From Chloranthus sessilifolius (taxonomy: Eukaryota > Streptophyta > Magnoliopsida > Chloranthales > Chloranthaceae), in the NCBI GenBank assembly GCA_021018995.1, contig CM037597.1, forward strand, positions 1,873,299 through 1,937,298: a stretch of 64,000 bases of DNA, read 5' to 3'. Shown piece by piece: positions 1 to 64,000 of the stretch; within the stretch, counting starts at the first letter, position 1, and every line of letters begins with the position of its first letter. The notes beneath the pieces are model-generated. The model worked only from the letters and a program-made list of their open reading frames with translations, was not told where the DNA came from and did no database searches. The translations under genes and the position numbers were made by a program.

Positions 1-468
1 GAGGGCAGCGTATATTGACTGCAACCAATAAGATTTTGCAAACCTGCCTGTTGACTTTCATCCATCTTGACCCAATAATCATAGATTTCCCTATATTGAC
101 TGTTTGACCGGAGCACACCTCATAACACTGAAGTGCAGCCTTCACACTCTAAACTTCATCTCAGGAAGCACCAGAAAATATCATCTTGTCATCTGTATAC
201 TACCAGTGCGAAATCATAGGTCCTTTGGACACCGTAAATCCCAGGAGAAACCTCAAATTCATCGTCATCTATAATATTTACTATAGGCTTCCAGCACTAT
301 GTTAAACAAAAAAGGGGACAACAGGTCTTTGAACTTTTAAAATAACCCCGAAAGGATCCATTCACTATAATAGAGAACCAAGGTGACGGAAAGCAAGGGT
401 TTGTCAAACTTGCCTCTAGTGCCGCTCTAATCAAGCATGACCCTCTCCAGGGTAGGCCTGTCCCCATG
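1..468 (-). pseudogene. L1-type LINE ORF2 fragment, reverse transcriptase part
   Basis: On the minus strand the translation, with frameshifts, reads as a plant L1-type reverse transcriptase: SIIVNGSFRGYFKSSK, then LSPFLFNIVLEAYSK, later VNIGKSMIIG, and finally MDESQQAGLQNLIGC near the window edge. These match the family blocks [24 protein letters not shown], the K-S block and the leucine-rich stretch after it. The segment carries several stops and shifts and is not functional. The element runs off the left edge, so its 3' end and poly(A) tail are outside. The family call is firm; the exact breakpoints are not. Confidence 0.72.
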
Positions 469-880
469 GGTCAAAAAATCGTCCGATACCGATATGTATC
501 GGTTTTGAACTTTGGCGGTACGATACAAAGGCATTGTATCGTACCCCCTAAAAAACAATGTACTTATCGTCCGATACGGGTAATGTATCGCTCGTATCGG
601 ACAATACAGGCGATACATTGAAATTATCGGATGATAATTTCAATGTATCGTCCGATAATATGTATATATATATTTTTTCTGATTGTCTACACAATCGATG
701 GCGACTGTGTAGACAATCAGAAAAAAAAATTATTTATTTTTTTCCGATTGTCTACACAATCAAATAGCGACTGTGTAGACAATCGGAATTTTTTTTTTCT
801 GATTGTCTACACAATCGATGGCGATTGTCCCTGGAGGTCAGGACGATACGTATCGGTTTACTGATATTTTGATCCTTGCT
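469..880. mobile_element. Short CGATAC-word inverted-repeat element (copy 1)
   Basis: The body is built from the word CGATAC/GTATCG (for example ACCGATATGTATCGG and ACGATACGTATCGG). Its ends resemble each other in inverted orientation (GGGTCAAAAAATCG on the left, GATATTTTGATCC on the right). It interrupts the LINE between its linker and RT blocks and contains a set of hairpin repeats at 679-825. No clean target duplication was found for this copy. Related copies lie at 8532-8712, 15087-15411, 43390-43634 and 55735-55956. Confidence 0.6.
679..825. repeat. Tandem hairpin repeat, 2.5 copies
   Basis: Two perfect hairpins follow each other: arms of 15 nt at 679-693/706-720 (CTGATTGTCTACACA) and at 744-758/772-786 (CCGATTGTCTACACA), with loops of 12-13 nt. 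A third half copy occupies 799-825. A/T runs separate the units. Confidence 0.85.
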
Positions 881-1351
881 TGTCTCATCCCTCATTCGAA
901 TATAAAGCCTTATAAAATACCACAATCTCCTCTCTATCGTCCTCTTCTACCCTGATCAGCTAAGTGCGGAATAACGTTTTTCTTCCTTCTATAACTCGCC
1001 ACCATGAGGAAAAACTTCGTATTCTTATCCCCATTCTTTAGCCATTCGGCTTTCGATTATAATTTTCATACCAATTCTTCCTCTAGATATTCCTGTTTGA
1101 AACGATCCTTAGTCCATTCTCTCCACCAACTCTTCCATAATGAAGTTTCGACTCTCATCAAGCAGGTCGTGATCAAGAATCCTAGCCAACAATGCCTCCT
1201 CACACTTTTCCACCTTGCCAAATGTTTCAAAGTTCCATCTCTTAATCTCCTTTGAACGACACATTTCCCAAGACGTCCACAAATGCCAAGTATTCTTAAA
1301 CCTGAACGGTGAAGGACCCCCATCTAGTGTAGAGCAACTTCAGAGGATCAG
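881..1351 (-). pseudogene. L1-type LINE ORF2 fragment, endonuclease-RT linker
   Basis: The minus strand from about 1325 downwards reads GGPSPFRFKNTWHLW, then RWNFETFGKVEKCEEALLARI. This corresponds to the plant L1 linker block (PFRFENMWL followed by KWNKE-FG-). Two in-frame stops interrupt it. A further stretch at 1003-885 reads RRKNVIPHLADQGREED and VVFYKALYSNEG, the block preceding the RT domain. This part was contiguous with the endonuclease remnant at 7990-8400 before the gypsy element inserted at 1352. Confidence 0.75.
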
Positions 1352-2344
1352 TGACGGGGACACCAAGTACGTGGACATTGGTTTTGGACCACATCGCTTC
1401 TACCGGCGTCGAAAGAAACGAAGGGAGAGCCCGAGTACATTAGCTTCAAGAGAGAAACGAAGGCAAAGGACAACATCAAGCGCATTAGGCGACAGACACC
1501 CGTAGATACAGCACGGACGTCCGAAATTTAGGCCCCTCACTGTTTTGGAGGGACGGACGTCCGTAGTGCCCCACAAACGTTCGTGGTTCTGAGTCCGTAG
1601 GTCACGGATGCCCGTGAACGTTGTGCCGCCAGCGACGGGATTTCGTTATTTTATGCGGAAATTGCCTCTTTAGTCTTTTATTTTGATTAGGACTCTTTAT
1701 TTCGAATTTTTATTATTGGTGGCCTACATAAGGAAGCTTGTAAAGACAATTTAATTAGTTTTTGAATATTTTGAATGCATTATTGCTTGAATATTCTTCT
1801 TCCCGAGATGGGTTTGGTGTGAGGCCAAGGGAGTGATTCTCATATATCTTCTTGCTTATCTTTTGTCATCTATTTTCTTGATCTTTCATTATATTTGCTA
1901 TTTATCGATCTCTGCTTACTTTTCAAAATCCCAATCTATTGATTTCTTGATCTCAAACCCACCCTAAACCCTTTTCTAGAACCCTAAATCAAACAGAGTC
2001 CAATCCCTTTTCTAAACCATAAACCTAAACCAAACCATAAGCCTATTACAAAACCAATTCCACAACCCTAGTTTGAGCCCGTAAGCCTACATTGGATCAA
2101 AGACGAACGCCCAAGCCTGAAAAACGCTAGAGTTCTATCTCTAGGCCGATCTCGCCTCAAATCTAATAGTACTTGCGCATCAGACTGGACCCTAACTGGA
2201 TCTCGCGTGATCTACCAACCTGAATTCTCTAAACCCTAAGGTATTTAAGATAGTTTTGAGATTAAGCTTGATTTAATTTTATTTAATTTAGGCCAAATCG
2301 TATAAAATCATAATCACGCATTTTAGGGTTACCGTCCTGTGTCA
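1352..2344 (+). repeat. 5' LTR of gypsy-1
   Basis: Matches 7011-7989 almost along its full length. U3 holds paired 12-bp palindromes (near 1492, 1513, 1553, 1573 and 1604). The R/U5 part includes the segment GGTTTGGTGTGAGGCCAAG, shared in diverged form by the other two gypsy LTRs in the window. The only TATA-like site seen is a weak CTACATAAGG near 1724. Confidence 0.93.
1492..1624. repeat. Palindromic-word array in gypsy-1 5' LTR
   Basis: Degenerate copies of the 12-bp palindrome ACGGACGTCCGT start at 1492, 1513, 1553, 1573 and 1604. Spacing is 21 bp and 20 bp within the two pairs. The 3' LTR repeats the layout at 7160, 7181, 7221, 7241 and 7272. Confidence 0.75.
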
Positions 2345-2348
2345 GTTT

Positions 2349-2360
2349 TGGTATCAAAGC
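2349..2360 (+). promoter_or_regulatory. Primer binding site of gypsy-1
   Basis: TGGTATCAAAGC lies 4 nt after the 5' LTR. It differs at one base from the usual initiator-Met tRNA complement TGGTATCAGAGC seen at 62904 in the third gypsy element. Confidence 0.85.
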
Positions 2361-2477
2361 CTAAGGTTTCTCGGTTAGGGCACCTTTGCTTGTTATATTT
2401 ATTTTATTGCATTGTTTTTTTTTTGTTAGTCCATATTGCATTCCATATTAGAACCCTATTAGGAATCTGTGATCACC

Positions 2478-3616
2478 ATGGACTCGAGTGCGATTCTCAA
2501 TGCCCTTAACGGTATGCGAGAAAAGTTGGGTGCAATTAATGCACGTCTGAATACCATAGAGCAAACCCAAACATCCCTAGGAATTGGTAATGATAGATTG
2601 CGTGATCGAATCAACCAACTGGAAGCCATTGGTGAACTTGAGGATCAACACCAAGGGCACCATGGTCGCCAAGGTAATCAGAATCAGAATCATACGAATC
2701 CTTGTAGAGATGACTATGATCCTGAAGTTCAACTCCTTAAGAATGTCAGAGTTGAGATTTCGACTTTCGATGGAAGAATGGACCCTATAGTCTTCCTCGA
2801 TTAGCTTTCCGACATGGACCAACACTTTGATTGGTATAACATGAATGATGACCGTTGTGTCAGACTCGCTAAAATGAAATTGGTTGGTCAAACTCGACTT
2901 TTCTGGCTCAATGTCAAGCGCATTAGGGTGAATGCAGGTTGTCCTCCCATTACCCGTTGGGACGACATGAAGGAGCGACTTACTAAGAAGTATGCTCCTT
3001 AATGATACCACCAACACCTCCTCGGCCAGTGGCAAAATTTACGCTAAGGTGGTATGCATGTGACCAATTACATTGCCAAATTCGAAGAATTCATGATGAG
3101 GGCCAAAGTATCGGAAGACTCTCAAATCACTCTCTCTAGATCCCGCACCGGATTGCGACTTGATTTTAAAAAAGAATTGATTTCTCACCCCGTAAAAACT
3201 CTTGAAAGATGCTATGCCGTTGTGCAAGATCTTGAGCGATATTTGAAAACCTTGGTGGTGAAGAGAATCGAGCCACAATTTAGTGGTCAACGCTCCGATG
3301 AAGGATGATTTAATCCTCCTCCCAAGCCTGCACAACCTCTCCCTACCAATATGAGGTTTGAAAGGGGAAAAGGTGTAGTTGTAGAATCCTCAAGGGGCAG
3401 CTCTTCAGTAAAGTGTTATAAATATCATGGGATGGGACACATTGTTGCCCAATGCCCTACAAAAGACCCCCAAAGGAATCTCCTCATGGAGGGAGAGGAA
3501 GATGGAGATATAGTGGTTGAAGAAGAAGTGTTTGAGCCGGACAACACACCCAGTGATGAGGAGGGTGATGCTATTGGCCATGCTTTGGTTGTGAGGTGTG
3601 CCCTTGCACAGCCTTA
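2478..3616 (+). pseudogene. gypsy-1 gag (capsid and zinc knuckle), broken
   Basis: From the ATG at 2478 the frame gives an N-terminal helical stretch (MDSSAILNALNGMREKLGA), then the capsid region (STFDGRMDPIVFLD, HFDWYNM, RLAKMKLVGQTRLFW, RWDDMKERLTKKYAP), and a CCHC zinc knuckle CYKYHGMGHIVAQCP at about 3411-3455. In-frame stops occur near 2802, 3000 and 3306, with frame changes between segments, so no full Gag can be made. The open frame ends at 3616. The leader 2361-2477 between PBS and gag is non-coding. Confidence 0.85.
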
Positions 3617-3629
3617 ACGGGATGAAAAG

Positions 3630-6372
3630 GATGACTGGCGAAGGGAGAACATCTTCCACACCTTTGCCAGATTTGGTGAAAAGAGTTGTAAGGTCATCGT
3701 GGATGGCGGTAGTTGCATTAACGTAGTATCAACTCATGCCGTACGTTGCTTGGGGCTTACACCCGAGACCTTATAAGGTCGCATGGGTCGACTCTTCATC
3801 CATTCCCGTGTCAAAAAGGTGTCGTGTACCGATTCAATTAGGTTCTTATTCAAACACCTTATGGTGTGATGTGGTGCCGATGGATGTGGGCCATATCATT
3901 TTGGAAAGGCCGTGGCTCTACGACATGAACGTGATTCTTTATGGTCGATCAAACATATGCACGTTCATGCATAAGGGCAAGAATATTACTTTACACCCTT
4001 TGCCTCCCAAAACACCATTGACCAACAAAGCCGAGAAAAAGGGCGAGTCTTCTAAATTCATTAACATTGTGAGCCCTTCTGAATTTGAGAAAGCATCGTT
4101 AGATGAGAGTGTGGCGTACGTAGTTGTCACCGTTGATAATACTCCTGAGTCAGTGAGTGAGTGTCCGAAGGAGGTTGAGCCAATTCTGAAAGAGTTTACG
4201 GATGTCTTCCCTGAAGACTTACCAAACGAACTCCCTCCCCTACGTGATATCCAACACCCAATAGACTTGGTTCCCGGATCTACCTTACCGAACTTGCCCC
4301 ACTACAGGTTGAATCCGGTTGAGCATACCAAGTTGACTCGGCAAGTCAATGAGCCCCTTCAAAAGGAATTCATACAAGAGCATGAGCCCGTGTGCCGTAC
4401 CTGCCCTACTCACTCCTAAGAAAATGGTATATGGCGCATGTGTGTGGATAGCCATGCAATCAATAAGATTACGGTTAAGTATCGGTTTCACATACCAAGA
4501 CTCGATGACATACTCGATATGATGGTTGGTACCACTATCTTTTCAAAGATAAACCTTAAGAGTGGCTACCATTAAGTCCGAATCCGCCCCGGTGATGAGT
4601 GGAAAACCGCCTTTAAGACTAAGGTTGGTCTTTATGAGTGGACGGTCATGCCTTTTGGGCTTTCTAACGCCCCGAGTACTTTCATGAGACTCATGACCTA
4701 AGTGTTGAGGCCATTTTTAGGCAAATTCCTTGTGTATTTCGATGACATCTTGATTTATAGTCACGACAAGGATCAACACTTGAACCACCTTAGGCTGGTT
4801 TGTGAGACCCTAAACGGCGAGAAGTTTGCGAACCTCAAGAAGTGCACCTTCATGCAACGTTCCGCTATCTTCTTGGGATTCATTATCTCGGCCAATGGAA
4901 TGGTCGCGGACCCCGAAAAGGTTAAAGCCGTGGAGTGGCCCGAACCTAAGAACATACACAATGCCCGCAACTTCCATGGCTTCGCTACTTTCTATCGTCG
5001 CTTCATCAGAAGCTTTAGCACCACCATAGCCCCAATTATTGATTGCATGAAAAAGGGGGACTTTAAATGGGGCAAAGCCGCGACGAAAGCCTTTGCTGAG
5101 ATCAAACAACTGATGAGTAGTGCACCCGTCATTCGCTTGCCGAACTTTTCCAAAGTCTTCGAAGTTGCATGCAATGCATCGGGTGTAGGCATAGGAGTGA
5201 TTAGCCACCCAGTGGCCTATTTTAGTGAAAAACTTAATGAGGTAAAGCAAAAATACTCCACCTATGACAAGGAGTTCTATACGGTCGTTTCGATCTCTTT
5301 GGTATTAGAAACATTACCTTAGACCGCAGGAATTTGTGCTGTTCTCTGACTATGAAGCCTTCTGCTTTCTTACTTCACAGAAAAAGTTGAACCCAAGGCA
5401 CGCAAAGTGGGTCGAGTACCTTCAAGGGTTCACATTTGTGTTTAAGCACAAGGCCGGTGCTGAAAACAGGGCTGCTAATGCGCTTAGTCGCTGGGTGATG
5501 AACGATTAAAGGAAGAGTATCCCGAGGGCTCAGATTTTGGGGTAGAGTACACTGCTCTCTTTAGTGACCCGACCAGCACACACTCCGCGTACACCATCCT
5601 GGATGGGTACTTATTTAACGGCAAGCACTTTTGCATCCCTCGCACTTCATTGCGTGACTTTCTCATTTGAGAGTTACATGCTGGGGGATGGCCGGACATT
5701 TTGGGCATAATAAAACTGTTGCGCTCGTAGAGGATAGGTTCTTTTGGCCTAGCCTAATGAGAGATGTCGCCCGGGTCGTCAAACACTATCGTACTTCTCA
5801 AGTGTCAAAGCGGACAAAACAAAATACTGGCTTGTACACCACCCCATTACCTATGCCACACACACCGTGGCAAGACCACCTCTCAATGGACTTCGTGCTT
5901 GAACTTCCTAAAACTCCGAGGAAGCATGATTCCATCTTTGTTGTAGTGGACCGATTTTTCAAGATGGCCTACTTCATACCGTGTTCTAAGACCTTCGATG
6001 CATCTCACATTGCTAAATTGTTCTTCGCGGAGGTAGTACGGCTTCATGAGTTGCCCATAACCATTGTGTCTGATAGGGATGTCAAATTCACTAGCTATTT
6101 TTGGAAAATCCTTTGGCACATGATGGGCACAATGCTTCAATTTTCAACGGCTTATCACCCTCAAACGGATGGCCAAACCGAAAGCACCAATAGGAGTTTA
6201 GGAAATCTCCTTCGTAGTCTTGTCGGTGATCATGTTAGGACCTAGGATACCATTTTGCCCACAGCTGAGTTTTCTTATAATAATTATGTCAATAGGTCCG
6301 TAGGCATGAGTCCTTTTGAGGTAGTATGTGGTTATGACACCACTAGATTTGATCCCCATGTCTGCATCCCAT
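3630..6372 (+). pseudogene. gypsy-1 pol (protease, RT, RNase H, integrase), broken
   Basis: Protease: KVIVDGGSCINVV near 3690-3730. Reverse transcriptase: PILKEFTDVFPEDLP near 4180, then [19 protein letters not shown] at about 4735, so the catalytic YFDD box is readable. RNase [12 protein letters not shown] near 5165, where the first active-site Asp is Asn, then KYSTYDKEF and a final block near 5400-5490 ending ANALSR. Integrase: GHFGHNKTVALVEDRFFWP at about 5695. Its zinc-finger cysteines are lost (YRTSQ), but the core residues are readable in SMDFV, SDRDVKF and DGQTESTNRS. Stops or shifts occur near 4420, 4575, 4700, 5322, 5507, 5668, 6242 and 6372. Confidence 0.88.
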
Positions 6373-6789
6373 AGAGTGTCAAAGCCTGCCGATGCATTTG
6401 CACAACACATTCATAGCTTGCATGCCGAAATTAGACAAAAGATCAAGCAACAATCAATATAAATTATCTGCTGATGCTCACAGGCGTTTTAAAGAATATC
6501 AGTGGGTGATTATGTGATGGTTCGAATTAGGCCTGAGCGGTTCCCATCGGGATCCGCAAAGAAGCTCCAATCTTGAGGCGTTAGACCTTTTATAATTTTG
6601 GCTAAGAGTGGTCCTAATGCATACGTACTTGAGCTTCTTCCAGGTACGAGCGTTAGTTGAATGTTCAATGTGGAGGACTTGGTTCCTTACTGGGGTTTCA
6701 CCCCACCTCCTACAAATCCACTCCTGCCACCTCATAGCCCCAGCCCCAACCCCAACCCAACCTTGCAGCCTGTACCTCTTCCTTCCCCG

Positions 6790-6976
6790 AGTAGATAGAG
6801 AACATATGAGATAGAAGATATAATGTATGATCATATCGTCTCCACACATGATGGGGGATTCCAGAAGTACTTGGTCAAATGGGTGGGAAAACCGGAGTCC
6901 GAAAACACTTTGATCCACGAGAATGAAGTTCGCCGCTTGAACTCCAACTTGATTGACATCTACCACGAGCGTGTTT
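6790..6976 (+). pseudogene. gypsy-1 chromodomain
   Basis: The frame reads YEIEDIMYDHIVSTH, then GGFQKYLVKWVGKPESENT and LIHENEVRRL, followed by a tail that runs into the 3' LTR. The (Y/F)LVKW-G-P-E block is the chromodomain signature at the C-terminus of chromovirus integrase. The family usually has an aromatic residue where this copy reads TLI. Chromodomains are thought to steer insertion to marked chromatin. A diverged copy lies at 59202-59501 on the minus strand. Confidence 0.8.
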
Positions 6977-7010
6977 CATCAATGATGAAACCTTTTTGGT
7001 CCAGGGGAAT

Positions 7011-7989
7011 TGACGGGGACGCCGAGTATGTTGACATTGGTTTTGGACCACATCACTACTACTGGCGTCGAAAGAAACGAAGGGAGAGTCTGAGTAGCCC
7101 GAGTATATCAGCTTCAAGAGAGAAACGAAGGCAAAGGACAACATCAGGCGCATTAGGCGACAGGCGTCCGTAGATTCAGCACGGACGTCCAGAATTTAGG
7201 CCCCTCACTGTTTTGGAGGGACGGACGTCCGCAGTGCCCCACAAACATCCGTGGTTCTGAGTCCGTAGGTCATAGACGTCCGTGAACGTCGTGCCGCCAT
7301 CGACGGGATTTCGTTATTTTCTATGGAAATTGCCTTTTTAGTCTATTATTTTGATTAAGATTCTTTATTTTGAATTTTAATTATTGGTGGCCTACATAAG
7401 GAGGCTTATAAAGACAATTTAATTAGTTTTTGAATATTTTGAATGCATTATTGCTTGAATATTCTTCTTCCCGAGATCGGTTTGGTGTGAAGCCAAGGGA
7501 GTGATTCCCATGTATCTTCTTGCTTATCTTTTGTCATCTATTTTCTTAATCTTTCATTATATATACTATTTATCGATCTCTGCTTGCTTTTCTAAACCCA
7601 ATCTATTGATTTCTTGATCCCAAACCCTAAACCCCTTTCTAGAAACCTAAATCAAACAAAGCCCAAACCCTTTTCTAAACCATAAGCCTATTACAAAACC
7701 AATTCCGCAACCCTAGTTCGAGCCCGTGAGCTTACATCAGATCGAAAACGAACGCCCAAACCTGGAAAAAGCTAGAGTTCTATCTCTAGGCTGATCTTGC
7801 CTCAAATCTAATAGTACTTGCGCATCGAACTGGGCCCTAACTAGATTTCGCGTAATCTACCAACCTGAATTCTTTGAATCCTAAGGTATTTAAGATAGTT
7901 TTGAGATTAAGTTTGATTTAATTTTATTTAATTTCGGTAAAATCGCATAAAATCATAGTCACCCATTTTAGGGGTACCGACCTGTGTCA
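7011..7989 (+). repeat. 3' LTR of gypsy-1
   Basis: Aligns with 1352-2344 with scattered substitutions and small indels, so the insertion is not recent. A short purine stretch AGGGGAA just before 7011 is the candidate polypurine tract. Confidence 0.93.
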
Positions 7990-8400
7990 ATCAGGATATG
8001 TTCCGAAGTAGGTCGTGAAAACCCGTCAATTAAAATTAGGAAATAGCACATCTCGTGACTAGTAAACAAGAATCGGTCCAGCCTTATTAAAACACACCCT
8101 TCTTGCTAGTTGAACCAAGTGTAGATATTTTCTCACATTGGTGGGTCCATCAGCCAACAATTCTAAATAAATTCCGTGAATCCCTCCATTTCTTCTGCTC
8201 CCTGATTTCCCCCTTGTGCCCATGCTTCTACCAATCATGTTGAAGTTTCCTCGATGCATCGTGGCACCTCCCAACTTCTGTAAACCTCCTCCAACTCACC
8301 CCAAAAGGCAGGTCCTAATCTATCATCATTAGGCCCATAAACACACGTAAAAGCCTAACCAACATTGATGTTTTTGAACTTAACCCGAAGAGTCAGAACC
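7990..8400 (-). pseudogene. L1-type LINE ORF2 fragment, endonuclease domain
   Basis: Minus-strand translation from about 8345 gives CVYGPNDDRLGPAFWGELEE, then, after a frameshift, HRGNFNMIGRSMGTRGKSGS. These match the plant L1 endonuclease blocks VYGPN-D-LR--FWEEL and GDFN-I----E--G-S. The order on the minus strand (endonuclease here, linker at 1351-881, RT at 468-1) shows this is one LINE interrupted by gypsy-1 and by the element at 469-880. Confidence 0.72.
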
Positions 8401-8531
8401 AGGGTTACCCAATTCGCCACAACACGTACCGAATCATGAACCGGGTTCGCCCGAACCAGTTCGAGGTTTGGTTCACTGCTGGTAGGCTAACCCAATTACC
8501 AGCCCTTTATTTTTGGTTGTGTATAAATAGT

Positions 8532-8712
8532 AAGGTATCAAAAGTCGGCTGATACCGATACGTATCGGTTTTGCAACTCTGTTTGCTGATACGTATTGGT
8601 TTGAGCTGAGATTTGGAGTTTTTTTATTTTTAAAAGGCCGATATGTATTGGTATTGGCCGATTCGTATCGGTCCTCCATGGACCGATACCCGATTCTGAG
8701 TTTGACACCTTG
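8532..8712. mobile_element. CGATAC-word element (copy 2) with 9-bp TSD
   Basis: A 181-bp element bounded by AAGGTATCAAAAGTCGG and its imperfect inverse, GAGTTTGACACCTTG. An exact 9-bp duplication ATAAATAGT lies at 8523-8531 and 8713-8721. The interior repeats CCGATACGTATCGG-type words. A 9-bp duplication fits a Mutator-like non-autonomous element; the superfamily is inferred. Confidence 0.8.
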
Positions 8713-8721
8713 ATAAATAGT

Positions 8722-9333
8722 CAAAAGAAGTTAACAACGGGAATCAATCCTCAGACTTTGGGTAACATACACACTCGTTAAACCAACCACCCTACCATCC
8801 CTTTTTTGCTTTGGAGTCTGATTTTTAAGTTTTTATAACAAAGGCATGCATTACCCCTAATATAAAAAAAAACTCATCCTGCCCCTAGCGAACCGAGTCC
8901 GTCCGGCTTTAGCGAACCGCGAACTCCAAACCCAAATTCGAACCCAACGAACCACGAATCAGATAACATTAGTCAGAGCTCAACAGAACCTTATCCCTTC
9001 ACCGACATAAAAAATCACCCTACCTTGGCATCCATCTTATCCAGCTTGGAGCTGTCTCAACTCTCAAACGACAATGATACCAGGCCCCCACCGAGTCTAG
9101 AGCCACCCAATCCCACTTGTTTCTAGGAAAGATGGATCTAATCTTTCACCCATCCGTGATCTCTCATTTGGTCTCATGGAGTGTAAATCCATGGCTTGAT
9201 CTCTGTCAGGATTTGTTTTCACAGTCGCACCGTATCTAAGCCAAATGCCTCTGATAGTCAAGAATCCTCATCAGCAATAGAGATGCCCAAAATTCGCCCC
9301 CAACAAACTCCACGCCTTTGACTGGTCAAGTTT
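8722..9333. other. Non-coding stretch, no gene recognised
   Basis: No coding similarity was recognised on either strand. A cluster of GAACC-type words (8880-8965) resembles the short-word repeats elsewhere in the window. Confidence 0.5.
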
Positions 9334-9512
9334 CCCATAAATGATCCCCCACTCTAAATTTGCCAACTATCTCTTCTTCATGTGAGTTCTACCGGAGTTG
9401 AACCATACTCCCCCCCCCCCCCCCCCCCCGGGCCAATAAATGATCCCCCACTCTAAATTTGCCAGCTATCTCTTCTTCATGTGAGTTCTACCAGAGTTGA
9501 ACCATACACCCC
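9334..9512. repeat. Tandem duplication with poly(C) junction
   Basis: A roughly 75-bp segment starting CCATAAATGATCCCCCACTC at 9334 recurs from 9433 (period about 99 bp). The two copies are separated by a run of about 20 C residues at 9410-9429. The second copy differs by a few substitutions and ends in a shorter C-rich stretch. Confidence 0.85.
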
Positions 9513-11037
9513 CGCCCCCTCTCTCCGTACTTGCAAGCAATGCCCTTAGTGGGTTATCCACATCTCGATGTTAATCCCAACATCCTTAGATGACACCAAT
9601 AATTTGCCTAATGTTTCCTGCCTTAAGCTACATAGAAATGAATCATCTCCAACCTTCTGATCGGATGTTAGTGATCTTTTTACCTATAGTGTCATATGGC
9701 GTTGATCTAATGGGCTCATCAATCAGTATCCTTATGCTTAATGCTCCCTCCAAGGGCATTAGGGTGTTTCTGTACACCTCGATACCACCAGTTGACACTT
9801 GTAAGGTCTTAGTACAATTTATTTTAAGTAGCCAAAAAATTTGATTTCTGATGTAGAAAAGGAAAGCAATAATAATCTCTTGTTGGAGCCGCAAGTGTCC
9901 TTGTGAATGGTAGCTTGGCATTAGTTATCAAACTGGAACCACATGTCAGGTATGCCCCCCCTTGGGAGATCTGCATAGGCCGACAAGTCGACCGCAATCA
10001 ACCACGATGCAGCGGGCCATCCCAACAGGATTCAGAATATTTGGAACCACAGATTGCAGCCGTAGATCTTTCCCACGTCAAAATCTCAAGGTCCTCTGGT
10101 CTCATCGAAAGCACTTAACAAGTTCGAACCCTGATGCATGTCATCTATCCCAAAACCATGACGTGGCAGCTCATTTACCAATGATCGATTCCATTGCCCT
10201 TCGCCAATAGTATTTGAGTAGTAGCAAAGGGCTTCATCCAAAAATGATTTCAAATTTACATTTGAATTTGAATTTTAAACACGCCCACCGTCTGACTTCG
10301 TACAACCCCTCTCCGTAGCCCTTCTCTCTCCACCGTTCGATTTAACCCAAGGTCTTTAGTATGCTTGTTTTCACCAATAGTCTGATTTGCCTCAGAAGCC
10401 ATTGATCTAGGAAAACTAATCTCAGCCGTAGATTCCTTTCAACAATCGGACAACTGAGGTCTAATCTTTCCGACGCCCACCATCGATTACAAGATGCCAC
10501 CCAAGTCCGGCTAAGCATCGTCAAACGAGATTTCACATCCCTCCAACTCACCGTTGCCTCCATTCGGCAGCTGACTCCCATCATTTCCGAGAATCTCCGT
10601 TCTTTCAATCCCAAAACCATGCCTTAATGTCGGATCCTCAAATGACTCATGAAGACCAAATTTCCTTTGACTGCGTGTATCTTAGGTCCCGTGTCGTGTA
10701 TCTCGGGTGCCCGACCCCTTCATCTACCACTACAATTGGAACTGTTAATATCTATGTCACCCTTTCTACATCGATGGGTTACCTGAAGCATCATCTTGTC
10801 AGGGTCACTGCGGGCTAAATGCGACACCTAACGCGATCGCTAAATCAGCCTAATTCAATTCACGCAGCGGATTCGGATCTTATGAGTATGATGCTTGGCT
10901 GTTCAAGCTTCAACCTCGACCAATGAGCGTGGAATGATGGCGGCGATGACGATAGATCGATGGCGATAATTATGGCAAACCTTGTTTACGGGAGTTAAGC
11001 AAAACGATAGCGCGTAACATTAGCATAGCCAGATAAT
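9513..11037. other. Intergenic or intronic stretch without recognisable gene
   Basis: Short ORFs occur on both strands (for example 9590-9844 plus and 10342-10620 minus), but none shows a domain I recognise. Part of it could be old LINE 5' sequence, given the minus-strand LINE to its left; that is only inference. Confidence 0.4.
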
Positions 11038-11113
11038 ACACAAGCCCACGAGGCTAATGCATGTGTTGGGTCGGGGGACTCCAACTCGTGCATTAGCGTC
11101 GTGGGCTTGTGTG
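11038..11113. repeat. Long near-perfect hairpin
   Basis: Inverted arms ACACAAGCCCACGA and TCGTGGGCTTGTGT enclose a second arm pair (GGCTAATGCATG and CGTGCATTAGCG), leaving a loop of about 23 nt. About 26 bp per arm can pair. Confidence 0.8.
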
Positions 11114-11239
11114 CGTGCATCCGGGCCTTGCTTGCTGCTTGGTCGCTCTAGTTACGTCGTGTACTAGGGCCATCGTGTTTGGGGTGGCTTCCAGCCACCC
11201 TCGCGGTGCGAGTAATTGCCCAAAGGGGGCTTTCCATAT

Positions 11240-13021
11240 AATTATCGTTGCCTATTGCATTCTCAGCTGTCGTCGCCGTCCCTGACCTGCTGCGTTGCTT
11301 CGGAGGTGAAGTACTCACGCAGGGGTCGAGTTGAAGCTTGAATAGGCCAAGCATCATACTCTTCGTAGCATCCGAACCGATCGTTGTTCAGAATTGAATT
11401 AGCGACTTGCTCGGGCATCATGTCGCGCACGTTGACAACGAAAGTGACCCCGTATTTATCATAGCCAGGCTAGCCTAGCTTTGGAAATTAGGCGCCGCAC
11501 GCGAGGGCACTTCGAAAGGAGTGACTCCATGACATTTGGTATCAGAGCCGAGTTTGATCCAGAGGGGACGATATTGATGAGCTACTTGGTGCCAGCGGGG
11601 CACGCGATGTGGTGCCAAGAAGGCACGCGACAACCCGGATCTAGTTAACAGGTGAGGGCCTTGAGATTGGAGAATCAGGTGAATCTGGGATGGGTTACGC
11701 TAGGGAGCTAGTGGGAAGGTGGGGACCTAAGAACTAGGGCCAACCGAAGGAAAGCTTGAGAACAGAGGGGTGAAGGCAAGGTCGAGGTACCGAGGTGTTG
11801 CGAAAGCTGAAATTGGTGAGCGAATGATTGCTTTGTCATGAAGCGACAAGGCACCGATGGCGTGTAGTGAAGACTGGAAGTTCAGGGACTACAACATTAG
11901 GTGAGGGCACATTCAATATAAAGAGGTGTCTTCGCGTCAACGAGAACATTGACGGTTTTGAGTGGAGGAGGATGTGACGGGGGAACGCAGCATGGCTACC
12001 CGAGCCTTCTACATCAACCACTCGTTACCTTTGGTGCTTGGGCGGCACGCGATGTGGTGCCATCAGGACACGAGGTGCCGAGGGAACGCGATGTGGTGCC
12101 GTCAGGGCACGCGACGTCTTGGTGCCTGGGCGGCACGCCATGTGGTGCCAGGAGGGCTTCGCGATGTGGTCGCAACACGATTGCATGGGAGGATGATGCG
12201 AGGAGTTATGAGCGTAATGGTTGGGGGCATGACATTATGTGCCACAGGCAGAGACCGTGTGCCATGGGGGTATGACAAACCAATACGTTTGAGGTCCTCG
12301 GGTTGTTTACCTATAGATGGTGTTTGGACCATCTATGTAGGAGAGGTGCTGGATGAGTTGCCTCCCACCCACACGGGGCCTTGCGTCGCCAGAGGGTGCG
12401 CAAGTGTCTCCTAGGCCTAAAAGGGTGGGCCTAGGACATTGCTGGGGTAGTAACGCGAGGGTTGGCCGGTATGTCGGACTATGCGTTGCGGTGTATGTGG
12501 GTCGACTAAGTGCCGGACACTCGAATGCTACATGGGACTCGGTTGAGCACGTCGGCTTGAGGGTCTGAATATCTATGTGCTGGTGAGGTGCGCCACACAC
12601 GACGGTGGGCTTGGTTAGGTATGTTGGCAATACATGTTGGGATGAGACGGTATGAGGAGCTGCATGCCATTACTGTTGTGAAGTGAAGTGCTTGTGCAGG
12701 GCACGTGAGAGTGAAGCTTGAGCAGGCCAAGCAAGGCATGCGTGTGCCAACTGGTGTGTCGTTCGGGGCACGATGCATCGATATGGTAGGCCGTGAAAAG
12801 AAGGTAACCATGGATGAGGAGTTCCCGTCCTCTAGGAGGGTGGTATCAGAGCTGATGGAGAGATAGGTTTGCTTCGTTGCATGCTGCAGTGAAGCACCAC
12901 GCGGGTATGATGGCGCGTCGGAGTGCGCCCTCATGATAGTTAGTATCAGAGACAGGCTGTCCTAGCTTGGGAAGTTAGACGCCGCATGCGAGGGCACTTC
13001 GAAAGGAGTGACTCCGTGACA
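11240..13021 (+). mobile_element. Degenerate non-coding LTR element with PBS-like sites
   Basis: Two similar segments (about 11467-11531 and 12954-13021) share GCGAGGGCACTTCGAAAGGA and end in GACTCC-TGACA. The first is followed at once by TTTGGTATCAGAGCCGAG, a primer binding site for initiator-Met tRNA. Looser similarity extends left in both copies (GTTGAAGCTTGAATAGGCC near 11330 and GTGAAGCTTGAGCAGGCC near 12711). Further PBS-like words lie near 12842 and 12941. No retroelement protein was recognised inside. It may be a small LARD/TRIM-like element or a nested remnant; boundaries are approximate. Confidence 0.45.
11586..12180. repeat. GGCACGCGATGTGGTGCC minisatellite-like words
   Basis: The 18-mer GGCACGCGATGTGGTGCC, self-complementary at its ends (GGCAC/GTGCC), recurs with variation near 11597 and about five times between 12033 and 12175. 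The segment is much more GC-rich than its surroundings and produces long spurious ORFs. Confidence 0.65.
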
Positions 13022-13041
13022 GTACGTTGTTCACCCCAACA

Positions 13042-13317
13042 TCACCATAATGCGGAATCCCACTCCAATGCTTCACCGCGACGAGGATCCGAGAACCGCT
13101 TCTCTTCGAGACTGGAAGTTCTTCTATCTGCCAAGGAACAGCCCGCACCACTCAGCACCCCAATGGTCCAAGCATGGAGAGGGAGGCCATAAATCCTTAA
13201 CCGCATTCCACTCCCCTCCTTTTGAACCTGGCAGTCTCCATCTTGTCTCTTCCATGGAGTAAATACAAGCTTTTGGTTAGTGGAACGGATCTCAACTTCA
13301 GCGCTTCGATCCTCCAA
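13042..13317 (-). pseudogene. Possible LINE ORF1 (DUF4283-like) scrap
   Basis: The minus-strand frame contains GSGMRLRIYGLPLHAW, reminiscent of the W-RI-GLPLHLW block of plant LINE ORF1 proteins (DUF4283). The remainder is not conserved. Its strand and position fit the ORF1 end of the LINE whose ORF2 pieces lie to the left, but this is tentative. Confidence 0.35.
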
Positions 13318-14265
13318 TGAAAAGCTTAGAAGAATTTTTTTATTTGTTGATATATAAATCCTAGGCTCCCCTTTTGGTCCCCATAGCGAGGTGACTCACT
13401 CTTATATAAGTTTCAATTTTCGGAACGTAAGAATCAAAGGACCACACTAACCAAATTTTTTGGACAGGAATCAACAATCAGTGTAAATGTTATCCCAGAC
13501 TTCAAATGAAGATTTAAAATCTCATCTCGAGGCTCAGTTTTGGTCTCCGGCTGTGGGCCCCCTCCATTTCCTCATGCCTTTGCCAATTTCTTGGATTTAG
13601 AAACGTTGGGGGGTCCACGGTTGTCTCGTTTTTCCATAGGAGTGGAAAAAGCATGATGGACCCCACAGCTAACGCATGGGGTTAACATTTCGATAAGCTT
13701 TATCGATAGTCCACCTGTCTATAATGTTTCTGGCTTGATTGTTTTAACAAAACCGGTTGCCCTCTCCGATTAGTGCGATCGATCCACTCTTTTTCACTCA
13801 TGACCACTTTACCTTCAGTCTTCAGGGCAGAGCAATGGCAAACCAGCCTCCTCCCGGAGTTTACGTTGCCACATTTTTCACAGATCCAATCCCTAGCACG
13901 AACTGCAATAGGCTGACGATAATTACAACTTATCAGTTTTCATTGAATAAGAAAAATATTGGTATTAGGTACCCGACCTGAGTGCTAACTGCGGTACTCT
14001 GGTCAATTTCCTTCTTACCAAATAGTCGAGTCTTAGGAAGTGCACCGTTATTGCCCTTGCCCAGTTATTTATGAGAACACGCAAGTACACTCCTAACCTT
14101 TCTCTGATGTGGCGCTCTCCAACAACTTCGCATTCCCCAAGGTTGGCATTGGGAGATTGACCCAAGTATCGCCATTGTGGCTTGGGTCGGGTACTGAACA
14201 CAAACACTAAGAAAAAGGAATAGCTTCTCAACATGGATGCTGATGATCACTGCTTCCGAAAGGGA
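13318..14265. other. Non-coding stretch, no gene recognised
   Basis: No domain was found. A short plus ORF with an ATG at 13834 (MANQPPPGVYVATFF) is not recognised. If AK-HSDH continues upstream of the window, this lies inside one of its introns. Confidence 0.45.
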
Positions 14266-14660
14266 TAATGGTGTTTAAATGATCTTACACTATAAATTTA
14301 TACTTTTTATCTCACACCATTGAAATGATGTATCATTATGCCATGTGGCACACATCTGTGACGAATCTAAAATGTCCAAGTGCCAATCCATCATTGGAAC
14401 AAATCTCAGCCCAAAGAAACATGCCCTTTAAGTGGATGTGAACCTTCCAATTGATGAACTTCAATATCAGCCATTAAAACAAAAAAACAACGGTTGATAT
14501 TGTAGTCAACAGATCGGATGGTTTAAATCTCCCTAAAACACCATTTTTGGGCCTGTTGCACTTCAATCCTTGATCTATCAATTGACAGTACGGATCACCC
14601 ACATCTTAAATTATTGATGATGGAAGATCATTTAAACACCATTTTGGTGTTTAAATTACA
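14266..14660. mobile_element. MITE family M3, copy 1
   Basis: Ends are inverted: AATGGTGTTTAAATGATCTT on the left, GATCATTTAAACACCATT near the right. The body aligns with 44950-45655 and, inverted, with 45709-46132. It carries the uninterrupted version of the site where another element sits in the 44950 copy. Confidence 0.65.
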
Positions 14661-14782
14661 GTAAAGAGAGGGCGGGTACCTTCCAAAAACTCTATAATAT
14701 AGTTCTCCTTGCATTTGATTAATTGATTTTATTAGAGCACCTTTGCTTTTGGCATCTGTTGATGGAAATCTTCCATATGCAG

Positions 14783-17700
14783 TATTTGAAGCTTAGAGCA
14801 CTTCAACGGCAATCCTATACTCATTATTTCTATGAAGCAACTGTTGGAGCTGGTCTTCCAATTATCAGCACTTTGCGTGGACTCCTTGAAACCGGCGACA
14901 AGATCTTACGTATTGAAGGCATTTTCAGGTCAGTTTATTTTACTTCGTACTTTTATATATAATCTAAATCGTGTGAGCTTTTAATGAGGAAATAAATGAG
15001 CTTATTTGCTTTGATAGGCTTCCACTTGTCATAAATAAATAGGATTTTTATGGCCTTTCTATGATGGAAATGAAATTAGAGTAGATCATGGTATTAAAAC
15101 TCAGCCAATACCGCTATGTATCGGCAATACATATCGGTTTCGTCAAGAACTGATACCAATACCAATTTGATACAAGTATAGGTGTGACATCAGTATCGGA
15201 CCGGTACTGGTCAGTATCGGCCGATATTGTCTCATTATCGGCCAATACAAATTATTATTATTTCTTTATCATCAAATTATTATTATTAATTTTCTTTTTT
15301 TATAAAAAAGAAAAGCCGATTCGTTATCAGCAATATCGTATCCCTATCAGCTGACACGTGTCTGTCCAAGATAGACCGATGCCCAATATCGATACCGATA
15401 CTAATACCTTGGAGTGTAGATTGATTCATTTGTCACAAATGCTTTTGGAGTTCTAGTCACTTCAATTATTCGCTTGAATACTATTGTGGTCTCATAAATC
15501 TTTCACTTTGTGGTATTGCCATTACAGTGGAACTTTGAGTTATATTTTCAACAACTTTATAGGAAACCGAGCTTTCAGTGAGGTGGTGGCAGAAGCAAAA
15601 CAAGCTGGGTACACAGAACCCGATCCCAGAGATGATCTGTCTGGAACAGATGTTGCCAGAAAGGTGACTACCTGCCTCCCTTTTTTTACGTAGGGAATTA
15701 TTTGGAGGTGGGAATATAGTGGTGTCAATGGGCCGAGTTGGGCCAGGCTATCAGAGGCCCATTTTTATCAGGCTTGATAATCTGGCCTAAACCGGATTTG
15801 ACAAGTAATCGGACCGGACTGAAGTAAATCGGCCCAGATAAATTTGAGCTAGGGTCCGGGCCTGGTGCTTGGAGCTGGTTTGAGCTGGTTCCATTGGTTC
15901 CAGACCGGATGGGACTGAGTTAGACTGCTTCGGGCTGAGCCAGCTGTTTATGAACCCGATATCAAGGGCCCGATTGACTGGATGCCCAGGCACGATCCGT
16001 TTAAGAATCGGGCCTGGGCCTATTATTAAACACTTCGTGATCTTGGCCTGATCTAGACCGTGCTGCAGGCCAACCTGGTTATAGGTGTACCACTGCATGG
16101 TTCCTTATAGGACCACTGCATGGTTAGAATTAAGCTTTTCCTTGAATGAATACGAGCTTTGGCTTGGTGTACTACATTGGATTCTTCAAAAGGACCCATC
16201 CATTTGACAACATTGGGTGCCTCAGTAATAATAGTAATCGTTTTGCAATTAATTTTTGTAATTTTGGTTTGCTAATAAGCCTTGAATGAGTAAATATTGT
16301 TAGCCGACTCAACTTGGATGTCTAACTGATTATATTTTTCAAATGGGCCGCACTCTCTCCTAGGGCTGGAAGTTCGGTTAACTGAACCGAAACCGAAATT
16401 TCGGTTTTGGTGTCGGTTCACCTAAAACCAAACCCGAACCAAAATGTTCCGGTTTCAGTTAACTGAACTCCCCACCCCCCCTGAACCGAAAACGAAACCG
16501 GATCGATCCTGTTTCGGTCAGTTCGGTTTTCGGTTCTTTACTATTTTTTTTATTTTCTTTTATTTAAAGATTTTATTTTTTATTTTTTTGGTTTTAGGGT
16601 CGGTTTTCTCTCACTACTCAACTGGTTCCAAAACCCATCAGATCCAAAGCTGGTCTTGGTTTTTTATTTTGGATCGGTTTCGGTTTGGTTTCAGGTTTTT
16701 TTTTTGGGTGCGGTTTCGTCGGTTTTTTTTTCCCACCCCCTAGTCTCACCACAATGAAGTGGAATATATGATTCTTTTTTCTTATCGATTCTTAAACAGC
16801 TGACATTTAAGAATCGAGATGTCATCTTTTTTTATTTTTTTATTTACTTAAAGATTATAGTTATTCTTGATCAAGATAACAGCTGTGATTTCTTTTTGTT
16901 TTTTGATCGATGAAGACATCTGTGATTTAATTGCAGGTCATAATCTTGGCCAGAGAATCTGGGTTAAAGCTAGAGCTTTCCGATATACCCATCCAAAGCC
17001 TAGTGCCTGAACCTTTAAGGGTAAGATCCAGGTTAGAGATGATCTAAGAAATCAATGGTTGTTACAGATGTGACCCGCCCTTTTTCATGATTTCTCAGGC
17101 AAGTACATCGGCTGAGGAATACATGCAGAAACTTCCAGAATTCGACCAAGATATTGCCAAGAGACGCCAGGATGCTGAGGCTGATGGTGAAGTGAGTACC
17201 CTTTTTCTCATTAAAATAAGAATAAAGGTTGCCTTGTACTAAGGGACCAGGTAACTAACGTGGGCCTACATTAGTTTTCTGCCACGTGGCAATCAATCAC
17301 ATGATCGGGTGCAATGGAACGTAGCGGCTCGATGATCATAACTATTATGAAAAATAATAATAAAAAGAAAATACATAAAACTGTACAGTCGATGGTATTG
17401 ACAGTGTTGAAAATGAACGGTGAAACCAAAGGTGATTTTACCATTTTTATTCATGTAATTGACTGTGTTGACTGCCCGGTTTTATACGACTTATTTTAAT
17501 TTTTTCATAATAGTGTTATGATAATCGAGCCGCTCCTTTATGTGGCACCAGATCATGTGAGTGGGTGCCTTTACCCTAAAATAAATCTTAGTACCAGGCT
17601 CCCTTTACCCTAAAATAAATCTCATGAACCTAGCCATTTTCACACTCATGACTGTGCTGGACCTTGCCTAGCCCCATCACCTTCGAACACTCCATTAAAT

Positions 17701-19561
17701 CAGCTTTTTTTTTTTCTTTTCAAAATTCAAGGTTAAATGGCTATGATTGTTTGGATTATATTTAGAGATGACTCTGCTGGCTGCCTTTAAACGGATAAAG
17801 CCATGACTGCCCACTCATATGCCACGTGACGCCTATGACCAATTTAATCAGCTCACCTGGCAGCTAATCATTGGTACATGCCTTAGCCAAAAAATTATGG
17901 CCATTTGAGGAGCAGAACCATCCGATCAGTACACTTACATATTAACCATTAAAGAAATGCCCACAACTGTCCGTACAGAGTGCATAGATGAGAGCCGATT
18001 CAAATATAGCCCAATCATTGTACTTTTCATACCCTAGGTGATGACTTCGATTGCTCGTGTTAGGGCCTGTAGCTAACTGATTTCAACCTTTAGGTCTACA
18101 TCTTTAGACAGCAGAGCCTGTTTTTACACTGTCGATTTTGTGGTCAAAGGTTGAAAATTTTAAGTGCAATTTTTTTGGGTGTAAAACCCATATCTTTGGC
18201 CCTTTGACCCCTGTACTGAAACAAAAAAGTCAATTAAATTTATTCCTTTTCTAATACCAGAGGAACTAGTGAACCCTTGAGAGGATGTGCAAATTTGTGA
18301 TCACATGCCATGCCACGTGATCTACACTCTAAGTGTAGAGTTGAACTCAACAAGTCTAGTGTAGGGACGCCTTAACACAACACACACATATATAAGGAGC
18401 TGGAAAGGTACTCCAGGTGGAGTACCCTCATCATACTCCAACATCCACATGGAGGTCTATATGACAATCAAAACATATTTTGGGTGCCACACGGAGCAAG
18501 GTAGCGTTGCTTAGATCATTTCTGAACAAGAGAGATCTAAAACATCTCCCTCCGTGATATAGATCAATTTAAAAAAACTATATATATAGTGGGAGCTACA
18601 ACTTGCACACGAGAATTGTACCGTGGCACATGGCTTAAAATGAAAGACTGTATTTTTGGGACATGTGCAAAGTCGAACACCATCTAAGCTGTCTGATTTG
18701 AAGGCTATGATGTAAAGATATTTGATGTCAAAGATTGGCAAGAAGGACGATCTCTATCATCTGATTCAACACAGTCAAAGCATATAATCTGATTTAACGA
18801 TTGACTCTATTAAATCAGATGATAGACTGTTTCTTGCCAATATTTGGCATCAAGATCTTTACGTCATAACCTTCAAATCAGATGACTTAGATGGTGATTC
18901 GCGTGGTACAGGTCCCAAAAATATCAAGTTTTACTTTTAAACCCATGTGCCACGGTCATGGTTCAAAATTTCGGCCGAAATCTGGCCGAAATTTGCAGAT
19001 TTCGGCCGAAACGATAACTCAAAATTTCAGTTGTTTTTGTACTATGGGGAAGATTTCAGTCGAAATTCAAAATTTCGGCCGAAATTTCGGTTCAAAATTT
19101 CAGTTTCGGTCACCACCAAAACGAAATCCGATTTTTTGATCCTTGGCCGCGGTACAAAACTCGTGTGCAAGTAGTAGCTCCCTTATATAAATGATTTGGA
19201 TTGCCCAACACTTGTGCCATGTGGCCTATAAGTGAGTGGCAATCATTGCCCAATCTGTAAAAGGGTGGTCATATTTCATTAATCCGAATCTTTATGAGCT
19301 TGTGTCGATCTTAAGGTGTTGAGATACGTGGGAGTGGTGGATGCCATTAAGGAAGAGGGGGTCGTGGAATTGAGAAGATACAAGAAGGACCACCCGTTTG
19401 CACAGCTCGCCGGATCAGATAACATCATTGCTTTCACAACCGTCAGATACAAGGATCAGCCTCTGATCGTGCGCGGGCCAGGTGCCGGGGCTCAAGTTAC
19501 TGCAGGTGGAATATTTAGTGATATTTTGAGGCTTGCCTCCTACTTGGGTGCACCTTCATAA
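14783..19561 (+). CDS. AK-HSDH: Aspartokinase/homoserine dehydrogenase, C-terminal exons
   Basis: Five exons with AG/GT borders: 14783-14928, 15528-15663, 16937-17020, 17099-17191 and 19316-19561 (TAA). They join without stops into 234 residues ending in LASYLGAPS. The product is the C-terminal part of the homoserine dehydrogenase domain of the plastid bifunctional enzyme that makes homoserine from aspartate semialdehyde for threonine, methionine and isoleucine synthesis. Exon 1 here has YEATVGAGLPIISTLRGLLE. Exon 2 has TEPDPRDDLSG followed by TDVARK, in which Glu, Asp and Lys correspond to yeast HSD residues E208, D219 and K223. The last exon has RRYKKDHPFAQLAGSDNIIA and GPGAGAQVTAGGIFSDILRL. 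Conservation and intact splice sites suggest a working gene. The aspartokinase, ACT and NAD-binding parts are absent from the window. The introns hold several MITEs. Confidence 0.93.
15087..15411. mobile_element. CGATAC-word element (copy 3) in an AK-HSDH intron
   Basis: Starts CATGGTATTAAAACTC and ends ACTAATACCTTG, filled with GTATCGG/CCGATA words around an A/T-rich centre. Flanks AGAGTAGAT (15078-15086) and GAGTGTAGAT (15412-15421) look like an imperfect 9-bp target duplication. It lies in the intron between the first two AK-HSDH exons of the window. Confidence 0.65.
15719..16098. mobile_element. GGCC/CCGG-word element, hAT-like type
   Basis: Begins GGTGTCAATGGGCCGAGTTG and consists of GGGCC, CGGGCC and ACCGGA words, a repeat type common in plant introns. 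It lies between AK-HSDH exons 2 and 3 of the window. Ends and target duplication could not be fixed. Confidence 0.45.
16360..16743. mobile_element. TTCGGTT-word element, hAT-like type
   Basis: Starts CTAGGGCTGGAAGTTCGG and ends TTTCCCACCCCCTAG, so the termini form a near-perfect inverted repeat of about 14 bp. The interior is made of AACCGAAACCG words and their complement. No clear 8-bp duplication is visible. Located in an AK-HSDH intron. Confidence 0.6.
17237..17605. mobile_element. MITE with long inverted repeat in last AK-HSDH intron
   Basis: Inner arms GCGGCTCGATGATCATAACT and its complement near 17500-17535 pair well. The outer parts match as ATCACATGATC-GGTGC against GCACCAGATCATGTGAG and GTACTAAGG against CTTAGTACC. 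No coding capacity. Confidence 0.6.
18388..18590. mobile_element. Partial copy of MITE family M2
   Basis: Shares ACATATTTTGGGTGCCAC and GCATTGCTTAGATCATTT-type blocks with the M2 copies at 44071 and 46229, and is flanked by short TA repeats. Confidence 0.45.
18591..19181. mobile_element. MITE family M4, copy 1, interrupted
   Basis: Outer ends GGGAGCTACAACTTGCACAC and its inverse (19160-19181) define a long-terminal-repeat hairpin element. Inner arms around CATCTGATTTGAAGG-type sequence also pair. A second element is nested at 18957-19145. A related copy is at 29432-29769. It sits just upstream of the last AK-HSDH exon. Confidence 0.7.
18957..19145. mobile_element. AATTTCGGCCGAAATT-word element nested in M4
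   Basis: Bounded by CATGGTTCAAAATTTCGG and GATTTTTTGATCCTTG and flanked by GCCACGGT (18949-18956) and GCCGCGGT (19146-19153), a 7/8 target duplication. The body repeats TTTCGGCCGAAAT words. The host arm at 18604-18614 shows the uninterrupted sequence. Confidence 0.7.
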
Positions 19562-20244
19562 TAGCCTAAGCCATCACCCATCTGTATAATATTTTCTTAT
19601 GTTTTCCGCTTCAAACAACTATTGGTATGTGTCTCCGAATGCTGTTATCTATACTCTGTTCGCGTAAAACTAATTTCATGTTGTAAACCAAGTAATTTAT
19701 TTCAAGCGTTATTTTGGGTCCATATATATAATATATATATAGCTGAAATTGAACCTGCGACCTTGAGGTTGTAATATGTTTGTAGGGTTTATTGAGCAAT
19801 TGCTTGGAGGTGGGCTGGAACTGTGACCGTCCGATTCACCGTATGGTTATGGGGGTTTGTTCATTTCTTTTCAAAAGGGCTCTATTTTGATCTTCAGGTT
19901 TTGAATCCTACCTACTCAGCATTCAGCAATCATAATGAAAGATTGACATATCAATGGAATACTTTTTGAGAATTTTTTTTTGCTTACATCCACTAAAATT
20001 TATCAGTTAAATCAGCAGCATTCATTTTCTTGTCCATGAATTAACAGATTTCGAAGGCTCCGTATGGTGTGGACTAGTGTGACTCTCTGTTGATGAAATC
20101 AGAATGGTCGCGACTCTAATACGAGGACTCTAATATCAAGAAAATCTACGCGAACTGATCGTGCATCTCTAATATATAGCTCATAAGAAATATCAGCTGG
20201 TTAGCAGGTTGTCATCTTTAATTTGGAATCAAAGATTCTTTGTT
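19562..20244. other. 3' flank of AK-HSDH
   Basis: Presumably holds the 3' UTR and downstream spacer. A TA-rich run lies near 19725-19741. No canonical AATAAA was singled out and no other gene is seen. Confidence 0.5.
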
Positions 20245-20490
20245 TCCATCAGGTTTTTCCCAATCTTCAACAATAGATCTTGAGATCATTATTGTATCAT
20301 CAGACGATCAGAAGTCGATTCAATGTGGCACACATCCCCATAAGTGACTTGACAACCATATTTGATGGTATCGGCATGCCCAATTTACAATCGCTTTTTG
20401 GGATGAGTGTCAAATGCAATCAACAACTAACCGTCTAATGGAAAACAATCTCCATCGTCTAATTCAAAGCAGTCAATGATTTACGCACAG
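20245..20490. mobile_element. MITE family M1, copy a
   Basis: Contains the family blocks CCCAATCTTCAACAATAG, ATCTTGAGATCAT and, at the other end, CTCCATCGTCTAATTCAAAG with AGTCAATGA. The same blocks recur at eight more places in the window. Confidence 0.6.
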
Positions 20491-20586
20491 AAAAACACCT
20501 GAGCAACAGGAGAAGCTCTAGTTGTGGAGATGTGTAACCTTTAGGAAATTAAGAATGAGGGAGTGTTGTCTTCGTCGTTGGCGTTC

Positions 20587-20955
20587 ATGTGAAGACCCAA
20601 ACTCACATGCCACAATATTGTTCGGTTTTGAGCTTAGGTCCTTGCCCCGGTTTTATTACTAGCATGGGCTTAAGTCCCCAATCAAAACACGTCATGACAT
20701 GTAGCGTCCGCAATTACATATAGCCCAGGGTCAGGACTTTTGTTATCTGATGTGGGACTATTACAAACCCCCACCTTATAGAAGAGCCTTCCTCGGCTTT
20801 GATACCATTATGTGAAGACCCATATCCACATGCCACAAAATTGTCCAGTTCTGGGCTTAAGTCCCCATCCATAGCGGGTCATGACATGTAGCGTCCGCAA
20901 TTACATATAGCTAAGGGTCAGGACTTTTTCCTATCCAATGTGAGACTATTATAGG
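20587..20955. repeat. Direct repeat of a TGTGAAGACCCA unit
   Basis: Two successive copies (20587-20812 and 20812-20955) share GTGAAGACCCA, ATGCCACAA, CATGACATGTAGCGTCCGCA and GGTCAGGACTTTT. The first ends in TTGATACCATTATG, which runs into the second. Confidence 0.7.
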
Positions 20956-21150
20956 TCGGGTTGGGCATGAAGCATCCGACCTAACTTTTGTGTAGTGTTG
21001 GTCTGATCAGTATTTCTAATTGGGTCAAGCGTGAAGCATCCGACCTAACTTTTGTGTAGTGCTGGTTTGATCGGTTTTCTTGGTCGGGTCAGGCATATGC
21101 CCTTAAACCGTTAGGTAGGTAAAGTTTTGCCCGATCTAACTTGTTGACAC
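20956..21150. repeat. 63-bp direct repeat
   Basis: GTGAAGCATCCGACCTAACT-type sequence followed by TTTGTGTAGTG occurs near 20969 and again near 21032, both followed by a TGATC word. Confidence 0.6.
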
Positions 21151-21389
21151 CCCCCGGAAAGGAGCAGGCAAAGAGCGGACAAGGTGCCGGAGCACACTCA
21201 TCGGTTTCATTCTCAAATGCATTCTTACATACTACATATTGTTAAAACTATCGTTAATTAGTAGCTCCTAGCTCGCTCATAGTGACCAATTATAGGTACG
21301 AGAATATAATTGCTCCGGAAATATACCAAAGGGGGTAAAATTTGGTAATCTCGAGAAAAAAGTAGGAAATTTTCAAAAATAAAAAATAT

Positions 21390-22005
21390 TGTTGGATATT
21401 TAACAAAATAAATATTTATTATTATTAATTTAATTATATTTATTTATTAGTTGCTTATCTTTAAATGGTTCCTTATATTTATTGGTTTCATGAATAAAAG
21501 ATGTTGTCAATACTTGAACCTTCAACCTCAAAGTCAAAATGACTTGAATTTTGAATTAATATTGGAGGAAAACTTTTTCTACCATAAGTTTAAAAGTGTT
21601 GCAAATGTTTTGTCTCACCTCACTATTTTACATGAAATATTCATGACTTATATATGAAAACTTACCTTCCATATTGTTTGGCTTGATGAGAGGAACATAG
21701 CTCATAACGGCGGTTCGCTGTCGCGCATGCGCACTCACGCGTGTGTGCGAATGGCGCAATTGGCGCTTTTAAGACACACTTTACACTTCGCACGTGTCTT
21801 CGTTTCGTTGAGTCGCACACTACAGTGCAACGTAGTGTGTGACAGATCGGTGCTTCACCGAGGCTTCACTGTATCTTGGAGGCGAATTTGTCATTATCCC
21901 GTTGCATATAAGAGCAAATATTGTCTTAAAGACAACGATATAATCATGCCTTGAAGCCATCTTTTTTGGTTTATTTTTCGTCAATATTTGTGTAATTCAC
22001 CAACA
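21390..22005 (+). repeat. 5' LTR of the copia element, internally deleted
   Basis: 616 bp against 1054 bp for the 3' LTR. Sequence present at about 26960-27400 of the 3' LTR, including its TATAAATA box, is missing between CTTCGCACG and TCTTCGTTTCG near 21800. No TGGTATCAGAGC-type primer site follows; gag begins only 20 nt later. Confidence 0.88.
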
Positions 22006-22024
22006 ATTTTAAGACAATATTTCT

Positions 22025-22940
22025 ATGGCACAAAAGATGATGAAACTCTCCAAAACAAAGGTCACGAAACTCGAGTACTTTAATGGCACCAATTTCAAAC
22101 GATGGCAATCAAAAGTATATTTCCTATGCACAATTTTGAAAGTCGTATACGTTCTCACTATGGACTCACCACCATCGGAGCATAAAAATGAAACGCTTAA
22201 AGAAAGTAGAATCTGCTCGAAATGGGAAAGCGACAATTACACATACAAAAGCTATATTCTCAACGCTCTTACCGATTCTCTTTTTGATGTCTATCAAATT
22301 TATAAGATAGCAAAGGAGATATGGGAGGCTCTTGAACGGAAGTACAAAGTAGAAGAGGCCAGCTGTGCGCACATACTTAGTAAGTAAATTATTTAATTTT
22401 TAGATGTATGATTCTAAACCTATTTTGGAGCAAGTGCACCAGATGTAGATTATCTTCAACAATCTTGTAGTGGAAAGAAGCACAATAGACAAAGATTTTT
22501 AAGTCTATGCAGTTATTGCAAAGTTATCGTTGGGATGAAAAGATTATCGTGAGAGTTTGAAGCATACGAAGGAAGATCGTACTATGGAGGAACTCTTGAC
22601 TCATTTTCGTATAGAAGAAGAGGCTCGTCTACGTGACAAGTAGGATGAGAAAACTGAACTCATCCCTAATGCTCACATTGTTGAAGATGCATCCACATCG
22701 AAAAAGAAGAACAAAGGGAAGAACTTCAAATTGAAGCTGAATGAGAAAGATTTCAAGAAAGGACAATACAAGGAAAAGACAAAGAAGAGTACTTATTTTT
22801 ATTGCAAGAAACCCAACCATTTCAAACGTGATTGTCGAGAATTTTTTAAGAGTAAAAATCAGGCAAACATTGTAGGTGAAGAAAATCTCATTGCGGTGAT
22901 CTTCGAAGTCAATATGGTAGATAGTATAAATGAATGGTGA
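22025..22940 (+). pseudogene. copia gag with zinc knuckle, broken
   Basis: The ATG at 22025 opens a 120-residue frame containing FNGTNFKRWQSKV and a helical region typical of copia Gag (SYILNALTDSLFDVY, EIWEALERKY). It stops at 22385. After frame changes a CCHC knuckle YCKKPNHFKRDC is seen near 22800-22840. Confidence 0.85.
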
Positions 22941-25800
22941 CTCGATTCTGGGGCTACTAGATGTGTGACTTCTGATAGGAATAATTCTGTATCCTATGAG
23001 GAGGCTCATGATGGACATGAATTATTCATAGGAAATTCCACTACGGCCAAGGTAAAGTTGTTCTACACTTTACTTCAGAAAAATTTGTTATCCTAAATGA
23101 TGTACTTCATGTTCCTAAAATCCGAAAAAATATTGTATCGGCTTGTATTCTGAACAAACATGGATTCAAAATTATAATAGAATCCGATTCTATTGTATTT
23201 TCGAAGAAAGAGATGTTTGTAGGCAAAGAGTATGCCTCTTGTAGAATGTTTAAGTTAAATATTAATAAGAAATCTACTTATTCGGTTTATATGTGTGACT
23301 CAATTTATTTATGGCATAATAGATTAGGGCATTTAAATTTATGTTCTATGGATAATATGATTAAATTAGAACTTCTTCCTAAAATATATATAGATTATGA
23401 TAAAAATAGATGTAGTATATTATGTCTAATCTAAAATTACTAAGAAGTCATTTAAAAGTGTTGAAAGACAATCTAAATTATTAGATTTAATTTATACTGA
23501 TTTGTGTAGTTTAAATAAAATTACTACTATAGGAGGGAAAAGATATTTCATCACTTTCATTAATGATTATTCTCGATTTACATATGTTTTCCTTCTTCAA
23601 TTAAAAGATGAAGCATTTAGTAAATTTATCTCTTATAAAGCCTTATTGAAAAATCAATTACATTTTAAAATTAAGGCATTACGATCGGATAAGGGAGGCG
23701 AATACATGTCACATGAATTTTTAGATTTTTGTGACAAGTATGGAATTATTCATGAAGTCATCGCTCCATATTCTCCTCAATCAAATGGAATTGTCGAAAG
23801 GAAAAATCGGACTCTAGTAGAAATGGTAAATTCTATATTAACAAACTCTGGTTTGAATTCAAATTTATGGGGAGAAGCATTGCTTACTGCATGTTATATT
23901 TTAAATCAGATACCTTTTAAAAAGTCTTCTAAAACTCCATATGAAATTTGGAAGAACAAACCTTCCAAATTATACTATTTAAAAGTATAGGGTTGTAGAG
24001 CATTAGTTAGGGTACCCGATTATAAACATACAAAATTAGGTCCTAAAGCCATTGAATATATTTTTGTGAGATATTTTATTATAGTCTTATATACAATTTT
24101 TAGTATGTGAGCATAGTAACATTTTTAAAAAGGATTCAATTTTTGAATCAAAAGATACAGTATTTTATGAGAATAATTTCTCTACCAGTCCTAAACCTCT
24201 AGCATCCTCTAATTTAGATGAATCTTCTAATTCTTCTCATCTCTCTAGTAGTGAAGATGAAAAAATGAAACTTAGAAGAAGTAAGAGACTTAGGAAAGCT
24301 ACTAATTTTGGTTTAGATTTCTATGTATATCTTGTAGAATGAGCCAGAAATGAAAAAACTAAGAAAATAAAATTTATTTTTAATATCGATGAAGATCCCC
24401 AAACATTTGATGAAGCTAATAAGTCTATTAATTCTGCATTTTGGAAAGAAGCCATAAATGATGAAATGGATTCTATTATATCCAATAATACTTGGGAATT
24501 AGTAGATTTACCACAGGGATCTAAACCTATAGGTTGTAAGTGGATATTCAAAAGAAAACTTAATCCTAATGGCATTATTAATAAGTTTAAGGCTAAACTT
24601 ATTATCAAAAGTTTTAGACAAAAGTATGGTATTGATTATTTTGATACCTATGCTCCAGTGGCTAGGATTTCTTCTATCAGGATATTATTTGCTCTTGCTT
24701 CTATATATAAACTTCAAGTTCATCAAATAAATGTTAAGACAACCTTTTTAAATGATAAACTTGAAGAGGAAGTATATGTGAATCAACTAGAGGATTTTAT
24801 CATGCAGGGACATGAAAATAAAGTTTGTAAACTTATTAGGTCTCTATATGGTTTAAAACAGACTCCTAAACAGTGACATGAAAAATTTGATAATATTATT
24901 TTATCATATGGATTCAAAATTAATGAATCAGATAAATGTATTTATAGTAAAATGTTAAACGATAAAGGTGTAATAATTTGTCTATATGTAGATGACTTTT
25001 TACTTTTTGGTACAGACTTAGAAAGTATTCAAAATATAAAAAGTTTTTTAGCTTCAAAATTTGATATGAAAGATATGGGTGAAATCGATGTAATTCTTGG
25101 AATAAAATTATTTAAGCAAGATAATAATATTATTTTATCTCAGTCACACTATATAGAAAAAGTGCTAAAGAAATTTAAACATAATAAAAAATCAACACCA
25201 ACACCTTTTGATCCAAGTATAAAATTAAAACCCAACGAGAGTAAAAGTGTATCTCAATTAAACTATTCTAGAGTAATTGGTAGTTTGATGTATGGTACTC
25301 ATTGCACTAGACCCGATATTATTTATGCAGTAGAAAAATTAAGTAGATATACTAATAATCCTAGTCATGAACATTGGAAAGCAATTAGTAGAGTATTAAT
25401 TTATCTTAATAAAACTAAGGATTATGCATTATATTATGTTAGTCATCCTACTGTACTTGAAGGAAATACAGACGTTAGTTAGAACAATGATACAGATGAA
25501 TCAAGGTCTACTAGTAGATGAGTATTTACTCTTTGAGGGGCCACAATTTCTTGGGGATCAAAGAAACAAACATGCATAACATATGTAACTATGGAATCAG
25601 AATTTATTGTTCTTGCGACAATGAGCAAGGAAGCAGAGTGGTTAAGAAATTTACTATTAGAAATTCCGATTTAGCCTAAGCCTATGCCACCAATCTCTTT
25701 ACTCTGTGATAGTGGAGCTGCATTATCTAAAGCCTATAACAAAATTTATAATGGAAAGTCTAGATATATAAGTTTAAGACACTGTTATGTTAGTTAATGA
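22925..25800 (+). pseudogene. copia pol (protease, integrase, RT, RNase H), broken
   Basis: Protease: LDSGATRCV right after a stop near 22939. Pre-integrase: LWHNRLGHLNL at about 23310. Integrase core: LRSDKGGEYMSHEFLDFC and SPQSNGIVERKNRTL in the 23502-23990 frame. Reverse transcriptase: WELVDLPQGSKPIGCKWIFK at about 24493, then LYVDDFLLFGTD at about 24980 with the YVDD box intact. RNase H lies near 25480-25800. Stops interrupt at 23434, 23990, 24342, 24876 and 25482, and several times within RNase H. Confidence 0.88.
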
Positions 25801-26557
25801 CTTCGTGAATAAGTAATTACTATTAATTCAATACGGAACTTTGAAAATTTAACGGATTCATTTACAAAAGATCTTGCAAGAGATGTGGTTATTAAAACAT
25901 CAGAAGGGATGAGTTTAAGGCCTAATAGATTACATCACCTATGATGGTAACCCTACTATTTTTTGAAGTCCAGAAACTAAAGGTTCAATGAAAAAAATAA
26001 ATCATATGTCGTAATTACATATTATTAAAAAGTGTGAGTATACAACTCCAACCATCTCAAGTAATAATGTGATACTTGTAAGTAAGGAAGAGGTTGAGAT
26101 AATTCTCTTAATCAATCTATAACATAAAATATTGAAATGTCTAAATTACAAGGGCATTTCTAATATAACTAACCTATATGAGTTATGAAGTGTGGCTGCT
26201 TCAAAGATAGATAAAGGCTTTTCTTGAATACAACTTATGAATACCGGAATATAAGCACAAGACCATAAAACGTGTTGGCTGTTAAAATGAAATAAAACTT
26301 AGATTACTTATGTGTGTGATATATCTGGTTGATTATACAAGAAAATTAGTTCAAGAATTTAGATCACTAAAGTTCTTTATCAATTTTGATGTATTATCAT
26401 TAAGTGAAGGTTCAATTCCTTAGGATACCTTCATTTATACATATTGTAGTCAAGAAGTGCTCAAAATGTTTGGTACATATATATACTGTCTTTGGTTGTC
26501 AGATTTAACAAAATAAGGGAGGACTGTTGATATTTATTTTATAAATAGGAAAAAAAT

Positions 26558-27611
26558 GTTGGATATTTAACAAAATAAATATTTATTATTATTAATTTAA
26601 TAATATTAATTTATTAGTTTATTTATTAGTTGCTTATCTTTAAATGGTTCCTTAAATTTATTGGTTCCACGAATAAAAGATGTTGTCAATACTTGAACCT
26701 TCAACCTTCAAGTCAAAATGACTTGAATTTTGAATTAATATTGGAGGGAAATTTTTCCCATCATAAGTTTAAAAATGTTGCAAATATTTTGTCCCACCTC
26801 ACTATTTTATAAGAAATATTCATGACTTATATATAGAAACTTACCTTCCATATTGTTTGGCTTGATGAGAGGAACATAGCTCATAGTGGCAGTTCGCCGT
26901 CACGCACGCACGCGCGTATGCGATATGCAAATGGCGCAATTGACACTTTTAAGGCGCACTTTGCACTTCGCACGACCACATCGTCGTGAGGAACCTTTCC
27001 TATTTGATCTGAGATGGTCTGATCGGTTGACTTGTTGATCGGGCATGGATTGTCTTCACACATGTGCACCGCATGTGTGCACTAGGCAGTTTTCGACCAT
27101 TCATGGAAACGGTCGGATTCTGGATTAGAACAAACAGTTAGGATTTCGGATTCAGACAAGTCAATTAATGACTGTTGAACACCAAAAGTTGTAACTGTTC
27201 AAGTGTGACCGTTGGATCCTTGCAACCGTTGATCGGATCGATCAGGGCCCTCGATTGCAAGCAACCGACAGACACAACCGCCCTGAAAAGGTGCTCCGAA
27301 AGTTATAAATAGAGGTCAGAGGAGGGATTCTAATTCACTTGCAATTTCAGAATCCTACATCTGAGCCCTCAGAATTCGTGTCCTAATTAGAGCATTCTGT
27401 ATCTTCGTTTCGTTGGGTCGAACACTACAGTGCAACGTAATGTGTGACAGATCGGTGCTTCACGGAGGCTTCACTGTATTCTGGAGGCGAATTTGTTGTT
27501 ATCCCGTTGCATATAGGGGGCAAATATTGTCTTAAAGACAGCGATATAATCGTGCCTTGAAGCCATTTTTTCCGATCTATTTTTCGTCAATATTTGTGCA
27601 ATCCACCAATA
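26558..27611 (+). repeat. 3' LTR of the copia element
   Basis: Full-length version (1054 bp), retaining the U3/R promoter region. Its last 866 bp were duplicated together with downstream sequence (see 26746-29340). Confidence 0.85.
27304..27311 (+). promoter_or_regulatory. TATA box of the copia 3' LTR
   Basis: TATAAATA in a GC-richer context. The duplicated LTR fragment has its own copy at 28595-28602; the 5' LTR has none. Confidence 0.65.
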
Positions 27612-27621
27612 AATATTAATA

Positions 27622-27627
27622 ATCACA

Positions 27628-27664
<37 letters not shown>
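27622..27664. repeat. (TA)n(GA)n microsatellite
   Basis: About 7 TA and 12 GA units. The duplicate at 28919-28966 is longer in both parts. Confidence 0.9.
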
Positions 27665-27670
<6 letters not shown>

Positions 27671-28003
27671 GGTGTCCGTCCTCTAAGGTTTCAGGTAAAA
27701 GTTCATGTGACATCCAAAACATTGTTTCAATGCCACATGGACTTCGGGTGCATTGCTTAAATCATTTTTTTTTAAGTATAATTTTGAAAACTCATCTCCA
27801 TCATGTGTTTTTTGAGCTGTGAAAAGTAGACTATTGAAACTAGTCAAACGTTGACTTATACTTTTAAAAAGCCTTTTTTGAATTTTTTTTATTTTAAATT
27901 GATCTAAACCATCCACCCGTACTCCGTGGCAATTAAAGAGTGTTTTTGGTGCCATGTGCACCTCTATGTGGACCTTGGAGGACGGTGACCGTCCTTCCAT
28001 GAA
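27665..28003. mobile_element. MITE family M2, copy a
   Basis: Starts GGAAAAGGTGTCCGTCC and ends near GGAGGACGGTGACCGTCC. It shares GCATTGCTTAAATCATTTTT and the GATCTAAACCATCCACC block with the copies at 44071 and 46229. Flanked by TA repeats on both sides. Confidence 0.7.
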
Positions 28004-28917
28004 ATATATATATGTTGTGACCAAACACAGGCTTTAAAAATGGTGGGAAATTTTTCCCACCATAAGTTTAAAAATTTTGCAAATATTTTGTCCCACCTCA
28101 CTATTTTATAAGAAATATTCATGACTTATATATAGAAACTTACCTTCCATATTGTTTGGCTTGATGAGAGGAACATAGCTCATAGTGGCAGTTCGCCGTC
28201 ACGCACGCACGCGCGTATGCGATATGCAAATGGCGCAATTGACACTTTTAAGGCGCACTTTGCACTTCGCACGACCGCATCGTCGTGAGGAACCTTTCCT
28301 ATTTGATCTGAGATGGTCCGATCGGTTGACTTGTTGATCGGGCATGGATTGTCTTCACACATGTGCACTGCATGTGTGCACTAGGCAGTTTTCGACCGTT
28401 CATGGAAACGGTCGGATTCTGGATTAGAACAAACAGTTAGGATTTCAGATTCAGACAAATCAGTTAATGACTGTTGAACACCAAAAGTTGTAACTGTTCG
28501 AGTGTGACCGTTGGATCCTTGCAACCGTTGATCGGATCGATCAGGGCCCTCGATTGCAAACAGCCGAACACGCACGAAAAGGTACTCCGAAAGTTATAAA
28601 TAGAGGTCAGAGGAGGGATTCTAATTCACTTGCAATTTCAGAATCCTACATCTGAGCCCTCAGAATTCGTGTCCTAATTAGAGCATTCTGTATCTTCGTT
28701 TCGTTTGGTCGAACACTACAGTGCAACGTAATGTGTGACAGATCGGTGCTTCACCGAGGTTTCACTGTATTCTGGAGGCGAATTTGTTGTTATCCCGTTG
28801 CATATAGGGGGCAAATATTGTCTTAAAGACAGCGATATAATCGTGCCTTGAAGCCATTTTTTCCGATCTATTTTTCGTCAATATTTGTGCAATCCACCAA
28901 CAAATATTAATAATCAC

Positions 28918-28966
<49 letters not shown>

Positions 28967-28971
<5 letters not shown>

Positions 28972-29308
28972 GGTGTCCGTCCTCTAAGGTTTCAGGTAAA
29001 AGTTCATGTGACATCCAAAACATTGTTTCAATGCCACATGGACTTCGGGTGCATTGCTTAAATCATTTTTTTTTAAGTATAATTTTCAAAGCTCATCTCC
29101 ATCATGTGTTTTTTGAGCTGTGAAAAGTAGACTATTGAAACTAGTCAAACGTTGACTTATACTTTTAAAAAGCCTTTTTTGAAATTTTTTTATTTTAAAT
29201 TGATCTAAACCATCCACCCGTACTCCGTGGCAATTAAAGAGTATTTTTGGTGCCATGTGCACCTCTATGTGGACCTTGGAGGACGGTGACCGTCCTTCCA
29301 TGAAATAT
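28967..29308. mobile_element. MITE family M2, copy b (duplicate of copy a)
   Basis: Identical layout to 27665-28003; it arose by the 1.3-kb tandem duplication and not by an independent insertion. Confidence 0.75.
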
Positions 29309-29431
29309 ATATATGTTGTGACCAAACACAGGCTTTAAATGGAAAAAAATGTTACAAGTTTAAAACGTTTTTTGCATTTGCACAAGTTGGTGGGTGAGAT
29401 TACTTTTGAGACTATATAAATATGTAAAATG

Positions 29432-29769
29432 TGGGAGCAATTACTTGCACAAGAGAAATTGACATAGTTTAAAAGAAAGAGTTGGTATTTTGGGGACTTA
29501 GGCTATGTGAAAATACCATCTACGCTGTTTGATTTGAGAGCTGAGGTAAAAATCTTAAGTGCAAAATATTGAAATGAAATACTATCTTTATCATGTGAAT
29601 AAAAAGTTGGTTGTGTTGAATCATATGATAGAGTTCGCATTTTGTTCCAATATTTTGCACTTTAGATCATGGCCTTAAAATCAGACGGCTTAGATGGCGT
29701 TTTTATATGGCAAGTCTTACTTTTAAACTATGTGCAAGGGCCAACTTCTTGTGTGCATTAGATGGCTCC
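29432..29769. mobile_element. MITE family M4, copy 2
   Basis: Ends GGGAGCAATTACTTGCACAA and CTTGTGTGCATTAGATGGCTCC are imperfect inverses. The inner hairpin arms around ATATTGAAATGAAATACTAT also pair. Uninterrupted relative of 18591-19181. Confidence 0.65.
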
Positions 29770-29824
29770 GAAGTGAGATATCAAATGTATTTGGCAAATG
29801 GACACCTATGTTCTGCAGCCTATC

Positions 29825-30196
29825 TAATTATTGAGGGCACCTATATTTTGAACTTGTTGACTATGTTAAATCGGATGATGGAGATCGACTTTCATTCCAA
29901 TCTTCTACAAGATTGATCTTAACACCATGGGTGTACCATCAAACTGTTTGTTTTGCATTCCATGAGGCACAAATCTCAAACAGTGGTCTTAAAATCATGT
30001 TTGGTTGCAACGTGTCTCAAATGACATTTCAGTCACCTTTTTTGGGATATGTGCCACGTGGAATACAAAACTGGCGGTCTGATTGTATGCCCATGGTATC
30101 AAGATCAATTGTGTGGAAGATTGGGATGCAAATCAATCTCCATCATCCGATTCAACACAGTCAACATATTTATAGTGTAGTTGCCCTCAATAATTA
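29825..30196. mobile_element. MITE family M1, copy b
   Basis: Termini TAATTATTGAGGGCA and TGCCCTCAATAATTA are perfect inverses. Inside them, GTTGACTATGTTAAATCGG pairs with CCGATTCAACACAGTCAAC. This is the best-defined M1 copy (372 bp). Confidence 0.75.
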
Positions 30197-31019
30197 CGTA
30201 GGCACATAACCCTAATAAAAAAGAGTACCTTTATTTCCACCCACCGAATCCTTAAGTTCACCCATGCTCCCACGTGTGAGAGTTAATTTTTGGATTTTCA
30301 CCCAAAAAAATGGTGAAAATTGTAACACCCTCTATTTTCTTTTGATACACCCACTTATTCCATCCAATTTTCAAGCGTTTTCCTTCTCCTGCCTGACGAT
30401 GCCCACACCGGCGAAGGCAATGCTAAGGAAGAAGAAACCTCTTAAAACCATAAGAAGAAGAAACAACTATAAAACTCCCTTGTAACCTTGAAAAAGAAGG
30501 AGAACAAGAAGAGGAATAATACCTCAAACTCATTTACTCCCCTTAATACTCTTCTTCTTTTTATCAAAATTCATTGAAAAATCACTTGAAAATCATGAAA
30601 AAAAAACAGCTGTGTGTTTGATAAACCACTAACAGTGAGTACTCGCTGTCACAATTTTAAAGTTGACAGTGCCTACCCACCTTTAGTTTTAAATTAGCAT
30701 GGGTATCTCCCTGACGATGGGCACCCACTATTAAGTTTTTTAAAACTAAGAATAAGTACCCATTGTCAATTCTAAACTATTGATAGTGGGTACCTCTGTC
30801 AAATGCTCAGACACTTTCTTTTTTCTTCTTTTTACTTTTCTTTTGTTTCTCCTTTTCCATATTTCCAAGGGACTTTTATGAGATTGAAGAGAGTTTAATT
30901 TTATAATTTCTAGAGGAGATTTTGGGAAGTTTAAAGAGTCTTTCATTATAGGAAAAAAAAGAAGTTGGTTTAAGGTCCCATAGATTTTTCAAAAGGAGTA
31001 TATTTGATTTTTGAGGGGG
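30197..31019. other. Non-coding stretch with GGGTAC/TGACAG words
   Basis: Between about 30635 and 30800 the sequence repeats variants of TGACAGTGGGTAC and its complement (AGTGAGTACTCGCTGTCAC, TTGACAGTGCCTACCCACC, AGTACCCATTGTCAATT, GATAGTGGGTACC). No gene is recognised. Confidence 0.5.
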
Positions 31020-31421
31020 GTTCAGACTGTTTCATGGCTTTTTTCTCTTAGGGCTTGAAAAGGGTTTTATGGCTTCTTCTTCTCAAGGTTTTAAAAAAGG
31101 TTTCATGACTTCTTCTTCATAGGGTTTCAACCCTTCTTCTTCGTAGGGTTTCAACCCTTCTTCTGTCTTAGCATCGCTGGCATAAGCATTGGCATCGACG
31201 ACGTAGGCATCGGGAGAGGAGGGGGGGGAAGTTTCAGAGTGTTTCATGGCTTATTCCTCTTAGGGGTTCAAAAGGGTTTCATGGCTTCTTCTTCTTCTCA
31301 AGGTTTTAAAAAAGGTTTCATGACTTCTTCGTGGGGTTTCAACCCTTCTTCCTTGGCATCGTTGACATAATAATTGGCATCGACGACGTAGGCATCGGCT
31401 TTCTCGATGTAAGCATCGTCC
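31020..31421. repeat. Tandem repeat, about 200-bp unit
   Basis: Two units (about 31020-31217 and 31218-31405) share TTCATGGCTT, CTCAAGGTTTTAAAAAAGG, GGGTTTCAACCCTTCTTC and TTGGCATCGACGACGTAGGC. Unit 1 has an additional internal copy of GGGTTTCAACCCTTCTTC. Confidence 0.8.
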
Positions 31422-32659
31422 TGTCACAACTCTATATTCTATCTCATCCAGAGGGCCTAGAATTCCAAGTTATGACCCGCACGCATCCTAGATAAGTTAA
31501 ACTGACATTCGCATAATCAGAGTCCTCGCACTAATACGGTTCTACAAAATCCATGAACTCAAGAATAAAATAATGAAATAAATGGGCAGCCATAAATAAT
31601 GAATAAATGCAATAAAAATTAATAAAATATCTAATAATCGATGAGAAAATAAAGATCAGACATAAATAAAAATACGAGCCTATAAATAAACACTAACTGT
31701 ACGAAGCAAATCTCAATACTGAAACTACTACTATCAATAGTTAACACTAGGATCGAGGTCAGCACCTAGGTCCTCCTGATAATCTGTCACGTCGCCCCCC
31801 AAGGCTCCTGATACTCTTTGTCTGTTGGGTCAACGAAGTCAGCGCCAATAGGATCAGAATAGTCAGCGTCCACTTCGTCAATATAATCACTTGCAACCGT
31901 TAGTTTTTCATATGATGAGTTTATTCAGTCGCGTAAACTCAGTGAATACACCACCAATTCACCCTACACTACTCAGGTACATTGTGGGTGCATCATGTGA
32001 GTGATAATAATAATACAACAATATAAAAGAATAAATGAATAAAATAATAATTTCCTATATATCGTAGAATTCGTATCATATCATAAATGCAAAATCATGA
32101 TCTAGACACACTCCAGTCCTAACGTACCTCACTATACCTCATAAACATAACATATCTTATTATTCTGCCACATGTGTTTGTACATCGCATGAGCATACCT
32201 AATATACTCGTAAATTCTAATATGATCTGTGTCAATGTCGTTGCTCGAGTCTACCATGTAAGGGTTACCATAGTAGCTTACCACCATAACATAATGCCCT
32301 CCATAATATACTCATACACTTTATTCAACCTAATGGGGAGGCATGGTCAATCGTAACTCATAATATATTAATACTGTCTTCCCAAAGACTCATTTTGGTT
32401 GTAAAATATTGTATCCCTTGCGGTAGTTATGTAATGAACGACACATACAAACTTAAGTTCTTAATCTTATGTTGACCTACACAACGGTGTTTTATTATCA
32501 TGCTTATAATCTATTTTATCTAACAGACTCATATCTTAATATAGTCCTACAACCTGATTCTGTAGTGAGCCATGGTGTGATAAGTTTCACCAATCACACT
32601 TCCCAAGGGACGAGTTTCGTATTAACCTGGATGTACTTTGTGTGAGAACCCATACTATC
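31422..32659. other. Non-coding, LTR-like left part
   Basis: Begins TGTCACAACTC and has the A/T-rich, codon-free look of a long gypsy LTR, similar in design to the solo LTR that interrupts it. No matching right end was found, so this stays a suggestion. Confidence 0.35.
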
Positions 32660-32664
32660 ATAGA

Positions 32665-35109
32665 TGTGACAGCCCAAATTTCGGTACCCCGAAACCCGTG
32701 CCATCAGCACGATCCTCCAGACTGTGCCCCAAAACTATGCACGAAATATTGGTATAACAAGCAAAGATAAATAATTAAAGTAAATAATTGCATAAAACAG
32801 AAAAGTAGCATGCCCATCTAGCATAACCAAAAGACAGTTCTACTTTCATGCCACTGCATGAACAGAGAACCGACCCGAACCATCGGTGATAAACAGATCA
32901 CCCCTGATGGTTCGCCAAAAGAAATAATCAAGTTAATTACATTGCTCATCAAAATAAAGGCTTGACATACCAAGCCGTACAATCTATTCTCAAAAACTAC
33001 TCTCTGTCAAAGTACACAGCAGAGTCTCCTAGAAAAAATCCTCGGGAGGAGGCTCCAACTCGTCCCTAGGCACGTAATCTAAATCACCCGGATCAACGCC
33101 TCCCGAAGCCTCAGCTGCTACCGACAAAGGACCTGCGACGTATAGTCTAAAGGGGTGAGCTACATCCTAGCTCAATAGGGAACAACACAATGAACATATA
33201 AATTAAAACTCACATATATTCCATCATATTCTAAGCATGATGTGTTTATACATTAGCTAGAAAACAGTTTAAAAAGCTGATGATTTACATTCAAGTTTAC
33301 TGATAATTTGCATGTCTTACTTTACTGTTGATTTATCATGAATGACACTGAACAGGCCTAAAGCAAAACTTAAATTTTCAACTTAAGTAATCCCCGAGCA
33401 ATATAGCATCGAGCCCCGATGAGATACCGTTCATCGTCGTCTAAATAGACAGTTGTTAAAAATATATTCCCTGGGAATACGACCCAAGCCCCTTTCTCAA
33501 TAGGCGGCGGGATTAAAACTCATCTCAACATCTCTGGGATGTGCTTACTGTGTACGAATAAACCTCCGCACTGGTGTACGGATTGGCCGTCGTACCAGTC
33601 ACAAATATCCTGCCGCATCAGTCGTGGGTATCCCGCCACGTCAGTGGGGTATCCTAAACAAACCTTAAATAACAAAAATAACATGTGCTTTATATATAGT
33701 TGTTCACCGTGTAAGGTGCTATCTTATATCAGTTAGGCCTCAACAGTAATTATTCAATCATATATACATCCCTGGAATGTATAACTTACTCGCATCACAC
33801 TGATGCCTTTATTTCTTTCTCATCTCTTGAGGATGTCTCATTCTAAGTAGATTACTTGATCTTAGTTACTCGCATCACACAGATGCCTTTATCACATTTT
33901 TGGTGTCACACACACACCCATTTTCACAAAGCTTTTCATAGTTAAAACATTTTCAATTCTGATAAATATATCACTACATACATGCTCTTGTAATTAAAGT
34001 ACATGTTCAAGGTGTTCCCTACCTCAATTCTCTGAAGGTCCAAGCATCAAGGTCCCACGCGGCGCCTTGTGCTTGCTTTCACACGTACCACCTATGGTAC
34101 ATCACAACACATGCAATATATCACTAAAGATGTAATAAAGAATGTCTTAGACCCTCCCTCAATCTCAAAGTAAAATTTAAAAGTCAACTGAATCTGCCAA
34201 AATCGATTAATCAAAATCCAAAATCGATTAATCAAAATCCTTGGCATAGCAAAGTCAATTCTCAAATCGAGTAGTCGATGTCCGAAATCGATTAATCGAA
34301 ATCCAAAATCGATTAATCGATTTCTCAACTCGATTAGTCGATTTCCTCAGGTCATGTTTCTCCAGCCACTAGAGGTACCCAGTCGATTAGTTGATTCCCA
34401 AATCGATTAATCGAACATCCAAATCGATTAATTGAAATCCAATTCGATTAATCGAAATCGGGCTTACCTGGCTTTTCAACTTCTCAGCCAAAATCGATAA
34501 ATCAAATCCCAATTTCGATTAATCGATTTGGCCAGATTCAGCCCCCTTTCGAGCTCTTCTTCCAAATCTTTTCCTTTTCTTTTCTAAGCATTTAATTTAT
34601 CCTTTTAACCCTACTTGACTGAATTTAATCATTTACAATCTATGCATTAACTTCAATTAAAACTCACCTCAATAAATCCCTTTAAAGGATTGCTTCGTTG
34701 GGTTTGATGGCTAGGGTTCCAGCCTTTGCTTCAACGATCCCAAATCGCTTTGAATCCGACAATAAATGCTCTAGTCAGCCCTTTTGATTTGCATTCACTC
34801 CTACATCAATAACTCCTCTTGCTTTCTCCCTCTCTCTCTCTTCTTAATTCCTTCACCAACCAAAATAAAAGGATTCTACGGTTATTAAACCCTTATATCC
34901 TCCTTTAGTTTCGGTGTTAAGCGCATACACCGGAGATAGGTGTATGAAACTGTAATTTAACACCATACTCTACACTTAGGTCACATTCGCACCACTTCAG
35001 TTCATCACTCCATGAGTGCATTGTTTGGCCATCACTTGGTCAACCCTATGACTAATCGGACACAGATTCTGAGGTCAAAGTTAAACATTAAATTTTTCGG
35101 GATATTACA
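32665..35109. mobile_element. Solo LTR, 2445 bp, with 5-bp TSD
   Basis: Starts TGTGACAGCCCAAATTTCGG and ends CGGGATATTACA, with TG/CA termini typical of plant gypsy LTRs. The exact duplication ATAGA flanks it at 32660-32664 and 35110-35114. No internal region or second LTR is present, consistent with LTR-LTR recombination. It carries a 12-copy palindromic array at 34203-34526. Orientation is probably plus but not proven. Confidence 0.85.
34203..34526. repeat. Phased TCGATTAATCGA palindrome array
   Basis: Twelve variants of the 12-bp palindrome TCGATTAATCGA start at 34203, 34224, 34267, 34288, 34309, 34330, 34383, 34403, 34424, 34444, 34494 and 34515. Within clusters the step is 20 or 21 bp. 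Confidence 0.9.
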
Positions 35110-35114
35110 ATAGA

Positions 35115-35520
35115 GGTATTGCATCCGTGCATTAATGCTTATATTTCGAGTTTCACGTAACCGTGAAAAGAATCCCACCATAACTAACGCCTATCAAAAT
35201 CTTGTATCTTATTCTATAACTTATCCTATTATATTTAAAACTCGGGGTGATAAGGTCACCTCATATGCCACCATATACGAGGTTACACTAAATTTGTATT
35301 CATCCTACTCGTCATGATATCCCATATCACCATGAGTTATAAGACATGTGAATACAGTGTGATCCCCGATTTGATATTATCTTAACAAAACACCACGTCC
35401 AAGCGTAGGCATGATCTCACACATTCATATACATGACCTAACCTATCTATAACTCGTACAACAAACTAGTAATAGAAACATTTTCATATTTTGCTTAACA
35501 AATAAATTGAATTCAAAGCT
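35115..35520. other. Non-coding, continuation of the interrupted host sequence
   Basis: Restarts with the ATAGA duplication and has composition like 31422-32659. No gene recognised. Confidence 0.4.

Positions 35521-35560
<40 letters not shown>
35521..35560. repeat. (AC)12(AT)8 microsatellite
   Basis: Uninterrupted AC run followed directly by an AT run. Confidence 0.95.
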
Positions 35561-37019
35561 GCCAATACGATTATACAATAGGCGTAATTCTTAGTGTATC
35601 TATGATTGAGAACATGAAAGGTTCTATGACATTGTGGAATTCACGTCGAGGTGATAAGAATAAAAAATATATTATAATCGCATAGTTACATAAAAAGATA
35701 TGAAGATTTAAAACATAGATCTATCATGATCATTAATCGAAAACCTGATTTAAGATTAATATACACATGAATTTTGGTCATGATACATCAAGGGTAGAGT
35801 AATTGATACTCTGCCAAAAGATAACGATATCGGTGGTTTGCTAGCGGTGGTCAAACAAAGGAATAAAAATAATAAATAAATAATATTAATAGATATATCA
35901 AATAAGCAGGTCTATCATATTTACAAGATATTAGGACTTTATTTAGCTTTAAATAAAATAAGAATTAAGTTTAGATTTTAGAGCTTAATTAGTTTTAAAT
36001 AAAACAAGAACAAATTTTAGATTTTAGGGCTTAATTATCTTAGATAAGAAAAATCTTTCAAGGACCCTAAAATTTAAAATTTATTTACAATTTTATTCTT
36101 CTTTTAAATAAAATAAGAATATAATTTAAATTTTAAGGCCCAATAGAAAAGTAAGATATTTATAGTCAAACAAAAGAGTTGTTTGAAAAGAGAAATAAAA
36201 TATAAACTGACCTACAAATAATACAACTTTAATAGAAAAATAAAATACTAAGTATGCAGATTTATCATACTTAAAAGATATGCATGTTTAATTAATATAC
36301 AGATTTAAGAGAAAAATAAAATATTAAATATATATATCTAAAATAAAATAAAACAGTAAATATAAATACTTAATCAAAAAAATTAATAATAAAATATTTA
36401 ATAGGCAGACATAATAGAAAAATAAAATATTAAATAGTCAAATAAATGAGTTATTTGAAAAAAGAAACAAAAAATAAATCGACCTACAAAATATACAACT
36501 TTAAAGGAAATCATAATATTAAATATACAGATTTATCATAATTAAGGAATATTAAGGTCTAAATAAATTTTTAAACCCGTCGATGCGCAATCGAACTCAC
36601 CCTATGCAACGGGATCTGAGAAGTACAGAGTGGATTGATGGGTACCTACATATTGAAGCGTGAGCGGTAGATCTACGACGATTAGGGTAGAAGAGATCAA
36701 TGTCTAACGCGATAACTTATCCAATGTTTCTTCTTCTTCCTCCTTGATCTCGTCGGTGGAAATAGATTGCGATGGTTCTTGTGTAAGAACACATGAAAGA
36801 TTTTAGGAAAAAAATTAGAGAGTTTAGAGGGAAGAGATTAGAGAGTTTTGGAAAATGCTAGATTTTACATGATTCGATAATGGTGCCTACATCCTCGAAT
36901 TCACTCAAGTTCCACTATTCTCAAGAATTTCCTAATAGATTATGAAAGCAGCAACAAGGAAAAGAGATACAAAAAAAGGGTAGCTTCATTTACAACTCAA
37001 GATTTTTCCCGCATTTTAC
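35561..37019. other. AT-rich stretch without gene
   Basis: Contains many near-repeats of AATAAAATATTAAATA and AAAATAAGAAT, especially 35930-36560, probably decayed repeat sequence. No coding signal on either strand. Confidence 0.5.
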
Positions 37020-37315
37020 GTGCTTAAATCGTTGACTATCAGACGATGGAGATTGGTTTTCTCTCCAATGTTCTCCACAATGGATCTTGAGATGATCAAC
37101 GTCAGATTTTGATTTCACATAGCACACATCCTAAGAACCATGTTTGATGTATGCTTATGATCATCTTCACTTTTTGGAATATGAGCCACGTGGAATCAAA
37201 ATGTGAATGTTCAATGGTAGGCCCATGATCTATGGTTCCATTGTCAAGAAGATTGGGGGGAAGGCCGATCTCCATCGTCTAATTCAAAATAGTCAACATT
37301 TTAAACACGTGAAAT
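37020..37315. mobile_element. MITE family M1, copy c
   Basis: GTTGACTATCAGACGATGGA at the left pairs with CCATCGTCTAATTCAAAATA plus GTCAAC at the right. Inner blocks ACAATGGATCTTGAGAT and CCATGATCTATGG belong to the family. Confidence 0.65.
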
Positions 37316-37876
37316 GCGGGTTGTGAGGGAAGAATTTTGGATTGTAGACGAAGATACCCTATAAATTAAAAATATATAAGACTATATTTAATTTTATTTT
37401 TTTTCAATTTAAAATAAATCTATTCAAAAAAAAAGAGTATAAAACGCATCTTAAATGAAAAAATATGTTTTATAAGTTTTTTTACTTATACGTTTGCGAG
37501 AAAATGCATTTTAAAGGCCTTTTCTTCAAAAAAAAAATGCCGTTACGATTATTTATTTACTTATACTATATACGGTAGAGATCAATATAAAAAGGAATGA
37601 CTTCCTAGTTGTGACTGGGGTAGAGATCAATACAGAAAAGAATGACTCTCTAGTGCTAACCCATTCCACAATTTCATACATAATTTTATTTTCTTCCACA
37701 TAATCATAAGAGACTACATTAATCTCATACATAATTTTATTCAATTTTTCTTCTACATTAATCTACTTAGTTGGGAAGAACAAATTTTTACATCTACTAT
37801 AAAATCTTTGTACCTAAAAAGGAAGAGGTGAGTCTCTTTATAACTTTATCAACTCATCCACAACCCACTCTATATT

Positions 37877-38990
37877 TCACATCGAAGATCCGCCATCGGA
37901 CATCACCCGTTGGGCAGCTTCCATCCATTTCGATGCATTTTCCTTCAACTCCATCGCCTGAACTTCGCACGCTTCCTCAACGATGCATCTTCGGATTTCC
38001 TCACTTTCTATGATCTCATCCGCATTGCTTCGCACCCGAATCCCCATACCATATACCTCCACCAACATCTTAGTATTGGCCATCTTATCACTCCTATTCG
38101 GAAACACGAAAACTGGCACACTGGCCATAAGTGTCTCCAACGTCGAATTCCAACCGCAATTTATCAAGAAGCACGCGATAGAGGGGTCACAAAGAACCTC
38201 AAATTGTGGACACCAGTCTACCACCTTCCCTTGCCCCACTATCTTTTCCATAAATCCCTTTGGCAATCCCCACACTCCGAAATGCTCAAATTTCGGTTTC
38301 TTCCCCACTAAAAGAAATTGCTTCCCGCTACTTTGAATACCCCGTGCCACCTCTTCCACTTGCTTTTCCGAGTGCACGACATAACTTTTGAACGAAATGT
38401 AAACTAGCAATGAAGTTGGTTGTGTGTCGAGCCAGTGTTGGCAGTCAGCCGCCTTTCACATGTCACCGCAAACGTTGTTTACAGCTTTGTTTGATGACAG
38501 TCGCAACACAAGGGGGCCCACAAGCTTCACCAGCGGTAGATCTTTAATCGATTCTATCACTTTGCTTTCAAGTTCGTCAAAAGAGTTAACTAGAACACAT
38601 GTAGCTTTCTTTACTCTTCATAACGAATCTAATAAATAGGTCGATAAGCTCGTGTACAAGTTCCAAGGGAGAAGGAATGTGGGCAGATCTTCGATACGTA
38701 GAATGGGCAACCCCGATAACTCTACGACGAAATCATCGTAATTCACCACGACCGGCTGAGTACCGAGTGTTATTTTTGAATTACAGAAATGATGGTAATA
38801 AATGAAGAAAACGGAGAAAGATTGAGTCCAGAGCAAGACATAAGGGGTGTGGGTTTGTTCCGCTATGTCGGCAACCCATGTAAGGAAAGTGTTGCCAACA
38901 ATGCACAAAATGCGATTGCCTTGAGAAGAGATCTTCGATGAGTTGGGTTAAGGAACTTGAGCAAATTGATAAGTGTTGAAAAGTATTAAT
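37877..38990 (-). pseudogene. UDP-glycosyltransferase (UGT) pseudogene
   Basis: A plant family-1 UGT without its N-terminal 80 or so residues. From 38908 down to 37877 the frame is continuous except for two in-frame stops, TGA at 38618-38620 and TGA at 38456-38458. A frameshift near 38905 joins it to LTQLIEDLFS further upstream. Readable parts: CIVGNTFLTWVADIAEQTHT, VLVNSFDELESKVIESIKDL, then the C-terminal sugar-donor (PSPG) box VDWCPQFEVLCDPSIACFL plus NCGWNSTLETL. In the box, the family's H-PS and HCGWNS histidines read Asp and Asn, and FPQW-DQ reads FPNRSDK, so donor binding would be impaired even without the stops. The motif pattern looks closest to UGT84/75-type ester-forming enzymes, which is inference. 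No intron is seen. Confidence 0.87.
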
Positions 38991-40757
38991 ATTTGACTCC
39001 TTAAACCTATAGATTATCATGCGATGAAAGCTATTTAATATATTTTTTTATAGTTTTAGTGATTTACAGGTCTAGAGATAAGTTGAGCATAAAATAGTTC
39101 AAGAGTTCAAAAAATACCATCAAATCAGTGCAACCATGGATTATTTAGGACTTATTCCGACTTGCAGCTCTATTTAGACCTCTAAAACATCATATTCATG
39201 AAATTTCTATTTCACACTAAGCTGTAAAAATCGTTATCTTCTTTCCAATGCCATAAGAATCGCATCAATCTGATTTTGGAGTAAATATTATGGCCAAAAT
39301 ACCGAGCCTATATCTGTTGAAAAGTTGAACCGAATTTCGAGAAAATCTGAGAAAATCGATTGATCAATTTTTAGCCGAATTTTCATATTTTTAAGGCTTA
39401 AAATTAGTCAAAATTGGAAATAATAAATTAGGGTTTCAAAAAACGCTCTACAAAAGGCAAAGGTAGAGTTAAGGTTAGAGAGCTCTCTCTTTTTGTACTT
39501 TAGTTTTTAGTTTTATCTCCGTCTTTTATCATTTCTTTAGCATTTTAGAAGGTAGATTAGTAGTTCTTGATAAAGATCACAGTGAGTAGAGTAAAGCTTC
39601 CGTGTGGATTTATTTGGAGACTCAAATATAATATTTTAATGAATTATTTGTATTTTATTTCATTTATTTACAATTTTTACATGAAAATGTGTGGCTAAAT
39701 TACTATAGCTTTAGAATTTATTGAATCTCATGGGAGGGATTTGTCCATGGGATAGACCTATGGCTGGAATTATAGTTAATGCTTACATGATTTTTGTCTA
39801 TGTGCTCTTACAATTATGGGAACTAATCATCAATCCAAGATATGAGAATTAGTTATGTTTTTCCTGTAATCTTAGATATATGATTAGCAACTATAATTTT
39901 GTTTTTAATGCAAAATTAGTTTCATTAATTCATTGTGATTAGGTTTATTTTAATACAATGAATGTTTTGATTCTTTCGGTTATAGGGTTTGGAAGAGCAT
40001 TACTTCATATTGTTATATTGATCTAATAATTTCATATGGTGTGGCAATTTTGATTGAATTAGTAATAAAGAATAAATTGAGTCCAAAAATATATGGCAAA
40101 TTCAGAAAAAAAAAGTTAATAATTTTGAAAAACTAAAAATAAATTAATAAAAAATTTAAAACAATTGTATAAAATTGAGAGAAACCAAAAGGTCAAAGAA
40201 ATTATATTTTATTTGTGTAATTTGTAACTTATCGAAAATAAATGGCGATGGAATCGTCAACTGAAAGAGTAGATTTATTGGTCACCTAAAAAAGTTGTGA
40301 TTAATATAATTTTCCCAAAAAGTTAGAATATTTAGTAACACTATTGGATAGTGGCTAATAGCATAGTTACCAGAAAGTTGCAATTTGGGACAAAGTAGGT
40401 TAAAAAATAAGAAAAAAAAACTTTTCAAACAAAATTTGAAAAAAAATAAAATAGGAAGTAACTGAGAAATGGTAATCAAAATATTAAAAATTATGGAAGA
40501 TTAAATATTTTTTAACAAAAATAAGAAAACAATTAAAAGAAATTCTAGAAAATGCATTTAAAACTAAAAAATCACCATTTTTTCAAAAAAAAAGAAAAAA
40601 AGAAAAATGCATTATAAACATGTTTCCAATGTTTTATAAAATAAAAAATACATTTAAAAATGAGTATTTTTCAACAAAAAAAAATAAATACCGATTTTGG
40701 TTAGCTATGTTCGATTGTATACAAACACCGAAATGACACCAAACATGAAATTTGGGT
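38991..40757. other. AT-rich stretch resembling an old LTR
   Basis: 39060-39500 has features of a gypsy LTR (TTATGGCCAAAATACCGAGC, one TCGATTGATCAA word at 39357, a CTCTCTCTTTTTGTAC run), but no ends or target duplication were identified. 40080-40700 is A/T-rich low-complexity sequence. No gene recognised. Confidence 0.4.
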
Positions 40758-41115
40758 ACCAATAAGTTCACTCACTGAATCTTTGAGTTCACGCATGTCG
40801 AAAACCCATTGATTGCTTTTGACTTAGATAATTGAGATTATTTTTCACCCCAATCTTTCAAACGATAGATCTTGAGATATGAGCGTACTATCAAACAATC
40901 TATTTTTTATTTCCCGTTGCACACAACCTAGAAAAGCGACCTTTACATCATGTGTGGAACTCACCATGCTCAAACCTGATTTTAACATCCCCTTTTTGGG
41001 ATGTATTGTCCACCTGATTGAGCGCCCACGATCTCAAGATCCATAGTATGAAGTATTGGGACAAAAAATGATCTACTTAGTCTAATTCAAAGTAGTCTAT
41101 GGATTTCAACATGAA
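40758..41115. mobile_element. MITE family M1, copy d
   Basis: Carries CCCCAATCTTTCAAACGATA, ATCTTGAGATATGAG and, inverted, CACGATCTCAAGATCCATAG with CTAATTCAAAGTAGTC. The left end CACTGAATCTTTGAGTTCAC resembles that of the next copy. Confidence 0.55.
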
Positions 41116-41149
41116 TGAGCTCAAAGATACAGTAAATTTAAAGGTAATC

Positions 41150-41550
41150 ATACCTTTAAATCCATCCACCAAATCTTTGAGTTCACCCACACTAAAATAC
41201 ATTAACTTGGTAGAATCAGATGGTCAAGATCCTTTATCCTCCCAATCTGTCACACAATGGATCTTGAGATCGTGGGCCTTTCAGCAAATGGTTAGTGTTT
41301 TATTTCTCGTGGCACACATCTCAGAAAAATAACCTAATCATCTTGTGCACGCTTAAAATTGATTTTAAGGTCACTTTTATGGGTGTGTATCACATGAAAT
41401 AAAAAACTAACCGTCTGATGGTACGGTCATGTTCTCAAGATCCATCATGTGAAAATTGGGACCATAAAGAATCTCCATCGTCCAATTCAATATAATCAAT
41501 GTGTTTTAGCTTAGGTGAATCCATGAATTTGGTGGGTGGATTTAAAGGTA
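41150..41550. mobile_element. MITE family M1, copy e
   Basis: Terminal inverted repeats TACCTTTAAATCCATCCACC and GGTGGGTGGATTTAAAGGTA are exact. The interior has the family blocks ACAATGGATCTTGAGATCG and CTCAAGATCCATCATGTG. Confidence 0.75.
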
Positions 41551-41692
41551 CTCATTTAATTTCTTTGTTGTTAGAAGTTGAACAGAGTACTTTTTGGCTC
41601 GTGTGCTCTTTAAATGTCTATTTCAACTTTCACGGTTCTTGTTGGCTCCTGTTTGGCAAGGCAGACACATTATATAGCCTGGCTAGGGGTGG

Positions 41693-42392
41693 AAAAAAAC
41701 TTACTCGCAACCGATCCAAAATTGAAAAGTGTGGATTGGTTTGGTTTCAGGTGACAAAAATGGGTTTAGTCGGGAGAAAAAACCAATCATAAAATTGAAA
41801 AAATAGAAAAACCGAAAATTTACCCTTTTATATATATATATATATATATATAGTAAAAATTGAAAATTGAACCAAACTAACCGTAACCAAAACTTTTTCA
41901 GTTCTATTCCAATTTTTGGCCTTTCATATTTTGGCTGTCCGAAAGTGGGAGACCTGAGTTCGATTCCCCTCCCCCCTTGAGGCCACCCTAGGGATTTATA
42001 TCCTGTGCTGACCTGACATGTGCTCTAAGAGGCCTAGATATCGAGATTATCAATATATATATATATATAATGGTAAAAATTGAAAACTGAACCGAACCAA
42101 CCGAAACCGAAAAAGGCCTTTCATATTTTGTCTGACCGAAACTCTATATATATAGTGAAAATTAAAAAATGAACCGAACCAGCCGAAACCAAAAAAATTT
42201 CAGTTCAATTCCGATTTTAGGCCTTTCATATTTTGGCTGACTGAAACTGAAAACGATATATATATATATATCGTTTTCAGTTTTAGGCTTTTTATACTTT
42301 GGCTAACCGAAACTGAAACCGATAATTTTCTGTTCAGTATCGATTTTGGCCAAACTGATCGGTTTTGATTGGGTAAACTAAAGTTTCACCAT
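41693..42392. mobile_element. hAT-type non-autonomous element, CCGAAACC words
   Basis: Begins CTAGGGGTGGAAA, ends GTTTCACCAT, and is flanked by an exact 8-bp duplication TAGCCTGG (41685-41692 and 42393-42400), as expected for hAT elements. The interior repeats GAACCGAACCAACCGAAACC and TTTCATATTTTGGCTG. It contains TA microsatellites and a nested SINE-like segment at 41946-42045. Confidence 0.75.
41946..42045 (+). mobile_element. 5'-truncated SINE-like segment
   Basis: GAGTTCGATTCCCC matches a tRNA B box (GGTTCGANNCC), followed by CCTTGAGGCCACCCTAGGG and a tail ending in (TA)n. No A box is present, so this would be a truncated tRNA-derived SINE. Confidence 0.4.
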
Positions 42393-42694
42393 TAGCCTGG
42401 CTATGGCAGAAAAGTAAACTGAAAGCAACAGAAGTAGGCTCGTGAGTCGTGACCCTGTTTTGTTTGTTATGTTCTGTAAGAATCCAAAGGATAGGGTCCA
42501 TTGTTTGGTGCAACGATAATCTAAGCTTTTGGAGTCGAGCTTGTATGTATAAATTTGAAAACTTAGAAAAGAGTTGAAAACTTTAATTAAATAAGAATAA
42601 TAATTATGAATAATTGAATGAATATATTTCAAATTATTAATTAGGGCAGCTCTGTTCGCACCACATGTTTTTTGAAATCGCCGTGTATACAATA

Positions 42695-43030
42695 CCGTAA
42701 AAACTGTTGTTTGTGTTGGATCTGATGATGGAGATCGTGTTTCACCCCGATCTTCCACACAATGGATCTTGAGATCATTTCGCAGTTATTAGATGCTCAA
42801 ATTTTATTCTACATGTCACAGATCCCAAAAAAATGTCCCTCGTCTGCACTAGCACACATCACGCTCAAATGTGATTTTAGAGTCATATTTTGGGGATTTG
42901 TGACATATGGAATAAAAATCTGACCGTCTGATAGGTGTGACATGATCTCAAGATCCTTTGTGTAGAAGATCTAAGTGAAACATGATCTCCATCATCTGAT
43001 TCAACGCAAACAATAGTTTTTAAGGGTTCT
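42695..43030. mobile_element. MITE family M1, copy f
   Basis: GGATCTGATGATGGAGATCG at the left pairs with ATCTCCATCATCTGATTCAA at the right; ACAATGGATCTTGAGATCAT pairs with ATGATCTCAAGATCC. Confidence 0.7.
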
Positions 43031-43380
43031 AACATAGACACTTCAAGAGAACGCGCGTTAAAAGCTACCCTATTTATTTATTGCATACGTTGCTCATTAA
43101 TCACAATTTAATGCTAAAATTTGTGACTTTTAAGAAAATAATGTAATTATTTTTTATTATAATATGGCCATTCAGCCGAAATAATTTTGAAAATCGAGGA
43201 ACAAACATGCATACACATATGACAGTTACGGAGCAGCATAAGGGAGCACCAACTATAGTGAACATGTGATACACTAATACGTATCTACCAACTCATCTCT
43301 ACTATTACAATGGGAGAAAGGGAAGTTGTCTTGGATTAGCCAATAATATAAAAAAATGATTATATTTTATTTTACTTATA
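43031..43380. other. Non-coding spacer
   Basis: No gene or clear repeat structure recognised. Confidence 0.45.
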
Positions 43381-43389
43381 GAAATGCCC

Positions 43390-43634
43390 ATAGTATAAAA
43401 AATTGGCCAATACCGATATGTATCTGCGATATGTATCGGTATCGGTCGATTCAGGCCTATATTGACCGATACTTATCGAGAATCAGCCGATACGGTATCA
43501 GTTTCGGCCGATACCTCTATTTTATTATTATTATTAATTTTTTTCAAAATAGGTTGTAACGTATTGGTATCGGCCGAGTTGTATTGGTCCTCCAAGGACC
43601 GATACCTGATATCGAGTCCGAATTGATTACCTTG
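43390..43634. mobile_element. CGATAC-word element (copy 4) with 9-bp TSD
   Basis: Flanked by GAAATGCCC (43381-43389) and AAAATGCCC (43635-43643), 8 of 9 matching. The body is CCGATATGTATC/GATACGGTATC words, ending GATTACCTTG. Confidence 0.75.
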
Positions 43635-43647
43635 AAAATGCCCTTAT

Positions 43648-43828
43648 CAAGGTTCAAAAATTCGGATTTCGTTTCAATTTCGGGCTAGACGGAAACCGAA
43701 AACTACAAAGGGGACCAAAATTTACCGAAAATATGGATTTTCGTTTCAGTTTCGGTGGGGACCAAAGCAGGAACATGATAGTGCACCAAATTGGTGCTTC
43801 AGATTTCAGCCGAAATTTTGAATCGTGG
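43648..43828. mobile_element. TTTCGG-word element (copy 2)
   Basis: Starts CAAGGTTCAAAAATTCGG and ends CCGAAATTTTGAATCGTGG. Flanks GCCCTTAT and GCCCATAT suggest a duplication of about 8 bp. It begins only 4 bp beyond the target duplication of the previous element. Confidence 0.65.
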
Positions 43829-44009
43829 CCCATATAATTAATTTAAAAAAGAGAAATTGGTGACTATGATGCAAACTCTTTGTGATATAATCATAGTGAC
43901 AAATTTTGTTTTCCAAAATACTTTGGTAGCGGGATTTTGTATAATTTCAGTCGTCTCGGCTGAAATTTTGATCATTGCTGGATGTTGGGAGAAAATTTCA
44001 GGTAGTATG

Positions 44010-44011
<2 letters not shown>

Positions 44012-44070
<59 letters not shown>
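44012..44070. repeat. (TA)n microsatellite
   Basis: About 29 uninterrupted TA units, directly abutting an M2 element. It produces a spurious IYIYIY-type ORF on the minus strand. Confidence 0.95.
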
Positions 44071-44073
<3 letters not shown>

Positions 44074-44407
44074 AAAAGGCCTCCGTCTTCCATGGGAGGA
44101 CGGTCACCGTCCTCCAACCTTCCACGTGGAGCTCCACGTGGCACCCAAAACACTTTTTGGGTGCCACGTGGACTTTGGGTGCATTGCTTAGATCATTTTT
44201 GAAAAAAAAATAATTAAAAACTCATCTCCACCGTGTATATTTTGAATCGTGAAACGTGGACCAATGAAAATCGTCAAACTTTGACTTGTGAGTTTAAAAT
44301 TTTTTTTTCGAATTTTTTTTTTTTAATATTGATCTAAACTGTCCACCTGTGCTCCACGTGGATCTTGGAGGACGGTCACCGTCCTTCATTAAAGGACCTA
44401 ACCGGCT

Positions 44408-44410
<3 letters not shown>
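44071..44410. mobile_element. MITE family M2, copy c
   Basis: Ends AGGAAAAGGCCTCCGTC and (inverse) AGGAGCCGGTTAGGTCC. Near both ends lies the palindrome with arms GGAGGACGGT and ACCGTCCTCC. Inner arms CTCCACGTGG and CCACGTGGA occur on both sides. TA repeats flank the element on both sides. Confidence 0.75.

Positions 44411-44464
<54 letters not shown>
44411..44464. repeat. (TA)n(GA)n microsatellite
   Basis: About 15 TA then 11 GA units, directly following the M2 element. Confidence 0.95.
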
Positions 44465-44949
44465 TACATATATATATTTTTTATAACTTGGGTATTCTCT
44501 TAAAGCACCCGCCTAATCTCAAAGGCACATGTGCACCCTAAATTCAACACATGTCGAGTTAACACATGATATAAATCTTTAGGGTGGCCTCTAAGAGAGA
44601 GGGGATTTGCTAAAATTTTATTAATTTTGTCAAAATTAATGAAATTTTACAAAATTAATAAAATTTTACTGTGTATTGGATGGGTATTGGGGCACGGATT
44701 CCAAGAGCACGGATATGTGTCAACTATCATGCGAACAAAGGAAGCTGTCGACCACTAAACAATCGTGGGCCCCATGTATGATTGACTCCATCGAATCACG
44801 GCGAAAGCTGGGGTCCAACTTTTTCTTACGCCAACTTTTCAAACGTTTCAGTGGCTAATCTTTCTTAACCCTTTGTATCCTTGCGAATCTGCAGGGTTAG
44901 TTCCCTTAAGAACAAAGCAAAGACAAAGCACCATGATAGTGCACCAGAA
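44465..44949. other. Non-coding spacer
   Basis: AATTTTATTAATTTTG-type short repeats at 44608-44670. The short plus ORF at 44676-44858 shows no recognisable domain. Confidence 0.45.
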
Positions 44950-45655
44950 TGGAATTTAAATGATCTTATAACATTTACGTGAGACTTTTAATCTCACACC
45001 ATTGAAGTGTAATTATCATTATCATAGCGGTAAATTTCGTTTCCGCAATATTTTGGTAGGAGGTCATTTCGGATAAATTTCGAGAAACATTTGAAAAGTT
45101 TCGTGAAAATTTCGGGAAGTATAAAAAATATTAAATATAAATTATACTTAAACTTTTTAAAAATTGATAAAAATTAGAAAAGATTTATTAATTTCGGTGA
45201 AATTTCTTTAAGTTCGCCGAAATTAATGAAATTTAGGAGATTTCGGAGAAATTATCGAAATTTCGTCGAAAGTTTTGGCTGCCCCTATTTTGGTAAATTT
45301 CGAAGAAATTTACCAAAATTTCGGAGAAATTTGTCACTATGATCATTATGTCATGCGGTGAAGATATGTGATCAATCTAAATTGTTCAAGTGACAATCTA
45401 TCATTTAAACACATCTCATCCCAATGAAACGCCTATAAGTGAATGTGAACCATCTGATTGATGAATTTTAATATAAACCATTAAAACTGAAAACAATGGT
45501 TGATTTTAAAGTCCACAGGTCGAATGGTTTAAATTTCCCCAAAACATTATTTTTCGGGGCGTTATATGATAATCTATGATCTATCACTTTGATGGTAGGG
45601 TTCATCCGCATCTAAAATCATTTGTATTGTAAGATCATTTAAGTGCCATTTTTTT
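44950..45655. mobile_element. MITE family M3, copy 2, interrupted
   Basis: Left end GGAATTTAAATGATCTTATA, right end TGTAAGATCATTTAAGTGCC. The two halves align to 14266-14660; a second element at 45023-45341 splits them. Confidence 0.7.
45023..45341. mobile_element. AAATTTCG-word element nested in M3
   Basis: Starts CATAGCGGTAAATTTCG and ends GAAATTTGTCACTATG, its imperfect inverse. The exact duplication ATCATTAT lies at 45015-45022 and 45342-45349. The uninterrupted site (GTATCATTATGCCATG) is present in the M3 copy near 14330. Confidence 0.8.
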
Positions 45656-45708
45656 ATGATTACAAAAAATAAAAAAATATAAAAAATAAGAAGATATTTT
45701 AGGGCGAT

Positions 45709-46132
45709 TTAAACCATCCGAATGGTTGAATATACTAATAACTGGTGTACATTATCAATAGTTTAAGATGTGGGTAATTTGTACCACTTCAAGTTATGAA
45801 TCATAGATTGAAGTGCAACAACCTCAAAAATGATATTTTAGGAGGATTTGTACCATCCGATTTTTGAATATAATATTAACTATTGTTTTTAGTTTTAGGG
45901 GCTGATTTTAAGTTTATCAATGGGATGGTTTACAGCCGCTTAGAGGCATGTTCATTTGGGCTAAGGTATGTTTCAATAATGGATTGACACTTGGATACTT
46001 TAGATTGATCAGAAATCTACCACTGAGGCTGAAAGATAAATCACAGTTGAATGGAGTGAGATAAAAACTCTAATCTCTTTGACATAAGATCATTTAAACA
46101 CCAATTTGGGGTTTAGATATTGGTGAAAAGCC
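45709..46132. mobile_element. MITE family M3, copy 3, inverted
   Basis: The reverse complement aligns with copies 1 and 2: TGGGATGGTTTACAGCC, AATGGATTGACACTTGG, AAGATCATTTAAACACCAAT. It lies head to head with copy 2, 54 bp away. Confidence 0.65.
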
Positions 46133-46193
46133 ATTGTACCTTTCTTCAACAATTAGCATTCAATATTTCCTTGGGGACCCAACTCTCCGGAAC

Positions 46194-46228
46194 AAGGTAT
46201 CAAATATCTGCCCGTATCGGCCGATACA
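46194..46228. mobile_element. CGATAC-word element fragment
   Basis: CAAGGTATCAAATATCTG followed by CCCGTATCGGCCGATAC is the end of this family, cut off by the adjoining M2 element. Confidence 0.55.
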
Positions 46229-46605
46229 TAGCCGGTTAGGTCCTCCAATGGAGGACGGTGACCGTCCTCCAAGATGCACATGGAGCTCCATGTGGCACCC
46301 AAAACACTGTTTGGGTGTCACGTGGAGCACAGGTGGACAGTTTAAATCAATATTCAAAAAAAAAAAATTAAATTTTTTTTTTTAAATAAACAAGTCAAAG
46401 TTTGACAATTTTCATTGATTACCATTTCACAGTTCAAAATAAACACGGTAGAAATGAGTTTTTATTTTTTTTATTTTTAAAGATGATCTAAGTAATGCAC
46501 CCAAGGTCCACATAGCACCCAAAAAGTATTTTGGGTGCCACATGGAGCTCCACGCGAAAAGTTGGAGGACGGTGACAGTCCTCCCATAAAGGATGGAGGC
46601 CTTTT

Positions 46606-46609
<4 letters not shown>
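46229..46609. mobile_element. MITE family M2, copy d, inverted
   Basis: Inverted relative of 44071-44410: it begins TAGCCGGTTAGGTCCTCC and ends GGAGGCCTTTTCTTA, followed by (TA)n at 46610-46644. Confidence 0.75.

Positions 46610-46644
<35 letters not shown>
46610..46644. repeat. (TA)n microsatellite
   Basis: About 17 TA units on the right side of an M2 copy. Confidence 0.95.
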
Positions 46645-46648
<4 letters not shown>

Positions 46649-46699
46649 GTATGATATATTACTTTGGTGAAAAAGAGCTTGTCATGTGAAAATTTTGGC

Positions 46700-47090
46700 T
46701 GCCTCATGAGAAAATCGCATATGCTTGAGCCTACCTGACTATTGACTGACTTGACACGCAAACCCAACTTGACATCCGATTCGAAACCCGGCGCCCGACC
46801 CGAAAACCCGACTTAGCCCGATAAAGACCTCATACTCACTATGATATTTATATATAAAATAGTGGGTTGATCTGACCCGACATGATATTTTTCCTAATCA
46901 GACCTGACCTCTTAATTGACCTGCCCCATCCCTTGTCTCATACAAATTCGATCCGTCAAGTTTATATGCCTAACCTGATAAACATTGTGGTCTGGAGGGT
47001 CCGGTATTGGGTGCAACTGACCCACTAACAGCCCTACTAGAGGTCCGATATTGGGTGCAACCGACCCGCTGACAGCCCTACTAGAGGTCA
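46700..47090. mobile_element. CCGACCCG-word element with 40-bp direct repeat
   Basis: Runs of CCCGACCCGAAAACCCG words, closing with two direct copies of TTGGGTGCAACYGACCC plus GACAGCCCTACTAGAGG. The AGCCCTA end resembles hAT-like short elements; the left end is not fixed. Confidence 0.45.
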
Positions 47091-47092
47091 TG

Positions 47093-47275
47093 GTTCAAAA
47101 TTTCGGCCGAAATTGAAACCGATACGAAAACTCATAATTTCAGATTTAGAATATACTGTAGGGAAGATTTTGGCAGAATTTTGGTTTCGGTATACTATAG
47201 GAAAGATTTTGGCTGAAATTTCGGTTTCAGTCCCCACCCAAATCGAATAGAAATCTGATTTTTTATCCTTTCTAC
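47093..47275. mobile_element. TTTCGG-word element (copy 4)
   Basis: Starts TCATGGTTCAAAATTTCGG and ends GAAATCTGATTTTTTATCC. It contains two direct copies of TATACTRTAGGRAAGATTTT. No target duplication was found. Confidence 0.55.
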
Positions 47276-47509
47276 AGGTTCGAGTCCTTATTTTAAAGTA
47301 CGAAAGTCACGGATCTCGATGATGTTCGTCCATCAGCCACTGCCCAACTGAAATCTCCTCCCTTTAATTAATTTTATCACTGTAGAAAGTAAGCGCCCCA
47401 CCCGTTCACTTTTAAGGGTGTGTTTGATCCCATGTAATGGGACGGCTGTACGTGTTTCGGATGCACTTTACACAAGTCTAAAAGGTCCAATCTCCACACA
47501 CTAAAATGG

Positions 47510-47930
47510 TGTAGCTTTATTAACACGCAGTAAAAATCTTAAAGGGCACCAAAACAAAAATCATTGATATCTTTTAATCAGACAATGCTATTCGTTTTTC
47601 TCCCCAATCTTGCACACAAGGGGTCTTGAGATCATTTGTGCACAATCAGACGGTCAGTATTTGATTTCAAGTGACACAAATCCCCAAAAAAGTGGCTCTA
47701 AAATCACATAACACACATCACCCTCAAATGTAATTTTCAAGCCATTTTTAGGATTTGTGCTACAAGTAATAAAAGAAAGATCGTCTGAGGGTATATGCAT
47801 GATCTCAGGATCCTTATGTGGAAGATTGGGGCAAAAATGATCTCTATCGTCTGATTTAAAGCAATCAATGACTTTTACCATAAGGGCCCTCTAAGAGTTC
47901 GTACTGTTAATAAAGCTACCCATATAGTGA
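47510..47930. mobile_element. MITE family M1, copy g
   Basis: GTAGCTTTATTAACACG at the left pairs with GTTAATAAAGCTACCC at the right. Inner blocks CCCCAATCTTGCACACAAGG and GGTCTTGAGATCATTTG belong to the family. Confidence 0.65.
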
Positions 47931-48346
47931 AAAACTACAGATTCAATAATTTTATTCTCATAAATTTATGTGCTCTTCTCTACAATTTGACCAATATAAG
48001 ATTTTATGGGACCTAGATTCTCAAAAAGTGGCCCTAAAATCATATGATACACATCAGGCTCAAACACGATTTTCAAGCCATTTTTTTGGGATTTGTTCTA
48101 CAAGTAATAAAAAATAGAGCGTTTGATGGTACGCACATGATCGCACGATCCTTATGTGGAAGATTTGAGCTAAAATCAATCTCCATCGTTTGATTTAAAG
48201 TACTCAATGATTATTGATGCAGGTGCGCTCACTCTAAGATTCCGCGGGCGTTAATAAAGCTACTATGTAGTAAAAAACTATAGATTCAGTCATAAATTTC
48301 TATGCTCGTCTCAAGATCTGACAGTTTGACCATTATAAGATTTAAG
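47931..48346. repeat. Tandem duplication of the M1-g right half and flank
   Basis: About 325 bp starting at AAAAGTGGCTCTAAAATCA near 47690 recurs from near 48015, including CAAGCCATTTTT, CTACAAGTAATAAAA, the right terminus GTTAATAAAGCTAC and the flanking GACCA-TATAAGATTT. The second copy is therefore not an independent insertion. Confidence 0.7.
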
Positions 48347-48355
48347 GAAATTTTC

Positions 48356-49010
48356 AAGATTGATCACCGTAAGTTTACCTTTTCCAACAGTGGATATCTA
48401 ATTTCACCTTTTCCATAACCGACCAGGTTGAAGTTAAGCCAAGTTAAAAAGTCATAAATACCCTTGAAGTCTATAGAAGGTGATAGAACTAGGCTTTTTG
48501 TCTTAGACTGTTTTAAATGCCTTAGCAGTATGGAGATCATTTTTCATCCCGATCTTCGGCAAGATTGATCTTAAGATCATGGTTGTCTTATCAGATGGTC
48601 CATTTTACTGAAAAATATGAAACCATCATAGAGGATCGTTGATGCTCACCTAGGTGAGCATCAGGAGCATCGATGCTCTCCTAAAGGAGTGTCAACACTC
48701 TTCAATGGAAGCGATATTGCTCCCCATCATTTTTGTCTCCATTTTTTTTAGCAAAATGGATTGTCTAATGGTATACCCATGATCTCAAGATCTATCCCAT
48801 GGAAGATTAAGACGAAAAATGATCTCCATCATTGGATTCAAAGTAATCAATGATGCTAAGACGTTTAGAGCCGCCTAAGGTTTTATCACCTTTTACATAC
48901 CTTACCTTGGGTGTATTTAACTTGGTTTGGCTTCAAGTTGGTTGGTTATGAAAAAGGTAAAACCAGAGGTCCACTTCTTGGAAAATATGAAACTATGGTG
49001 GTCGATTCCA
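48356..49010. mobile_element. MITE with 80-bp terminal inverted repeats (copy i)
   Basis: The left 80 bp (with CACCTTTTCCATAACCGACC, then GTTGAAGTTAAGCCAA) is the imperfect inverse of the right 80 bp (TTGGCTTCAAGTTGGTTGG, then TTATGAAAAAGGTAAAACC). Flanks GAAATTTTC (48347-48355) and GAATTTTCC (49011-49019) suggest a 9-bp duplication. The interior contains M1 blocks and a cluster of palindromes at 48641-48700. Confidence 0.65.
48641..48700. repeat. Three successive palindromes
   Basis: A perfect 22-bp palindrome at 48641-48662 (half GATGCTCACCT), then GAGCATCGATGCTC (14 bp), then GAGTGTCAACACTC. Confidence 0.9.
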
Positions 49011-49018
49011 GAATTTTC

Positions 49019-50055
49019 CCTAAGCTTCGTTTGGCAGTTTTTGAGCTTTCTTCGGGAAAACTCAGAAAATCACTACCTTAGTTTCTACATAGAAACTAGT
49101 TTTCTGAAGAAAGTTGCTTTCCTAGGGGAACGTTCTTGAGTTACTTAGAAACCTATTTTCTGACCTTTTCTTATGTTCTACACTTTCTCAATAAAGTGTC
49201 TGAAAGTGCATTGGGTTCTTCCACACACTATAGCCGCACGTTTTTATGTCGTTCATCTAAGCGATTATATTAATCGAATGATCGTCAAAATTTATAGATA
49301 CCCAATTGATAATGTGTTGAAGACTTCTATCCAACAGATTATAAGAAAATCACTTCAAACGTGAGTTCTTTTATGCGTGTTACTACGTTATATGTATGTT
49401 AGAAATATAAGAATAAATATTATGATGGCTAGGAGGCCTTGCTAGGAGGCCTTATAGCAAACCTATATTTATGTTGCCATCCTCTAACATCCATTATATG
49501 CAACACACCATAGTTGTGAGCTTCACATGTGCCTATAAAGGAGTCCATAGGTGTTCAGAGGAGAATAGACAGCTGCAGCTGCAGGGAGGTGTTAGTGAAG
49601 AGTCTCTTCATCTGGCATTATTTGAAAAGTCTCCCACCGGCTACAAGGTCGCTACAATGGAAAATTACCAATGACACTTCTAAATACCATTAGTGGGTGC
49701 GTGAAGTAAATGCTAGATATACTCTTCATTTAAGCCGCCAATGCTTATATTTAAAAGTTGTGTTTAAATGACAGTTAATTAGGACGTTGGCTAGAACTCC
49801 TTTCAGATGAAAAAAAGATTCAGTAAGACTCTTTACGTGTGTTATAGTAGCCCAAGCTTAGGAACTAAACTTTCCTAAGCAAATCCTCTGAAAATAAAAT
49901 GCCTCTTTATGAGGAAAATGCAATGAAAACTCGCAGTCCAATAAAAACTCCCAAACGCAAGAAAACCTCAGAAAGTGCTAGGAAATGGCATTTTCTGTAG
50001 AAAAGATTCGGAAACTAACGCTTTCTTAGCTCTCGAACGAGACCCTAAGATTTAT
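49019..50055. mobile_element. Possible 1-kb non-autonomous DNA element
   Basis: The left part (CTTCGTTTGGCAGTTTTTGA, GAAACTAGTTTTCTGAAGAA) and the right part (CTGTAGAAAAGATTCGGAAA, CTCTCGAACGAGACCC) are loosely inverted and contain the same GGAAAAC/TTTTCTGA words. A direct CTAGGAGGCCTT repeat occurs near 49430-49452. No coding similarity. Confidence 0.35.
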
Positions 50056-50288
50056 CCGTTCACTATAAAGTGGTGAACGGGTCACCTACCTTATAGCAAC
50101 TCAAACCTTGGAAAAAGCAGCTCAGTCATGAACTCTACAACTGTGAGTGGGACCCACCTCACTCCCCAAGTAGTCAACAACACTCACGAGCTTAATTAAG
50201 ACCTCCCGGCGCATTTTAGCGAAGCGCTCAACGCCATCACCTCCGGCAATCTCGCTCCCCTTCGAAAGTAGACTTGCAAGTCCACCAT

Positions 50289-50299
50289 TTATATAAATA
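50289..50299 (+). promoter_or_regulatory. TATA box of the RLP4-like gene
   Basis: TTATATAAATA lies 49 bp upstream of the ATG at 50348. The spacing implies a short 5' UTR; the leader is rich in TC runs. Confidence 0.6.
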
Positions 50300-50347
50300 C
50301 CAAACTTTGATGTCCAAATCCGCAAAAACAGAGAAAGTAGAGAATCC

Positions 50348-53300
50348 ATGTCTCTTTTCTTCTTTCTCTCTTTCCCCCTTCTTCTCTCTGCTTCTCCTCC
50401 TTATCCCTACGGTAAGCTTCTCTACGTCTACTTCTCTATTTTCCAACTAAATTTAACTGATTTCTTGTTTCACTTCTCGATTTTTGTTAGTTTTCTTGTT
50501 TGATTTGATATATAAAATGGCCGCCTAGATCGGTTTTAATGTTGAATGCATATGTAGTTGATTGCCATTCTTTGCTTCTTCTTGAATTAAATCTGAAAAT
50601 GGAGATTTTCGAAACAGTAAATAGAAGATTCGTCAGATTATTCTTTTTTTTTTAATAACGGAATTTAACTGATTTCCTCTTCTACTACTCCATTTTTGTT
50701 AGTTTTCCAACTAAATTTAACTGATTTTTTGTTTCACTTTTAGATTTTTGTTAGTTTTCTTGTTTGATTTGATATATAAAATGGCCGCCTAGATCGGTTT
50801 TAATGTTGAATGCAGATGTAGTTGATCGCCATTCTTTGCTTCTTCTGATTATTGGAATTAAATCTGAAAAAGGAGATTTTCGAAACAGTAAATAGAAGAT
50901 TCGTCAGATTATTCTTTTTTTCTTTATATAACGGAATTTAACTGATTTCCTCTTCTACTCCTACATTTTTGTTAGTTTTGTTTTTTGATTTGAAGTATAA
51001 AATTGCCTGATGATTGATTTTAGTGTTAAATACAGATGTAATTAACCGGAATTCTGCTTGTTATTTATTTATTTTTAAATTTTTTTGCTTACTTATGGAA
51101 ATTAATTGTTAATCTTACTGAGATTTGTCAGATTATTCTATTTTCTTTTTTGGATCGAGATTTGTTTATATATTGATTTTGTTAGTTTCTATTTTGATTT
51201 TTCAACCAAATTTAACTGATTTCTTGTTGTACTTATGGATTTTGTGTTTCTATTTTGATTTGGTATATAAAATGGACTAATGATTGGTTTTAATGTTAAA
51301 TGCAGATGTCATTAATCGGCATTCTCTGCTTCTTCTGTTAATTTTTTAATTTTTTGTTTAGTCATGGAAATTAGAACTGGAAAAAGAAAATTTTTGAATC
51401 AGTAAATAGAAGATTCCTCAGATTATTCTATTTTTTAAGAAAATTTAACTGATTTCTTCTGCTGCTCCTCCATTTTTGTTAGTTCTCTATTGATTTGAAG
51501 TTGTAGATATTAAAGCAGTAAAAGAAGGTTCGTCAGAGTATTCCATTTTCTTTTTTGGATCGAGGTTTGTTTGTTTACTTATTTGCATCTTTGCTTCAGA
51601 TTGATGCAATTTAGGAATTTCGCTAAGTTTCTGATCGGGTCTGTACTTTAGCTCTATGTTTCAGCACAATTGAACTGATTTCTTATTTTACTTCTCCATT
51701 TTGTTATTTTCTTTTATGATTTGATTGATACATCAAATGGCTTCATGATTGGTTTTATTGTTAAATACAACTGTAATTAATCGGCATTCTCCGTTTCTTC
51801 TGATTATTTTATCTTTTGTTTTTATTTTTTTCACTAATTATGGAAATTAATCAGTAAAAAGAAGATTTTGAATCAGGAACGAGAAGATTTGTCAGATTAT
51901 TCTATTTTTCTTTTTTGGATCGAGATTTGTTTATTTATTGATTCCCAATGTTGCAATTTAGGAATTTCTCTTATCTCTCCTGCATTTCTGATCTCGTCTG
52001 TACTTTAGCTTTATGTTTTAGCATGGTTGAACTGATTTCTTGTTTTAGTTCTCAATTGTGTTTATTTTCTTTTGGATTTATAACAAGGCTTAATGATTTG
52101 TTTTAATACTAAATCCAAGTGTAACTAATCAGCATTGTCTGCTTCTTTTGATTTTTCTCTTTTCGCTGAATTATGGAAATTACACCAGTGAAAGAAGATT
52201 TTCAAATCTTATTGGAGATTCTTCAGATTGTTCTATATTTTTCTTTTTGGATCCAGATTTATTTGTTTGTTGATTAACAACTGTGTCTCAGTAGAAATTT
52301 CACTTAGAGTCGCCGAAATTTCTGATTTCGTCTGTACTTTCGCTCAATCTTTTACCAAAATTGAACCAATTTCCTGTTCTACTCGTCCATTTTTGTTAAT
52401 TTTCTTTATTAGTTTCAAATACAAAAACTAATTGGCATTGTTTGCTTCTTCTGATCTTTTATGCACTCCTAAGATATGGAGACTAAAACAGTGAAAAAGA
52501 GATTTTTGAATCTTACGGATATTCTTCAGATTATTCTATTTCTTTTGGATATCTGATATCATCTGTACTTTTTGCTGCTTTAAGATCTTTGCTCTATTCG
52601 GAAATTACTTTATTTACATATTTAAAGAAAAGAAAAAGTTTCATTTAAATTTCTAATGAACAATTCGTTCTCTCTCGCTCACTTGCAGATACTTCGTATC
52701 TGATAGATTGTATTTTTGTTAATTTTCTTTATTAGTTTCAAATACAAAAACTAATTGGCATTGTTTGCTTCTTCTGATCTTTTATGCACTCCTAAGTTAT
52801 AGAAACTAAAACAGTGAAAAAGAAAATTTTGAATCTTACAGATATTCTTCAGATTATTCTATTTTTTTTGGATATCTGATATCATCTGTACTTTTTGCTG
52901 CTTTAAGATCTTTGCTCTATTCGTAAATTACTTTATTTACATATTTAAAGAAAAGAAAAAGTTTCATTTAAATTTCTAATGAACAATTCGTTCTCTCTCG
53001 CTCACTTGCAGATACTTCGTATCTGATAGATTGTATTTTTGTTAATTTTCTTTATTAGTTTCAAATACAAAAACTAATTGGCATTGTTTGCTTCTTCTGA
53101 TCTTTTATGCACTCCTAAGTTATGGAAACTAAAACAGTGAAAAAGAAAATTTTGAATCTTACGGATATTCTTCAGATTATTCTATTTTTTTTGGATATCT
53201 GATCTCATCTGTAGTTTTTGCTGCTTTAAGATCTTTGCACTATTCGGAAATTACTTTATTTACATATTTAAAGAAATGAAAAAATTTCATTTAAATTTCT

Positions 53301-55044
53301 AATGAACAATTCATTCTCTCTTGCTCACTTGCAGATACTTCGTATCTGATAGATTGTGGTGGGGCAGGGAACTTCACTAGCCAATTCAATCGATCATGGA
53401 CCGCCGATCGGTTCTATACCGGTGGCGCACCGGGTCTAGTTTCAGAACCACACAATTTCCTCTTACCACAAGAACAAACACTAAGATTCTTTCCAATTTC
53501 ATTTGGGAAAAAAAGCTGTTACATTGTTAACGTCCCGAAGGGGCGGTACTACATAAGAACGTTTACTGTGTACGACAATTACGATAGCAAGCTGCATTCT
53601 CCTAGTTTCGATGTTTCTATCGAGGGAACGCTAGTTTTCAGTTGGAGATCGCCTTGGCCAGAGGACGTAAGCAAAAACGGGGCTTACTCTGATCTTTTTA
53701 CCTTTGTAAATGATGGAGAGGCTGATGTTTGTTTCTATAGTATTGCCACAGATCCCCCTGTGATTGGTTCGCTTGAAATAATACAAGTTGATCCATTATC
53801 TTATGATTCGTCCACTACTGGCAGCGACCTCATATTGGTAAACTATGGGCGATTGACTTGTGGCTCAAATACGTTCGGGCCTGGATTTAGTAATGATACA
53901 GATTTGTTTGGGAGATCTTGGCAATCCGATTCAAATTTCCACAATGATAATTCCAATGTAAGGGCTCTGTCAACGAGGAACAACATTCTTGGTGCTAATC
54001 AAGCACCAAATTACTTTCCGACTTGGTTGTATCAGAGCGCTGTCACGGCTCCGGTTAATGCAATTTTAGAGTATTTGTTGCCTGTTGATACAAGGTTGGA
54101 TTACTTGGTTTGGTTTCACTTTGCGGAGATTGATTCGAGCATCACTAAGGCTGGTCAGCGGGTTTTTGATGTGTATATTAATCAGAAGAATGTGAGTAGG
54201 ATGGATATATTCAAGGAAGTTGGTAGTTTTGTTGCATTCAAATGGCATTATATTGTTAAAAATTTGAATAGCACGCCATTGAGTGTGAAGCTTGTTCCGG
54301 TTGTCGGTGCTCCATTAATAAATGGCCTTGAAAACTATGCCATGGTTCCGTTGGATCTTTCAACTGTTCCTGATGAAGGTATTTAGCATATTGTCTTTTG
54401 AAATTGCTTGAGTTCCTTTACTCTTGTAACACAAATGCTATTAGTTTTCCTTTTGTAATGTTTTCTGTCAATCAATATTTTTTTCTCTATCATATACTTT
54501 AAACTTTAAAGAAAAAAAGATTAATGTGGCGTAACCTTCATCAATAGATGGGATGCTCAATCATGCACTTTGGCCGCATAACCCAAATCCTTGATCAATC
54601 CAAGTCGTCCAAGTTGCAGATCATCATGTGACCGAGGTTAGCCTATAATTGGTGTCCATATTGAAGTTCTGGGATTGGATGATACTTAACTGCTGCAGGT
54701 GTATTTTTGGGCTAAGTGTTCACATGATGTTTCACTACTTGGACGAAGTGGATGTGCCACGTGGAAACAGGTGCACATGTGAACATCCCATCTGTTAAAT
54801 GCAGGTGACCAAAGTCGATCTCAAGAAGCAAATTACTTCAGAAGAGAGTGTGAAGTTTATGTCAACTTGATCAATGGCTATTTGATTTTGCAGTAAATGG
54901 AATGAGGGCACTAAAGGAGTCACTCCGCATTCCTGATAGAATGGGTTGGAATGGAGATCCATGCGCTCCTTCCACTTGGGATGCATGGGAGGGTGTTACT
55001 TGTCATCATAGTGCAGATGGAGCTGGGCTTGTTGTCACTCAATT
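50348..55044 (+). CDS. Malectin-like/LRR receptor-like protein, 5' exons (RLP4-like)
   Basis: Three exons join in frame: 50348-50411, 53335-54378 and 54894-55044, giving 419 codons plus two bases with no stop. Exon 1 encodes a signal peptide (MSLFFFLSFPLLLSASPPYP). Exon 2 encodes the extracellular malectin-like domain: DTSYLIDCGGAGNFTSQFNR, SFGKKSCYIVNVPKGRYYIR, YLVWFHFAEIDSSITKAGQR and FDVYINQKNV. Exon 3 gives the hinge between malectin-like and LRR parts with the GDPC motif (WNGDPCAPSTWDAWEGVTC). This order is that of plant receptor-like proteins such as RLP4, or of LRR receptor kinases with malectin-like ectodomains. LRR, membrane and any kinase exons are not in the remaining 9 kb, which is filled by retroelements. 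Likely a plasma-membrane cell-surface protein; the ligand is unknown. Confidence 0.88.
50412..52388 (+). repeat. Degenerate tandem units in intron 1 of the RLP4-like gene
   Basis: Units of roughly 250-310 bp recur with decay: TTTTTGTTAGTTTTCTTG, AAAATGGCCGCCTAGATCGG, CATTCTTTGCTTCTTCT, CAGTAAATAGAAGATTCGTC and AGATTATTCT. At least seven units can be followed. Together with the 323-bp triplication they make up nearly the whole 2.9-kb intron. Confidence 0.75.
52389..53357 (+). repeat. 323-bp triplication containing the splice acceptor
   Basis: Units 52389-52711, 52712-53034 and 53035-53357 are nearly identical and each exactly 323 bp. Each ends with CTCACTTGCAG plus the first 23 nt of exon 2 (ATACTTCGTATCTGATAGAT and TGT). 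Acceptor AGs thus lie before 52689, 53012 and 53335; only the last leads into the open exon. Reading on from either decoy reaches a stop (TTTCTTTATTAG) within about 45 nt. Confidence 0.93.
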
Positions 55045-55734
55045 GTAAGCACTATCATCTGGTTTTACAAGATAACTTCCCTAGCTAGACCATTCTATGT
55101 AGCACATTTGAGCATGCCTAATATGAGGGATGGTTCAGTTTGTAGTTCTCTTTGTCATAGTGGCCAAAAATGTGTTTTTTTGAAACAAAAAAAAAAGGTT
55201 TTTCCGAAAAAAACGTGTTTTAAACTCCTTTTTTTCGGAAAAAAAGTTTTCCTCCCATTTAAAACCCGTTTTTGGTCAAAACATATATATATATTTTTTA
55301 ATTTTTTCTATAATTATCAATATTTTTTAATTTCTCAAAGTTTCCCATTTTTTTCCTGAAATCTACCGATTTATTTTCCATTCCTGTACCTAGACTTGTC
55401 ACTATGCTGTTTGTTATCTCACTAATGGATGCTGTTTTCTTGGATACACTTCATCGAATCAAGGGTCTCCTCTGATTTTAGTACTTACATATTGCCATTA
55501 TGTTTCTGTATATCATTCATGGTGAAGAAATATTCAACTAGCTCCTTTTTCTGTTTCTGTATGCCTTGTTCCATGTAAAGTTATGCAACACATTATTGCA
55601 ATTTTGCATAGTTTGCCTTTTCAAAGGCTGTAATTCTGTGTGCTTGTATCAGATTTACACGATTCAAAAGCCTACGGGTAATGGGTTTCAACCTTTTGAA
55701 ATCTCTATTTTCCTAAGCAATTGAATTGTACTAA
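55045..55734 (+). other. Intron sequence after exon 3
   Basis: Starts with the donor GTAAGC. 55165-55290 is an inverted A/T-rich segment (GGTTTTTCCGAAAAAAACG against TTTTTTTCGGAAAAAAAG). No LRR exon found. Confidence 0.5.
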
Positions 55735-55956
55735 AATGCCAGAAAACCGGTATGTATTGTCCGGTAAAAAAACCGGTACGTACCGGACGATACGTACCGG
55801 AACAGTAAAAAATCGGACGATACATTGAATGTATCGTCCGGTATTACACATATAAAAGGGCGATACAGTACTTTTAATGTACCGTATCGTCCACCTCCGA
55901 TACCGATACGTATCGTCCGATACGTATCGGTATCGGACGATATTTTGATCCATGTT
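55735..55956. mobile_element. CGATAC/CCGGTAC-word element (copy 5)
   Basis: Contains both ACCGGTACGTACCGG and CCGATACGTATCGG palindromes in a row and ends CGATATTTTGATCC as copy 1 does. It lies inside the putative third intron of the RLP4-like gene. Confidence 0.6.
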
Positions 55957-57179
55957 AGGAGGTCCTTTTCAGGTTTGGTATTAAAATGAGATTATAGATT
56001 TTAATTTTTATTCATGTAGATTAGGGTAGTTTATTAATTTCCCTGAGACCAAGGTCAGATTTTCCTGACTCACTATAAATAGTTGCATTCAAGAATTGGA
56101 AGGAAAAAGTTGGAGTTGGGGCTTGTGGCTGAGGCTTTGTAAGCCTTAGAAAAAAACTTAATTTAGAAATATGAATAAAAAAATGATTATAAAGATAAAA
56201 TGTAGGAAATGAATAGAATAAGAGTCGATCTATAAAAAAAAGAGAATCAAAATCCTAACAAATACCTAAATTTTTGCCATGAAGTAAAAATAATGCATTG
56301 CAATGTCTTACGTTGTAATGCATTCTACATCAATTATCAAGTCAACAGACTAACACTTAACAAATAACAAATAAGTGCATACCAATAAAAATCACTTTCC
56401 ATTTGGTTAGGGTTAATGAGAGTTCACCTTAGGCGTCCACGGTCCCCTTTTTTGGACAATATGGCAAATTTTCTTGGCTAATCCCATATATCCAATTAGC
56501 TACACATCATATGAAAATCATCTAGCTAAAAAATCAGGCTCACCGAAGGGTTGAATCTAGGGAGTTTAATATGGTCCGTTGCTCAGATCTAACATAGGGT
56601 TCCTATTTAAGTACTTGGATTTGATGGTGCGGATCATCTAATGAGCATAGTTTTTTGGGCTGCATAGAGGTCTTAAGATTTGCCACTGGGACAACTTGGA
56701 TTGGTAAAAAATGTGTGCCACGTGGCACTATATGACTTAAAAGTGGAAATATGTTTATATTTCGCGGAAGGTGGGGAGAATTGATCCATTTGGTTAACAT
56801 TAAATTACCAAGTACACTGTAAGCAACTTTTGGCATAGCTAACACCCAAATAATTCTACTGCACTGCATGAAATAAATGGAGAAAATAACAACTGTATTT
56901 TATAAATGTACACTCAAGATTAAAAAATGCAAACTATTAACTCTAATAAAAAAATTCCAAACTATTTGAGCCAATTTTTCAATTATGTCTGACCCCTTGA
57001 CAAACATACCTCTATGTAGCTGATTGATTCTTAGTATTTTTTGGATCTCCTTGAGGATGTTGGTTATCGAAGTGAGAAATGGATTGATTCCTCCATAGAG
57101 TTAATTCCCCTCGAGGCGAGAGCAAACCACTAAGAGATTTTCCCTTTGAAGTTTAATAAAAGGCCATTAGCCAGTCCTG
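55957..57179. other. Non-coding, probably intronic
   Basis: No exon or complete element recognised. A MITE-like fragment around 56600-56750 has GTGTGCCACGTGGCAC. Confidence 0.45.
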
Positions 57180-57336
57180 GTCCCTTATGTACAGGGTGTT
57201 GGCAGGGGTAGATGGGTGATACAGACTTATGCTCTAGCTTTTTACACACAAAGTGGTTGCTCTCCAGACTCGGACTCACGTCTTCACGCTTGACAGCCCA
57301 AGCTTTTTACCATTCCACTGAGCAATGACCCCTAGA
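57180..57336 (-). mobile_element. tRNA-derived SINE
   Basis: On the minus strand GGTCATTGCTCAGTGGAATGG (57312-57331) fits a pol III A box and, about 40 nt later, GAGTCCGAGTCTGG (57268-57281) fits a B box. The 3' end is not defined. It lacks a tRNA cloverleaf. Confidence 0.55.
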
Positions 57337-57993
57337 AGAGTAATAAAACATCTTAAAATAGCATAGCAGCCACGGATACATCTCTTGTTGGTTAGAGGGT
57401 TATCAGCCAGCGTGTGAAATAAAACATTGCATTGACTGATGATTCAACTTTATCACTACTAGGATAAAAACATGTATAAAACAGTTATACCCGAAAAACA
57501 ATGGAATAGAATTCATATGATAATAAAGTTGAAATACCCAAGAACACAAGTTGGCATCCAATTTATCAAATAGCAAGTCACTAAAACAAACTCTGACCAT
57601 AAAGATTTAGGAATTTTAATGTTAAACAACAGAGAATAACCTCAAGAAGACACTTTCGTGATTGCATTCTGCTGTAAAGTGTAGGGGCAACGGCTTTGGG
57701 CAAGTGAATTTCAATTGAAATTTTTTTATGAGGTGTTTTGTTCAGTGACGAAAAAAAGCTGATGGCTACCTTAATATTGATGAGCCTTTTTGACCTGAGC
57801 TCTTTCCATCCTTAGAGAATAACTACAATGTTTCTGGTTCATATCCTTCAGAGGGTTATTACGCATTAGTGCTTAGTTCTATCCTGCTGCACTAAGGAGA
57901 ATTAATTGCTCCATCAATCAGTTAAGCTGAGATTCGCGGAAACGGAAGATCTGATGCTCTAGATTGCACCTCTTAGTGTCTGATTGGAGAACT
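57337..57993. other. Non-coding spacer before the gypsy-2 LTR
   Basis: No gene recognised on either strand. Confidence 0.45.
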
Positions 57994-58722
57994 TGATCCG
58001 GGACGATGACCCTAGACTACGCGAATGAAGATGGAATGAATATTTGCCGAAATTAAACTAAACTAATTAAGCAACAAATCTTAAAATAACTGTGGTACCT
58101 TAGGGTTTCATGGTTTTCCGCTTGGATGATCATGTTGGCTCGGGTAGGGTCCAGTTCGTTGCGCTAGATCCATTAGCCTCGCGGAAGGAGGATCCTAGAG
58201 ATAGAACTCTAGCTGCTTCCAGATTAGGGCATTCGCTCATAGCTCAAAGGTGGGATCGCTGATTTTCTTAGGGTGTTTTGTTCAGAATGGATTAATGGCT
58301 CAGGTGAGATCTAGGGTTTATTGAATCGGGTCGATTCAACAATTCAAATGAAGGTTAGGGTTTGGAATTCGGTGGATTTAATTTGGGATGAAATGAAATG
58401 GGGTTTATGGGATTAGACAATAAGGTAGAGAAAAGATACGTCAAAATAGGGATAAAAGATAGAAAATTGTTGGCTTCGCATCCTTGGCTTTTCACACCAA
58501 ACCCTTCGTGGGAGAGGAGATTCACTCTTCAAAATTGCTCATCTCAAGCAGAAGCAAAAGAGCGTTTCATTCATAATCAATTAACTAATTATATTGTTTA
58601 ATAATGACCTTATATAAGAGGCCTCTAAAACAAAAGAAAACCCTAAACAAATACTCTAAAAAGGACAAGTTTGCTCCGAAATTTTAATTCCCGTCTTTTG
58701 GCGGAGCCCACTTACGCGAAAA

Positions 58723-59011
58723 ATCGATCGATCGATGCTAAGCTCGATCGATCGAGTTATATATATATATATAATTATATAAAAGTCTCGGGTCACTAAT
58801 CGATCGATCGAAAATTGTACTCGATCGATATATATATATATATATCGATCGATTGATTTGTGACCCGAGACTTTTATATAATTATATATAGGTTCACATT
58901 CGATTGATCGAAAATTACCTTCGATCGATCGATTGAGAACAAAACTTCGCCAAAATTTTAAATTCCCACTAACCACAATTGATCGATCGAAGCTTGAGAT
59001 TGATCAATCGA
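58723..59011. repeat. Phased TCGATCGATCGA palindrome array
   Basis: Words start at 58723/58744, 58800/58821 (then 58845), 58900/58921 and 58979/59000. Each pair is 21 bp apart. The array occupies U3 of the gypsy-2 LTR. Confidence 0.9.
58770..58886. repeat. Perfect 27-bp-arm hairpin in gypsy-2 U3
   Basis: Arms at 58770-58796 and 58860-58886 are exact inverses (core AAAAGTCTCGGGTCAC). The 63-nt loop holds palindromic words and a (TA)n run. Confidence 0.95.
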
Positions 59012-59201
59012 CTGTGCATTCCTTTGTGTGCTCCTTTATGTTTGGTTTTGATTGCCTTTATGCCTGGTTCTGGTTTCTGTCTCGTTTCTTCTGGCGCTGG
59101 TATACGCGATATGGTCCAAAGCCTATGTCTACAATGTCGGCGTCTTCGTCAAATCTCTCAGACCGAAAATGCTTCATTACCGATGAAGTGGAATCGTGAT
59201 A

Positions 59202-59501
59202 TCAATCGAGCATGTTTGGGTCTAGGCGATGAACCTCGTATTCATTTATCCATGCATTTTCGGAGTTCGGTTTGCTCATCCACTTTACGAAATACTTCTG
59301 AAACCTTCCACCATGGGTGGACACCACAAAATCATCCAATATCCCTTTGATTACATCTCTCCTCTGCCTACTTGGGGAAGGAAATGGGAGGGGCTGCAAG
59401 GGTGAGGTGTGGATAGGGGTTGTTTGGAAATGGTTGCAAGGAGCTGTGGTTGAGCTCAGAGAAGGGACTAGGTCTTCACATTGAACGTTGAGTTGATCCA
59501 T
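59202..59501 (-). pseudogene. gypsy-2 chromodomain
   Basis: Reads DDFVVSTHGGRFQKYFVKWM then SKPNSENAWINEYEVHRLD, aligning with the gypsy-1 domain at 6790-6976. Confidence 0.8.
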
Positions 59502-59699
59502 GTATCCGGAGGAAGCTCAAGAACGAAAGCATTAAGACCACTCATTGCCACAATTCTAAAAGGCTTAGCGCCACTGGCTTAGAGCTATTTGGTGACTCTC
59601 GATGGGAATAGTTCAGGTCTAATCCGAACCATGACATGATCACCGATTTGGAACTCCTTGAAATGTTTATGCGCATTCGCCAATATTTTGTATTGTTCA

Positions 59700-60686
59700 T
59701 TGCTTGAATTAATTTTTTATCTAATTTCGGCATGCAAACTATGATTATGTTGTGAATGTATTTGCGGACTCGGACACTCGATGTTATGCAGACATGGGGA
59801 TTAAATCAAGAGGTGTTCTAGGCATATGACCATGGACGACCTCAAACGGACTCATGCCTATGAACCTATTGACAGAATTGTTATATGCAAACTCGGTTAT
59901 TGGCAATATAGAATCTTAAGTCCTAATGTGATCACTAACAAGACAACAAAAGAGATTACCTAAGCTTCTATTGGTGACTTCGGTTTGACCATCGGTTTGA
60001 GGATGATAGGCCGATGAGAATTGTAGCATGATACCCATCATGTGCCACAAGGTTTTCCAAAAATAACTAGTGAATTTTACGATATGAGCCGCATCAAAGG
60101 TTTTTGAACATGGTATAAAGTGGATCATTTTGGAAAAGCAGTCCATTACCACAAAAATGGAATCGTACTTTCGCGGAGTCTTGGGGAGTCTGAGCACGAA
60201 ATCCATGGAGATATCTTGCCACGGGGTGTGTGATACGGGTAACGGAGTGTACAAGCCAGTATTTTGTTTACTCTGCTTGGCCACTTGACATGTACGACAT
60301 TGTTTCACAACCCGTGAAACATCTCTCATAAGGCTAGGCTAGTAAAACCTATTCTCTACGAGCGCAATGGTCTTGTTACGCCCGAAATGTCCGACAATCC
60401 CTCCAACACGTAACTCCCAAATGAGATAGTCACGCGATGCAGTGCGAGGGATGCACAAGCGATTGCCTTTGAATAGATACCCGTCCTGCAGGGTATACTT
60501 GAAGTTAATGCTGGTCGGATTATCAAGGAGAGCAGTGTATTCCACCTCGAAAATTGGGCACTCGGGACACTCTTGTTTCAATTGCTCAAATCCGACGACC
60601 TCGGTACTCGTAGTGTGCAAAGTCACCACCCGACGACTAAGCGCATCAGCCGCTTTGTTTTCAACACCGGCCTTGTGCTTTAACAC
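59700..60686 (-). pseudogene. gypsy-2 RNase H tail and integrase, broken
   Basis: HKAGVENKAADALSRRVV ends RNase H. The zinc-binding part is GGIVGHFGRNKTIALVENRF, then VVKQCRTCQVAKQSKQNTGL. The core begins DISMDFVLRLPKTPRKYDSI and ends YHPQTDGQTEVTNRSL. Between AAHIVK and FTSYFWK about 23 residues present in gypsy-1 are missing in frame, including the SDRD block with the second catalytic Asp. Confidence 0.85.
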
Positions 60687-61847
60687 AAATGTGAACCTTA
60701 AGGTATTTGACCCATGTCGCGTGCCTCGAGTTCAACTTCTTTTGGGAAGCAGGGAAACGCAAAAACAACACAAATTCTTGCGGTCTGAGGTAATGTTTCC
60801 AATACCAAAGAGATCGGACGACTGCATAAAATTTCTTATCATAGGTGGAGTATTTTTGCTTCGCCTTGTTAAACTTCTCGCTAAAGTAGGCCACATGGTG
60901 GTCCTCTTGGCTAAACACTCCGCCTATATCTACACCCGATGCGTCACATGGTACTTCAATGACTTTAGAAAAGTCTGGTAGACGCATGACGGGTGCACTC
61001 TTCATTCTCTCCTTAATCTCGGCAAAGGCCTTTGTCGCGGCTTTGCTCCATTGAAACTCCCCCTTTTTCATGCAATTGGTGATGGGAAACATAATGGCGC
61101 TAAAATTTCGAATGAAGCGACGATAGAATGTGACAATGCCATGGAAGCTACGGATTTCGTGAATATTTCTAGGTTCGGGCCACTCCACAATAGCCATAAC
61201 CTTTTCGGGGTCCGCAACCATCCCGTCGGCCGAGACAATGAATCCCAAGAAGACAACATATCGTTGCATGAATGTGCACTTCTTGAAATTCATGTATAAT
61301 TTCTCTCCCCTCAAGGTCTCGCAAACCAACCTAAGGTGAATCAGGTGCTGTTCCTTTTCATGACTGTAAATCAAGATGTCGTCAAATTACATGACAAGGA
61401 ATTTCCCTGGAACGACCTCAACACTTGGGTCATGAGCCTCATAAAGGTGCTCAGGGCATTAGATAACTTAAAAGGCATGACCATCCACTCATAAAGACCA
61501 TCGTTGGTCTTGAATGCGGTTTTTCACTCATCACCGGGGGGATACGGACTTGATGGTAGCCACTCTTAAGGTTTATCTTAGAGAAGTTAGTGGCACCAAC
61601 CATCATATCCAACATGTCATTGAGCCTCGGTATGGGGAATCGATACTTGACCGTAATCTTATTGATGACCCGACTATCCACACACATGCGCCAAGTACTA
61701 TCTTTCTTAGGTGTGAGTAGTGCGGGTACGGTACAAGGGCTTAGACTCTCTTGGATGAATCCCTTTTGAAGGAGCTTATCGACTTGTTGAGATAACTTGG
61801 TGATGCGAATTTTAGATCCACCTGTTTGAATCGTGGTCGGATAAAGA
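60661..61847 (-). pseudogene. gypsy-2 reverse transcriptase and RNase H, broken
   Basis: From 61847 down: [59 protein letters not shown], a shift near 61460, a stop just before [20 protein letters not shown] (about 61380), then [19 protein letters not shown] and RNase H CDASGVDIG. The RNase H Asp that is Asn in gypsy-1 is retained here. Confidence 0.87.
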
Positions 61848-62900
61848 TGAGACGTCAAAAGAGAAAGTGGACCCACGAATGGGTTTTAAAAAAAAAAAGG
61901 CCCCTTAAAAACCGGTTTGATCAGAAAGAAGAAAATCCAAAATTTATTAGGGTTTTCAACTTTCAATCCCGTCACTTTTATGTTTGGCCTATTTTGAAGT
62001 GTCAAACGAAGTCGGATTAATACGAAATTGATCATATTTGAAAGCTTATCGAAGTAGCTTTCCAACGAGCCAACATTTGAGCAATTCCGACAAGTATTGA
62101 AGAAGTTATGGTCAATTTTCGGAAGCTGGACATAAAGTGACGAATTTCAAGAATCCTAATTGAATTAGGATTAGTATCTTTTATTATTTTTATTTTAGAA
62201 AGTAAGAGTTGTTTCTTTTATTAGAAATAGGGTTAGTTTCCTTATTGTTTTAGGACTTTATTGTTTTAGAAGAATTAGGATATTTCTTTTATTTGAATTA
62301 GGAATTAGAGTTATACTAGGATTTCTAATTTTATGCATTGGTTAGCCTATTTAAAGGCTTGTAAACACTCTTATTATTACTTTTTGGTTAATGAAAATTG
62401 CTTATGCAAAATTGAGAGTTTTTAACTTTCGTGAGGGTGTGATTCTCTCAAAACGGAGAGCGATTCTTCGATTCCCGCTTACGGTTTGGTGCGAAGCCAA
62501 CTCTTCTTTCATCTCTATCTTCTTTAGATCTACGGTTTGCGTAATTAGCGTAATCCTAATTATTTTATTGATCTCATAAAAGCCTCAAATCAATATTTTG
62601 TTCATCATTAATTTTATTAGCCTTTTATTTTCGTTTGGTATCGAGAGAACCCGCTTGCGAGTTCGTTCGACGCCCTAAAACTATCGGAGATCTAGCCGTT
62701 CATAAGAACCCTAGTCTTCTAGATCCGGGATAGTGAACATACACGAAAGTAACGCTATTTTGTGCCGAAATTAAATCACTTAATTGAATTTCTAGAATTT
62801 TCGTGATAATTTGTTATGAGAAATTATTATTTTAATTGATTAAATTAATTTTAATCCTAATCTCAGCCCTAACATTGCATTTAGTAAGTTCCCGCTTCAA
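61848..62900 (+). repeat. 5' LTR of gypsy-3
   Basis: Begins TGAGACGTC (estimated) and ends CCCGCTTCA before the primer site. TATTTAAAGG near 62349 is a TATA candidate, 100 bp upstream of GGTTTGGTGCGAAGCCAAC, the conserved R/U5 block. Unlike the other two gypsy LTRs it has no palindromic array. Confidence 0.7.
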
Positions 62901-62903
62901 ATT

Positions 62904-62915
62904 GGTATCAGAGCA
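62904..62915 (+). promoter_or_regulatory. Primer binding site of gypsy-3
   Basis: Exact TGGTATCAGAGC, complementary to the 3' end of initiator-Met tRNA. Confidence 0.92.
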
Positions 62916-63010
62916 TCAGTTTAGTTTTAGGGTTTTAGTGCTCATATAGGTTTTAGGTTTTTATTTTTATTTTTTTAGGTTTAAAAATTAAATTGAAAAA
63001 AAAAAAAAAA

Positions 63011-63312
63011 AGTCTAGCTTTTGTCTATAAAAAAAAAATTCATCTAGCTTTTGTCTAGAAAAAATTTGTCTGCTTTTTGTCTGAAATTTTTTGTCTAGCT
63101 TTTGTCTGAAATTTTTTGTCTAAAAATTTCCGTCTACTACCTTTTTGTTTGCAATTTCTGCCTGACTTTGTCTTTAAAAAAATTGTCTGGCTTTTGTCTG
63201 AAATTTTTTGTCTAACTTTTTGTCTGCATTAAAAAAAATATTTTTTAAAAAAGCTTTCGTCTAAGTTTTTTTTTGTCTAGCTTTCGTCTAGCCTTTGTCT
63301 AACTTTTGTTTT
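63011..63312 (+). repeat. TTTTGTCTAGC-word array in the gypsy-3 leader
   Basis: About twenty variants of TTTTGTCTAG/TTTTGTCTGA, interspersed with A/T runs, occupy the transcript leader between primer site and gag. Confidence 0.85.
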
Positions 63313-63512
63313 GCACCACTTAGTTTCATAATTGCATGTCATTTCAATTTTATTTCATTAGTGTTCATTAGTGTGCACGTCTAGTGTTTGACAAAAGCCC
63401 TTATCCATTGTTGGTTCATAGTGTGTCTTTTTAGTATTGTGTCTGAGTTGTATTTGTGTCAAGCATCATGTATGAGTCACTTACATGTTAACGCGACTTC
63501 TTTACCCGTCAT

Positions 63513-64000
63513 GAAATGGTACTTGCAAAACAAGAAAATCGCTACACTCCAAATTCTTGGCAAAGTTCTAAAAATCGTGATGAAACTAGAGTTGGGAGAT
63601 ACTCTCATCATCGTGAACCTGAGTATGACCCAGCAGAGAAGTTTCTCAAATCTATTCGAGATGAGGTTCCAAGTTTTGAGGGATGGTTAAACCCCAAAAC
63701 CTTCGTGGAGTGGTTGTCTAGTGTAGAGGAATATTTTGATTGGTATGGCGTACCAACTGAGTACAAAATTAGACTAGCAAAAATAAAGTTGGAGGGTAAT
63801 GCCAAATTTTTTTAGACTCGCGTAGAACATCCTATTGAATCTCTTCGAAATAAACACATCTCCACATGGGAGGATATGAAGGTGAAACTTATTGGAAAGT
63901 ATGTTCCTTTAACACACCGTCACCTTCTTCGGAGCTTGAAAACCAAGACGGATAAGTGTCCTGATTGCCTTAAGTGTCAAGGGTTTGGACACTTTGCATA
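63513..64000 (+). pseudogene. gypsy-3 gag, partial
   Basis: Frame from 63516: EYDPAEKFLKSIRDEVPSFE, GWLNPKTFVEWLSSVEEYFD, RLAKIKLEGNAKFF, a stop at 63813-63815, then in the same frame HISTWEDMKVKLIGKYVPLT and HRHLLRSLKTKTDKCPDC, ending in a zinc-knuckle start CLKCQGFGHFA at the window edge. Capsid and knuckle lie unusually close together, suggesting an internal deletion. Confidence 0.8.

What the first reader, a model, noticed from the sequence alone, without database searches (positions are those of the whole stretch)
58723..59011. Helically phased palindrome arrays in LTR U3, with the word exchanged between related LTRs
Three LTRs carry arrays of 12-bp perfect or near-perfect palindromes mostly stepped by 20-21 bp, that is two DNA turns: ACGGACGTCCGT in gypsy-1 (1492-1615 and 7160-7283), TCGATCGATCGA in gypsy-2 (here) and TCGATTAATCGA in the solo LTR (34203-34526). 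The gypsy-1 and gypsy-2 LTRs align on both sides of the array (TTTGGACCA block before, CCGCCA-GACGGGA block after) and the array starts about 140 bp inside each, yet the words differ. One reading is a set of paired sites for a dimeric DNA-binding factor whose specificity changes between lineages, with the repeats kept homogeneous by conversion. Spacing on one helix face argues for protein binding or nucleosome phasing over chance.
Basis: partly seen in the sequence, partly recalled or inferred. Interest (0 to 1): 0.8.

Follow-up and report, generated by a model that had tools for sequence, protein, structure and literature searches.

The report
Switchable palindrome arrays in retrotransposon promoters
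In this plant-like genome, retrotransposon promoters carry rows of a 12-letter DNA palindrome spaced about two helix turns apart, and related elements keep the layout but change the word, which looks like evolving docking sites for a paired protein.

Summary
The arrays are real and far beyond chance. In the 2.17-Gb host genome, exact word pairs at most 30 bases apart number 7358 (TCGATCGATCGA), 1921 (ACGGACGTCCGT) and 129894 (TCGATTAATCGA). Reversed-letter controls and two words with only the outer bases swapped give 0. Of the listed places, 74-84% have a 19-23 bp step, though spacers differ. Sampling relatives of gypsy-1 and gypsy-2 by a site outside the array gave a fourth abundant word (TCGCTCGAGCGA, 6122 pairs) and a lineage without array. 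Words of this LTR group share the frame N-CG-NN-CG-N'N'-CG-N'; the unrelated solo LTR has TA in the centre. On a tree of array-free flanks, words follow lineages and change rarely. Corrections: in the named array only half the steps are 20-21 bp, gypsy-2's longer gaps are not phased, and the window's gypsy-1 copies are decayed. Best reading: a U3 enhancer of paired sites for dimeric DNA-binding factors, with words replaced between lineages. Closest known: palindromic motifs of Sirevirus (Copia) LTRs; here the carriers are Ty3/gypsy and three of four words lack the Sirevirus core. Protein binding is untested.

The parts
58723..59011 (-). gypsy-2 U3 array, word TCGATCGATCGA, 9 recognisable words, in pairs about 20-21 bp apart
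58043..59151 (-). gypsy-2 LTR on the integrase side (3' LTR); bounds approximate, from alignment with gypsy-1 (58043 is the last aligned base, the LTR may run some 50 bases further)
58609..58616 (-). TATA-like match TATATAAG, about 107 bp downstream of the array; four other TATA-like matches lie in the AT-rich spacers of the array
1352..2344 (+). gypsy-1 5' LTR
   Evidence: PBS-like TGGTATCAAAG at 2349
1492..1615 (+). gypsy-1 5' LTR array, word ACGGACGTCCGT, partly decayed
1725..1731 (+). TATA-like match TACATAA of gypsy-1 (loose pattern), about 110 bp downstream of the array
1811..1830 (+). conserved 20-base site downstream of the TATA-like match, used as the array-blind anchor
7011..7989 (+). 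gypsy-1 3' LTR, 88.6% identical to the 5' LTR
7160..7283 (+). gypsy-1 3' LTR array, decayed
32665..35109 (-). solo LTR, TG...CA, flanked by ATAGA on both sides; strand inferred from a purine-rich tract beside the LTR in relative L053
34203..34526 (-). solo LTR array, word TCGATTAATCGA, 12 recognisable words
33690..33696 (-). TATA-like match of the solo LTR, about 510 bp downstream of the array

Best explanation
The arrays are the upstream enhancer part of the LTR promoter. Each 12-bp palindrome is one site for a DNA-binding protein that sits as a symmetric dimer. Two or more sites 19-23 bp, about two helix turns, apart put neighbouring dimers on the same face so that they can touch and bind together. 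The LTR group of gypsy-1 and gypsy-2 keeps the layout (CG at word positions 2, 6 and 10, two-turn step, place upstream of a TATA-like match), while the variable letters, and with them the protein read, change between lineages. Shown: words, spacing, whole-word specificity of the enrichment, lineage-wise word replacement, position. Inferred: protein binding, dimerisation, cooperation, activation, and that the pressure to change comes either from use of another host factor or from escape of host silencing.
For: Exact pairs within 30 bases genome-wide: 7358, 1921, 129894, 6122; the tool's reversed-letter control, itself a palindrome of the same letters, is 0 in these four. Words with only the outer base pair exchanged: ACGATCGATCGT 0, TCGGACGTCCGA 0. 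Listed places with a step of 19-23 bp: 42 of 50, 37 of 50, 61 of 77, 38 of 50 in that order. For TCGATCGATCGA the 28 listed pairs at exactly 21 bp have 23 distinct spacers, so this is not one copied unit. Words are better conserved than the spacers between them in three families (0.797/0.664, 0.823/0.773, 0.931/0.897, 25 of 30, 14 of 16 and 30 of 30 copies aligned). Arrays lie about 110 bp (gypsy-1, gypsy-2) and 510 bp (solo) upstream of a TATA-like match. Word labels on the flank tree need 4 changes against 22.0 in shuffles.
Against: No protein, binding, expression or chromatin data. One lineage with the same flanks has no array (L033); 5 array-blind loci of that lineage show no words either, though their fetched stretch stops 190 bp before the anchor. 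In gypsy-1 the words are less conserved than the LTR outside the array (0.797 against 0.876; gypsy-2 0.823/0.815, solo 0.931/0.880), and word columns were chosen by likeness to the word, which favours the word-over-spacer result. There is no excess of symmetric double changes inside words, so palindromy is seen in the word but not as compensation. CpG retention in words is only slightly above CpGs elsewhere (0.782/0.751, 0.691/0.647, 0.821/0.791). gypsy-1 also uses steps of 23, 31 and 43 bp. TATA-like boxes are consensus matches only.
Confidence: 0.55

Rival explanations
1. RNA-structure reading: the palindromes act in the transcript, where neighbouring copies pair into hairpins. Such structure could serve RNA dimerisation or be the place where host small RNAs are made, and words change to escape them.
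For: Two of three arrays fold far better than shuffles as RNA: gypsy-2 z -12.6, solo z -7.5. Palindrome clusters in maize Sirevirus LTRs are small-RNA hot spots (passages of PMC5311732, and PMC10760457).
Against: gypsy-1 array z only -1.2, 21 of 200 shuffles fold as well. Hairpins need copies complementary to each other, not a fixed two-turn step. Cross-word compensatory changes are not above the null (4, 3 and 11 seen; null 4.5, 4.9 and 13.2). The arrays lie upstream of the TATA-like matches. The gypsy-2 fold is inflated by a long inverted repeat of that copy.
Confidence: 0.2
2. Neutral tandem repeats: the arrays grew by slippage and unequal exchange in fast-evolving U3 DNA and do nothing; the 20-21 bp step is the length of the duplicated unit.
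For: Copy number varies between copies, and some spacers recur, such as GAACAGTG in the gypsy-1 family. Distinct spacers are more alike than composition predicts (42% against 29%). gypsy-1 words are less conserved than the LTR outside the array.
Against: Same word with 23 distinct spacers among 28 pairs at a fixed step; swapped-outer-base words absent as pairs; the same step with different words; words better kept than spacers although rich in CpG.
Confidence: 0.12
3. Epigenetic reading: the CG frame is what matters. The word clusters are CpG-rich targets whose methylation state switches the promoter, or they are read by a sequence-specific anti-silencing protein made by some transposon, as VANC does for VANDAL elements.
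For: CG at fixed word positions; CpG observed/expected 1.04-1.25 over the four LTR stretches against 0.80 for the window; many deviations are CpG transitions (81 of 107 in gypsy-2, 56 of 118 in gypsy-1, 197 of 440 in the solo family), as expected of methylated CpG. VANC motifs are tandem, non-coding and change between families (PMC5735166 passages).
Against: CG alone does not explain why exchanging only the outer base pair abolishes the pairs. No extra gene was recognised in gypsy-1: of three stretches tested, two gave RT/RNase H and integrase and one gave no family; a search for such a gene elsewhere was not made.
Confidence: 0.13

Closest known systems
Palindromic repeated motifs (RM) of Sirevirus (Ty1/copia) LTRs, Bousios et al. 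2010, PMC2829016 (read: abstract and other passages, and section 9)
   Same: Many copies of a short, mostly CG-bearing palindrome in the LTR, upstream of the TATA box, with the motif differing between elements. The Usier motif GTCGGACGTCCGAC holds CGGACGTCCG, the core of the gypsy-1 word; the Tnd-1 motif ACAATCGATTGT holds ATCGAT.
   Different: Here the gypsy-1/gypsy-2 elements are Ty3/gypsy (RT before integrase; chromodomain in a relative). Three of four words lack the CGG-CCG core. The two-turn step, the shared CG frame and word replacement inside one alignable LTR group are not in the passages read. That paper calls its motif Sirevirus-specific and absent from the classic retrotransposons it compared. 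The Usier-type 12-mer has 0 pairs here.
[quoted passage not shown] 2016 Genome Research (not held; known from passages of PMC5311732 and PMC10760457)
   Same: Fast-evolving palindrome clusters in the LTR regulatory region, thought to be in conflict with host silencing.
   Different: Copia elements of maize; small-RNA data there, none here.
Variable 5' CpG islands in LTRs of Del (Ty3/gypsy) elements, PMC4029996 (passages)
   Same: Ty3/gypsy LTRs with a CG-rich, length-variable region in the 5' half, lineage-specific.
   Different: A word search of its main text found no 'palindrom' and no 'tandem'; its eudicot Del elements had no CpG island.
VANC/VANDAL sequence-specific anti-silencing, PMC5735166 (passages)
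   Same: Short motif multiplied in non-coding DNA; motif and reader protein change between families.

Membership tests
Sirevirus repeated motif (RM) | carried by Sirevirus (Ty1/copia) elements | tested here: not met
   gypsy-1: RT/RNase H before integrase; chromodomain directly before the LTR in relative L108. The solo family was not classified by protein.
Sirevirus repeated motif (RM) | palindromic motif in at least eight copies per element | tested here: inconclusive
   Words per locus at up to 2 mismatches: solo family 11-29 in 30 of 30 loci (some loci hold extra arrays), gypsy-2 5-9 in 16 of 16, gypsy-1 0-6 in 30 loci; counted per locus with mostly one LTR, not per element.
Sirevirus repeated motif (RM) | CGG-CCG core | tested here: not met
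   Met by ACGGACGTCCGT only; not by TCGATCGATCGA, TCGATTAATCGA, TCGCTCGAGCGA. One Sirevirus motif, Tnd-1, lacks it too.
Sirevirus repeated motif (RM) | cluster shortly upstream of the TATA box | tested here: met
   About 110 bp from a TATA-like match for gypsy-1 and gypsy-2; about 510 bp for the solo LTR, which is not short.
VANC/VANDAL-type anti-silencing system | element-encoded protein that binds the motif | not tested
   No search for such a gene was made beyond four protein stretches of the window.
VANC/VANDAL-type anti-silencing system | multiplied motif that differs between related families | tested here: met
LTR enhancer made of paired dimer sites | a protein binds the word, better as a pair at two turns | not testable with these tools
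   needs binding assays
LTR enhancer made of paired dimer sites | self-complementary word at a two-turn step across different words | tested here: met

The most novel reading that the evidence does not exclude
A modular site code. Ty3/gypsy LTRs of this genome carry arrays written in one frame, N-CG-NN-(CG or TA)-N'N'-CG-N', at a two-turn step. Each lineage uses one whole word out of the possible ones, and a family of related dimeric proteins (host-encoded or carried by other elements) reads them. Element lineages jump from one reader to another by replacing all words of the array while the promoter around it stays alignable, in a race with silencing.
Probability: 0.3. Interest if true: 0.85.

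Novelty: new variant of a known kind. Interest (0 to 1): 0.62.

Why it matters
If the words are sites of dimeric factors, this genome holds over a hundred thousand exact word pairs with a measured step and interchangeable words. That is ready material for finding which factors wake LTR retrotransposons and how elements change masters. It also carries a feature described for Copia Sireviruses over to Ty3/gypsy elements and gives it a measurable rule (frame plus two-turn step).

Tried and rejected
A fifth word was suspected from the decayed array of L101. TCGCCCGGGCGA gave 16 pairs and TCGCCCAGGCGA 4 forward and 2 reverse, so it is not established as an abundant word. Compensatory changes, inside words (dimer site) or across neighbouring words (hairpin), were not above shuffles in any of the three families. 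CpG retention in words is only slightly higher than elsewhere, so selection cannot be read from CpG loss after insertion. Phasing of the longer gaps holds in gypsy-1, partly in the solo family and not in gypsy-2, so a strict one-face rule was dropped. The uniform null behind the P values is crude and the places are not independent, so I use the fractions, not the P values. The listed places are the first ones along contig 1, not a random draw.

Rows left out of counts: 5 of 30 gypsy-1 and 2 of 16 gypsy-2 copies in the alignments (no usable LTR segment), which one search also used; 3 of 55 loci in the tree (weak flank match: L008, L076, L110); loci without a flank match, among them two of the three TCGCTCGAGCGA loci (L094, L096), so that word has one row in the tree.

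Literature: searches of the held library for the words themselves (1 paper, unrelated, 171 papers held at least one of the strings, 20 listed, none of those on plant LTRs by title) and for palindromic LTR motifs gave the Sirevirus and Del papers as closest. I cannot say that the Ty3/gypsy case is absent from print outside these searches.

Full report
Setting. The window is part of a 2.17-Gb genome in 32 contigs; it is unnamed, and I take it for a plant from its genes and repeats. gypsy-1 is a plus-strand Ty3/gypsy element with LTRs 1352-2344 and 7011-7989 (88.6% identical), a PBS-like site at 2349 and RT/RNase H before integrase. gypsy-2 is its relative on the minus strand (RT/RNase H 61386-60661; similarity to gypsy-1 over 61806-59082), so the named array 58723-59011 lies in the U3 of its 3' LTR. 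A relative of the group, L108, has a chromodomain directly before its LTR, so the group is chromovirus-like. The array 34203-34526 lies in a solo LTR, 32665-35109, with duplication ATAGA; after masking of the words it shares nothing with the gypsy-1/gypsy-2 group. Its minus orientation follows from a purine-rich tract beside the LTR in L053.

The observation. All three words occur as stated. Against 1000 dinucleotide shuffles, like pairs of near-palindromes 19-23 bp apart stand out in three of the four arrays; the gypsy-1 3' LTR copy has none by this strict count. In the named array the words stand in pairs: steps 20, 56, 21, 24, 55, 21, 58, 21.

Family copies, fetched by likeness to LTR stretches of about 1 kb that include the array, not by the word. 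With up to 2 mismatches, 29 of 30 gypsy-1 loci hold at least two ACGGACGTCCGT words (L037 none), 16 of 16 gypsy-2 loci hold 5-9 TCGATCGATCGA words, and 30 of 30 solo-family loci hold 11-29 TCGATTAATCGA words. Steps between consecutive words peak at 20 and 40 (then 23) in gypsy-1, at 21 in gypsy-2 and at 21 (19-21) in the solo family.

Genome-wide counts. Exact pairs at most 30 bases apart: TCGATCGATCGA 7358, ACGGACGTCCGT 1921, TCGATTAATCGA 129894, TCGCTCGAGCGA 6122. The tool's built-in control (the pattern reversed, a palindrome of the same letters) is 0 each time. Controls that keep the CG frame and the inner letters but exchange the outer base pair are 0 too: ACGATCGATCGT, TCGGACGTCCGA. Among listed places, steps of 19-23 bp make up 42 of 50, 37 of 50, 61 of 77 and 38 of 50; a step of 40 is also common for ACGGACGTCCGT (12 of 50). 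The spacers differ: 23 distinct among 28 TCGATCGATCGA pairs at 21 bp, with 42% mean identity against 29% expected from composition. So the genome holds specific 12-base words at a set step with many different spacers.

Word replacement between related LTRs. To sample without looking at the array I used a conserved 20-base site downstream of the TATA-like match as anchor (2854 forward and 2919 reverse matches). I read the stretch 530-190 bases upstream of it for the first 22 listed places: 20 fetched, two already held (L079, L082). Result (with for the two held): ACGGACGTCCGT in 6; TCGATCGATCGA in 6, of which L102 is weak (its three decayed words fit TCGATTAATCGA equally well); TCGCTCGAGCGA in 3 (L094, L106 and, by eye and decayed, L096); an unresolved CG-bearing word in 1 (L101); no array in 6 (L095, L103, L104, L105, L107, L108). 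L095 shows no LTR flank. The other five have the flank of a nested LTR in L033, whose stretch from flank to TATA-like match could be read and has no array. Word TCGCTCGAGCGA was found in this way and then shown to be abundant. On a tree of the first 80 bases of the LTR, before the array (52 rows, 31 of 49 inner forks open), the words need 4 changes against 22.0 in shuffles. ACGGACGTCCGT occurs in two groups set apart by a long, fully supported branch, and TCGCTCGAGCGA (one row) and the array-less lineage sit next to an ACGGACGTCCGT row. Words therefore follow lineages and are replaced now and then while the flanks stay alignable. The direction of change is not known because the root is not known.

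A common frame. ACGGACGTCCGT, TCGATCGATCGA and TCGCTCGAGCGA all read N-CG-NN-CG-N'N'-CG-N'; the solo word TCGATTAATCGA keeps the outer CGs and has TA in the centre. Deviations from the word are CpG transitions in 81 of 107 cases in gypsy-2, 56 of 118 in gypsy-1 and 197 of 440 in the solo family. In gypsy-2 at least this suggests that words were near perfect at insertion and that their CpGs decayed as methylated CpGs do. Words are better conserved than the spacers between them in all three families (0.797/0.664, 0.823/0.773, 0.931/0.897), with two cautions: word columns were picked by likeness to the word, and in gypsy-1 the words are less conserved than the LTR outside the array (0.876).

Mechanism. 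The arrays end about 110 bp upstream of a TATA-like match in gypsy-1 and gypsy-2 and about 510 bp in the solo LTR. A self-complementary word points to a symmetric dimer; a step near 21 bp, two turns, puts neighbouring dimers on one face. Longer gaps are phased in gypsy-1 (0.75), partly in the solo family (0.53) and not in gypsy-2 (0.25), so the functional unit would be the pair or small cluster. Steps shown: word, frame, step, specificity, replacement, position. Steps inferred: protein, dimer, cooperation, activation, reason for replacement. The RNA rival has support in folding (z -12.6 and -7.5, but -1.2 for gypsy-1) and in the small-RNA literature on Sirevirus palindromes. It does not explain a two-turn step, and no cross-word compensation was seen.

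Comparison. Bousios et al. 2010 (PMC2829016; passages and section 9 read) described palindromic repeated motifs upstream of the TATA box in Sirevirus LTRs, with 13 motif-bearing elements whose motifs differ (OPIE-2 and PREM-2 share one). One, Usier GTCGGACGTCCGAC, has the same ten-base core as the gypsy-1 word. That paper remarks that minor variation may enable interaction with different nuclear factors. So the kind is known. What is added here: Ty3/gypsy carriers, words without the CGG-CCG core, a two-turn step measured on listed places genome-wide, a shared CG frame, and word replacement within one alignable LTR group, including a lineage without array.

Noticed in passing
58754-58892: The gypsy-2 array of the window holds a long, nearly perfect inverted repeat (arms with GTGACCCGAGACTTTTATATAATTATATA). 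By eye the other seven gypsy-2 copies printed show at most one such arm; it may come from template switching or conversion.
   Followed up: partly
L108, bases 2-160 and following: The reading frame with the chromodomain of this relative ends, by eye, in the TGA that is also the first letters of the LTR (TGACGGGG), so the LTR start doubles as the stop codon.
   Followed up: partly
L033, reverse strand, from about 2536: An LTR with flanks of the same group has lost, or never had, the palindrome array, so the array is not indispensable.
   Followed up: partly
52389-53357: Three head-to-tail copies of a 323-bp unit (96-97% identical) directly before an open frame (53295-54386) that looks like the extracellular part of a receptor kinase (by eye, not searched).
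   Followed up: no
26735-29339: Tandem duplication of about 1.3 kb, 96.7% identical.
   Followed up: no
9337-9519: Duplicated 99-bp unit with a run of about 20 C, possibly an assembly or polymerase slip.
   Followed up: no
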